Part shown: positions 1 to 40,230 of the stretch, piece by piece | Numbering within the stretch: the first letter of the stretch is position 1 | How the letters are laid out: each line of letters begins with the position of its first letter | IMG/VR virus record: IMGVR_UViG_3300029448_007074 | Location: 1-40,230 of that record | DNA: 40,230 nt | Direction: 5' to 3' (one strand) | Source of the DNA: a virus | Notes under the pieces: generated by a model | What the model saw: the letters and a program-made list of their open reading frames with translations, nothing else | The model's database searches: none | Told to the model about the DNA's origin: nothing | Translations under genes and position numbers: made by a program

Positions 1-184
1 TTTCTTCAATGAAATCAAAGAACGCTAATAAATCAGTATCACTTAGATTACAATACCATTCATTATCTAAATCATAAACATGAGCTGCAGTGCCCTCATT
101 TTTATTAATAGTTCCATCTTCATTAATTGGATGTGTGATTAATTTTCTTGTTAATGCCGTTCCAACACTATTTAGTAAAATCAT
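1..184 (-). CDS. Small hypothetical phage protein, 3' end beyond the window
   Basis: An open frame begins with ATG at 184 and stays open to the left edge, giving 61 visible residues (starts MILLNSVGTALTRKLI). An AAGGAG ribosome site lies 6-7 nt before the ATG. No domain is recognised; the visible part is acidic toward its end (NLSDTDLLAFFDFIEE). It is the first gene downstream of the regulatory module at 223-303 and of the terminator at 304-330, so it probably starts its own transcription unit. Its function is unknown. Confidence 0.75.
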   Translation of the reverse strand, partial: MILLNSVGTALTRKLITHPINEDGTINKNEGTAAHVYDLDNEWYCNLSDTDLLAFFDFIEE

Positions 185-222
185 AAAACTCCTTTTATCT
201 TTATTATCATTTCTTATCATAC

Positions 223-303
223 TATAATATACGGAGAATTTGGCAAATAACCAAATGTTTTATGTGTTTTATTTGTAACAGTTTGTAACAAGAATTTGTA
301 ACA
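223..303 (-). promoter_or_regulatory. Regulatory module 1: TATA-like block plus TTTGTAACA repeats
   Basis: In the plus-strand reading, block A (TATAATATACGGAGA, 223-237) is followed by three TTTGTAACA copies at 272-280, 282-290 and 295-303. Block A and the 17-nt sequence TTGTAACAGTTTGTAAC (273-289) both recur exactly at 2188-2202 and 2228-2244, in the same order and orientation and again upstream of a minus-strand gene. On the coding strand block A reads TCTCCGTATATTATA and lies about 40 nt before the start of the gene at 184. I infer a promoter core with upstream activator or repressor sites; the binding factor is unknown. Confidence 0.6.
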
Positions 304-330
304 AAAATGCCAGAATTTATCTGGCATTTT
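304..330 (-). terminator. Rho-independent terminator after the 591-aa gene
   Basis: A perfect 11-bp inverted repeat (AAAATGCCAGA / TCTGGCATTTT) with a 5-nt loop lies 10 nt past the stop codon at 341. On the minus strand it is followed by a short T run. The near-symmetric A/T flanks would also let it work in the other direction. It separates the 591-aa gene from regulatory module 1. Confidence 0.85.
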
Positions 331-340
331 ACAATATGGT

Positions 341-2116
341 TTAAGTGTTCAAAGATGGTTCTACTTTTTTAGCACCAAGCTTTTTATTTATCGTAGCATT
401 ACCAACTAAGGTTTTACTACCACCCTCTGAGTGATTATCACCAAAATGGTTATCTGATAAATCATCCATTTCAGCGAGTTCGACTGCACTAAACACGTCA
501 TCAGAGTAAGAATCATTGTACTTTTGAACTTGTACTCCTGTGAATAGAGTTTCTTTATCAGATTTAGAGTGACTTTTATCAACTAAAGTTATAACTCGTC
601 TTCCTCTCAAATCCTCAGCGTGTTCATTGAAATACTCCTCCATCATATCAAGTCTTTGACTAAATTGTTTGTCAGCAGTTACCTCAGAATGACCTCTAAA
701 ACCATGAGGATTTTTTAGTTTTTCAGTTTTTGAGTTTGTTCCTATAGTTTTTGTTATCGTAGCTATAACTGGAACATTTCTTTTTAAGTCCTTATCATAT
801 ACCATCTCAGCTTCTTCAATATCTGTTGTGGCTTCACCATTTTTATCAAAATAAATCCAATCAGTAGCACTTGTTATATCTTGAATCATTTTAGTAACAA
901 ATTCTACAAACTCTTTATTATTTTCTACTTTAGCAATTTTTGGTTTTACAAAACCTTTATCATCTTTGAAATTCTTCAAATACTCAAATTTACCCTTTTG
1001 TAAGGAATAAGTGAATAATAAAAGATTCATTATATTACTCCAATTCACTTTTTTCTTTGGAAGAATTTTGATGGGTCTGGTTTTCTTTTCTAAACCTTTA
1101 GCTTCAACAAATGCACTAGCTAACTCATAGAATGTATCTCTAACATCATTCATAGAAGATTTTGTTACTTTAGATGTATAGTCACAAACATCATCTAACC
1201 CATCTTCTGTATTCCAATTGGAATGTTTGTTTCTTGAAACCCAACCAAGTAATGTAGTTATCAGTTTTTCATGACCATTGTGTTCAGCCTTTTTATCACC
1301 AGACTCCCCACTCAAAGCACAATCTAAGAATCTTCGTATTGAGATGTCTCCCACTTTAGATGTAGGATTAACCATATCTCTTAAAAAATCAACAACAGGA
1401 GACATCGACATCATTCGAATCGTCATAGGTTTAGGCATTGTTGAAGAGTTAACAACTTTAAAAGCCTTTTGAATTATCTTCAAATCACCAGAAGTAAACA
1501 TAATTATTGGTATTATCGCGTTAAGAAAATAATCTTGAACTTCTGTTGGTAAATCCGTAAAAGATTTATCAGTTATTTTACAATAATCTGGTTTTTTCAT
1601 CAACTCGTCTTTATCATTATAATGATTAGCGAATAATGCATCTAACTCTTCTGATGAGGGATAATATCTTTCATCTGCATTTTTTGGTTGAATCCATCTA
1701 ACCAAATGATTAAAACGATGTTGACCATCTAATAAAACATACTTTTGATTTTTATCAGAAATCTTTTGAAAAACTTCAATAGACCTATCAAGGTTTTCAG
1801 TAGTTCCATTACTATCTTTAATGGATTTCAAAGATTCTAATACTGTTTGTACCTCAGCCATAACTAATGATGTACATCTTCCAGTACCATCATATAGTGA
1901 AACTAAAAAAGAATCAACTCTTTCATCTTCCCATTCTATGAATAATCTCTGCATAAGTTTTGGGTCAACATGAATATATGATGCTATTTTCATTAGATTC
2001 CTAAGTGACATTTGTTGAGGTTTAGGAATAGCTTTTTCTGCAATAGGTTGATAACCACGAAGTGGTTGATAACCACCTCCGGGGTGATTCAATGTGTGTG
2101 TTGGTTTTGTAGCCAT
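341..2116 (-). CDS. DGQHR-motif protein (DUF262/ParB-like), function unknown
   Basis: This 591-aa protein has an ATG start preceded by GGAGGG. The clearest motif is LLDGQHRF at residues 128-135, the signature seen in DGQHR/DUF262-type domains of the ParB/sulfiredoxin-like fold, found in DndB-like and GmrSD-like proteins. The N-terminus carries two short GYQP repeats (residues 15-24) and looks disordered. The C-terminal third is charged and acidic near the end. No nuclease HNH or methylase motif is visible, so a GmrD-type cleavage activity is not supported. It stands alone between regulatory module 2 upstream and a terminator plus module 1 downstream, suggesting a separately controlled, perhaps early, DNA-related or anti-host function. 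Family membership is moderately sure; function is unknown. Confidence 0.7.
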   Translation of the reverse strand: MATKPTHTLNHPGGGYQPLRGYQPIAEKAIPKPQQMSLRNLMKIASYIHVDPKLMQRLFIEWEDERVDSFLVSLYDGTGRCTSLVMAEVQTVLESLKSIKDSNGTTENLDRSIEVFQKISDKNQKYVLLDGQHRFNHLVRWIQPKNADERYYPSSEELDALFANHYNDKDELMKKPDYCKITDKSFTDLPTEVQDYFLNAIIPIIMFTSGDLKIIQKAFKVVNSSTMPKPMTIRMMSMSPVVDFLRDMVNPTSKVGDISIRRFLDCALSGESGDKKAEHNGHEKLITTLLGWVSRNKHSNWNTEDGLDDVCDYTSKVTKSSMNDVRDTFYELASAFVEAKGLEKKTRPIKILPKKKVNWSNIMNLLLFTYSLQKGKFEYLKNFKDDKGFVKPKIAKVENNKEFVEFVTKMIQDITSATDWIYFDKNGEATTDIEEAEMVYDKDLKRNVPVIATITKTIGTNSKTEKLKNPHGFRGHSEVTADKQFSQRLDMMEEYFNEHAEDLRGRRVITLVDKSHSKSDKETLFTGVQVQKYNDSYSDDVFSAVELAEMDDLSDNHFGDNHSEGGSKTLVGNATINKKLGAKKVEPSLNT

Positions 2117-2160
2117 AAGGCCCTCCTTTATTAATTAACATCCAAACTATTTGTTTGGGT

Positions 2161-2175
2161 TTCCCACAACGGGAA
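2161..2175 (-). other. Short hairpin in the leader of the 591-aa gene
   Basis: A 5-bp stem TTCCC/GGGAA with loop ACAAC sits about 45 nt before the ATG at 2116 and downstream of the putative promoter core at 2188-2202. It would be within the 5' leader of the mRNA. No T tract follows, so it is not a terminator; a role in RNA stability or translation is possible but unproven. Confidence 0.3.
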
Positions 2176-2187
2176 TTTCTCTTACCT

Positions 2188-2262
2188 TATAATATACGGA
2201 GATTTTTGTTAATTAACAAGAAAAGAATTGTAACAGTTTGTAACTTGTAACAATATGTAACA
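2188..2262 (-). promoter_or_regulatory. Regulatory module 2: TATA-like block plus TGTAACA repeats
   Basis: This is the second copy of the module at 223-303. Block A (TATAATATACGGAGA) is at 2188-2202, and four TGTAAC-containing repeats follow at 2228-2235, 2237-2244, 2245-2252 and 2256-2262. The gap between block A and the shared 17-nt repeat core is 25 bp here and 35 bp in module 1. A perfect 14-bp palindrome, TTGTTAATTAACAA (2206-2219), lies inside this gap and has no counterpart in module 1. The module lies upstream of the 591-aa gene and directly downstream of the tRNA. Confidence 0.6.
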
Positions 2263-2268
2263 GGATTG

Positions 2269-2341
2269 TGGAGCTGATAGGATTCGAACCTACGACTTCT
2301 TCCGTGCAAGGGAAGCACTCTCCCAACTGAGTTACAGCCCC
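2269..2341 (-). tRNA. tRNA-Ala (anticodon UGC)
   Basis: The minus strand folds as a complete 73-nt tRNA. The acceptor stem is GGGGCTG paired with CAGCTCC, including a G3:U70 wobble, the alanine identity element. The anticodon stem CTTCC/GGAAG holds loop CTTGCAC with anticodon TGC. The T arm carries TTCGAAT. The discriminator is A and no CCA is encoded. It lies 6 nt past the stop codon of the gene at 2348 and touches regulatory module 2, so it is likely processed from the transcript of the small genes upstream. Confidence 0.95.
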
Positions 2342-2347
2342 AATGAT

Positions 2348-2506
2348 TTATCTTTTTTTTGGTTTAACCAATCTAACAGAATAACCCAATTTATCAAATT
2401 GTTCTTCTGACATTCGTTTTCTTTTTATAAAGAATATTTTAGCTTGTTCTAAATTATTTAATGGTGCTCTATCCACCACATCATCATTTAATAATAGTTC
2501 GTACAT
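2348..2506 (-). CDS. Small basic hypothetical protein (52 aa)
   Basis: The ATG at 2506-2504 overlaps the TAA of the metallopeptidase gene (TAATG), and the frame ends with TAA at 2348. The product begins MYELLLNDDVVDRAPL and ends in a lysine-rich tail (LVKPKKR). No domain is recognised. Translational coupling to the upstream gene and the lack of any gap support it as a real gene. Function unknown. Confidence 0.65.
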   Translation of the reverse strand: MYELLLNDDVVDRAPLNNLEQAKIFFIKRKRMSEEQFDKLGYSVRLVKPKKR

Positions 2507-2919
2507 TAAATCAATCCTTCCTTTTTAAATCTTGTTTTCCATTTAGACCAATTCTTTTGTCCAAACTTTTCTGCTTCTATTTCATACTTGTTGTCTTTGT
2601 ATTCATCTTGGTCGTTGGCTATTCTGTAGTTCATTTCATATTCATACATATCTTTGAACTTCTTCCAACCATATTTCTTAGCGTCCATCGCGTGATATAT
2701 TTCGTGAAGTATTGTAATCAAAAACTCTTTAACTTGACTATTTTTAATTGTCTTGTATTTTGTAGATAATTGTAACTCACCTCTATCTACATCAAAGTGT
2801 GCATAATCTTTCATTGATTTCAATTTAACTCTGACACTACCAACTTTATAGTATTTCAATAAATCTGAAATCATTTTGTTTTTATTTGTTTCTGATATAA
2901 ATTCTCTTATTAACATCAT
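2506..2919 (-). CDS. HExxH zinc metallopeptidase-like protein
   Basis: The 137-aa product contains HEIYH at residues 72-76, the zinc-binding and catalytic HExxH motif, and a downstream acidic stretch YEIEAEKFG (residues 112-120) that may give the third, glutamate ligand, as in minigluzincin or ImmA-like small metallopeptidases. The ATG at 2919 overlaps the upstream TGA (ATGA) and is preferred; a TTG at 2943 would add eight residues with a 28-nt overlap. No signal peptide is visible, so it should be cytoplasmic. The target is unknown; a role in degrading a host regulator is one possibility. SprT-like assignment is weaker because no zinc ribbon follows. Confidence 0.75.
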   Translation of the reverse strand: MMLIREFISETNKNKMISDLLKYYKVGSVRVKLKSMKDYAHFDVDRGELQLSTKYKTIKNSQVKEFLITILHEIYHAMDAKKYGWKKFKDMYEYEMNYRIANDQDEYKDNKYEIEAEKFGQKNWSKWKTRFKKEGLI

Positions 2920-3179
2920 TTTGTCTTTATTACATGTTTCCAACGACTACCACTAAATGATGGTTCATTTTTATTATCTGTATCTAAAAATGGACTATTT
3001 TGATGTATGTTTATTGTACTACCTGATATTTCACTTGGGTTATCAACATAGTCTTCCACAACTTTTTTAGCTTCATCGATGATTTCTTTTTGTAGTTTTT
3101 CTAATTCTTTTCGCTGTTGTTTTGTTAAATTTTCATCTTCCATCATCATTTCCATTATTTCCATACCTGGCCCACACAT
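2916..3179 (-). CDS. Hypothetical protein with charged coiled coil (87 aa)
   Basis: This gene starts at ATG 3179 (TAATG overlap with the upstream gene) and ends with TGA inside the next start. Residues 6-45 are rich in Met, Glu and Lys and look like a helical or coiled-coil segment (LTKQQRKELEKLQKEIIDEA). The rest is polar and probably disordered. No family is recognised. The overlaps on both sides support expression as part of the small-gene operon. Confidence 0.7.
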   Translation of the reverse strand: MCGPGMEIMEMMMEDENLTKQQRKELEKLQKEIIDEAKKVVEDYVDNPSEISGSTINIHQNSPFLDTDNKNEPSFSGSRWKHVIKTK

Positions 3180-3379
3180 TATAAAAAACTCGCACTTATT
3201 TGATTACCAGTAACCCACCAAAGTTTTCCACTTCTATCTTGTACCAATACTTTTTTAGTGTCAAAATCTTCCACTTTAACAATAGTATTTTTATACAGCA
3301 TACCATTTACTGATGGGATGTCTTCTTGAACACAAACTCTCTTACCTACACTTAATTTCGTACCTCGTACGTCTTTCAT
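3179..3379 (-). CDS. Small SH3-like hypothetical protein (66 aa)
   Basis: The product has alternating beta-strand-like segments (VGKRVCVQEDI, NTIVKVEDF, KVLVQDRSGKLWWV) that resemble a small SH3 or KOW-type barrel, but no family can be named. A very strong GGAGG ribosome site lies 6 nt before the ATG at 3379. It follows the broken HNH gene by 9 nt and its stop overlaps the start of the next gene. Confidence 0.7.
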   Translation of the reverse strand: MKDVRGTKLSVGKRVCVQEDIPSVNGMLYKNTIVKVEDFDTKKVLVQDRSGKLWWVTGNQISASFL

Positions 3380-3388
3380 TATAACCTC

Positions 3389-3884
3389 CTATTTACAGAA
3401 CTTTTTAGCACTTGGAAAATATCCATTGAATGAATAATAACAATTAGCACATAAAAGTCTTATATTATCGTTTAACCAATCTTTACTATCACCATTTTTA
3501 AAATCTATCCCTAAACAAACCTTACCTGTAGCTAAGTTAGTTTCATTATAACCACAATGATGACACTCATCTAACCAATAGCCTTTTTTAATTAATTCTT
3601 CTTTGACTGTTGATTGATTCCACTTTCTTGGAACTTTTCTCTTACCAAGTATTATATCTTCAACATTTGTAGTTCTGGTTACCCAACCTTTTTGGATACC
3701 AATACCAGTTTGATTCAAATGTTGGTCGAATACTTTATAATACTTGGCCCATTTCCTATAAGTGGTGTAACATCCATTTAGCCGCAGCCATATTGGACTT
3801 CGTATGTTTCTGAGCCTCCAATATCATATTCTTGGTTATTACTTTTCTCCTACCAGGAATGTTTAATGGACGATTTGCACTCAT
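3389..3884 (-). pseudogene. Frame-broken HNH endonuclease with N-terminal HTH-like region
   Basis: Two frames together look like one gene. Frame 1 starts at ATG 3884 (TAATG overlap), reads MSANRPLNIPGRRKVITK... to NMAAAKWMLHHL and stops at 3756. A second frame, open from about 3827, reads NGCYTTYRKWAKYYKVFDQH near 3790-3720 and continues to 3389 with CHHC (zinc knuckle), a degenerate HNH core around GIDFKNGDSKDWLNDNIRLL and CANC. The junction near 3770-3790 splits what resembles an AAKWLGVSYxTYxKWAK helix-turn-helix segment of phage HNH proteins. A small deletion of about 8 nt, a programmed shift or an assembly error would all fit. The downstream part has only TTG near its start at 3718, supporting the joined reading. 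Confidence 0.65.
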
Positions 3885-4114
3885 TATGTTTTCTGAAATA
3901 CTTTAGTTTTTAGGTTAAAGTTATGAACTGTTTGACTTTTTAGATTCTTACCTTGAGTTTGATTTTCTTTTCTCCAGGGATTAGATTCTTGTGGTTGATT
4001 AGTTTGCCAAAACAATTCACCTACTTCTAAATCACCAAAATAGTATTCTTCAAAATCCACACTCATATTACTAACTGGATTGTATCTATCGTTTACTTGG
4101 TTATTAGTAGCCAT
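3884..4114 (-). CDS. Hypothetical polar protein (76 aa)
   Basis: Starts at ATG 4114 (MATNNQVNDRYNPVS), which overlaps the TAA of the upstream gene; a TTG at 4129 exists but is unneeded. The protein is hydrophilic, rich in Asn and Gln, with an acidic aromatic patch (DFEEYYFGDLEVGELFW) in the middle. No family is recognised. Its stop codon overlaps the start of the HNH reading frame. Confidence 0.6.
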   Translation of the reverse strand: MATNNQVNDRYNPVSNMSVDFEEYYFGDLEVGELFWQTNQPQESNPWRKENQTQGKNLKSQTVHNFNLKTKVFQKT

Positions 4115-4338
4115 TATACTTCTTTCCAACCAGCTGATTGTTCTACTATACCAGCGATAGCTTGAAACTCATCTTTAACTGAATCAAAAAGATTAACTTC
4201 ATTATAACCACCGTCAACATTTTTTGATTTTTTACCTTTTGGTACAAATACACTTTTATCCAATTTATCAAACATTGAATCTAATGCATTTTTAATTACG
4301 AGTATTTGTTCATACCCTTCTTTACTTATTTTAGACAT
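4114..4338 (-). CDS. Hypothetical helical protein (74 aa)
   Basis: The ATG at 4338 overlaps the upstream TAA, and an AGGAGG-like ribosome site (AGGAGGAC) lies 7 nt before it inside the upstream gene. The product is predicted mostly helical, with a lysine-rich linker (PKGKKSKN) in the middle. Function unknown. Confidence 0.65.
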   Translation of the reverse strand: MSKISKEGYEQILVIKNALDSMFDKLDKSVFVPKGKKSKNVDGGYNEVNLFDSVKDEFQAIAGIVEQSAGWKEV

Positions 4339-4538
4339 TATTTGTCCTCCTGTAATAACTTTTTTTCTGTTTCTTTTGCTTTATCAAAATCATCTTTTGT
4401 ATGTTTATTGATAAAATCATTTACATCAACATTAAGTCTTGTTAATTCACCTAATGCTAATTCTCTAACAAACTCTTCTTGTTCTGAATCAAGAACAGTT
4501 GTCATTAATTTTGTTATATAACTACCTAATTTATTCAT
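4338..4538 (-). CDS. Hypothetical acidic helical protein (66 aa)
   Basis: Starts at ATG 4538, overlapping the end of the lipoprotein gene by 8 nt. The product is helical and charged (SEQEEFVRELALGELTRL), with no recognised domain. It belongs to the string of coupled tiny genes from 5098 down to 2348. Confidence 0.65.
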   Translation of the reverse strand: MNKLGSYITKLMTTVLDSEQEEFVRELALGELTRLNVDVNDFINKHTKDDFDKAKETEKKLLQEDK

Positions 4539-4980
4539 CTATCATTATCCTTATACTATCTAACCATTGATTGCCATAACCATCATAATATCCTACCCAA
4601 ATCGTAGCAATATCACCTATATTTCCCTCATATACACCCATCATTTGATATGAATATCCGTCTTCACTTGAGTAACCTGCTCCATTTACAATCGGAACAT
4701 CTTCACAATAATCCCAAGTACAACCATCAAAAGCTGTATCTGTTGTCCAACCAACATATTCTAATTCATAACCAATATATGCTCTTAATTGAGTAAATGT
4801 TTGTATTTCACCATCATTATAATCTAAATGATAAATACCATCTTCATCCATTGGTAAATTAGGTGCTTCTAATTCTAAGTGACAATAATCACAAGATTTA
4901 GTTGACATTGGATTATCACATCCAATGAATACTATACTTATTATGTATATAAATATATATTTAATCATCTTTTGTAACAT
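4531..4980 (-). CDS. Phage-encoded lipoprotein (149 aa)
   Basis: The chosen ATG at 4980 gives MLQKMIKYIF, a hydrophobic stretch (residues 8-19) and FIGC with Cys21, a signal peptide and lipobox of the signal peptidase II type. An AAGGAG site lies 11 nt upstream. A longer reading back to 5073 is open, but its first 31 codons are the wrong frame of the 45-aa gene at 4961-5098. The mature part is acidic and rich in Tyr, Gly and Asp, with further cysteines (SCDYC, DGCTWDYC). It should be anchored to a membrane; small phage lipoproteins can act in superinfection exclusion, which is only an inference here. Confidence 0.75.
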   Translation of the reverse strand: MLQKMIKYIFIYIISIVFIGCDNPMSTKSCDYCHLELEAPNLPMDEDGIYHLDYNDGEIQTFTQLRAYIGYELEYVGWTTDTAFDGCTWDYCEDVPIVNGAGYSSEDGYSYQMMGVYEGNIGDIATIWVGYYDGYGNQWLDSIRIMIDE

Positions 4981-5098
4981 ATTTCTTTTTTCTCCTTTTA
5001 TTTTTAGCTTCCTTGATGTTTTTTCTTTTTTTAAGTTTTTTTTGTCTTTTTCTATCTTCTCTAACATCATCATAATTTATATAATCTATTTTAGACAT
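4961..5098 (-). CDS. Lysine/arginine-rich small protein (45 aa)
   Basis: ATG at 5098 is preceded by a strong GGAGG site (5111-5107) with 8-nt spacing. The frame reads MSKIDYINYDDVREDRK, then a very basic stretch (about 20 Lys/Arg in 30 residues), and stops with TAA at 4961, overlapping the lipoprotein start by 20 nt. The strong ribosome site argues that it is a true gene. It might bind nucleic acid; nothing more can be said. Confidence 0.65.
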   Translation of the reverse strand: MSKIDYINYDDVREDRKRQKKLKKRKNIKEAKNKRRKKKYVTKDD

Positions 5099-5151
5099 TG
5101 TCTATACCTCCAATATACAACATTTTTACTATATAAGTCAAGCTTTTTCTT

Positions 5152-6021
5152 TTATTTATCATCAACAACGGCTCTCCCTTTTAATTTTTTCCAATCTTGT
5201 TCTGGCCTAACCTCTAAATTAGTTTCCCAAGCACCTTTTAAAGTATTTACTGAAACACCTAAACCATCCATAAAATTAATCATAGCTTGTACATCTTTAG
5301 GAAAACAACTACCACCAAAACCTAATTTTCCATCAGGACCTGGAACATTTAAATGAGAGTGTCCTATTCTACCATCAAGTGAAAATCCATCAACACAATC
5401 TTTCCAATTAGCACCAATCTTATCTGATAATTGTTTCATTTCATTTAAATAAGAAACTTTAGTTGCAAAGAAACAATTACACATATATTTAATCATCTCA
5501 GCAGTTTGAAAATCAGTTCTAATTACAGGTATGTGTTTCCCGAACCTCCATCGATATAGATGTTCAACTTTTACTGTGTCTCCCCAACTACCACCCAAAA
5601 CAATCCTAGCTTGATTTATAAAATCTAATTTAGCAGACCTCTCTGTTAAAAACTCAGGATTAAATACAACATGCATTCTTGGATAATCACCTTGAATTTC
5701 ATTCGTTGTTCCTGGTGTGACTGTAGACCTAAGTAGTATTACAGGTTGAAATTCTTTATCATAATTTATTACAGCGTCTATATCTTTAAAAACATTATGA
5801 ATAATATCTAAACTTATCGAACCATCTTGATTCATAGGTGTGGGAACTGATAAAAATATAAAGTCTGAATCATTAACTACCTTAGCTAATGTATGAGTTG
5901 ATTTACTACTATCTTTGTCGTATATCTTTACATCTTCTACATCACATCCAGTGTTTGATGAAAAACCATGCGCTACTGAAGAACCAACAAACCCATTTCC
6001 TATTATACCTATTTTATACAT
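5152..6021 (-). CDS. ugd: UDP-glucose/GDP-mannose 6-dehydrogenase, short form
   Basis: NAD-dependent oxidation of a sugar nucleotide to the uronate. The N-terminal Rossmann motif GIIGNGFVG (5-13), the FNPEFLTERSA block (120-130), Lys188 and the catalytic cysteine in GFGGSCFPKD (Cys239) are all present. At 289 aa the protein ends about 50 residues after the active-site Cys, so the C-terminal nucleotide-sugar-binding domain of usual 390-450-aa enzymes is missing. Short forms of this kind may be normal in marine phages, so I do not call it broken. It is the last gene of the glycan island and overlaps the epimerase upstream by 8 nt. UDP-glucose is the likelier substrate, but GDP-mannose cannot be excluded. 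Confidence 0.85.
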   Translation of the reverse strand: MYKIGIIGNGFVGSSVAHGFSSNTGCDVEDVKIYDKDSSKSTHTLAKVVNDSDFIFLSVPTPMNQDGSISLDIIHNVFKDIDAVINYDKEFQPVILLRSTVTPGTTNEIQGDYPRMHVVFNPEFLTERSAKLDFINQARIVLGGSWGDTVKVEHLYRWRFGKHIPVIRTDFQTAEMIKYMCNCFFATKVSYLNEMKQLSDKIGANWKDCVDGFSLDGRIGHSHLNVPGPDGKLGFGGSCFPKDVQAMINFMDGLGVSVNTLKGAWETNLEVRPEQDWKKLKGRAVVDDK

Positions 6022-6901
6022 TTTTATTTTCCTCCATCCATTTAGTTATGTAATCTTTTAAATTACCTTTTGGTTTATATCCTAATAAATTTTCTGCCTT
6101 TGAATAATCACATAAAGTTACATCATATTCACCTGGCCTTGCTGGAATATAAGTCACATCATCAGAACCTACAGCTCCAAACATTTCTGACACTTCGTTT
6201 ATAGAGTGGTTTTTACCACTACCCAATTCAAAAATTTCTGCTATATGATTTTTACCTACACATTTAATCAAACCAGCCACTATATCATCTATGTGAGTAA
6301 AATCTCTTCGTTGTTCACCATCACCAACTATTGTTAATGGTTTACCATTTAAATATTGATTTTCAAAAATACCTATCACAGTTGCATATGTACCAGTTCT
6401 AATATGATGTGAACCATAGACATTATAAAATCTACAAATAGTTGTATTTAATCCGTAAACTTCACTGTATAATTTACATAACTCTTCACCACCATATTTA
6501 GACCAAGCATAAGGACTACCATATAATCCATGATGTTTTGAACTTGAACCTGCATATATTATAGGTATTTCATATTTACGAGCACATTCAAGGATATTTA
6601 ATGTGGAATTAAAATTATTCACTATGGTTTCTTTTGGATTCTTTATTGATGGTTGTATTCTTGCTAAAGCAGCTAAATGAAATATTACATCAACACCATT
6701 CATTATATCATCCATTTTTTTATCTTCAAAATATGGTTGATGTGAAATATCAATCAAAAAGAATTTAGCCTCTTTATTAATATTTTTTTGACTACCAGTA
6801 GATAAATTATCAAACACAATTACTTCATGCCCATCATCAACTAATCTATTGACTAAATTAATTCCTACAAATCCTGCACCACCAGTTACTATGCACCGCA
6901 T
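6014..6901 (-). CDS. NAD-dependent nucleotide-sugar epimerase (extended SDR)
   Basis: This 295-aa protein has the extended short-chain dehydrogenase layout: GGAGFVG (7-13), a serine block SSSKHH, a YAWSK catalytic pair, and the C-terminal GDGEQRRDFTHIDD segment typical of UDP-glucose or UDP-glucuronate 4-epimerases. The gene overlaps ugd (8 nt) and the GT2 gene (13 nt). Next to Ugd it would logically interconvert UDP-glucuronate and UDP-galacturonate or another C4 epimer, but the exact substrate is not readable from the sequence. Confidence 0.82.
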   Translation of the reverse strand: MRCIVTGGAGFVGINLVNRLVDDGHEVIVFDNLSTGSQKNINKEAKFFLIDISHQPYFEDKKMDDIMNGVDVIFHLAALARIQPSIKNPKETIVNNFNSTLNILECARKYEIPIIYAGSSSKHHGLYGSPYAWSKYGGEELCKLYSEVYGLNTTICRFYNVYGSHHIRTGTYATVIGIFENQYLNGKPLTIVGDGEQRRDFTHIDDIVAGLIKCVGKNHIAEIFELGSGKNHSINEVSEMFGAVGSDDVTYIPARPGEYDVTLCDYSKAENLLGYKPKGNLKDYITKWMEENKNV

Positions 6902-8112
6902 TTAATTAACTCTCCTTCGTATGTTTGTAACTTATTTATTTTTATTTTAAATATATCTAATTTAAACTCTCCAATTTCAAGATTTTTGTCATTAGCTAAT
7001 ATTTCAGATAACTTTTGGATATATTGAAAACTTTTATCGTTAAATTTACTACCATCAAACCTAATCTCAATATCATTTATAACTATATTCTTCATAGGGT
7101 TTACTCTCAGACTTAAATCAAATAAAGTGTTTGGTTGTTCTTTAAGAATATATCCTTCTCTGACTACATCATCCACATATATATCTGAACACCAGGGTTC
7201 TAATGCTTCTAATAATTGTTCATTACAATTCTTAACCACAAAACCTATATCATATTTTGGTGGTATAAGTGGTTTTAAATACTCATCGTGTTTTACAAAG
7301 TGTCCCCACTTACGAATAAAGTTACGAGTGCTTCTGATGTTTTGTGCTAACCACTCATCAGTTTCTCTGTTCTTCATAAACACTTCACCATTTGGATTTC
7401 TCTTAGCACCATCGGCAAATCTTGAACCTCTACAAGTCATATGATAAACAAATCCTCTCCAAGTCTGAACTAATTCATATCCAGCCAATACAAATCTGTT
7501 AAATATATCTGAATCTTCCTTTGATTGTGGTGCGTATAATTCATCGTGACCACCAATACTTTGGAAGTCCTCTTTCATTATAGCCCACGGCGCAAAGATT
7601 CCTTCTGTAGTTTCTTTTCCTAACTTTGAATGTGTTAATTCAGGTGATGAATTTAACCAAGTTAACAATTCTTGTTCTTTAAATTCTTCAGGTTCAATAC
7701 CATAATCCATCAATATCTTTTCAGGACCATCTGGATGTAGTGGTGGTTCTATTCTTGTTCCACTAACCACAACACCCTTTTTGATATGTTTGTTTATCTC
7801 TACATCAAGTCCTGGTAGAGCATACATATCAGCGTGATAAATCATAACAATATCATTAGTAGCATAATCATTAATCAATGTATCGTATAGAATCGTATGT
7901 CCTAATCTTGTAGGGCCTTCGTTTCTATGTATCTTAACATTCTTATCTTTCTTCTGTATTTCTTGCATCCATTCCCAAGTTCCATCATCTGAAAAATCAT
8001 CTGCCCAACATATCTCGTGTATGTATCCTAAATTCTTTCTGATAGAATTGTAACTCCATTTTAAATATTTTAAATTATTTCTACTTGGTTGTATAAAACT
8101 AATTGGCTTCAT
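6889..8112 (-). CDS. Family 2 glycosyltransferase with extra C-terminal domain
   Basis: The GT-A domain occupies roughly residues 1-260: N-terminal ISFIQPSRNN, ADDFSDDGTWEWM (nucleotide-binding Asp), YHADMY as the metal-binding motif, and a GGHDELYAPQSKEDSDIFNR acceptor-side block. The region after it (HMTCRGSRFADGA, then TRNFIRKWG) closely matches the end of the GT2 encoded at 9557-10447, so the two are paralogues. The last 130 residues form an extra domain without a recognised family. An ATG start at 8112 follows the StrG-like gene by 11 nt. Sugar and acceptor are unknown. Confidence 0.82.
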   Translation of the reverse strand: MKPISFIQPSRNNLKYLKWSYNSIRKNLGYIHEICWADDFSDDGTWEWMQEIQKKDKNVKIHRNEGPTRLGHTILYDTLINDYATNDIVMIYHADMYALPGLDVEINKHIKKGVVVSGTRIEPPLHPDGPEKILMDYGIEPEEFKEQELLTWLNSSPELTHSKLGKETTEGIFAPWAIMKEDFQSIGGHDELYAPQSKEDSDIFNRFVLAGYELVQTWRGFVYHMTCRGSRFADGAKRNPNGEVFMKNRETDEWLAQNIRSTRNFIRKWGHFVKHDEYLKPLIPPKYDIGFVVKNCNEQLLEALEPWCSDIYVDDVVREGYILKEQPNTLFDLSLRVNPMKNIVINDIEIRFDGSKFNDKSFQYIQKLSEILANDKNLEIGEFKLDIFKIKINKLQTYEGELIKCGA

Positions 8113-8123
8113 TTGTTTTCCTT

Positions 8124-8771
8124 TTACAATGTGTTATAATATCCACCAATACCAAATGGTATTTTTGTATTGATGGTTAAATGATTACTGTCTATGTATC
8201 TAGATTTAGGTATTACCCTAAAATCAAAACTAACTCTTGTTTGTGATGTTATATTGTCTTTATTTCCGTGCATTAAATTAGAGGCATCCCACTCAACACA
8301 TTCACCATAATTAGAATCAAATGGTTTATAATCACCTTCATCTTCTTTTGTTTCAGCCCATATTGTATTTGTCCCATAGGCTTTTGTTAATGGAATATAA
8401 TAATTTGTTTCTCTAACTGTTTCTGCCCATTCAACATTTCTATAATGTTTGTCTTTATGAAATTCACCAACTGATACATTACCAGGTAAATGAACTCTGA
8501 ATGTTGGTATCTTTTGATAAACTATTTCTTCACCAAATCTTGGTTTTATTATATTTTTTAAAAAATCTACATAAACTTCGTTAAAAGATTCATCACATCG
8601 AATCATTTTATAAAACTTTTTATGCCAAATTGTTGATTGGTCATTCTCTCTCTCAAAATGTTTATATTGTTGAATATAATGTAGTTTAGATAAATCATAT
8701 GTTTCTAACCAATTACATATTACATCTTTAAATCCATATTTTTTAACACTATAAAAAAGTTTATTTATCAT
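8124..8771 (-). CDS. StrG-like 2OG-Fe(II) oxygenase
   Basis: The 215-aa product carries the non-haem iron triad: EFHKDK gives His105 and Asp107, LMHGN gives His168, and TRVSFDFRV gives the 2-oxoglutarate-binding Arg179. The segment order (GEFHxD, PLTxAYGTNTxWAE, HGNxxNxxxxTRVSFDFRV) closely recalls StrG of streptomycin biosynthesis. The ATG at 8771 is preferred; the open frame continues upstream to 8900 only by reading another frame of the GT2 gene. It overlaps that GT2 by 11 nt. It probably hydroxylates or oxidises a sugar or sugar nucleotide; the substrate is unknown. Confidence 0.78.
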   Translation of the reverse strand: MINKLFYSVKKYGFKDVICNWLETYDLSKLHYIQQYKHFERENDQSTIWHKKFYKMIRCDESFNEVYVDFLKNIIKPRFGEEIVYQKIPTFRVHLPGNVSVGEFHKDKHYRNVEWAETVRETNYYIPLTKAYGTNTIWAETKEDEGDYKPFDSNYGECVEWDASNLMHGNKDNITSQTRVSFDFRVIPKSRYIDSNHLTINTKIPFGIGGYYNTL

Positions 8772-9564
8772 AAAGTTCTCTTTGTTTTTTCCACTCAGGA
8801 ACATTGTTAGATATTTCTCCATAATTATCAAATATTTTAAAAGTGGATACACCCTTAAAATGAAAAACAAATGAAGTTTTACAAACTGCTGGAAAATCAT
8901 TATTTGGTATCAAATTATTCCAATTAAATTTATCTTCATTTTTTGTCATATTGTAGTCAGGATTAAATAATATATCTTTAGATTGTTCATAATTAATAAT
9001 GTTACGATTCATCATAAAGAAAAAACCATTAAACATTTTAACTCTCGTTGTATCTAAAAGATACAAATTATTAGCTTTTTTTACTTCCTCTTTTACCTTT
9101 AACATATTATCTTGTGTGATTTGATAATTATTTGGATTATCACAATCTGGTGAAAAACCTTGATAATAATTTTCTACTGATTGAAATTGAGCATTGTGTC
9201 CAGCACCATTTGTTGTGGATAATGGAACTATTAACGAATAAGGCCACATTTTAAATGAATCAACTAGTTCTGAAATAGCACCATTTGGTATTAAAATATC
9301 ATTATTAGCAACGATAAGATAATCATAATTTTTATTTTTAAATCTTTCATAACCAACATTCCAAGAATGAGTTAATCCCTTTGGTTCGTCCTTTGTAAAT
9401 ACCTCATAACCATATTCATTACAAATTTCAACAGTATTGTCTGAACTATAATCATCAACAACCAAAACATCAAAATTATCACTCAAAAGTTTTAAAGATT
9501 CAAAACATAATTTTGTATATTCAGATTGATTGTAGGTTGTAATTACTAATAATATTTTACTCAT
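8761..9564 (-). CDS. Family 2 glycosyltransferase
   Basis: The GT-A N-terminus reads KILLVITTYNQSEYTKLCF, followed by VVDDYSSDNT (nucleotide-binding Asp pair) and YLIVANNDIL, where NND takes the place of the DxD. The 267-aa length is usual for a single-domain GT2. The ATG at 9564 is chosen over a TTG at 9567. The gene overlaps its neighbours by 8-11 nt. The metal-binding motif differs from the canonical one, but NND is common in rhamnosyltransferase-like GT2s. Confidence 0.82.
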   Translation of the reverse strand: MSKILLVITTYNQSEYTKLCFESLKLLSDNFDVLVVDDYSSDNTVEICNEYGYEVFTKDEPKGLTHSWNVGYERFKNKNYDYLIVANNDILIPNGAISELVDSFKMWPYSLIVPLSTTNGAGHNAQFQSVENYYQGFSPDCDNPNNYQITQDNMLKVKEEVKKANNLYLLDTTRVKMFNGFFFMMNRNIINYEQSKDILFNPDYNMTKNEDKFNWNNLIPNNDFPAVCKTSFVFHFKGVSTFKIFDNYGEISNNVPEWKKQRELYDK

Positions 9565-10447
9565 CAAATGGCCACCTTATCCTTGTTTTAACATTTACAT
9601 TATGTATAGGTTCAACAAAACTTTCACTATCTTCACGAGGTAAACCTCCCCATTTATCTATAAATCTACGTTCACTTCTCATTTCCCACTCAGCTAAGTG
9701 TTTTGGTCTTGTTGTTAAGTTGTCATCTGGAAAACGAGATGTTCTTGAAGAAAAATGCCATAAAACAGATTTACTAGTCATAATAAATTTATAACCTTCA
9801 AGTTGCATTCTCATAAATAAATCTTTATCTTCCCAATACATTGGTTCAAATATTGGGTCATTACCACCAATCCATTTGTGGTCTTCAACTCTACAAAAAT
9901 AACCAGCTCCACCAGCTTTTCTAACACTTATGTCATTATCTCTTGAAAATTCTTCACTCCATTCATCAAAAACATTTTTTTCAAAATCGTGATGAAATGC
10001 TCCAAAAGAATCAACAGGATAAAAAATAGTTCCTGGCCTATATGGTGGATCATTTGAAAATATACGAGGTTGTATTCTAAAAGATGAAGCGATTAATCTA
10101 TCACCTTTATCTAAATTATCGTATAATTTTAATAACTCTATATCTTGATTTGGACCAATCCAAAAATCAGAGTGTAATATATTTACAAATTCTGTTTTAA
10201 CTTTACTTACACAAAAATCTATACCACCACCAATTCCTCGTTGAACCTCATTATTTTCTATGTAAACATCTAAATTAAGTTTATCTTTATTTTCTTCTAA
10301 CCATTCATTAGTACCATCTGTACAATTTTCAGCAAAAACAACTATTGGCATATCATTATAATAAGCATTTTTTCTAACTGACTCAATAGTAAGTTTTAAA
10401 TATGGTAAATTATTAAAAGTTGGTATTACTGATGTTATTTTATGCAT
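9557..10447 (-). CDS. Family 2 glycosyltransferase
   Basis: 296 aa. The start ITSVIPTFNNLPYLKLTI, the block ENCTDGTNEWL, the HSDFW metal-site motif and the acceptor-side WEDKDLFMRMQLEGYK define a GT-A family 2 enzyme. The last third (WHFSSRTSRFPDD ... RRFIDKWGG) matches the corresponding region of the GT2 at 6889-8112, so a duplication is likely. It starts at ATG 10447 with an 8-nt overlap with the upstream gene. Sugar specificity unknown. Confidence 0.82.
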   Translation of the reverse strand: MHKITSVIPTFNNLPYLKLTIESVRKNAYYNDMPIVVFAENCTDGTNEWLEENKDKLNLDVYIENNEVQRGIGGGIDFCVSKVKTEFVNILHSDFWIGPNQDIELLKLYDNLDKGDRLIASSFRIQPRIFSNDPPYRPGTIFYPVDSFGAFHHDFEKNVFDEWSEEFSRDNDISVRKAGGAGYFCRVEDHKWIGGNDPIFEPMYWEDKDLFMRMQLEGYKFIMTSKSVLWHFSSRTSRFPDDNLTTRPKHLAEWEMRSERRFIDKWGGLPREDSESFVEPIHNVNVKTRIRWPFDE

Positions 10448-11453
10448 TTTTTACTCCATTTAAATTTGAAAAGAAATTATACCAATACATACATACATTT
10501 TGATATGAATACATTTCTACAACTTTTTTTCTAGCATTATCTACAATATACGAATAATCTTTAAAATTTCCAAGCACTTTTTCTATTGTTTCATTTAAAT
10601 CTGACCAATCAGGTTTGACAGGAATGTATGTCTCCATTGGTTTAAAAAAATCTGGTTCAGTTAAAACTTTACTCATATCAGGTTTTATCAATAAGCATCC
10701 CCATTGAATTAATTCTAAATCCCTATAACATAGTTCTCCCATACCAAATGGTGATAAACCTACCTTAGACCTTTTCATAACCTCAACAAATTGTTGTGGT
10801 GTTGATTGTCCTTTGACGATGTTATACTTGTCTTCAATTTTACTCAACTCATCCCAAGCAGTTTTTCTATGTTTTGTATATAGAACATCACTACGAAGTT
10901 CGTGGTCCATATTACCATTATTCAATATACCTTGATATACAGCACAAACATCAATATCACGATTATCATTACCAATATGCATTTGTTGTAGATGTGGCCA
11001 ATTGTGAGCAACATTATATCCAGTTAATTTTATTTTTGAATAAGTTTCATCAGATATATCATAACCCCTATCTAAAATACTACCATTCCCAAAAAACCAT
11101 TTATTTAATGTGGTTTTTTTCTCGTAATCTTCTTTAGATAATAATTGTTTTTTAAAAAGATATTTAGCATTTGATTGAGTGAAAACTTCATAAGCTCCCA
11201 AAATAGATGTTGAATCACCTCCGTGAAATAAAAAATAATCACCTGTTTTTTTAGATATATTTTCTAAACCCCAATCAATACTTTCATTTAATGGTAGTGA
11301 TAAGTTTAAAAATTCATCAGAACCTAAAAATTCGTAATCATAGTCATTAGAATCTGTAAGTTGGATGCTATAATCATTTAACATATCTTTAGATAAAATA
11401 AGACCACTAAAACATTTTATGTTTTGACTATCAGAAAGTTTAATTTTAATCAT
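10440..11453 (-). CDS. Putative GT-B / exostosin-like glycosyltransferase
   Basis: 337 aa with no clear N-terminal motif. The C-terminal half has KVGLSPFGMGELCYRDLE followed by a GCLLIKPDMS segment, the arrangement by which GT-B and exostosin-type enzymes hold the nucleotide sugar (acidic residue after a Gly/Ser-Pro loop, then a Gly-hydrophobic strand). A central lone motif HIGNDNRDIDVCAVYQG begins the second Rossmann half. The ATGA overlap with gmd at 11450-11453 links the two genes. Family assignment is moderate; a non-enzymatic role is not excluded. Confidence 0.6.
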   Translation of the reverse strand: MIKIKLSDSQNIKCFSGLILSKDMLNDYSIQLTDSNDYDYEFLGSDEFLNLSLPLNESIDWGLENISKKTGDYFLFHGGDSTSILGAYEVFTQSNAKYLFKKQLLSKEDYEKKTTLNKWFFGNGSILDRGYDISDETYSKIKLTGYNVAHNWPHLQQMHIGNDNRDIDVCAVYQGILNNGNMDHELRSDVLYTKHRKTAWDELSKIEDKYNIVKGQSTPQQFVEVMKRSKVGLSPFGMGELCYRDLELIQWGCLLIKPDMSKVLTEPDFFKPMETYIPVKPDWSDLNETIEKVLGNFKDYSYIVDNARKKVVEMYSYQNVCMYWYNFFSNLNGVKNA

Positions 11454-12409
11454 TTTTTTAATTTCTCTATATCATTATCTACCATTTTGTAAACTAATTG
11501 TTTAAATGGTGTTTTTGGTTTCCAACCTAATTCAGTTTGAGCTTTAGTTGAATCACCACGAAGCACATCAACTTCTGCTGGCCTCATAAATCTTGGATCC
11601 TGTCCAACATACTTTTTCCAATCAGTTATGCCAACACGTTCAAATGCTAAATCTAAAAATTCTCTGATGGAATGAGTTTCGTTTGTGGCTATAACATAAT
11701 CATCTGGACTATCTTGTTGTAACATTAACCACATAGCTTCACAGTAATCAGGTGAATATCCCCAATCTCTTTTAGCTTCAAGGTTGCCTAATGTTATTTT
11801 GTCTTGTAATCCTAAATGTATTCTAGCCACACCATCTGTAATCTTACGAGTTACAAATTCAATACCTCTTCGTTCTGATTCGTGATTAAACAAGATACCA
11901 CTACAAGCGAACATATCATAAGACTCTCTATAGTTTTTTGTAATCCAATGTCCATATAGTTTAGCTACACCATATGGTGAACGAGGGTAAAATGGTGTTG
12001 ATTCTTTTGCAGGATTCTCAACCATTCTTCCAAACATTTCAGAGGATGAAGCTTGATAAAATTTAACCTCTTTGCCATATTCTCTAATAGCCTCTAACAT
12101 TCTTAACACACCCAATCCAGTAACATCACTTGTTTGTTCAGGTGTGTTCCAACTCTCACCAACAAATGACATAGCACCTAAGTTATATACCTCATTAGGA
12201 TTTGATTCTTTTAAACATCTTACTAATGAATTTTGGTCGGTTAAGTCTCCATTTAAAAATGTTATCTTTCCTTCAAGGTGTTTTGTATTAGTTCTATTAG
12301 GTGACGAAGTTCTTCTCTCCATACCATAAACTTCATATCCTTTTTCTAATAGTAAATCAGCTAAGTGACTACCATCCATACCATTAATACCTGTTATTAA
12401 AGCTCTCAT
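11450..12409 (-). CDS. gmd: GDP-mannose 4,6-dehydratase
   Basis: Makes GDP-4-keto-6-deoxy-D-mannose from GDP-mannose. The protein (319 aa) is recognisable along its length: ALITGINGMDGSHLADLL, the R-rich RRTSSPNRTN NADP loop, YNLGAMSFVGESW, ASSSEMFG, SPYGVAKLYGHW with the catalytic Tyr and Lys, NHESERRG and LGNLEAKRDWGYSPDY. All catalytic residues are present and the length is near that of bacterial Gmd (about 345 aa). It supplies the precursor for the ColD-like 3-dehydratase at 21985 and the fucose-synthase-like reductase at 23329. Confidence 0.95.
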   Translation of the reverse strand: MRALITGINGMDGSHLADLLLEKGYEVYGMERRTSSPNRTNTKHLEGKITFLNGDLTDQNSLVRCLKESNPNEVYNLGAMSFVGESWNTPEQTSDVTGLGVLRMLEAIREYGKEVKFYQASSSEMFGRMVENPAKESTPFYPRSPYGVAKLYGHWITKNYRESYDMFACSGILFNHESERRGIEFVTRKITDGVARIHLGLQDKITLGNLEAKRDWGYSPDYCEAMWLMLQQDSPDDYVIATNETHSIREFLDLAFERVGITDWKKYVGQDPRFMRPAEVDVLRGDSTKAQTELGWKPKTPFKQLVYKMVDNDIEKLKK

Positions 12410-13410
12410 TTATTCTCCAATATATTTTTTAAATCTTCATATTCATAAAACTTACCTTGTCCTGTAGCTAAAGTCTGTACATTACTTTTTGATAATCTTA
12501 AAAGTTCTTGAAAGTTTTTATTTTTTTGATTAATAAATGAATATGGATTATCTTCACCACTTACATACACTCTCTTTTTAGGATGTCGTCTAGCGTGAAT
12601 GTGTAATAAATTTTTACACACAAACTGCATAAAGTTTTGTCCTAATAGTTTTTGAGACATTATAGATAATCCCTCATCATCGTTATATAATAAACAAGGT
12701 GGTATATTTACACCATACTTAATTAAATCAGATGATAATACTAAACAAGCTCCACTTATCTTTGGATAGTTTATATATGTAAAGTCAAACTCTTCTACTT
12801 TTGCATTTATCTCATTCATTTTATCTATTGGTAATGGTGACTTCGCTTGATTTAAATTTAAATGTCCATTTTCATCGTCTATAAATTCTATGTCAACATA
12901 ATCAATATGCACTAATGGATCCCAACTAGCATCCCACATTTTTCTATCAGCAAAACTCAATAAGTATCTATGTATGTTTTGTTCATCTGTATATTTAGAT
13001 AATGTTTCAATAGCTTGAAATGCTTCTCTCGGAAAGAAACTATCTGTTTCACCCCACATTACATAGTCAACCTTTTTACAATAGTTATAATTCAAATCTC
13101 TTCTGTAATCTGTATGGAAATAAAACCCATCTATATCCGTGTGAACTTTACTAACTACCTCAAAACCTAGCTCTTCTATTCTTATTATACCTTTATTAAA
13201 TTTACTCAATATATCTGATTCTGTTATTTGATTTGTATCTATTGTTTCCAAATGTTGAGATAAATTTAAACATAAATCTATTGTAACATTTTCTTTATTC
13301 TCCACCGTTTCTAATAAGTTAATCATACCATCAATGAAATCTTTATACATTTCAATTTCAAACCACATTATGTGAGTTCCAATTACATATTTTTTATTTA
13401 ATTTTATCAT
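12406..13410 (-). CDS. Putative GT-A-like glycosyltransferase, unassigned family
   Basis: The ATG at 13410 overlaps the upstream TGA (ATGA) and follows GGAG by 4 nt, so it is preferred to the in-frame ATG at 13425. The 334-aa product begins with a beta strand (KKYVIGTHIMWFEIEMY), has HTDYRRDLNYNYC and VMWGETDSFFPREAFQAIE, where ETD could serve as the metal-binding DxD equivalent, and a late GACLVLSSDLIKYG. The layout suggests a GT-A fold without a named family. Its location between gmd and a methyltransferase supports a role in glycan assembly. Confidence 0.5.
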   Translation of the reverse strand: MIKLNKKYVIGTHIMWFEIEMYKDFIDGMINLLETVENKENVTIDLCLNLSQHLETIDTNQITESDILSKFNKGIIRIEELGFEVVSKVHTDIDGFYFHTDYRRDLNYNYCKKVDYVMWGETDSFFPREAFQAIETLSKYTDEQNIHRYLLSFADRKMWDASWDPLVHIDYVDIEFIDDENGHLNLNQAKSPLPIDKMNEINAKVEEFDFTYINYPKISGACLVLSSDLIKYGVNIPPCLLYNDDEGLSIMSQKLLGQNFMQFVCKNLLHIHARRHPKKRVYVSGEDNPYSFINQKNKNFQELLRLSKSNVQTLATGQGKFYEYEDLKNILENK

Positions 13411-13955
13411 ACTACTCCAGTGCATTTATCTTCTAGGATAATATATTTTCTATTTAACTTTTTGGATAATTTTTGTAAAAGTAAAAACTCTTGGTCTCTT
13501 TGTATATCATCCACTAATATTGGTACATTGGTGTTAAAATGAGTAATATATTTTAAAAAACCACTTCTACCTAACCAACCTCCAGGACCATCAATAATAA
13601 TCATATCATATTCATCTTTATTAGGTAACTGTGGTAATAACTCATCAGGATTATACCAACCAGTGTCATATTTTTCAAAACCATCATAAACTTCAAATTT
13701 TTCTAAATCTTTATCCCACCAAGTAGCTTCTCCTTTATCATAACTTTTATTACCCACATTTATATATTTAGAGTTTTCAGAAAACTTGTTTTGCCACTCT
13801 GGTTGATTTTCTACTGAAATAATTTTAAAATGTTCAGATAAACGAACAGTAGTTCCATATCCACTACCTAATTCTAAAATTGTTTTACCTTTTTCTAAAT
13901 TTTTTATTATATAATTGTAACTAAAATCAGACATATGTATTGATTTATCTCCCAT
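13407..13955 (-). CDS. Class I SAM-dependent methyltransferase
   Basis: 182 aa. Motif I TILELGSGYGTTVRL (25-39), an acidic strand-2 residue in ISVENQPEW and motif IV YDMIIIDGPGG are those of a Rossmann-fold SAM methyltransferase. A late ILVDDIQR segment fits strand 5. The start at 13955 overlaps the upstream stop (TAATG). It neighbours another gene with a C-terminal methyltransferase domain (14742-16091); the two are not close copies. It probably caps or decorates a sugar; the target is not known. Confidence 0.78.
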   Translation of the reverse strand: MGDKSIHMSDFSYNYIIKNLEKGKTILELGSGYGTTVRLSEHFKIISVENQPEWQNKFSENSKYINVGNKSYDKGEATWWDKDLEKFEVYDGFEKYDTGWYNPDELLPQLPNKDEYDMIIIDGPGGWLGRSGFLKYITHFNTNVPILVDDIQRDQEFLLLQKLSKKLNRKYIILEDKCTGVV

Positions 13956-14740
13956 TAAATATTACTCCATAAATGATTGTAAGTTTTTTCCATCCAATCA
14001 TAAGTTAATTCATCATTTACATTATTTGGAATACTGTTATACTGATATATCCACCCCATTTTAGTAAATAGTAATCTATCATCTAATAGTTCTTTTCTAA
14101 ATAAATCAGTCATATTAAACTCATATGGTAATACTTTATAATCAATGTTTAACAAATGTGTCAAAAAGTTGACAGGAGTTTGGTCTGTACCTGCATGCCA
14201 TGTCTTTTCAGCGTTAAGTAAATTTTCTCTATTTTGATGAAAGTAATCGACAATCTTTTTAAAAAAATGTTTGTGTTTTTTATTAAAAATTAACATACCA
14301 CTATCAAAGTAATGATGCCAAGGAAACATATACCCATCAAAAAAATATTTTGAATAGTTTTCAATACTTCTTAATATCCAATCATAACTTCCTTCATTAT
14401 GAACAAAACAAAATTTGTTTTCACTCATTTCAAAAACATTAGGACAATTTGGATGTGGTATTGTATCAGCATCTACATACATAACTTGATTATAATCAAT
14501 ACCACTAGCATCTAACAAGTCAAAAACATAATATCTTTGCCAAGATACAGGCATCGTTTCGTGTGGTAAAACTTCTTCATTTAATACAAATAATTCACAA
14601 TTATTTTTTTTACACCATTTATCCCAACTTTTTATTGCAAATTTATATGGATTACTTCTTGATTTTGCCCACCTACCAACATCTTTTTGTTTACCTTTTA
14701 ATTTTATATCAACTATAAAAACTACATTTTTTTTACTCAT
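13955..14740 (-). CDS. GT8-like glycosyltransferase
   Basis: 261 aa with VMYVDADTIPHPNCP, giving a DAD metal-binding motif (Asp90, Asp92), and YFDSGMLIFNKKH, the acceptor-side block of GT8-type and related GT-A enzymes. FKSWDKWCKK-like and VSWQRYYVFDLLD segments align with the N-terminal half of the next gene upstream, so this is a tandem duplicate whose active-site motif is intact. One nucleotide separates it from that gene. Confidence 0.75.
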   Translation of the reverse strand: MSKKNVVFIVDIKLKGKQKDVGRWAKSRSNPYKFAIKSWDKWCKKNNCELFVLNEEVLPHETMPVSWQRYYVFDLLDASGIDYNQVMYVDADTIPHPNCPNVFEMSENKFCFVHNEGSYDWILRSIENYSKYFFDGYMFPWHHYFDSGMLIFNKKHKHFFKKIVDYFHQNRENLLNAEKTWHAGTDQTPVNFLTHLLNIDYKVLPYEFNMTDLFRKELLDDRLLFTKMGWIYQYNSIPNNVNDELTYDWMEKTYNHLWSNI

Positions 14741-14741
14741 G

Positions 14742-16091
14742 CTACATCACTCCCATATTACAAATAACACCCTCTCGTGTTATAAATTTTATTTCTTTAT
14801 TTGATAAGTTCCTACATGTAAAGTTTGTATGTTCTCCTATGTGCATGTTTATCTGTAAATTACAAGAATGAATAGCTTTTTTTATAACCTCATCAGGCTG
14901 ACCATAATCATCAAAAACAAGTATCATATTTTTATTTTTTTCTAAAAGTCTTTTTATGTCAGACCTAATACCTTCATATTCGTGAGTAGCATCAACAAAA
15001 GCTATATCTATGTTCTCAGGTATTCTAAAGTTAGAATCATACACATCAGCTTTAGATACCTCAACATTATCAACATCTTTACATTTTCTTTTGATACTTT
15101 CAACATTTTCTTCTATTCGTTCAAATGCATATACTTTTTTAAAACACTCTGCTAACACTCTTGTTGTATCTCCTCTACAAGACCCAAGTTCTAAACAGTT
15201 TAAGTCTTTTCTATTACTGAAATTTATTATTATATCTTCTTTAAATTTTCTTGATGTTGTTTTTACCCAAGTATCTTTATGTTTTAATTTGTTTAAAATA
15301 TAATCATCATCGTAATTGTCTTTAACTAAATCCCAAGTTTGTCTCATTAAATCATTTCTCATTCTTTTATCAAAACCACTAAAAACCCAAATGTTTCCAT
15401 GCTTTATGAAATGTGGCGTCTTGTCTTCATCCAACTGCCAATTGTGTTTTATTAACTCTTTTCTTGATAAATGTGATAATCTAAAAGGTATTGGTAAATC
15501 TGTAACCTCAACATTATTGATTTGCATAATATAATTTAAAGGTGTTTGACAAGTTCCTCTTCTAACAGTTTTCTGTATATGTACAAACTCATCAGCTTTC
15601 GAAAGATAAGTATCTTTAAATTTTGAAAATATATCTCTATGAGATTTATTAAACACAACAAATCCATCATTAAAATATTTAGATATATCTAATTCATAAT
15701 CATCAAATAAGTGCTTATAACCTTGTACACTTTCATAAACCCAAGCCATATTGTCTTTTTCAAGATTAGCAGTGAATTTATTTTTTGTTAATTTAAAAAA
15801 GTCTGGACAATCCCATTTAGGTATGGAACATGCATCAACCATAGCGACTTGATTGTATTCAATATTTTTTTCATCTAAGAAATCAAAAATATCAAACCAC
15901 CTCTGCACAGTAATTCTAAATTTAGATGTGTCCTCTATTTTTGGGGAATCATAAATTATGAGTTCATAACCATATTTTTTACACCAATACCCCCAAGCTT
16001 TCTGTGAATATTTCATCCACTCCCAGCCACCAAATTTGTCTAAATCTTTATCTTTTGGAATAATCATCGGAATGATAACTACATTTTTCAT
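14742..16091 (-). CDS. Fusion: degenerate GT8-like domain + SAM methyltransferase
   Basis: 449 aa in two domains. Residues 1-255 align with the neighbouring GT (KAWGYWCKKYGYELI, TVQRWFDIFDFLDEKNIEYN, DCPDFFKL, FNDGFVVFNKSH) but the DAD motif reads DAC (Asp86-Cys88). Residues 285-449 form a SAM methyltransferase: LELGSCRGDTTRVL (300-313), YAFERIEEN, IDIAFVDATHEYEG and ILVFDDYG. An AGAGG site lies 4 nt before the ATG at 16091, after the largest gap within the island. I infer a bifunctional enzyme, or a methyltransferase with a GT-like binding domain that may no longer transfer sugar. Confidence 0.75.
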   Translation of the reverse strand: MKNVVIIPMIIPKDKDLDKFGGWEWMKYSQKAWGYWCKKYGYELIIYDSPKIEDTSKFRITVQRWFDIFDFLDEKNIEYNQVAMVDACSIPKWDCPDFFKLTKNKFTANLEKDNMAWVYESVQGYKHLFDDYELDISKYFNDGFVVFNKSHRDIFSKFKDTYLSKADEFVHIQKTVRRGTCQTPLNYIMQINNVEVTDLPIPFRLSHLSRKELIKHNWQLDEDKTPHFIKHGNIWVFSGFDKRMRNDLMRQTWDLVKDNYDDDYILNKLKHKDTWVKTTSRKFKEDIIINFSNRKDLNCLELGSCRGDTTRVLAECFKKVYAFERIEENVESIKRKCKDVDNVEVSKADVYDSNFRIPENIDIAFVDATHEYEGIRSDIKRLLEKNKNMILVFDDYGQPDEVIKKAIHSCNLQINMHIGEHTNFTCRNLSNKEIKFITREGVICNMGVM

Positions 16092-16167
16092 ATAACCTCT
16101 TTCTTATTTATATATATATATAAATATCAATTTATTTTTTTAACCATTACTTTTTTTAATTCAATTA
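16092..16167 (-). promoter_or_regulatory. AT-rich gap with possible late-type promoter motif
   Basis: This 76-bp stretch is the longest gene-free interval in the island. It holds a (TA)n run and, on the coding strand at 16112-16105, TATAAATA, the T4-type late promoter motif. The predicted start would fall near 16099, almost on top of the AGAGG ribosome site (16100-16096), leaving a leader of under 10 nt. The motif may therefore be chance in AT-rich DNA. No hairpin terminator is visible. Confidence 0.25.
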
Positions 16168-17955
16168 TTAAATATATTCTGACACTTCGTCCGCCGCGTT
16201 TACACAAGTTCCTATCTTACCTGAAAATATATTGAAAATATTATCAGTTGGATTTTCAACTAATGTGGGCCTCGCATCATCCCTATCTCTGTTTGGTAAT
16301 ACAGTTCTAAATGTGAACATTGAACCAATGTGTTTTACCTTATCAATGTCCACAAAAAACTTTTTAGCCGATTCAATGAACTTATCTATATTAGTTATTG
16401 ATGGATTTTTAACAATACCTTTATTTAACAACTTATCAAACTTTGAATCATATTCTGGAAACTTTCCTACATTTGTACTATGAATTGCATGTACTACATT
16501 TCCCATAATGTGTAAACCCGTATCACCCAATGGATCGATACACATAAACGGACCATCCATTATAACAACACTTTTATTTTTATATTGTTTAGGTAGTTTA
16601 ATAACTGGTTTCTCACATAACTCAAATTGATAATCCTTTTGTTTATCTAATGGTAACAATTGATTTAGATTAGCGTATGTTGTATTTATCACACAATCAT
16701 CATCTAAATCAAAAACATCATAATTATTGTTTAAAACTACATTTACATTGTATTTATTTAATCTATCCCAACAAATTTTCTTTAATTTATTTGGGTCAAA
16801 TAAAAATTCTTTTACCTGTACTGTTAAACTTACAACATTTTTATGTATAAAGTCAAGCTCTTTCTCTTTATAAGGTAAATTCATTTCATTTAAAAATGTC
16901 CAATATTGTTTTGGATTAACTAAACTATCCTCTTTAGCTATACAATAATAATGTTCAACATCTCCATTAATAATAGCATCACCATATTCTTTTATAAAAC
17001 TTGCTTCTCCCCATTGAGACTGTTCTGCAGTCTCTTTACTTCTTGGATAATGATAACCTCTATGTAACCTGTATTGATTTATATAAGAAGCTGAATTAAT
17101 TATATCATTATTCTTTTCAAATAAATTTACATTGTAACCCTCTTGTGATAATTTCCAAGCTGTTGTACATCCAAATATACCAGCACCAACAACATTTACA
17201 CTTTTATAAATTCTTTTTTTAAATTCATCTATCATCTGACTTGCAAATAAAGCTCTATCTTGATTATATTCAAAACAAACACTACCCTCAAGAACCTGTT
17301 TAATCATTTTAGCTAGTGCATCTTCTGAACTTCTTTTTAAATCTATTCCTGATATAGAGTGAGTATCTTTATTTTTATCTTTTCTGTCATATAAAAATTC
17401 AACTTCTACATCATCAAATTTAGCTTTAAAATGTAATCTATTAGTTTTATCAATAACATCTATTGATTTTAATTCTTTGTCTTTTAAATAAATTTGAAGT
17501 AAATATAAATCATGATACATTAAATTATGAAAAGAAGCAGGCACATAATTTCTGTAATCACTTCTGCCATATTTTTCCCAAGTGCATTTTAATTCTTTAG
17601 GTCTATGAGAAAAAAGATGATGTATATCTATTAGTTCACTTCTATACCAAAAAACCTCATCTATAAATAATTTCACATTATGTTGTTTAGCTAATTCACA
17701 AAGTTCAAGTGATTTTTTATAAGTAGGAGTTAGTGGTTTTTCACAAAATACATTCTTACCAGCAAGTATACAATCTTTTACTATTTGATAATGAGATTGA
17801 TTTGTTGTAACTACAAATACCCAATCCACATCTTCTAATTTAGAATGATAATCATCTTTACTTGTACAGATAAATTTTACATCAGACAAGTGTTTTAATT
17901 TCTGATGAAGTATTTTACCCCAATAACCATAACCTATTAAACCAACTTTTTTCAA
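16168..17955 (-). CDS. Fusion: Gfo/Idh/MocA oxidoreductase + FAD-dependent oxidoreductase
   Basis: 595 aa in two domains. Residues 1-248: GLIGYGYWGKILHQKL dinucleotide fold, VVTTNQSHY, and the signature CEKPLTPTYKKS (71-82) of Gfo/Idh/MocA NAD(P) sugar dehydrogenases. Residues 250-595: VNVVGAGIFGCTTAW (253-267) FAD-binding motif, FEKN, then a D-amino-acid-oxidase-like or UDP-galactopyranose-mutase-like body ending in FSGKIGTCVNAADEV, a typical C-terminal FAD contact. The start is TTG at 17955, overlapping the upstream TGA (TTGA). No stop or shift separates the halves. It may pass a keto-sugar between two oxidation steps; the substrate is unknown. Confidence 0.8.
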   Translation of the reverse strand: MKKVGLIGYGYWGKILHQKLKHLSDVKFICTSKDDYHSKLEDVDWVFVVTTNQSHYQIVKDCILAGKNVFCEKPLTPTYKKSLELCELAKQHNVKLFIDEVFWYRSELIDIHHLFSHRPKELKCTWEKYGRSDYRNYVPASFHNLMYHDLYLLQIYLKDKELKSIDVIDKTNRLHFKAKFDDVEVEFLYDRKDKNKDTHSISGIDLKRSSEDALAKMIKQVLEGSVCFEYNQDRALFASQMIDEFKKRIYKSVNVVGAGIFGCTTAWKLSQEGYNVNLFEKNNDIINSASYINQYRLHRGYHYPRSKETAEQSQWGEASFIKEYGDAIINGDVEHYYCIAKEDSLVNPKQYWTFLNEMNLPYKEKELDFIHKNVVSLTVQVKEFLFDPNKLKKICWDRLNKYNVNVVLNNNYDVFDLDDDCVINTTYANLNQLLPLDKQKDYQFELCEKPVIKLPKQYKNKSVVIMDGPFMCIDPLGDTGLHIMGNVVHAIHSTNVGKFPEYDSKFDKLLNKGIVKNPSITNIDKFIESAKKFFVDIDKVKHIGSMFTFRTVLPNRDRDDARPTLVENPTDNIFNIFSGKIGTCVNAADEVSEYI

Positions 17956-18554
17956 ATTACAACCCTTATCACTTCATAGGCTTCAGCATATTTAGTACCA
18001 ATCTGAAGTCCTCTTGTTCTAGCTATATCATAAATATAGTCCTTACTCATGAATACTCTTTCACCTTGTGTTTTATAACAATCCAACATTTTCATTTTTA
18101 AATCTAAATCTTTTTTGTTTAACTTTACAAATAAATCAGTTCTAAATGTTCTACAATTCCATAATAATTCATATCCAAGTATTGTGGTTTTTTTAAATGC
18201 TCTAAAACACTCTTCATATATAACTTTATGGTCTTGATGATTGTCATAAGATGATGGACATATGACAACATCATATTTTTTTTCTTGATTTAGTTTCCAT
18301 AAAGTATCTAAAACTCGTTGTCGCTGTTCATTTAAAACTCTTGGTTCAAAATTTAAAAATTTTGTATTTGCACCAATTAAATTCATAGCGTTATGAAACT
18401 CATCCACAGGACTACCTTTTGACAATGGTTGTGCTGAAGTGAAAGATATAGCGTCTATTTCTGCTTTATCTTTGTATCTTGATAATAAACCACCACACCC
18501 CAATTCTATATCATCGGTGTGAGGAGCTAATGCTAGTATTTTTTTAAATTTCAT
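17952..18554 (-). CDS. PIG-L/LmbE-family N-deacetylase
   Basis: 200 aa. The zinc motif APHTDDIELGCGG (His12, Asp14, Asp15) and the second zinc motif SSYDNHQDHK are those of PIG-L deacetylases that remove N-acetyl from GlcNAc-type sugars or related amides. Length is slightly below the usual 220-270 aa. The ATG at 18554 follows the nucleotidyltransferase by 1 nt. It likely frees an amino group on a glycan precursor before further modification. Confidence 0.88.
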   Translation of the reverse strand: MKFKKILALAPHTDDIELGCGGLLSRYKDKAEIDAISFTSAQPLSKGSPVDEFHNAMNLIGANTKFLNFEPRVLNEQRQRVLDTLWKLNQEKKYDVVICPSSYDNHQDHKVIYEECFRAFKKTTILGYELLWNCRTFRTDLFVKLNKKDLDLKMKMLDCYKTQGERVFMSKDYIYDIARTRGLQIGTKYAEAYEVIRVVI

Positions 18555-18555
18555 A

Positions 18556-18942
18556 TTATTTTTTACCTATAATTTTAGTTGTTGAATAATCACCCACTCT
18601 ATCAAAGAATATAAGTTTCTCAGCCCATTTTTTACCAATTACTTTTCCATCTTTCCAATCTGAGCCTATTACCATTATGTGAGGTTTTATCCATTTAATT
18701 GTACTTTCCAATTCATCTGTTGAATTAAATGGAATAACTTTATCAATGTAAATAATTGAATTTAACATAGTTATTCTATCATTTAAACAATTAATAGGTC
18801 TATCCTCTCCCTTATCTTTTTTAACTTTTTCATCAGTATCCACTCCAACAATTAATTCTTCACCAAGTGATTTAGCATACTTGAATAATTCTATATGTCC
18901 TCTATGTAAAACATCAAAACAACCATTAGTCCACACTTTCAT
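18556..18942 (-). CDS. Cytidylyltransferase-fold sugar-1-P nucleotidyltransferase (HldE C-domain-like)
   Basis: The ATG at 18942 gives a 128-aa protein starting VWTNGCFDVLHRGHIELF, with the HxGH nucleotide motif (13-16), GVDTDEKVKKDKGEDRPIN, and an ending DYSTTKII that matches the GxSTT-type C-terminal motif. This is the single-domain form of the adenylyltransferase half of HldE; glycerol-3-phosphate cytidylyltransferase is related. It overlaps the cupin by 17 nt and sits near a PfkB kinase of the HldE N-domain type, so the two halves of HldE are encoded as separate genes here. Confidence 0.85.
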   Translation of the reverse strand: MKVWTNGCFDVLHRGHIELFKYAKSLGEELIVGVDTDEKVKKDKGEDRPINCLNDRITMLNSIIYIDKVIPFNSTDELESTIKWIKPHIMVIGSDWKDGKVIGKKWAEKLIFFDRVGDYSTTKIIGKK

Positions 18943-19318
18943 TTTGACTGTCCCCTTTCCATACTCTATAACTATCTTCATCAAAATGTTCTGTTGATAC
19001 TTCAAACACCACACCATCCGTTAATGCTTCCAACTGATGTGGTTGTCCAACTCGTTGTCTAACTACATCACCTTTATTAAGAGCTACTATTTTAGTCTCA
19101 GCAGTTTCTGTATCTATCCAACGATAAATAAATTCACCCTCGTTCACATACCAAGTTTCATCTTTAATCAAATGATAGTGCATTGAAAACTTACAACCTT
19201 TTTTAAACTTCAAAAGTTTACCACAATACATTTCATTATTTTCAATAATAATTTCTTCACCCCAACCTTTTGGAACTTTACAGCCTTCACACACTTTTGG
19301 TTTGATTTTATGTCCCAT
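18926..19318 (-). CDS. Cupin-domain protein
   Basis: 130 aa. A single cupin barrel with motif 1 MHYHLIKDETWYVNEGEF (metal-binding His pair and Glu) and motif 2 around RQRVGQPHQLEAL. Cupins of this kind act as sugar-phosphate isomerases or epimerases. The ATG at 19318 overlaps the upstream TAA. Placed inside the heptose-like gene set, it could act on a sugar phosphate, but the reaction cannot be assigned. Confidence 0.8.
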   Translation of the reverse strand: MGHKIKPKVCEGCKVPKGWGEEIIIENNEMYCGKLLKFKKGCKFSMHYHLIKDETWYVNEGEFIYRWIDTETAETKIVALNKGDVVRQRVGQPHQLEALTDGVVFEVSTEHFDEDSYRVWKGDSQNESVD

Positions 19319-19608
19319 TATATTTCCTCTATCCTTTTTGTTTTGTCACATATGAATAAATCATATGATGGTTTTTTTTGTTCTTCAATTCTTGTATATT
19401 TACAACCCCAATTAGTTAGTTGATATTCAGTGAATGGTTTCCAATTCAATCCACTATGTCCACCACGAGCAGTCCAATATATTATTTCGTTTCCTTCATC
19501 GTATAATTTATTTATCTTATCTATCTGCTCTTGTCTTGGTTTTGAACTATGGTAATCAGAGTTTTTGGTATGACAAATAGTATTATCTATGTCTACATAA
19601 ATTATCAT
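19318..19608 (-). CDS. HAD-family phosphatase, capsule/heptose type
   Basis: The ATG at 19608 gives a 96-aa protein beginning IIYVDIDNTICHT (nucleophile Asp6, Asp8), then YWTARGG (motif II Thr) and ICDKTKRI near the end. Small HAD proteins with this layout are common in capsule loci, where they dephosphorylate sugar phosphates. The ATGA overlap with the kinase gene places it in the heptose-like set, in the position of GmhB functionally though not by close similarity. Confidence 0.78.
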   Translation of the reverse strand: MIIYVDIDNTICHTKNSDYHSSKPRQEQIDKINKLYDEGNEIIYWTARGGHSGLNWKPFTEYQLTNWGCKYTRIEEQKKPSYDLFICDKTKRIEEI

Positions 19609-20360
19609 ATTGTTGCTACTCCGTGTTTTTGAACTACTATTGTTGCACATTCTTGTGCATAGTTAATAGCTTTTTTTATATCATTAGTTCTTAAAAAATT
19701 TAACACAAATCCTGCGAAAAATGTATCACCTGCACCTGAATAATCTTTGATACTCTCAACTGCAGACACTGGATAAATCTCGTCTAAATACTGACAACCC
19801 TTAGAACCTTTAGTAATAATTAATTTATTTTTAAGTTTATCATAATCTATGTAATCTTTAGTTTTTTCATATTCCTTTTCGTTTATTTTTAAATAATTAA
19901 CATCATAAACCCAATTTCCTAACTTTCTTTTTGTATCTAAAAAAACATTATTATTGTGTTCTATTAAAAATTTAATATCAGTTTCATTTAAAAAACCTTT
20001 ACAATAATCAGACACAACTAATGCATCAAAATTAAAATTTTCATATGTATTTTTTTGTATTTTTAAAATAACATCACTTGGAACTCTATCTGTAGAATCA
20101 TTTTCATCAATTCGTAACATAATTGAATTTGTCTTTTCATCTACATATCTTGTTTTTTTTATATCATTTAAATTAGTTATTATCTTTACATCTGCGCCCA
20201 TTTTGTTTAAATTTTTTGAAACATTTTTAGCCATTCCACCATTTGTCGTGGTTTTAATTGGATTTAATATTGGGACTGGTGCTTCAGGACATATCCTATT
20301 ACATGTTCCATAAACAAAAACATCCGTGCAACTATCTCCAATAACTAAAATTTTATTCAT
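19605..20360 (-). CDS. PfkB-family sugar kinase (HldE N-domain-like)
   Basis: 251 aa from ATG 20360. The start KILVIGDSCTDVFVYG, the segment CNRICPEAPVPIL (20-32), NGGMAKNVSKNL and SGAGDTFFAGFVL with catalytic Asp212 match the D-glycero-D-manno-heptose-7-phosphate kinase group of PfkB kinases. It is somewhat shorter than the usual 310-residue kinase half of HldE. The kinase would phosphorylate C1 of a heptose or related sugar 7-phosphate, ahead of the phosphatase and nucleotidyltransferase encoded next to it. Confidence 0.87.
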   Translation of the reverse strand: MNKILVIGDSCTDVFVYGTCNRICPEAPVPILNPIKTTTNGGMAKNVSKNLNKMGADVKIITNLNDIKKTRYVDEKTNSIMLRIDENDSTDRVPSDVILKIQKNTYENFNFDALVVSDYCKGFLNETDIKFLIEHNNNVFLDTKRKLGNWVYDVNYLKINEKEYEKTKDYIDYDKLKNKLIITKGSKGCQYLDEIYPVSAVESIKDYSGAGDTFFAGFVLNFLRTNDIKKAINYAQECATIVVQKHGVATI

Positions 20361-20763
20361 CCCAACTAATCTCCCAATCTTTAAACTCATCAGCTATACA
20401 ATCAATCTTATAATCTTTTCTACCACCAATAGAAGATTGAATTATATTTTTAGAAGTGTTTCTGATACCATTTAATCCGTGAGTTAGTAAAAGATTCTCT
20501 CCAGCATTTATACCTTTTCTAGCTTCAGACTCATTATGCCATATATGAAGATTCATTTGAGACAAAACTATAATAGCTCTAACATCTTTTCCACTTAATT
20601 TAATATTATCATCATTCAACATTAAATCTATATCATGTATAATGTCTTTTATTTCACCAGCGTACTCTTTTTTGTGCTCTGGTATGAATACTTCTTTCAA
20701 TTGTATGATTGATAATCTGTCTATAAGTTCTGCAAGCGTTGGTAAATATTTTCTTTTACTCAT
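20353..20763 (-). CDS. DUF4254-like conserved protein
   Basis: 136 aa, all helical in appearance. PTLAELIDRLSIIQLKEV near the start and HIWHNESEARKG in the middle recall the DUF4254 family, which often accompanies heptose or O-antigen genes; this is from memory of the motifs and is uncertain. No catalytic residue set is recognised. The gene overlaps the kinase by 8 nt and follows an epimerase by 9 nt, consistent with a part in the heptose-like set. Confidence 0.5.
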   Translation of the reverse strand: MSKRKYLPTLAELIDRLSIIQLKEVFIPEHKKEYAGEIKDIIHDIDLMLNDDNIKLSGKDVRAIIVLSQMNLHIWHNESEARKGINAGENLLLTHGLNGIRNTSKNIIQSSIGGRKDYKIDCIADEFKDWEISWDE

Positions 20764-20772
20764 ATTTTATTC

Positions 20773-21711
20773 CTATAAATTAGTAAAGTTTCTATTGTTA
20801 TGTTTAATAATCATTTTGTAAGCATCAGATAATTCTTGTATCCCATCATCGATTGTATATTGTGGTTTCCAACCATAACTCTCCAACTTATCATTTGACA
20901 CTATATAATTTCTATTATCAAAATCTGATTTAAATTCGTCTTCTTTGATAACTAAATTTGGAAAGTATTTTTTAACTTTTAGTGCTAATTCTTTTTTACT
21001 TAGATTAGCATCAGATAGTCCAACATTATACACATCGTTATTCATATCGTTATAGTTTTCGATACAGAATATAAAAGTATTAGCAACATCTCTAACATGA
21101 ATGTAATTACGATTAAAGTGTGCTTGAAACAATATTAAATAACCATCCACTATAGCTTTATGAACAAAATCATTCACTAATAAATCTGTTCTCATTCTTG
21201 ATGATGCACCAAATACTGTTGCCAACCTTAAACATATTCCATTATTAGTCTCAAGAATTACATCTTCAGCATCACACTTTGTTTTTGCATAATGAGATAA
21301 AGGATTGAATGGACTATCTTCTGTAATTATATCAACTGAACTACCATACTGACTATTAGTATTTGGCATAATTATCTTTTGGTCATCTCTTAAATTATTA
21401 ACTATTGTTTGAATTTGTTCAAAGTTTACCCTTGTGGCCAAATCCTTATCTGCATCACATGCAGGTCCACCAACAATAGCAGCAAGAGGTATTATTACAT
21501 CATAATCCACAATAGTTTTTTTTAATAAATCTATATCTGTAACATCTTGTTGTATAAAGTTAAAATGCTCATTAGAACATAAATGTAATAATGATATTTG
21601 TTTGTACAATAAATTATCTAATGCAGTAACTTTGTAACCTCTGTTCAACAACTCTTCTGATAGTGTAGAACCTAAATACCCTGCACCACCTGTTATCAAC
21701 ACTTTTACCAT
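20773..21711 (-). CDS. NAD-dependent nucleotide-sugar epimerase/dehydratase
   Basis: 312 aa of the extended SDR family: LITGGAGYLGSTLSEEL, PLAAIVGG, NTNSQYG at the serine position, YAKTK with catalytic Tyr and Lys, FNRNYIHVRDVA, and a C-terminal GWKPQYTIDDGI. An intact UDP-glucose 4-epimerase-like enzyme. It overlaps the Mpo1-like gene by 7 nt. Because it lies next to the heptose-like genes it could be the HldD-equivalent, but the motifs do not favour HldD specifically. Confidence 0.82.
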   Translation of the reverse strand: MVKVLITGGAGYLGSTLSEELLNRGYKVTALDNLLYKQISLLHLCSNEHFNFIQQDVTDIDLLKKTIVDYDVIIPLAAIVGGPACDADKDLATRVNFEQIQTIVNNLRDDQKIIMPNTNSQYGSSVDIITEDSPFNPLSHYAKTKCDAEDVILETNNGICLRLATVFGASSRMRTDLLVNDFVHKAIVDGYLILFQAHFNRNYIHVRDVANTFIFCIENYNDMNNDVYNVGLSDANLSKKELALKVKKYFPNLVIKEDEFKSDFDNRNYIVSNDKLESYGWKPQYTIDDGIQELSDAYKMIIKHNNRNFTNL

Positions 21712-21998
21712 ATTCTTAATCTCCCTAATAAAATATCTTTAAACATAATCCAATCAGATAACTTTGCATATAATGGATTGTTAAATGCTGCTGGTTTATT
21801 CCCTTCAAAGAAATAATGTCCACTCCATGCAAATGGATAAATTACAAATGGAATCAATGGAATTAAAAACCAATACCAATTATATAATACAAATATTGTA
21901 AATAATATCGTTACCCATTGGCCTGTAAAATGTAATAATCTACACTTTGGATGTTCGTGTAGAGTTAAATAATAATTATAATAATCACTTAACTTCAT
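21705..21998 (-). CDS. Mpo1-like (DUF962) membrane dioxygenase
   Basis: 97 aa. The pattern LHEHPKCRLLHFTGQW (His14, His16, His23), two hydrophobic membrane segments (about 28-58), and WSGHYFFEGNKPAAF (His61, Glu65) then YAKLSDWIMFKDIL match the DUF962/Mpo1 family, whose yeast member is an Fe(II) dioxygenase acting in alpha-oxidation of 2-hydroxy fatty acids. The protein is complete and sits in the inner membrane. Overlaps of 7 and 14 nt tie it to sugar genes, suggesting lipid-anchor or acyl-chain modification of the glycan, which is inference. Confidence 0.83.
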   Translation of the reverse strand: MKLSDYYNYYLTLHEHPKCRLLHFTGQWVTILFTIFVLYNWYWFLIPLIPFVIYPFAWSGHYFFEGNKPAAFNNPLYAKLSDWIMFKDILLGRLRIW

Positions 21999-23169
21999 TC
22001 AATACCTTTAATAAATTTTTTATTTTACTTTTATTCAGTGATGGGTAATTACCTATATACCAACTAAAGTTATGAACATGTTCAACATTCTTAAACTCAT
22101 TATAGTCTATATTTTTATCTCTAAAAAAAGGTTGTTTTAACTGATTTCCACCTCCTGAAAGTCCTCTTCTAAATTCTATTCCATTTTTTTTCAAAGTATT
22201 TTCTATTTTATCTCTTAATTTTAGATTTTTATTTTGCATTACCACTATGAATGCATAGTTACATTGTCCGTCTAAATTAAAATCTGTTTTGTATTTTTTC
22301 TTATCTAAACCATTAATAAAATATTTAAAATTAGCAATTCTTTTTAAATTATTATCATCTAATTTTTTTAATTGTGATAAACCCAATACTGCATTTATTT
22401 CATTACTTCTAAAGTTATGAGCTGGACCCATAAAAATAAAATCTGGATTCAAATCAGGATAATTATCTATATATTGTTGTTTCATTTTTTTATCAGTTAT
22501 TTCTCTTGTCATTCCATGTGACCTTAATGCTCTACACATTTGATAAAATTTATCATCATTTGTACAAATCATTCCACCCTCTATTGTGCTCATATGATGA
22601 GCAAAGTAAAAACTAAAGTTACTTGCAAATCCAATAGAACCTAATTTTTCTTTATTGAATGTTGCTCCATGTGATTCACAAACATCTTCTATCAATAATA
22701 TACCATTTTTTTCGCAAATATCCAAGAGTTTTTTTGATAAACCATTAATTCCTAAAACATGCGTGATAAATATAGCCCTTGTATTTTCTGTAATTTCTTT
22801 TTCCAACTTATCTAAATCAAAGGACAAATTATTAAAATTAATATCCACACATCTTAAATTAAATCCAGCAAATATAACTGAGTTTATATCAGATACCCAA
22901 GTTAATGGAGGAACTATTACATCACCACCTTGAGGATACATATATCTCAAAGCCAACATTGTTAATTCATTAGATGATGCTCCTGAATTAACAAATACAC
23001 TGTGTTTTACACCTAGCCATTCACTCCATTTCTTTTCAAATTCTTTTACTTTTTCTCCATTAGTCAATCTTGGTATTGGGTCTTGTTGTAAAAATTCTAT
23101 TATAGAATTAATGTCACCTCTATCTATATTATCTGACATAAGTGGTAATTTTAAATTTTTATTTTTCAT
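21985..23169 (-). CDS. DegT-fold sugar 3-dehydratase (ColD-like), PLP Lys replaced by His
   Basis: 394 aa of the DegT/DnrJ/EryC1/StrS fold: VNSGASSNELT, PPLTWVSDINSV, EDVCESHGAT. At the PLP-lysine position the sequence is SFYFAHHMSTIEGGM, with His191 in place of Lys. This is the hallmark of the PMP-dependent 3-dehydratases ColD and RfbH, which remove the C3 hydroxyl, rather than aminotransferases. With Gmd in the same operon, GDP-4-keto-6-deoxymannose is the natural substrate (ColD reaction). No RfbI-type iron-sulfur partner is visible, which also favours ColD. It overlaps the Cys-rich gene by 11 nt. Confidence 0.85.
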   Translation of the reverse strand: MKNKNLKLPLMSDNIDRGDINSIIEFLQQDPIPRLTNGEKVKEFEKKWSEWLGVKHSVFVNSGASSNELTMLALRYMYPQGGDVIVPPLTWVSDINSVIFAGFNLRCVDINFNNLSFDLDKLEKEITENTRAIFITHVLGINGLSKKLLDICEKNGILLIEDVCESHGATFNKEKLGSIGFASNFSFYFAHHMSTIEGGMICTNDDKFYQMCRALRSHGMTREITDKKMKQQYIDNYPDLNPDFIFMGPAHNFRSNEINAVLGLSQLKKLDDNNLKRIANFKYFINGLDKKKYKTDFNLDGQCNYAFIVVMQNKNLKLRDKIENTLKKNGIEFRRGLSGGGNQLKQPFFRDKNIDYNEFKNVEHVHNFSWYIGNYPSLNKSKIKNLLKVLNEVK

Positions 23170-23323
23170 TTTTATTTTTTCCTATTTTTTTAATCATATC
23201 TGTTAAACAATTTTCACATATACAATTTTTAGAAACTATCGGAATGACGTTTGGATATTCAAAACACCAACAACCATTAATATTACAATCAAATTCATTC
23301 CCACATTCCTCACAAACTTTCAT
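23159..23323 (-). CDS. Small Cys-rich (CWC-type) zinc-binding protein
   Basis: 54 aa, start ATG 23323, stop TAA 23159, overlapping the ColD-like gene by 11 nt. It has eight cysteines, in CEECG, DCN, GCWC and CICENC. The GCWCF..P segment fits the Cys-rich CWC family, small proteins of unknown role. The cysteines probably bind zinc. It lies 5 nt after the fucose-synthase-like gene and is likely to be translated with it. Confidence 0.65.
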   Translation of the reverse strand: MKVCEECGNEFDCNINGCWCFEYPNVIPIVSKNCICENCLTDMIKKIGKNKNEK

Positions 23324-23328
23324 TCTTT

Positions 23329-24279
23329 TTATTTATTTTCTTCATACCATTTAAGTGTTTTTTTTATACCATCATCTAATGATACTTCACTAACCCAATT
23401 AAATAATTTTTTTATTCTATCACTACTGACAGCTAATTTAGTTTTAATTGTAGGTTTACTTTCATCATACTTAATATACAACTTTTTACCTGAAATTCCT
23501 AGCATTTTTTTTACTAAATTAGAAATAGATATTGATTTACCACACCCAACATTAAATAATTCAAATTTAGATGTTTGATTTTTTATAACAGTATCAACAC
23601 ATTTAACTAAATCAGAAACATATAATAAATCTCGTTCTTCTTCTCCAGTACCCCATACATCAATTGATTTTTTAGACTCATTGATTTTTACCATAGTAGC
23701 TGCAAATACATGTCCCACATCTAAATTAAATTTATCATACGGACCATAAATGTTTGATTGTCTTAAAACCGTAAATTTAGTCTCTCCAATGTCTGAGTAA
23801 AATTTACACATTTTTTCAAGATATATTTTTGTATTTGCTCCACCATAATATTTTGGATACACATCATCACTTTCATTGAAATCTGTTTCTTTCACAGGTG
23901 TATCACTTGATTGATACATAACAGTGCAACTTGGAAAAATAAAATGTTTTACTTTTTGTTCAAACGCCTCTCTAAATAATAATGAGTTCATAATTGCATT
24001 ATCTGTAATATGAATATATGGTTTATTAATAACATCTTTTACTCCTGTAGTTACTGCAGCGTATTGTAAAATAATATCTACATCTTTTACAACTTTTCTC
24101 ACATCCTCTACTTTTGTTAAATCTGCTCTAACCCACTCTACCTCATCTTTTACCCAATCATCATTTATTGTATTGTTCCACACTGCTCTAATGTTGTACT
24201 CATCTTTATCTACAAAATGTTCTAATAGATTTTTACCAATGAATCCTGTAGCTCCGCATATCAATATTTTCTTTTTCAT
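23329..24279 (-). CDS. GDP-fucose-synthase-like nucleotide-sugar epimerase/reductase
   Basis: 316 aa from ATG 24279. The NADP motif ILICGATGFIGKNLLE, IFPSCTVMY, RQSNIYGPYDKFNLDVGH, VWGTGEEERDLLYVSDLV closely track GDP-L-fucose synthase and its relatives, which include ColC. At the catalytic Tyr-x3-Lys position the sequence is YYGGANTKIY, so the Tyr is displaced (Lys151 with Gly147 four residues before). It could act after Gmd and the ColD-like dehydratase as the epimerase/reductase making GDP-colitose, or as a separate enzyme. Confidence 0.75.
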   Translation of the reverse strand: MKKKILICGATGFIGKNLLEHFVDKDEYNIRAVWNNTINDDWVKDEVEWVRADLTKVEDVRKVVKDVDIILQYAAVTTGVKDVINKPYIHITDNAIMNSLLFREAFEQKVKHFIFPSCTVMYQSSDTPVKETDFNESDDVYPKYYGGANTKIYLEKMCKFYSDIGETKFTVLRQSNIYGPYDKFNLDVGHVFAATMVKINESKKSIDVWGTGEEERDLLYVSDLVKCVDTVIKNQTSKFELFNVGCGKSISISNLVKKMLGISGKKLYIKYDESKPTIKTKLAVSSDRIKKLFNWVSEVSLDDGIKKTLKWYEENK

Positions 24280-24289
24280 ATTATTTTTT

Positions 24290-25048
24290 TTATTTAAATT
24301 CAATTGGTATTCTTTTTGAACTTTTACCTATATTATAGTATTCACCTTTTGTTATATAACAAGTTGAATACCACGGCCTAGACCTATTTGAATTATTAGA
24401 ATAAGAACCATGAATAGTATTTCCATGTAAAAATACAATAGAATTTTTATTTAATACTAAATCAACTTTCTTATCTAAAAATTCATTTGGTATATCACAT
24501 TCTCTACCTGGATTATCATTTGGGTTTTCTCTATAACTTTTTTTATCAGGAGCTGGTAATATTGGTAATTTATGAGATTTAGGATAAACGTAAACACAAC
24601 CATTTTCTACATCAGTGTCTCGTAAAAACCAATTAGCAGTTATGTATTGTCCATTTTCATTATCAATATAACGATTGTCTTGATGTGGATTCCACGCCTG
24701 CCCACTATAAGCACTGTAAGCTTCTTTAAAAATCATTTGACTACTTAAACCTATAACATCATTTTGTTGAAGTTTTCTCAAAATGTTCACAACATTTTTG
24801 TTAGACATTACACCTTCACATATTTCAGAGGTTTCTTTTATCTCCTCCAATGTTATATCTGACTTTGGTCTTTCGTCCATCTCTAAAAGAGTATCATATC
24901 TATCTGGATTTATTATAGCCGCAAAATCTTTATTAGCGTGTCTTCTTATCACAGATAAGAATTTATCTGTAAATTCATTTGTATGTACATTCTCTACAAC
25001 TACATATCCATTTTCATTATAAAAATCAATTTGATTACTTGTTATCAT
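24290..25048 (-). CDS. Phytanoyl-CoA dioxygenase family oxygenase
   Basis: 252 aa from ATG 25048, preceded by a run of five G. NPHQDNRYI (His122, Asp124), FLHGNTIHGSYSNNS (His213) and RSRPWYS (Arg224) supply the iron and 2-oxoglutarate ligands of PhyH-type enzymes. It overlaps the SDR gene by 14 nt. Members of this family hydroxylate small molecules, and in glycan clusters they may act on sugar or lipid. Substrate unknown. Confidence 0.85.
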   Translation of the reverse strand: MITSNQIDFYNENGYVVVENVHTNEFTDKFLSVIRRHANKDFAAIINPDRYDTLLEMDERPKSDITLEEIKETSEICEGVMSNKNVVNILRKLQQNDVIGLSSQMIFKEAYSAYSGQAWNPHQDNRYIDNENGQYITANWFLRDTDVENGCVYVYPKSHKLPILPAPDKKSYRENPNDNPGRECDIPNEFLDKKVDLVLNKNSIVFLHGNTIHGSYSNNSNRSRPWYSTCYITKGEYYNIGKSSKRIPIEFK

Positions 25049-25778
25049 AACCAACCCCCTTTGGTTTAAATTCTTCTGGTCTTCCATCTATGATAAGTTC
25101 ACCTTTATTTTTACCATTAACATACTCATTATATATCTGTTCTGCTACTAATTTTGGTTCAAGACCATATGTGTATTCTTTCACTGTTTTTATTCTTGTT
25201 GGGTAAACATTAATAACTTTGATTCCATCTTCTTCAGCTTCAATTCTTAAACTTTTAGAAAATCCTTTTAATCCCCACTTGGTTGCAGAATGCACACTTC
25301 TAAACTTTTTAGGTTCTTTACCTACTATTGAATTTATATTTATAATTGAACCATAACCTTGTTTTTTAAATAAAGGATAAATTTTCTGTGATAAAAGGAT
25401 TGGTGATATTAAATTTGTATTGAGACTCTCTGCTATTTGTTCATATTTCATATCATTTAAAGGAAGACCATAACATGGTATTGCTGCATTATTTACCAAT
25501 ACACTTATTTTATTTTCACTAATTTTAGATAATTGAGTAATAAAATTTGAGTCTGTTAAATCTCCAACAATATCATAAACTTTAATATTATTTTTTTCTA
25601 AAAGTTTTTTAGTTTTTTTAACTTTATTAACATCTCTACCATGTAATATTATATCATACCCATAATCTGCAAAGGTTTGTGCGATAGCCTTACCCAACCC
25701 CTTACTCGATGCTGTAACAAGAACACACTTATTGGTATCTTGCATCATCTCCGAATGGTTCACTTTCGATTTTTTCAT
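25035..25778 (-). CDS. Short-chain dehydrogenase with Tyr-to-His at active site
   Basis: 247 aa. The cofactor loop LVTASSKGLGKAIA, LVNNAAIP, INSIVG (Ser150) and TKWGLKGFSKSL define a classical SDR. Catalytic Tyr is replaced by His163 in the spacing Ser150-x12-His163-x3-Lys167, a one-base TAT/CAT change. The enzyme may be altered or inactive, or the base may be an error. Starts at ATG 25778 or, less likely, the adjacent ATGs at 25748/25745; it overlaps the radical SAM gene. Confidence 0.82.
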   Translation of the reverse strand: MKKSKVNHSEMMQDTNKCVLVTASSKGLGKAIAQTFADYGYDIILHGRDVNKVKKTKKLLEKNNIKVYDIVGDLTDSNFITQLSKISENKISVLVNNAAIPCYGLPLNDMKYEQIAESLNTNLISPILLSQKIYPLFKKQGYGSIININSIVGKEPKKFRSVHSATKWGLKGFSKSLRIEAEEDGIKVINVYPTRIKTVKEYTYGLEPKLVAEQIYNEYVNGKNKGELIIDGRPEEFKPKGVGYDNK

Positions 25779-27783
25779 AGTTTATAACCTTATTTTTTAA
25801 TTTGTTAGATTTTACAGGTTTACAATCGTAAAGATAAGCACCTTTTTTATTAGACCACCAAACCACTTTTGTACACCAATCTTCCCAAGAATCCCAAGTT
25901 TCTGTAGTTCTATCGACAGAATACTTAAAATTACCTTTTGTTAATAATTTTTCTTTACCTAATAATGTTGAATTATATACATCCCATATATTATGTTTTA
26001 GTTTTATTTCTAAATTTTTAGTTTGATTAGGTAATTTAATTAATGATTTATTTAAATTTATAGCTTCTGATATTACCGATTCATAATTTTTAATTCCTTC
26101 TTTTTCAAAAATTTCAAATAAAATATCTTTTGCATCTTCATAAAAATCTTCAATTTTACCCTCAGTAACTGCTCTTATGAATGCTAATTCATCAGGCGGC
26201 CACCAAATGTTTAACCATTTTTTTGAACTTACAAATTCAGGACCACCACTTTGCATATTTCGTGCGTGTTTATAAAAATCTTTAAATAAATCAGATAATG
26301 CTCCTGTTTTTGATTTTTTTTCAATAACAAATTTATCAAAAATATCTTTATAATCTATACCATAAACTGAATTTGCTATTATAATTGGTATTTGAAATAA
26401 TTTATTAAAATGTAAAAACCCAACTATATATCCAAAAGTTCGTGTTTTAACCCAATCTTCACCTGGCATAGATTTTGTACCAACCACCATATGTTGAGTT
26501 TCATAAATATCATCAATCCACTCTCCTAAAGCTCCATGTATATTTATAATATCATTTTCAATTATGTCTAATTCATATTTTTCTATGTATTCAGGATTTC
26601 CCATATCTGTATTTGGTAAGATACTTAAATTATTAAATTGTATTCTGTTATGTTGACCCATACTTATTAACTTAGAAACTCCTTTAGTAAAACTTTCATA
26701 AGTTTCTTCAGGTAATCCTAATATTATATCTGAAAATGTTTTTATTCCATCCTCCATAAATTTAGCTTGTAAATCATAAAAAACTTCTAATTTTATATTT
26801 GACCTTTTAATCGCTTTTAAAGTATCTGGATCGAGAGATTGAAATGCGATTAAAGCACCTTTACTTAATCCACTATCTGACAGTCTTTTTTGTACTTGAT
26901 AAGATACTTTATTTGAATTTTTAGTATTTTGAACTGATAAAGCATGTGGATAACCGTGTTTATCTTTATTTTCTATAAACTTTTCTACAATTGGTAAATC
27001 TCTATCCTTATACATACCAAAGTTAGCATCACAAGTAAAAATAAACTCTATTTTATTTTTTGTAAACCAATCAATTTCTTCGTATAATCTTCCTTCTAAA
27101 TCATATTTAGATACTTTTTTCTTAAATCCAACACCCCAATCACAAAATGTACAAGAAAAAGGACACCCTCTATTTGTCTCCCATAACCCAATCCAACTTT
27201 CATCTGGATTATCTTTTATTAAATTATCAAAATAACCCTCAATAAATGGTGATGGTATTTCATTCATATCTTTTATTCTCTCTGCCTGTAAAGTTGTTAT
27301 TAATTTATCACCATCTCTATAAATTAAAGATTCAACTTTGTCCCAAGTTTTTTTAGGATAATTTTCTAAAAAATCTGTAAAGACTCTTTCGCCCTCACCC
27401 ACTGAAGCTATGTCAATGTAAGTATTGTCATTCATATATTTTTCTATATACTCTGGTCTTTCTGGAATATGACAACCACCAACTATTATTAATATATTTG
27501 GATTTACTTTTTTTAATTCTTTAGCAATTCTCATTGATATATTGTTATTCCATACATAAACACTAAATGCAACTATATCACAATCTTTATATTGTTCTAC
27601 TGCATCTTTTACTTTAACTCTTTTATATATTGGATTTAAAAATTCAAAATCTTTAAAGTTCTTACAATGAAATTCTGCATATGATACCAAAAAACCAAGA
27701 GATAATGGCAAATAATTTTGACCAGAAAAACTATTATTGACTTGAACCATTCCGACTTTTATTTTATTTTTCATTTTGTACAT
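25729..27783 (-). CDS. B12-binding-domain radical SAM enzyme
   Basis: 684 aa. The N-terminal half is a B12-binding-like Rossmann domain (IVGGCHIPERPEY, SVGEGERVF; no DxHxxG cobalamin-ligand motif is visible). NRGCPFSCTFCDWG carries Cys207, Cys211 and Cys214 (CX3CX2C) for the 4Fe-4S cluster. ILGLPEETYESFTKGV is a typical SAM-barrel segment. A C-terminal 200-residue region has many Trp and aromatic residues. ATG at 27783 or 27774. Enzymes of this class do C-methylation, ring changes or epimerisation; the lack of the cobalamin ligand makes methyl transfer less certain. Confidence 0.88.
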   Translation of the reverse strand: MYKMKNKIKVGMVQVNNSFSGQNYLPLSLGFLVSYAEFHCKNFKDFEFLNPIYKRVKVKDAVEQYKDCDIVAFSVYVWNNNISMRIAKELKKVNPNILIIVGGCHIPERPEYIEKYMNDNTYIDIASVGEGERVFTDFLENYPKKTWDKVESLIYRDGDKLITTLQAERIKDMNEIPSPFIEGYFDNLIKDNPDESWIGLWETNRGCPFSCTFCDWGVGFKKKVSKYDLEGRLYEEIDWFTKNKIEFIFTCDANFGMYKDRDLPIVEKFIENKDKHGYPHALSVQNTKNSNKVSYQVQKRLSDSGLSKGALIAFQSLDPDTLKAIKRSNIKLEVFYDLQAKFMEDGIKTFSDIILGLPEETYESFTKGVSKLISMGQHNRIQFNNLSILPNTDMGNPEYIEKYELDIIENDIINIHGALGEWIDDIYETQHMVVGTKSMPGEDWVKTRTFGYIVGFLHFNKLFQIPIIIANSVYGIDYKDIFDKFVIEKKSKTGALSDLFKDFYKHARNMQSGGPEFVSSKKWLNIWWPPDELAFIRAVTEGKIEDFYEDAKDILFEIFEKEGIKNYESVISEAINLNKSLIKLPNQTKNLEIKLKHNIWDVYNSTLLGKEKLLTKGNFKYSVDRTTETWDSWEDWCTKVVWWSNKKGAYLYDCKPVKSNKLKNKVINYEKIESEPFGDDARYQ

Positions 27784-28711
27784 ACCATTTAATTAAATTA
27801 TCTATTCCATTTTCTAAAGATATTTTAGGATTAAAACCTAAAGACTTAGCTCTATCTACATTTAAAACTCTCATCTTATCTCCTGTTATCTTTGATGTAT
27901 CCCAAATTATTTCAGGCTTTTTACCACTCCTATCTATAACTATATCAATTAAATCTTTTATTGTATATCTTTCTCCACTTCCTAAATTAATTGGTTGTTC
28001 TGGTCCTGGTGATTTTTCCATAACTAACATCATACCTGCAGCTACATCTTTACTATGAATAAAATCTCTAACATTAGAACCATCACCCCAAACAACTAAT
28101 GGATTGGTATTATCTAATATTTTTTTAACTAATGATGGTACAACCATAGCACTATCAAGATTAAAATTATCATATGGACCATATGTATTAGCTGGTCTTA
28201 CAATTGATATAGCATCCCAATCATATTGTATTTTATAAGCTTGAGCTTGAAGTTCTCCCATTCTTTTTGCCCATCCTGCAAATCTATCATTATCAGATGG
28301 AAATGTTTTCCATACATCGTCTTCAAACAGTGTTTCTTGTGGTTCATAAACAGCAAGTGAACTTGTATATAAATATTTTTTAACACCACATTTATAAGCT
28401 GCTTCCATTAAATTTGTGTTAAATAATATCATAGGAACAAAATGACTAGCAGGTTTTTCTTTCATAACTTTAGGTGAACCCTTGATACATAATAAGTTAA
28501 AAACATAGTCCATACCCTCACAAACAGATAAACAATTAGAGTAATCTGTTAAATCTAATTTACTATAAGATACTCTATTTTTAAATTTAATATCAGGCTC
28601 TTTCATATCAGAAACAAAAACATCAGCTCCACTTGATATTAAGAGTTCAACTAATTGTCGCCCTATTAATCCTGCACCACCTGCTATCAAAACTTTTTTA
28701 TCTTTAAACAT
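27764..28711 (-). CDS. NAD-dependent epimerase (extended SDR) with atypical active site
   Basis: 315 aa. LIAGGAGLIGRQLVEL, TSSLAVYEP, RPANTYGPYDNFNLDSA and VWGDGSNVRDFIHSKDVA are those of extended SDR sugar epimerases. The Tyr-x3-Lys motif reads FAGWAKRMGE: Lys149 is kept but Ala145 is at the Tyr position, with Phe144 beside it. The same shift from the canonical motif occurs in the epimerase at 23329. It overlaps the radical SAM gene by 20 nt. Reaction unknown. Confidence 0.78.
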   Translation of the reverse strand: MFKDKKVLIAGGAGLIGRQLVELLISSGADVFVSDMKEPDIKFKNRVSYSKLDLTDYSNCLSVCEGMDYVFNLLCIKGSPKVMKEKPASHFVPMILFNTNLMEAAYKCGVKKYLYTSSLAVYEPQETLFEDDVWKTFPSDNDRFAGWAKRMGELQAQAYKIQYDWDAISIVRPANTYGPYDNFNLDSAMVVPSLVKKILDNTNPLVVWGDGSNVRDFIHSKDVAAGMMLVMEKSPGPEQPINLGSGERYTIKDLIDIVIDRSGKKPEIIWDTSKITGDKMRVLNVDRAKSLGFNPKISLENGIDNLIKWYVQNEK

Positions 28712-28713
28712 TT

Positions 28714-29670
28714 TTAATCCTTAATTTTTAAATTATCTGTTATATGAGTATCTGGCTTTTTATCATACTTATCATTTTTGTATTTATCATAACATTCCTG
28801 TAATGTTTCAGTTGCTTTTAAAAAACTTTTCTTTCCTATTTTAATAATTTTGTTTTTGTCTTGATATGATATATTTTTTCCCAATTTACCTGTTGTCTTT
28901 TCACCAAAGTCTTTTCTACAACCATAAGAATTTGAAGTTACCACACCAAAGTCAATTGAAACTCTTAAATTTTTTCCGTTTTTACAAGTTCTATGTAAAC
29001 AAGCGTGGTCAAATATTGTTAAATATCCAAACTTTAAATTACCAATTAGTTCAATATCCTCAAATAAATTTAATCCATCTGAATATGATTTTTGTGTATC
29101 AAAAAATTTGTCTGACATTTTACCAATAGGTTTGTTAAACTCTAAAGTTGTATTTTCATCACCCATTATACCTATCGTTGTTATAGCATCACCATTATGT
29201 CCCGGCCATGCATCTGAGTGTAGTCGTGTTGTTGCTGATGGTCTTTCATCTGTATCTAACCATCTACCATCTTGTATTCTAACTGTACATATATCAAGTG
29301 AATGTAATGTATCAAAATATTTAGTTTCTAAAACAATGTCATTAACCACACTCTGAACTTGATTATACTCTTTTATATTTTCAACTTTTGGATAAAATGC
29401 TCCACTTGGAGTTCTGTTAGGTAGATTCAAAATATCTTTCTCATAATTTAATAAAAAATTATTATCTTTAATAAATTCTTTATCTTTGTAAAATGATTTC
29501 AATGTAACAAATATATAATTTTCAACTTTATTTTTAAGTTTAGAAAATAAATCATTTTTTATTTTAATCTCTAATTGAACACCATTGTCAAAATCAACAT
29601 TACAATATTCTCTAACTTCATCATAAATTTTATTTCTCTCATCTAATATTATTTTTGTATCAACTTTCAC
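28714..29670 (-). CDS. Putative 2OG-Fe(II) oxygenase
   Basis: 318 aa from a GTG start. RLHSDAWPGH gives His151 and Asp153, CLHRT gives His226, and NLRVSIDFGVV gives Arg236, a spacing typical of 2-oxoglutarate oxygenases. The N-terminal 100 residues are Lys/Asp-rich helices and the C-terminus is basic and polar. The gene overlaps the TPP beta-subunit gene by 11 nt. A link with the TPP pair next to it is likely; the substrate is not. Confidence 0.7.
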   Translation of the reverse strand: MKVDTKIILDERNKIYDEVREYCNVDFDNGVQLEIKIKNDLFSKLKNKVENYIFVTLKSFYKDKEFIKDNNFLLNYEKDILNLPNRTPSGAFYPKVENIKEYNQVQSVVNDIVLETKYFDTLHSLDICTVRIQDGRWLDTDERPSATTRLHSDAWPGHNGDAITTIGIMGDENTTLEFNKPIGKMSDKFFDTQKSYSDGLNLFEDIELIGNLKFGYLTIFDHACLHRTCKNGKNLRVSIDFGVVTSNSYGCRKDFGEKTTGKLGKNISYQDKNKIIKIGKKSFLKATETLQECYDKYKNDKYDKKPDTHITDNLKIKD

Positions 29671-30571
29671 TAACTATATCCTTAACTTTACTAACTATTT
29701 GATTTGATATTGGTGGTAAGTTATCTCTATCAGGATGAAATCCAGCAGTTTTATGCTCTAATCCCATTGTGTAAACTTTCTTGTTTGAATCCATCATCAT
29801 TCTATGTGCAATACTACTTGCTACACCTTGTTCGTAATCATCGTCTAAAACAATACCACCATGTACTGAACTATTTAAACATTTTTTCCATTCTTCTTTA
29901 AACACAAATGGTTTTATCCATAATTGATGGATTATGCTAACCTTCAATCCTTTTTTTTCTAATTCTTTTCTAGCTTTTTCAGCTTCAAATCTTGTAATTG
30001 AGATTGGGAATAAAACAATATCTGATTCATCATATAATACATCTTTAAACTCTACAGTATTATCATAACTTCCTCTATGTTCTGATATATAATACACACT
30101 ATCATCATTTATAAATTCTTCATATGCATATTCGTATTCTTTTGGTGTCATCGGTGAAAGTATTTTAGTGCCTGGCATTCTCTGATATAGTGAGTGATGT
30201 GATGAACCCGCAACAGGACCAATTCCACCCTCCATAGCTATACTTCTTATGAAAATAGGACAAGGTATGTCCCAAATCTCTTTACTTTTAGAAGCGTAAT
30301 TAACAATCATTGGAGCATTATACCACTGAAAGCCCTGATACCTTACAACATAAATTGGTTTTTTATTAGCCAATCCAGCACCCACTACAAATCCACCATT
30401 GGCTACATCAGCAGTTGTAACTTCTATCATACCATCCTCTTCATACAATTCAGGTAAAGTTCCACCAACCCAACCAACGGCAGTTAAACATTGTCCAAAA
30501 CATAAATTATTTTTTTCTTTTAGATGACTGTATGTTATAGATTTTATTGTCTCTCTAACTGACTTCCCCAT
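29660..30571 (-). CDS. TPP enzyme beta subunit (E1 beta / transketolase C-half-like)
   Basis: 303 aa. TTADVANGGFVVGAGLANKKPIY, SSHHSLYQRMPGTKILSPMTPKE (125-147, broken here for brevity at HHSLYQ...) and a C-terminal swivelling-domain segment resemble E1 beta subunits and the second half of transketolase. An AGGAG site sits 5 nt before the ATG at 30571, which overlaps the alpha gene by 28 nt. No E2 or E3 gene is nearby, so an ordinary 2-oxoacid dehydrogenase complex is unlikely. Together with the alpha subunit it may transfer a two-carbon unit. Confidence 0.82.
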   Translation of the reverse strand: MGKSVRETIKSITYSHLKEKNNLCFGQCLTAVGWVGGTLPELYEEDGMIEVTTADVANGGFVVGAGLANKKPIYVVRYQGFQWYNAPMIVNYASKSKEIWDIPCPIFIRSIAMEGGIGPVAGSSHHSLYQRMPGTKILSPMTPKEYEYAYEEFINDDSVYYISEHRGSYDNTVEFKDVLYDESDIVLFPISITRFEAEKARKELEKKGLKVSIIHQLWIKPFVFKEEWKKCLNSSVHGGIVLDDDYEQGVASSIAHRMMMDSNKKVYTMGLEHKTAGFHPDRDNLPPISNQIVSKVKDIVSES

Positions 30572-31380
30572 AGCTCCTCTACTAATTTTTTATTTCCTAA
30601 ATCTATTATTTGTGCTTTTCTACCTAACTTTAAAAGTTCATCTTCATATCTATTAAATATATTTTCATTATCACAACCAGGACCGGCATGCCAATATCTA
30701 CGATTGGTATTAATATTTAGTAACATTGGTTCTTCAAAAACATTCTTCATATGTTTTTTAATCACTGATGGGTTATCAGATATGTTGTATGAGTGTTTCA
30801 TACCAAATCCCTTTGCAACATCATGCATTTCCCAACTTCGTCTAACTTTTTTTTCTGTAAGTATTGATAAATTGTTATCCTCTACAACAAACAATATTGG
30901 TAATTTCTTTGTAACTGCCCAACCAATAGCACTCAATGAATAATCTTCTTCTGCTGCAGAATCTCCAACAAATACAATTGTTGGTTTTCTTGTAGCAAAA
31001 CAGTGTCCAACTCCAATTGGAACTTGACTACCCATCAAACCATCATGACCATAAATTTTTTTCTCTTTACATTGAACAGATGCAGAACCACCCATACCAT
31101 TAGCACAACCACTTTCTCTTCCAAGTAACTCATCTACCAACTCTATTGGTTTTCCCCCAAAAGAAAGATAAGTAGAATGTCCTCTATGTTGAATAAAAAT
31201 ACTTGGTTCTATACCCTTGTTTTCCATAACTTGAGCTATTGTAGCTGAAATAAACTCCTGACCTGATGATAAATAGGCAGGAAACTTTATTTGTTTATTT
31301 TGCATTTGTTTAAATGTTTCTTCCTCAAAGTGATGAGATAAAGAAGCTCTATTAAATACTTTTAATCTAAAATCTTTCAC
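30544..31380 (-). CDS. TPP enzyme alpha subunit (E1 alpha / transketolase N-half-like)
   Basis: 278 aa starting at GTG 31380 (GTGA overlap with the HAD gene). QHRGHSTYLSFGG, CANGMGGSASV, FVGDSAAEEDYSLSA (TPP motif begins GD at 139-140) and VEDNNLSI (Asn170) are the diphosphate and magnesium-binding pattern. The length is short compared with the usual 330-370 aa. It pairs with the beta subunit encoded immediately downstream. Expected to form a heterotetramer in the cytoplasm. Confidence 0.85.
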   Translation of the reverse strand: MKDFRLKVFNRASLSHHFEEETFKQMQNKQIKFPAYLSSGQEFISATIAQVMENKGIEPSIFIQHRGHSTYLSFGGKPIELVDELLGRESGCANGMGGSASVQCKEKKIYGHDGLMGSQVPIGVGHCFATRKPTIVFVGDSAAEEDYSLSAIGWAVTKKLPILFVVEDNNLSILTEKKVRRSWEMHDVAKGFGMKHSYNISDNPSVIKKHMKNVFEEPMLLNINTNRRYWHAGPGCDNENIFNRYEDELLKLGRKAQIIDLGNKKLVEELWGSQLERQ

Positions 31381-31871
31381 AATAAATCATCCCAATTTTT
31401 AAATTCTTTTCTATCAATAACCACTACATCAGATATTTTTCTAGCTTCTTCTAAATCTTTATCCATATCATCAAAAAATACACACTTACCTATTTCAGAT
31501 AAATGATTAGCTTTAATATCTGTTTTATATAACATAAGTTTAATATACGAAAAATAATCATATATTCCAAGCTTTTTTAATAATAAAATAGATGGCTGCT
31601 TTTCATATTCAAGATTAAAAACACCACCTCTTGAAATAAAACCAACTTTATTACCATTTGAATTTAAATATTTTAAGACTGAACGAATACCAGGTTGTAA
31701 AATACACTCAGATTCACAATCATCTTTGACAGAATCTTCATCTAGCTTTACTAATGGTTGTATCATTTGTTTAGCCCATATTGGTTCACCTCCTTTAGTA
31801 AATGTGTCAAATACAGTTCTATCCAAATCAAACATAAAAATGTCATATTCTTTACTCAATTTTTTAATCAT
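31377..31871 (-). CDS. HAD-superfamily phosphatase
   Basis: 164 aa. MFDLDRTVFDT (Asp15, Asp17), FISRGG (motif II Ser), a central Lys and FFDDMDKDLEEA (motif IV) form a complete HAD active site. It overlaps the TPP alpha gene (GTGA) and the cupin gene by 8 nt. It probably acts on a sugar phosphate in the same pathway; specificity not readable. Confidence 0.8.
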   Translation of the reverse strand: MIKKLSKEYDIFMFDLDRTVFDTFTKGGEPIWAKQMIQPLVKLDEDSVKDDCESECILQPGIRSVLKYLNSNGNKVGFISRGGVFNLEYEKQPSILLLKKLGIYDYFSYIKLMLYKTDIKANHLSEIGKCVFFDDMDKDLEEARKISDVVVIDRKEFKNWDDLL

Positions 31872-32526
31872 TACTTTTCCTTATTGTCATAAACATAGTA
31901 TTTTTGTCTATGTTGGGAAATAACTTAATTAATTTTTTAATTATTTTACCAGAAACAATATCTCCAGCTTGAACAACCCAAAATTTCTCATCAGTTAATA
32001 TCCCACCATCCAAAAACATAATATTCTCATTGTCTTTTTTTTGATTTAAAATATCAATATTATTAATTTTTTCAACTTTGATATTACAATTAGCAAATTT
32101 GTATTCTGAATTTTTATCTTCTATCCAAAGACAATCTTCTTGTTTAGGTGTTTCAAAAGTACTATCTTCATATGGTTTACCTTCTCTACCATATTTATCT
32201 TCTAACCTAACTAAATCGTGCTTATCAACAGGTGTTTCTATTTCAAAAACAAATGCACCATTCTCTGATATAGCTTTTGTGGAATGAAATAAACCTTTTC
32301 TAATCATTGTTTTGGACACGGGTTTTAATTTATTAGAGTTTCCTAAAAATGAAACTTCAGCTTCACCATCTAAAAGAATTAAACCAGTAGTTTTATTTGG
32401 ATGACAATGCATTGATGTTTGTTGGCCTTCAGCAATATATAAGAACCAAAGACCAACTTTATCATTTTCATATGCCAAATACTCATAACCCCACGGCTTT
32501 TTTACGATAGTTTTATCGTATGACAT
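31864..32526 (-). CDS. Cupin protein, mannose-6-P-isomerase-like
   Basis: 220 aa. KKPWGYEYLAYEND followed by TSMHCHPNKTTGLILLDG (metal-binding His pair) resembles the cupin domain of type II mannose-6-phosphate isomerase and related capsule enzymes. A C-terminal 90-residue part looks like a degenerate second domain. Overlap with the HAD gene supports co-translation. Exact reaction unknown. Confidence 0.78.
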   Translation of the reverse strand: MSYDKTIVKKPWGYEYLAYENDKVGLWFLYIAEGQQTSMHCHPNKTTGLILLDGEAEVSFLGNSNKLKPVSKTMIRKGLFHSTKAISENGAFVFEIETPVDKHDLVRLEDKYGREGKPYEDSTFETPKQEDCLWIEDKNSEYKFANCNIKVEKINNIDILNQKKDNENIMFLDGGILTDEKFWVVQAGDIVSGKIIKKLIKLFPNIDKNTMFMTIRKSND

Positions 32527-32528
32527 AA

Positions 32529-33062
32529 TTAATTCCTTGCGTTGTAAATATCAAATGCAGCTAACATCCATTGTCCCATCCACTTATAATGTGGACAAGT
32601 AACAAGGTTGTTTGACACAACTGCTGGAGCATCTACAAAATTACCACCTGAATTAATTAAATCATCTTTAATACTATAATAACCTGAAACATTACGGCCC
32701 TCTGTTATCTTTGCAGATATTAACATTTGTCCACCGTGACATATACATGCTATAGTTTTATCTTTATCGTTCCAATCACTAATAAAATCTAAAACTTGTT
32801 GTTCTTGTCTTAGTTTTTCTAATGATTTAACACCACCTGGAATAATCAATAAATCATACTCATTCATTATACTATCATAATCAGTATGTAATTCATCAAC
32901 CGTTCGTGTACTTTCCATATAAGTTCCAAGAATACCAAAGATTTTTCCTTTGACATTTGACATAATGTCAACTTCAAAACCTTCTTCTAAAACTCTATAA
33001 TATGGATAAATAACTTCGTGGTCTTGATACTTTTCCCAAGTAACTATTAGTGCTTTTTTCAT
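32529..33062 (-). CDS. DJ-1/PfpI-family protein
   Basis: 177 aa. LLIIPGGVKSLEKL and IACICHGGQMLISA, where Cys108-His109 forms the nucleophile elbow, are those of the DJ-1/PfpI superfamily (glyoxalase III, proteases, chaperones). ATG at 33062. It lies 11 nt from the RmlC-like gene and 2 nt from the cupin gene. Removal of reactive dicarbonyls produced by the pathway is a possible role. Confidence 0.85.
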   Translation of the reverse strand: MKKALIVTWEKYQDHEVIYPYYRVLEEGFEVDIMSNVKGKIFGILGTYMESTRTVDELHTDYDSIMNEYDLLIIPGGVKSLEKLRQEQQVLDFISDWNDKDKTIACICHGGQMLISAKITEGRNVSGYYSIKDDLINSGGNFVDAPAVVSNNLVTCPHYKWMGQWMLAAFDIYNARN

Positions 33063-33073
33063 TTACTACTCTC

Positions 33074-33553
33074 CTATTTATCTCGTTGTTGTAAAATTGG
33101 ATTGGTTATTGGCCAATCTATGTTTAATCTTTTATCATTCCATTTAATTGAAAATTGGTCTTCTACATCAGGATACCTTCCATCATACGACCATTTATAA
33201 CTAAAAACTGAATCTTTACTTAATACTAAAAAACCATTACCTACACCTGGAGGTATTAAAACCATTTTTCTTTTTCTATCATCTAATATCATACTCTGAT
33301 GTTGTAAATATGTTTTTGAATCTTTTCTGTTATCTACTAATATAAAGAACAATTGGCCATATAAACAAGTAATTAATTTAAAAGATTTAAAATCTCCGTG
33401 AATACCTCTTAAAACATTTTTTCTCGATGTGGAAACTTTATCGTGATTAAACTCTACATTATATGGAAATTCATCTTTTTTCCAAGTTGTCCATAAATCA
33501 CCTCTAAAATCTGTGAATATATCTGGCTCTATTATTTTCACACCATTAATCAA
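33074..33553 (-). CDS. RmlC-like sugar 3,5-epimerase
   Basis: 159 aa. FTDFRGDLWTTW, VLRGIHGD (catalytic His52) and PPGVGNGFLVLS match dTDP-4-dehydrorhamnose 3,5-epimerase-type cupins. The start is TTG at 33553 overlapping the upstream TGA (TTGA); a GTG at 33541 is the alternative. No rmlA, rmlB or rmlD is nearby, so the substrate is likely another 4-keto-6-deoxysugar made in the island. Confidence 0.85.
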   Translation of the reverse strand: MINGVKIIEPDIFTDFRGDLWTTWKKDEFPYNVEFNHDKVSTSRKNVLRGIHGDFKSFKLITCLYGQLFFILVDNRKDSKTYLQHQSMILDDRKRKMVLIPPGVGNGFLVLSKDSVFSYKWSYDGRYPDVEDQFSIKWNDKRLNIDWPITNPILQQRDK

Positions 33554-34617
33554 GACATAAACTCTCTTTCAAATACTTTCCTAACAGACTTAAACCCTCC
33601 AATTTCGTTTACTGTTTCCCAAGCATGTTGAATTGCTTCAAATCTAGCATTCTCGTCTTCAAAATATTTTACAAAAATTTCTTCTAATTTGTTTAAATCA
33701 CAAGTCGCAGTTTCAGGATATAAAAACTGATGTGAATCATTTTCACCACCTATATTAATAGAACCAACAGCAGCTACTTGTTTACATTGTTGTCCAGGTT
33801 GAGTTTTCAGTGGGTCTAAATTAAAATGATAAAGATGTGGACTCCACAAACTTACAAAATCGTGGCTAGACATATAATCAAACGGTTTATCATTATAAAT
33901 AGGTTTGTGGTACACAGGTAAATTATATTTATTACCAATATATTTAGCAAAATCCATCGTATTACTTCTTCTATGATGTTGATGTGGTGTATAGACAAAA
34001 ATAGAATTTGACTTTTCATTACTATAATATTTATCAAAAACATATTCAAGGTTTGTTGGTCCTGGTGTATAGACTATTTGTTTGTTTATATTATTTTGTA
34101 ACTCAGTTAGATAAGGTATTTTAGAATAATAACCATTTGGAATTGAAGGTACTTTTACAAAATCACAATCATTAAAAAACTTGATTCTATTTATTGGTCT
34201 TTCTGGTCTAACTTGTCTATGAGCAGCTTCATTTGGACCCAAAACCATCGGTCCTGAATTAAAATTTGGTTCTACTTCTTTTACAAAACCTACTATTCTC
34301 GCATTAGGAAATCTTTTTCTGATACTATTTACTGAATATTTTTCATAGTTTTCATTCATCATCCCCACTCTCTCATTTGCATAAAGAACTAAATCAACCT
34401 CTGGATCGTAGGGTGGAACTCCATCGTACTCTGCTAAATTTAAAAAATAAGAACCTTCCCAAAGGAATGGATAAACAGGACCTTGTAAAAAACATTCAGG
34501 TGAAATAGCGTGTTTATACATATAAGGTTTATTTGTTTTAAAAGATGTAGCTATTCCATCTTTTATATAAAAAGACTCTATGTTAGAAGTGTAGTCCCAA
34601 ATTTCAACAAATTTCAT
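33550..34617 (-). CDS. Putative GT-B glycosyltransferase
   Basis: 355 aa. The C-terminal part has IFVYTPHQHHRRSNTMDF at the start of a second Rossmann half and then VAAVGSINIGGENDSHQFLYPE, with a following helix rich in Ala and Glu, the layout of a GT4-like donor site. The N-terminal half has no clear motif. ATG at 34617 with a 4-nt gap from the upstream GT2. Family moderate. Confidence 0.55.
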   Translation of the reverse strand: MKFVEIWDYTSNIESFYIKDGIATSFKTNKPYMYKHAISPECFLQGPVYPFLWEGSYFLNLAEYDGVPPYDPEVDLVLYANERVGMMNENYEKYSVNSIRKRFPNARIVGFVKEVEPNFNSGPMVLGPNEAAHRQVRPERPINRIKFFNDCDFVKVPSIPNGYYSKIPYLTELQNNINKQIVYTPGPTNLEYVFDKYYSNEKSNSIFVYTPHQHHRRSNTMDFAKYIGNKYNLPVYHKPIYNDKPFDYMSSHDFVSLWSPHLYHFNLDPLKTQPGQQCKQVAAVGSINIGGENDSHQFLYPETATCDLNKLEEIFVKYFEDENARFEAIQHAWETVNEIGGFKSVRKVFEREFMS

Positions 34618-34621
34618 TTAC

Positions 34622-35242
34622 TTATATCCCATTATAAAATTCATTTTGTTTTACTTGTCTATCAATTGTTTTAGGATGATAGAATGAAAATTGTTCCTCT
34701 GCTGGTAAATAAGTATGTTCTTTATATCCTGTTAACACTTCATGTACTTTATTTTTCCATAATATGTTTGGACGATTTCTCCATATTCTACCTTGATAGT
34801 CAGGATAATTTACCCAACCCTTTTCATTTACATTCCAACCCCATTTATTAATATGTTCTTGTGTAATACCATCAACCGTATTTACTCTTGGCACCCAATA
34901 TAAATCTATCGTTGGGTTAGCATCTAATATGTCTTTTATATTTAACATAAAAAATTTGTGTGGTATTTCATCAGCATCTATATTAATAATATAATCACCA
35001 GAACACATACGAGTCAAGTAATTTTTTTGCCCACCATAATCTTTTAATAAATGTCTTTGTTCAAAAGTCATTTCGTGCATGGATGTCATTACATCTAATA
35101 TTTCAATTGTTTTTTTATTGTCTGAATAATCGTCAAGAATTACTATCTCGTCTTCTTCGTCTTTATATTTGACTAAAAATTCAAGTAACTTTTGTAATGA
35201 TTTATCTTCATTGTGAGTCAATATACTATAACTTATTTTCAT
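34622..35242 (-). CDS. Family 2 glycosyltransferase (WaaE-like)
   Basis: 206 aa. ISYSILTHNEDKSLQKLL, VILDDYSDN and INIDADEIP, with the DAD metal-binding motif, define a GT2. The later WKNKVHEVLTGYK is seen in WaaE/KdtX-like LPS core glycosyltransferases. At 206 aa it is short but complete. First gene of the island; ATG at 35242 follows the 162-aa gene by 7 nt. Confidence 0.85.
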   Translation of the reverse strand: MKISYSILTHNEDKSLQKLLEFLVKYKDEEDEIVILDDYSDNKKTIEILDVMTSMHEMTFEQRHLLKDYGGQKNYLTRMCSGDYIINIDADEIPHKFFMLNIKDILDANPTIDLYWVPRVNTVDGITQEHINKWGWNVNEKGWVNYPDYQGRIWRNRPNILWKNKVHEVLTGYKEHTYLPAEEQFSFYHPKTIDRQVKQNEFYNGI

Positions 35243-35249
35243 TTATAAC

Positions 35250-35738
35250 CTATTTTTTTAAATTTTCATAAATTTTTGATAAAGATTTTGATTTAAACTG
35301 ATATTTTATTTGTTTAGCTGTTTTTACTTTTTTGTATTTAAAAGTGCGCCAACAATCAAATCTATTAAGTAGTTTAGTTTTAATAAAAGGTTTAAAAATT
35401 ACAATTGGTCTTACACCGATATTCTCCTCCTCATATAAATTTAATTTTGGAAACTTTGTTTCTTTATCTAACTCCCAACCTACTTTTGTAAATATTCTTT
35501 CGAAAAGTTTTTCAATCTCTGTATGTGGGAGATAATTTAAATTTAAACCACTAAAACTTTTTTTATCATCTGTAGCAAACTCATTAGTATCCATAACTAA
35601 AACTAATGGACGACTTGGATTTTCATTTTCATCTCTATAATTAAATTCAACAACCATACCACTTTTTATTTGTAACTTTGGTATTGATTTTACATCCTTT
35701 TGACTTGAATAAAATCTTCTATGTCTTGAATTTTTCAC
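35250..35738 (-). CDS. Conserved phage protein, SH3-like, function unknown
   Basis: 162 aa starting at GTG 35738, overlapping the upstream TAG (TAGTG). SGMVVEFNYRDEN, RPLVLVMDTNEF and FSGLNLNYLPHTEIEKL match a family I recall from marine T4-like phages without a known role. A basic C-terminal tail (KKVKTAKQIKYQFKSKS) may bind nucleic acid. It marks the boundary between the glycan island and ordinary phage genes. Confidence 0.6.
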   Translation of the reverse strand: MKNSRHRRFYSSQKDVKSIPKLQIKSGMVVEFNYRDENENPSRPLVLVMDTNEFATDDKKSFSGLNLNYLPHTEIEKLFERIFTKVGWELDKETKFPKLNLYEEENIGVRPIVIFKPFIKTKLLNRFDCWRTFKYKKVKTAKQIKYQFKSKSLSKIYENLKK

Positions 35739-36196
35739 TAATCACCACCTTGAGATTGTTTTTTTAATGATTCATTAACTGTTGTCATACCTTCAAGAAA
35801 TAAATCATAAATAACAGCATTGTCTGTATCTATTTTTTTGTCATAAAACTTTCCTGGAGAACTTGGATTTGGATATTTTTTTCTTTCTTCCTCTGGTATT
35901 TCAACCATTGGTGCAAAAGCCCACTTCATCTCTTTTTTTATATTGGTAGGATACAACATACCAATTGGTAATGTGATTATACTCGGAATCCAAATATGCC
36001 CATTTTTTTCTTTAGCCCAATTCTTCATATCCTCACCAAGTTTTTGAAAGTCTTCATTTGTTTCTTTTATTCCCTTGAACTTAGTTGAAGTTGTATAACC
36101 ACAATTAATACACTGCATCACTTGAGCTTCCTCTGTTCCAGCAACATGTAGTGCTTTCTCTCCACACAAGAAACAATTACTTATTAAGTCTTTCAT
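35738..36196 (-). CDS. Zinc-ribbon phage protein, function unknown
   Basis: 152 aa. CFLCGEKA and CINCGYTT form a four-cysteine zinc ribbon at residues 8-33, followed by an all-alpha/beta acidic region with IWIPSIITLPIGMLYP. The ATGA overlap with the GT4 gene ties expression together. It resembles conserved marine myovirus proteins. Confidence 0.6.
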   Translation of the reverse strand: MKDLISNCFLCGEKALHVAGTEEAQVMQCINCGYTTSTKFKGIKETNEDFQKLGEDMKNWAKEKNGHIWIPSIITLPIGMLYPTNIKKEMKWAFAPMVEIPEEERKKYPNPSSPGKFYDKKIDTDNAVIYDLFLEGMTTVNESLKKQSQGGD

Positions 36197-37542
36197 ACTG
36201 TAACCTCATCAGCTACCTTTTTTAGTTTTGGTAATTTTATTTTGGGTGTTTCAGAACTACCGACTTTTTTTAATGTTGGTAATTTTATACCTACCTGTGA
36301 TGGTAATTTATTAATAATTGGTGAAATAATTTCATCAAGTTGTTCTGTCATTTTATTTAATGTAAACTTTTCTCTATTTACTTTCATTAGATTTATAGCT
36401 TTTTTCTTTACTTCATCGTAATTTTGAAAAGAATAATTCAAAGATTTATAAGCCTGTGTTTCATTTACATTAAACCACTGTGATTCAGGTATAATTATAT
36501 CTTTCCATACCAAAGATTTAGGGACTTGTTTTAATTCACCACCTAATAACATCGAATTTGAATCAGATAAGAAATCTAAATGACCACTCCAATTAGTAGC
36601 TATAACAGGTAATCCAGTCATTGTCGCTTCAAGTAATGGTCTTCCAAATCCTTCCCCATGAGTTAATGACACAAAAGCTTTAATTTTTGGGTGATTATAT
36701 AATTTATTAATTTCTTCATCTGAAAGAGACCCATGCAATAAATAAACATTTGGTAAATTCCAATCTGATGGGAATCTTGATTTAACATCTTTTATTTTTG
36801 CTAAACAATCTTCTCTATCTAATATAGAAAATCCCGCACCATTTGTTTTTAGTATCAATGCAGGTTGTTTTTCTTTATTCGCAAATGATTCATAAAATAT
36901 TTTAATTAATTTAGCTATGTCTTTTCTGTCCTCACCATAACCACCTTTAGTCCACTGACCAATATGTAAAAAACAAAAATCTTCGTTAATATTATCCACC
37001 AAATTTAAACTAACATTATTAATTGGTTTGTAAATATCCTCATTAGCACCTTCAAATAAAGTTTCAATTGGTTTTTCTAATTTCAACTCACCAATTTTTT
37101 GTTGTTTACCATCTGGTGCTTGTTGTATTTTTTCATAAAGAGCATCAACAAACCCTTTTTTAGAATGTTCTGATGGAACAAGAACTAAATCCATTTTATT
37201 ACAACCCTCTATCCAAGCATTTGAAACAGCTGTTGTTTCAATACCAGCGGTTATACCGATGTTAACTTTTCCCCATTGTTGAAACTCATTTGGTATTCTA
37301 ATATCAACATATACATCAGGTTGTCTGTCCATTTTTGGTTCTTTTAAGATACAATTAATAATATTTTTATCATTATCATTATTTTCATCAAGAGCATTTC
37401 TTGGACATTCTCCCCAGGGAACGTCTTGTATTTTAATTTCATATTTATTATGTTTAATGAAAGAACGAACTAAATCTCTAGCGTGGTCACCATATCCACT
37501 TCGTGATGAAACAGGTGCACATATTAACATTAATTTTTTCAT
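36193..37542 (-). CDS. GT4-type glycosyltransferase with repeat tail
   Basis: 449 aa from ATG 37542 (overlaps the upstream TAA; a GGAGG site sits 7 nt before). CAPVSSRSGYGDHARDL is the donor-side glycine loop, GQWTKGGYGEDRKD and LTHGEGFGRPLLEA (EGFGRPxxE) the nucleotide-sugar pocket. The last 35 residues contain the repeat IKLPTLKKV / IKLPKLKKV separated by 9 residues, which may be a basic binding tail. It stands with the next GT outside the main island. Confidence 0.83.
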   Translation of the reverse strand: MKKLMLICAPVSSRSGYGDHARDLVRSFIKHNKYEIKIQDVPWGECPRNALDENNDNDKNIINCILKEPKMDRQPDVYVDIRIPNEFQQWGKVNIGITAGIETTAVSNAWIEGCNKMDLVLVPSEHSKKGFVDALYEKIQQAPDGKQQKIGELKLEKPIETLFEGANEDIYKPINNVSLNLVDNINEDFCFLHIGQWTKGGYGEDRKDIAKLIKIFYESFANKEKQPALILKTNGAGFSILDREDCLAKIKDVKSRFPSDWNLPNVYLLHGSLSDEEINKLYNHPKIKAFVSLTHGEGFGRPLLEATMTGLPVIATNWSGHLDFLSDSNSMLLGGELKQVPKSLVWKDIIIPESQWFNVNETQAYKSLNYSFQNYDEVKKKAINLMKVNREKFTLNKMTEQLDEIISPIINKLPSQVGIKLPTLKKVGSSETPKIKLPKLKKVADEVTV

Positions 37543-38951
37543 TACACTACCTCCAATGTATATTTTTCTCTTGGTTTCCATTTTTCAAATGTAGTATCTA
37601 TATTTTTAATAAATGATTCTGATAAATGTTTACCAGTCATTCTTGACTCATCACCTTGAACCCATTGTCTTCCAACCTCACCACATCGTTTTCGTTCTTC
37701 TGGCCCTACATTATACCATTCTAATAATGATTCACCAGCATCTTCATAACTACACCTATCATCAAAAATATATGGTGTCATTGGTGAACCTTGACAACTT
37801 ATATTACTTGGAAACACAGGTTTAACCCATTCTCCATGTTCTTTATAAGTTCCTCTGTGATTAGATTGTAGTTCAACATAATCTTCAGCAGTTAGATAAT
37901 CACCTTCTATATATTTACCATCTTGACCGTGAACTCCATCTTTTTTAAATCCACATTGGTCTTGTAATCCACCAGTTACATTAACCACGATAACTCCACC
38001 CGTATGTAACATCTCACAACTACCTAATCCGAATCCTTCATTGGAAGCCATATTGATATATACATCACAAGAGTTAAAAATCCAATTCATTTCTTCATCA
38101 TTAAAAGCACCAGCACAATTATCGTGAGTAAATATTACTGGATACTCGGGTAAGAGTGTTTTACAAACAGCTCTCATATCAGTGCCATTAGCATCACTTG
38201 GAGCTGCATGAAATACTAAACAACATTCTTTTCGTTGTTCAGGTGTTAATTTATCCATCATATGTTTGTAAGCTAATGCTACATCACCAGGTGATTTTCT
38301 TCTAATGTTACGATTTAGGAAAAGGATTTTAAATTTATATTTATCTAATCCATGTTTTTGTTCAAACTCTTTGAATTTAGTATCACCCTTATCTTCTATC
38401 TTGAATATTCTTTTGTTGGTGATACCATGTGGAACATAAGCTGTTTGCCAATCCTCATAATTATATTTAGAAAGTATTCTTTTATTAATACCATAAGTTT
38501 GTTTTGATATACTCATTAACATATCTGAACTTCTATAAAAATGTGTATTGTATAATGGGTCTGGAATATCATCCCAAATATTATAATACATAATAGGAAT
38601 GTTTTGTCTTATTTCATGTTCCATTTGATATAACCATACCCAAAATCTTGGATCTGTAAAGTGCATAATAGCATCTGGTTTTTCTACTTGCATTATTTGC
38701 CTTAATAAGTTTTGATTACCATATCCTGATATTGGATATAATTTTAAATATGCATCTTTGACACCCCAATCATTTTGAGCTGCTTTACTCATATCAATTA
38801 CTTTACCTTCTTCTGGATGTTTTACAGCTCCACCAATTTGACACCAATCATATTTATGTATTGTCCCCATTACAAATTCTTTTGATTGTGTAGCTATACC
38901 TGAATGCATTCGTAAGTCGTCTGCTAAAAGTAGTATTTTTTTCTTCGACAT
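37542..38951 (-). CDS. GT4-type glycosyltransferase
   Basis: 469 aa. LLADDLRMHSGIATQSKEFVM at the N-terminus, FLNRNIRRKSPGDVALA and NMASNEGFGLGSCEML (EGFGxGxxE) give the two halves of a GT-B enzyme. ATG at 38951 is preceded by AGGAG and AGG tracts. It overlaps the next GT by 1 nt. The pair may glycosylate virion protein, DNA or envelope; the sequence does not decide. Confidence 0.83.
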   Translation of the reverse strand: MSKKKILLLADDLRMHSGIATQSKEFVMGTIHKYDWCQIGGAVKHPEEGKVIDMSKAAQNDWGVKDAYLKLYPISGYGNQNLLRQIMQVEKPDAIMHFTDPRFWVWLYQMEHEIRQNIPIMYYNIWDDIPDPLYNTHFYRSSDMLMSISKQTYGINKRILSKYNYEDWQTAYVPHGITNKRIFKIEDKGDTKFKEFEQKHGLDKYKFKILFLNRNIRRKSPGDVALAYKHMMDKLTPEQRKECCLVFHAAPSDANGTDMRAVCKTLLPEYPVIFTHDNCAGAFNDEEMNWIFNSCDVYINMASNEGFGLGSCEMLHTGGVIVVNVTGGLQDQCGFKKDGVHGQDGKYIEGDYLTAEDYVELQSNHRGTYKEHGEWVKPVFPSNISCQGSPMTPYIFDDRCSYEDAGESLLEWYNVGPEERKRCGEVGRQWVQGDESRMTGKHLSESFIKNIDTTFEKWKPREKYTLEVV

Positions 38952-38968
38952 AACCTATTTTCTCCTAA

Positions 38969-39163
38969 TTAAAAGTTACTTCCGCTAACCGTTAAGTTAT
39001 CGTATGTTTCTATTTCTTCTCTAAATTTCTCATCTTGTAAAAATTTATCAACTGAACGATTTGTTAATTTTTGTAAAGTCATTTTTGTATTGACTGTGTT
39101 CAATTTGAATCTTTCATATAATGATTCTAATATTTTTACAGATGTTAGTTTTGTATTTTTCAT
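38969..39163 (-). CDS. Small ribbon-helix-helix-like protein
   Basis: 64 aa. LTSVKILESLYERFKLNTV followed by MTLQKLTNRSVDKFL recalls the strand-helix-helix of Arc/CopG-type DNA-binding proteins. A GGAG site is 7 nt before the ATG at 39163. It could be a phage transcription regulator. It follows a short AT-rich gap (39164-39214). Confidence 0.65.
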   Translation of the reverse strand: MKNTKLTSVKILESLYERFKLNTVNTKMTLQKLTNRSVDKFLQDEKFREEIETYDNLTVSGSNF

Positions 39164-39214
39164 AATTAATCTCCATCGTATTTACATATATAAATATATA
39201 TAAATATAAAAAAA

Positions 39215-39616
39215 CTATGAAATAATTATTCTTTTTTTATCTAATTTTTTAGCATAGTTTAATGTTGAAAATGTTCCATCTGATTGAACTCCTTCTGGAA
39301 TAAATGCAACTATGAAATCACTTGTTCCAGCTATAATCTTATTTCTCGCATGAAAGTTTCTAATGTTGTAAGGTTTTCCATATCTTGATGACGGCATTGT
39401 ACAATATAAATTATGTACATCGTGAAATGGTGGATACTCCTCGTATTGTAATCCAAGTTCTAATGCATATTTTTTAGCATATTTGTCAGCACCAGTCTTA
39501 CATCCACCACTAACTATAATTGTATCTGTTCCGTATTGTTCTTTGAGTTTGAATACAAAGTCTTTAATCTTCTTTTTATTCTCATATCTTCTACTCCCTA
39601 CGATTGCGACTTTCAT
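39215..39616 (-). CDS. SLOG/DprA-like Rossmann protein
   Basis: 133 aa. VAIVGSRRYENKKKI, IVSGGCKTGADKYAKKY and FIVAFIPEGVQSDGT match the DUF2493/YspA group of the SLOG superfamily, small nucleotide or nucleotide-derivative binders. ATG at 39616 overlaps the nuclease gene's stop. Role in the phage unknown; SLOG proteins can sense signalling nucleotides in defence systems. Confidence 0.7.
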   Translation of the reverse strand: MKVAIVGSRRYENKKKIKDFVFKLKEQYGTDTIIVSGGCKTGADKYAKKYALELGLQYEEYPPFHDVHNLYCTMPSSRYGKPYNIRNFHARNKIIAGTSDFIVAFIPEGVQSDGTFSTLNYAKKLDKKRIIIS

Positions 39617-40230
39617 TACACTCCCACACTACAGTGTTCTGTTTTTCTAAACTCACACCATTTACAAGCTTTCTTACTTGGTGTTGGAATGATATTCTCT
39701 GATACTTTGTTCCCATCATTATCAAATGCTAAATCTAAGAATGTATTTAATCTTTTAGCTACCTTGTTCATACTCACAGTACCACTTGCCGGTGAGAACT
39801 TCTGTACTCTTTTCTGTGGAAACATAGCGTTTTCCCATAGTTTTCTTTTAACAATAAAGTATTCTACTTCTATCTTATCTATAGGATGATTGTATTGTTT
39901 TGAATAAAATTGTTTGTACAACAATAATTGTTGTGTTTTGTTCTCATCTTTTTTCATCCATTTATTCCAACCTTGTGTGGATGTCTTTATATCATAAATT
40001 GTTATTGTGTTGTGAAACTCATCTAATATCACTAAATCCAAGTAACCAATAATTTTAACATTTTTCTTTAAGTCCACTTCAATTGGAACTTCACAACCTA
40101 TAAGTTTATAACCTCTTTTACTAAAATAATCAGCTCTTCTCTTCTTAACAAAATCTAATATATTCACACCATCTTGAAAGAACTCTCTTAATTGTTCCAA
40201 TGTACAAGGTTCTTTACCCTCTTCTTCTTT
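39616..40230 (-). CDS. PD-(D/E)XK nuclease, 5' end beyond the window
   Basis: The frame is open through the right edge (204 residues visible), so the TTG at 40200 is not the true start. IIGYLDLVILDE and ITIYDIKTSTQG form the D...(D/E)xK core; ACKWCEFRKTEHC near the end gives three cysteines that, with an upstream Cys, may bind an iron-sulfur cluster as in Cas4 or AddB-like nucleases. It probably degrades or processes DNA. The N-terminus lies outside the window. Confidence 0.75.
   Translation of the reverse strand, partial: KEEEGKEPCTLEQLREFFQDGVNILDFVKKRRADYFSKRGYKLIGCEVPIEVDLKKNVKIIGYLDLVILDEFHNTITIYDIKTSTQGWNKWMKKDENKTQQLLLYKQFYSKQYNHPIDKIEVEYFIVKRKLWENAMFPQKRVQKFSPASGTVSMNKVAKRLNTFLDLAFDNDGNKVSENIIPTPSKKACKWCEFRKTEHCSVGV

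Follow-up and report, generated by a model that had tools for sequence, protein, structure and literature searches.

The E1-like alpha and beta subunits encoded by the viral DNA described here probably make up a stand-alone, E2-independent, ThDP-dependent carbon-carbon ligase (or lyase) for an unusual surface-glycan monosaccharide, and the phage carries the pair in the same cassette as bacteria. More tentatively, the pair may belong to an undescribed E1-derived ThDP carboligase subfamily in which Asp replaces a near-universal catalytic Glu. It would act together with a DJ-1/PfpI protein, a cupin and a phosphatase dedicated to it, and phages, SAR11-type bacteria and candidate-phyla bacteria would have in common its pathway to a new sugar, either branched or high-carbon.

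The alpha/beta pair and its operon

The window, that is, the whole stretch of DNA analysed, is a 40,230-base virus contig (IMGVR_UViG_3300029448_007074; completeness unstated) with a GC content of 29%. Its genes are almost all encoded on the minus strand, and the majority form a glycan-synthesis cluster (Table 1). Overlaps of 28 nt (alpha/beta), 4 nt (HAD/alpha), 8 nt (cupin/HAD) and 11 nt (beta/oxygenase) indicate a tightly packed operon, in which the HAD protein, the cupin, the DJ-1/PfpI protein and an RmlC-like epimerase lie 5' of alpha. The putative oxygenase, an SDR resembling GDP-fucose synthase and a B12-binding radical SAM protein lie 3' of beta.

Table 1. Positions of the pair, its cassette and other glycan genes in the window
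Feature	Position	Strand	Evidence
E1 alpha-like subunit, ThDP diphosphate-binding domain (GDS...EDNN)	30544..31380	-	PF00676, AF2 model, 32-sequence alignment
E1 beta-like subunit, pyrimidine-binding and C-terminal transketolase domains	29660..30571	-	PF02779, AF2 model, homologues
Beta Asp55 codon (column of the catalytic Glu in E1 enzymes)	30407..30409	-	alignment
HAD-superfamily phosphatase, cassette member	31377..31871	-	MDP-1 1.2e-4, Acid_PPase 1.3e-4
Metal cupin, GMP_PMI / phosphomannose-isomerase-like, cassette member	31864..32526	-	homologue GMP_PMI matches, invariant His
DJ-1/PfpI protein, cassette member	32529..33062	-	PF01965 2.2e-33
Putative Fe(II)/2OG oxygenase	28714..29670	-	residues invariant in 20 homologues
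SDR related to GDP-L-fucose synthase	27764..28711	-	NF047922 3e-45, under model cut-off
DegT-family sugar aminotransferase, same glycan operon	21985..23169	-	PF01041 2.6e-66
PfkB kinase, HldE1-like, sugar-1-kinase candidate	19605..20390	-	PF00294 4.1e-23
Cytidylyltransferase-like nucleotidyltransferase, HldE2-like	18556..19017	-	PF01467 2.9e-19

The alpha protein (278 aa, GTG start) matches PF00676 at 7.7e-19, and the beta protein (303 aa) matches Transket_pyr (PF02779) at 2.5e-10 together with a weak C-terminal transketolase domain. AlphaFold models built from the family alignment reached a mean pLDDT of 90.9 for alpha and 84.8 for beta. When these were compared with the PDB using Foldseek, the best match of alpha was human E1p alpha (E 8e-16) and the best matches of beta were PDH E1 beta chains (E 1e-17), with transketolase and DXS ranking lower. 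Sequence profiles agree with an E1 (2-oxoacid dehydrogenase) assignment, and alpha and beta have an E1 fold and E1 ancestry. A split transketolase or DXS was considered and rejected, since alpha consists of PF00676 and TPP_enzyme_C with no match to the transketolase-type N-terminal domain PF00456, and the closest solved folds are those of E1. An overlapping E1 alpha/beta pair within a sugar operon, as the sequence-only reading had described it, is thus confirmed by profile matches, gene overlap and fold.

That reading had also held that the pair comes without an E2, and this is borne out for the E2 domain. No E2 catalytic domain was found in the 40 kb record, and PF00198 was present in none of 21 viral records and absent from 7 of the 11 carrier bacterial genomes searched (completeness of the records and genomes unstated). 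The HAD phosphatase placed 5' of alpha likewise holds up, on a weak MDP-1/Acid_PPase match (~1e-4), an intact FDLD motif and homologues at the same place elsewhere. The proposed coupling to an oxygenase stands only in part: the gene does adjoin beta in the window, but oxygenase-like genes recur near the pair in only 12/37 viral and 7/47 bacterial loci. The near-constant partners are the DJ-1/PfpI protein and the cupin, both missing from the earlier reading. The putative oxygenase itself has H151-x-D153, H226 and R236 invariant in 20 homologues, a set corresponding to the HxD...H facial triad and 2OG-binding Arg that Fe(II)/2OG enzymes should have; it matched no Pfam family, no PDB sequence and no meaningful NCBIfam model.

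Several other window genes are recorded here in their own right. The radical SAM protein (25729-27783) is closest to KedN5-type C-methyltransferases (2.7e-76, under the model cut-off), and its relatives recur by the cassette in some bacterial loci. At 18556-20390 the two halves of a split HldE-like pair, PfkB kinase and cytidylyltransferase, flank a second cupin and a small HAD-like ORF, and no GmhA-like isomerase was recognised in the window. A single ORF (16168-17955) joins a Gfo/Idh/MocA-type dehydrogenase to an FAD-dependent (DAO-like) oxidoreductase, and a 591-aa protein (341-2116) with a weak GmrSD_N match (6.1e-7, under cut-off) and a DGQHR motif is possibly a ParB/DGQHR-type protein.

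Active-site residues and phylogeny

The beta column occupied by Glu in all 19 non-family E1 betas aligned (acetoin, PDH, RenH, Azospirillum and two other types of glycan-linked E1 pair among them) holds Asp (D55) in 85/85 family members. The correspondence also holds, without gaps, when HMMER is used to align beta with PDH E1 beta of solved structure. The Glu concerned, Glu59 in human E1 beta, is the established catalytic residue and contacts the ThDP pyrimidine. Such a family-wide change is rare among ThDP enzymes, and the pair is as such a natural test of how the catalytic Glu position sets ThDP chemistry. Glyoxylate carboligase is the known exception to the catalytic Glu in this enzyme class (PMC6270654).

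The ThDP-binding frame is otherwise recognisable. In a 32-sequence alignment, alpha keeps the diphosphate-binding motif as GD[SA]...EDNN with D140, N169 and N170 invariant, the third position of the GDG...N(N) motif being non-Gly in most family members, and it also keeps R66, H68, R227 and H231. Invariant polar residues specific to the family, at positions where canonical E1s differ, are Q27, C28, D55, R77, Y78 and Q79 in beta, and Y36 (canonical His), Q64 (Thr) and S101 (His) in alpha. The E1 His of beta may also be lost: in that region the family reads GPVAGSSHHS against AAQHSQ in E1, in an alignment that needs a gap and where the model is poor (115-121). Asp at beta 55 may still serve, so ThDP catalysis remains compatible with these sequences; the missing catalytic Glu and E1 histidines could also point to an activity that is changed or weak.

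Both trees recover the family as monophyletic on long stems, with support of 100/100 for alpha and 99/98 for beta; long branches were flagged, which bears on the sister-group placement. The trees and the residue comparison cover PDH, acetoin and other E1 pairs, AviB and KbDH being compared by description only. Among the enzymes compared, the family groups apart from PDH and acetoin E1s, so that the clustering with true pyruvate dehydrogenases that would have spoken against the earlier proposal is not seen, and the same holds for E2 genes elsewhere, none having been found in 21/21 viral records and 7/11 bacterial genomes of unstated completeness.

These results bear directly on whether the pair is a true 2-oxoacid dehydrogenase E1, carried as a metabolic gene for the host PDH and docking onto a host E2. 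The best characterised relatives are indeed PDH E1 chains, and the pair resembles the alpha2beta2 E1 of PDH and branched-chain 2-oxoacid dehydrogenase in fold, in the two-subunit split, in PF00676 with Transket_pyr/Transketolase_C and in the ThDP-binding frame. It differs from them in identity (~20-27%), in its separate clade, in the absence of a detected E2, in the replacement of the catalytic Glu by Asp and of alpha His by Tyr (Y36) and His by Ser (S101), and in its recurrent glycan-locus context. A PDH-like metabolic gene is therefore very improbable and was rejected, on the lack of E2 in viral records and 7/11 bacteria and on the separate clade.

Homologues of beta were found in 36 viral contigs at 50-82% identity, and a profile search added 48 bacterial loci at 40-75%; common to both, the pair is not a phage oddity. 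The alpha protein searched directly in viral contigs gave no match. The bacterial carriers include SAR11 Pelagibacteraceae, SAR116, Thiothrix-like gammaproteobacteria, betaproteobacteria and Omnitrophota, as well as candidate-phyla bacteria such as Yanofskybacteria and Daviesbacteria. The distribution is patchy: with seeds included, the family occurs in 13/147 sampled Pelagibacteraceae genomes, 3/398 Pseudomonadota and 1/287 from the phylum of a Yanofskybacteria carrier. Among INPHARED phages and PLSDB plasmids no close beta relative was found, and the sole result of the alpha search in INPHARED was an Acinetobacter acetoin operon with an E2. PHROGs holds no family for alpha, beta or the oxygenase. 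Phages and abundant marine and groundwater bacteria thus share a sugar module that is exchangeable and patchily distributed; it probably serves surface glycans relevant to infection.

One Pseudomonadota beta homologue (L098; G467:C210:15825-16247) matches residues 1-142 only and has one in-frame TAG, and is perhaps a decayed copy.

The conserved gene neighbourhood

Gene neighbourhoods were counted in 37 viral loci, the window included, and 47 bacterial loci. A cupin accompanies the pair in 35/37 viral and 41/47 bacterial loci and a DJ-1/PfpI gene in 35/37 and 37/47, mostly within four genes of beta. GMP_PMI is matched by 22/32 cupin homologues, in which H40, H42 and H81 are invariant, and TIGR01382 by 28/28 DJ-1/PfpI homologues, in which E16 and C108 are invariant. 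Cupin-alpha fusions in four Omnitrophota loci (L076, L077, L085 and L086) and alpha-beta fusions in three Yanofskybacteria loci are true gene fusions, and caused the joining of cupin, alpha and beta in gene clustering.

Within the flanks available, a HAD of some type occurs in 26 viral and 22 bacterial loci. The HAD slot is filled from at least four sequence clusters (c31, the window type, c9, c33 and c57), and this use of several separate clusters in the same slot suggests that the reaction rather than a specific enzyme is conserved. A PfkB or GHMP kinase lies near the pair in 27 viral and 35 bacterial loci, typically PfkB in viruses (25/37 loci) and GHMP/HddA-like in bacteria, counts that have to be read against the general abundance of kinases and heptose genes in glycan loci. 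Related SDRs are nearby in 28/37 viral and 30/47 bacterial loci, and in many viral loci a DegT gene lies directly 3' of beta. The HAD, kinase and oxygenase are not constant among loci, and many of the neighbours also occur in ordinary NDP-sugar pathways, so co-location is no proof of a single pathway.

Some of these glycan loci hold further E1 pairs. In L044, L049, L051, L026 and L035 (e.g., L026:11981-12583) a second, very short pair (alpha ~201 aa, beta ~178 aa) keeps the catalytic Glu and mostly adjoins the cassette. A third beta type, b37, found at L043:524-1570 and in L068, L076, L079 and L084, also keeps Glu, is mostly accompanied by its own alpha and often lies near a GHMP kinase; some of these loci also hold the Asp family. 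The orphan E1 pair of an Azospirillum thermophilum plasmid (L038) and the b37 and b53 pairs resemble the family in lying by DegT, SDR or GHMP-kinase genes, but retain the catalytic Glu and fall outside the family in trees. Streptomyces plasmid matches examined showed no recognisable sugar-branching clusters, one of them being without annotation.

Proposed sugar chemistry and known relatives

The sequence-only reading suggested that the pair could be a new route to branched-chain sugars; the novelty of such a route is not supported, as E1-type pairs that branch sugars have already been described (AviB1/AviB2, Pau11/Pau12 and alphaKADH2). With such two-subunit relatives known, the present pair is a variant on a known theme. 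AviB1/AviB2, acting with the nonheme-iron enzyme AviO2 towards eurekanate, and Pau11/Pau12, for paulomycose, are E1-type pairs that place a two-carbon branch on a sugar (PMC4425429). Furthermore, alphaKADH2 enzymes are known for aldgamycin, kosinostatin and kibdelomycin, and KbDH-alpha/beta joins pyruvate to ketones in vitro (PMC12247030). These systems share with the window the orphan, E2-free E1-type pair in a sugar cluster, and AviB1/B2 share in addition the nonheme-iron enzyme, of which a putative example adjoins the window pair. In contrast, theirs are secondary-metabolite clusters with pyruvate as the donor, and the passages of the cited sources that treat them mention no DJ-1/cupin/HAD cassette. 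The YerE-like decarboxylases of yersiniose and erwiniose are also ThDP carboligases that branch keto-sugars in O-antigens, but they are single-chain, decarboxylase-superfamily enzymes from another ThDP superfamily.

One specific form of the general carboligase claim, opposed to a sugar-phosphate form, would have the pair work as alphaKADH2 enzymes do: pyruvate would be decarboxylated and an acetyl or hydroxyethyl unit added to a nucleotide- or glycan-linked 4-keto-deoxysugar to give a two-carbon branch, which the SDR would reduce and the oxygenase might modify. Such branching by the E1-type pairs of avilamycin and paulomycin (PMC4425429) and of aldgamycin and kibdelomycin (PMC12247030) provides precedent, the window also has epimerase, SDR, DegT and dehydratase-like genes, and the putative nonheme-iron oxygenase adjoins beta. 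We nevertheless regard this form as somewhat unlikely. The family-wide Asp for Glu and the other active-site changes, as seen against the E1 betas aligned, may speak against it, and the constant partners are DJ-1, the cupin and often a HAD rather than an oxygenase. Moreover, a phosphatase would not be expected for NDP-sugar branching.

The sugar-phosphate version of the carboligase claim is itself put forward tentatively. Chemistry at the sugar-phosphate level has a slight edge over the branching of a nucleotide-linked keto-sugar, and we lean towards it on gene content: the HAD, the cupin with its resemblance to PMI, and the sugar-1-kinases close by. A precedent for a two-component enzyme with a ketose phosphate donor, counted in support of the carboligase claim, is offered by NapB/NapD-type two-component transketolases, which take a hydroxyethyl unit from xylulose-5-phosphate (PMC7570522). 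Like the present pair, NapB/NapD is a two-component ThDP enzyme outside central metabolism, described as drawing a C2 unit from a ketose phosphate, but its recipient is an acyl carrier protein, and its setting NRPS clusters. The layout also resembles that of the GDP-heptose and lincomycin octose pathways, namely C-C ligase, isomerase, kinase, phosphatase and nucleotidyltransferase, the steps of the latter running in this order. The genes given for the lincomycin octose are transaldolase, isomerase, kinase, phosphatase and nucleotidyltransferase (PMC12945683).

As a stand-alone carboligase, alpha and beta would assemble as alpha2beta2. ThDP would attack the donor, which may be a ketose phosphate or a 2-oxo acid, and the carbanion so formed would be handed to a carbonyl group on a sugar or sugar phosphate. 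The PMI-resembling cupin may then isomerise the substrate or product, the interchangeable HAD could take off a phosphate, and DJ-1 might deal with a reactive alpha-oxoaldehyde that arises as an intermediate or by-product.

The DJ-1/PfpI protein, with Cys108 and Glu16, could also be read differently. DJ-1 is a relative of glyoxalase III, and the cassette protein matches PfpI deglycase models and, more weakly, glyoxalase III models. On this reading the pair might be a ThDP-dependent C-C lyase or decarboxylase whose product is a small glycan-decorating block (an aldehyde or acid) rather than a sugar skeleton, with DJ-1 as the dedicated partner turning an alpha-oxoaldehyde into a hydroxy acid. The PMI-like cupin and nearby sugar kinases point instead to sugar substrates and DJ-1 family annotations leave the reaction unfixed, and we consider this reading improbable. 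A literature search, narrow in its terms, found no connection between DJ-1/PfpI and clusters of this kind. The 11 carrier genomes examined each have one strong DJ-1 match, the cassette copy, which lies ~3 kb or less from alpha in nine genomes and ~11 kb away in two. Through the cassette the DJ-1/PfpI protein acquires a constant metabolic partner, and this may aid the search for the true substrate of a contested family.
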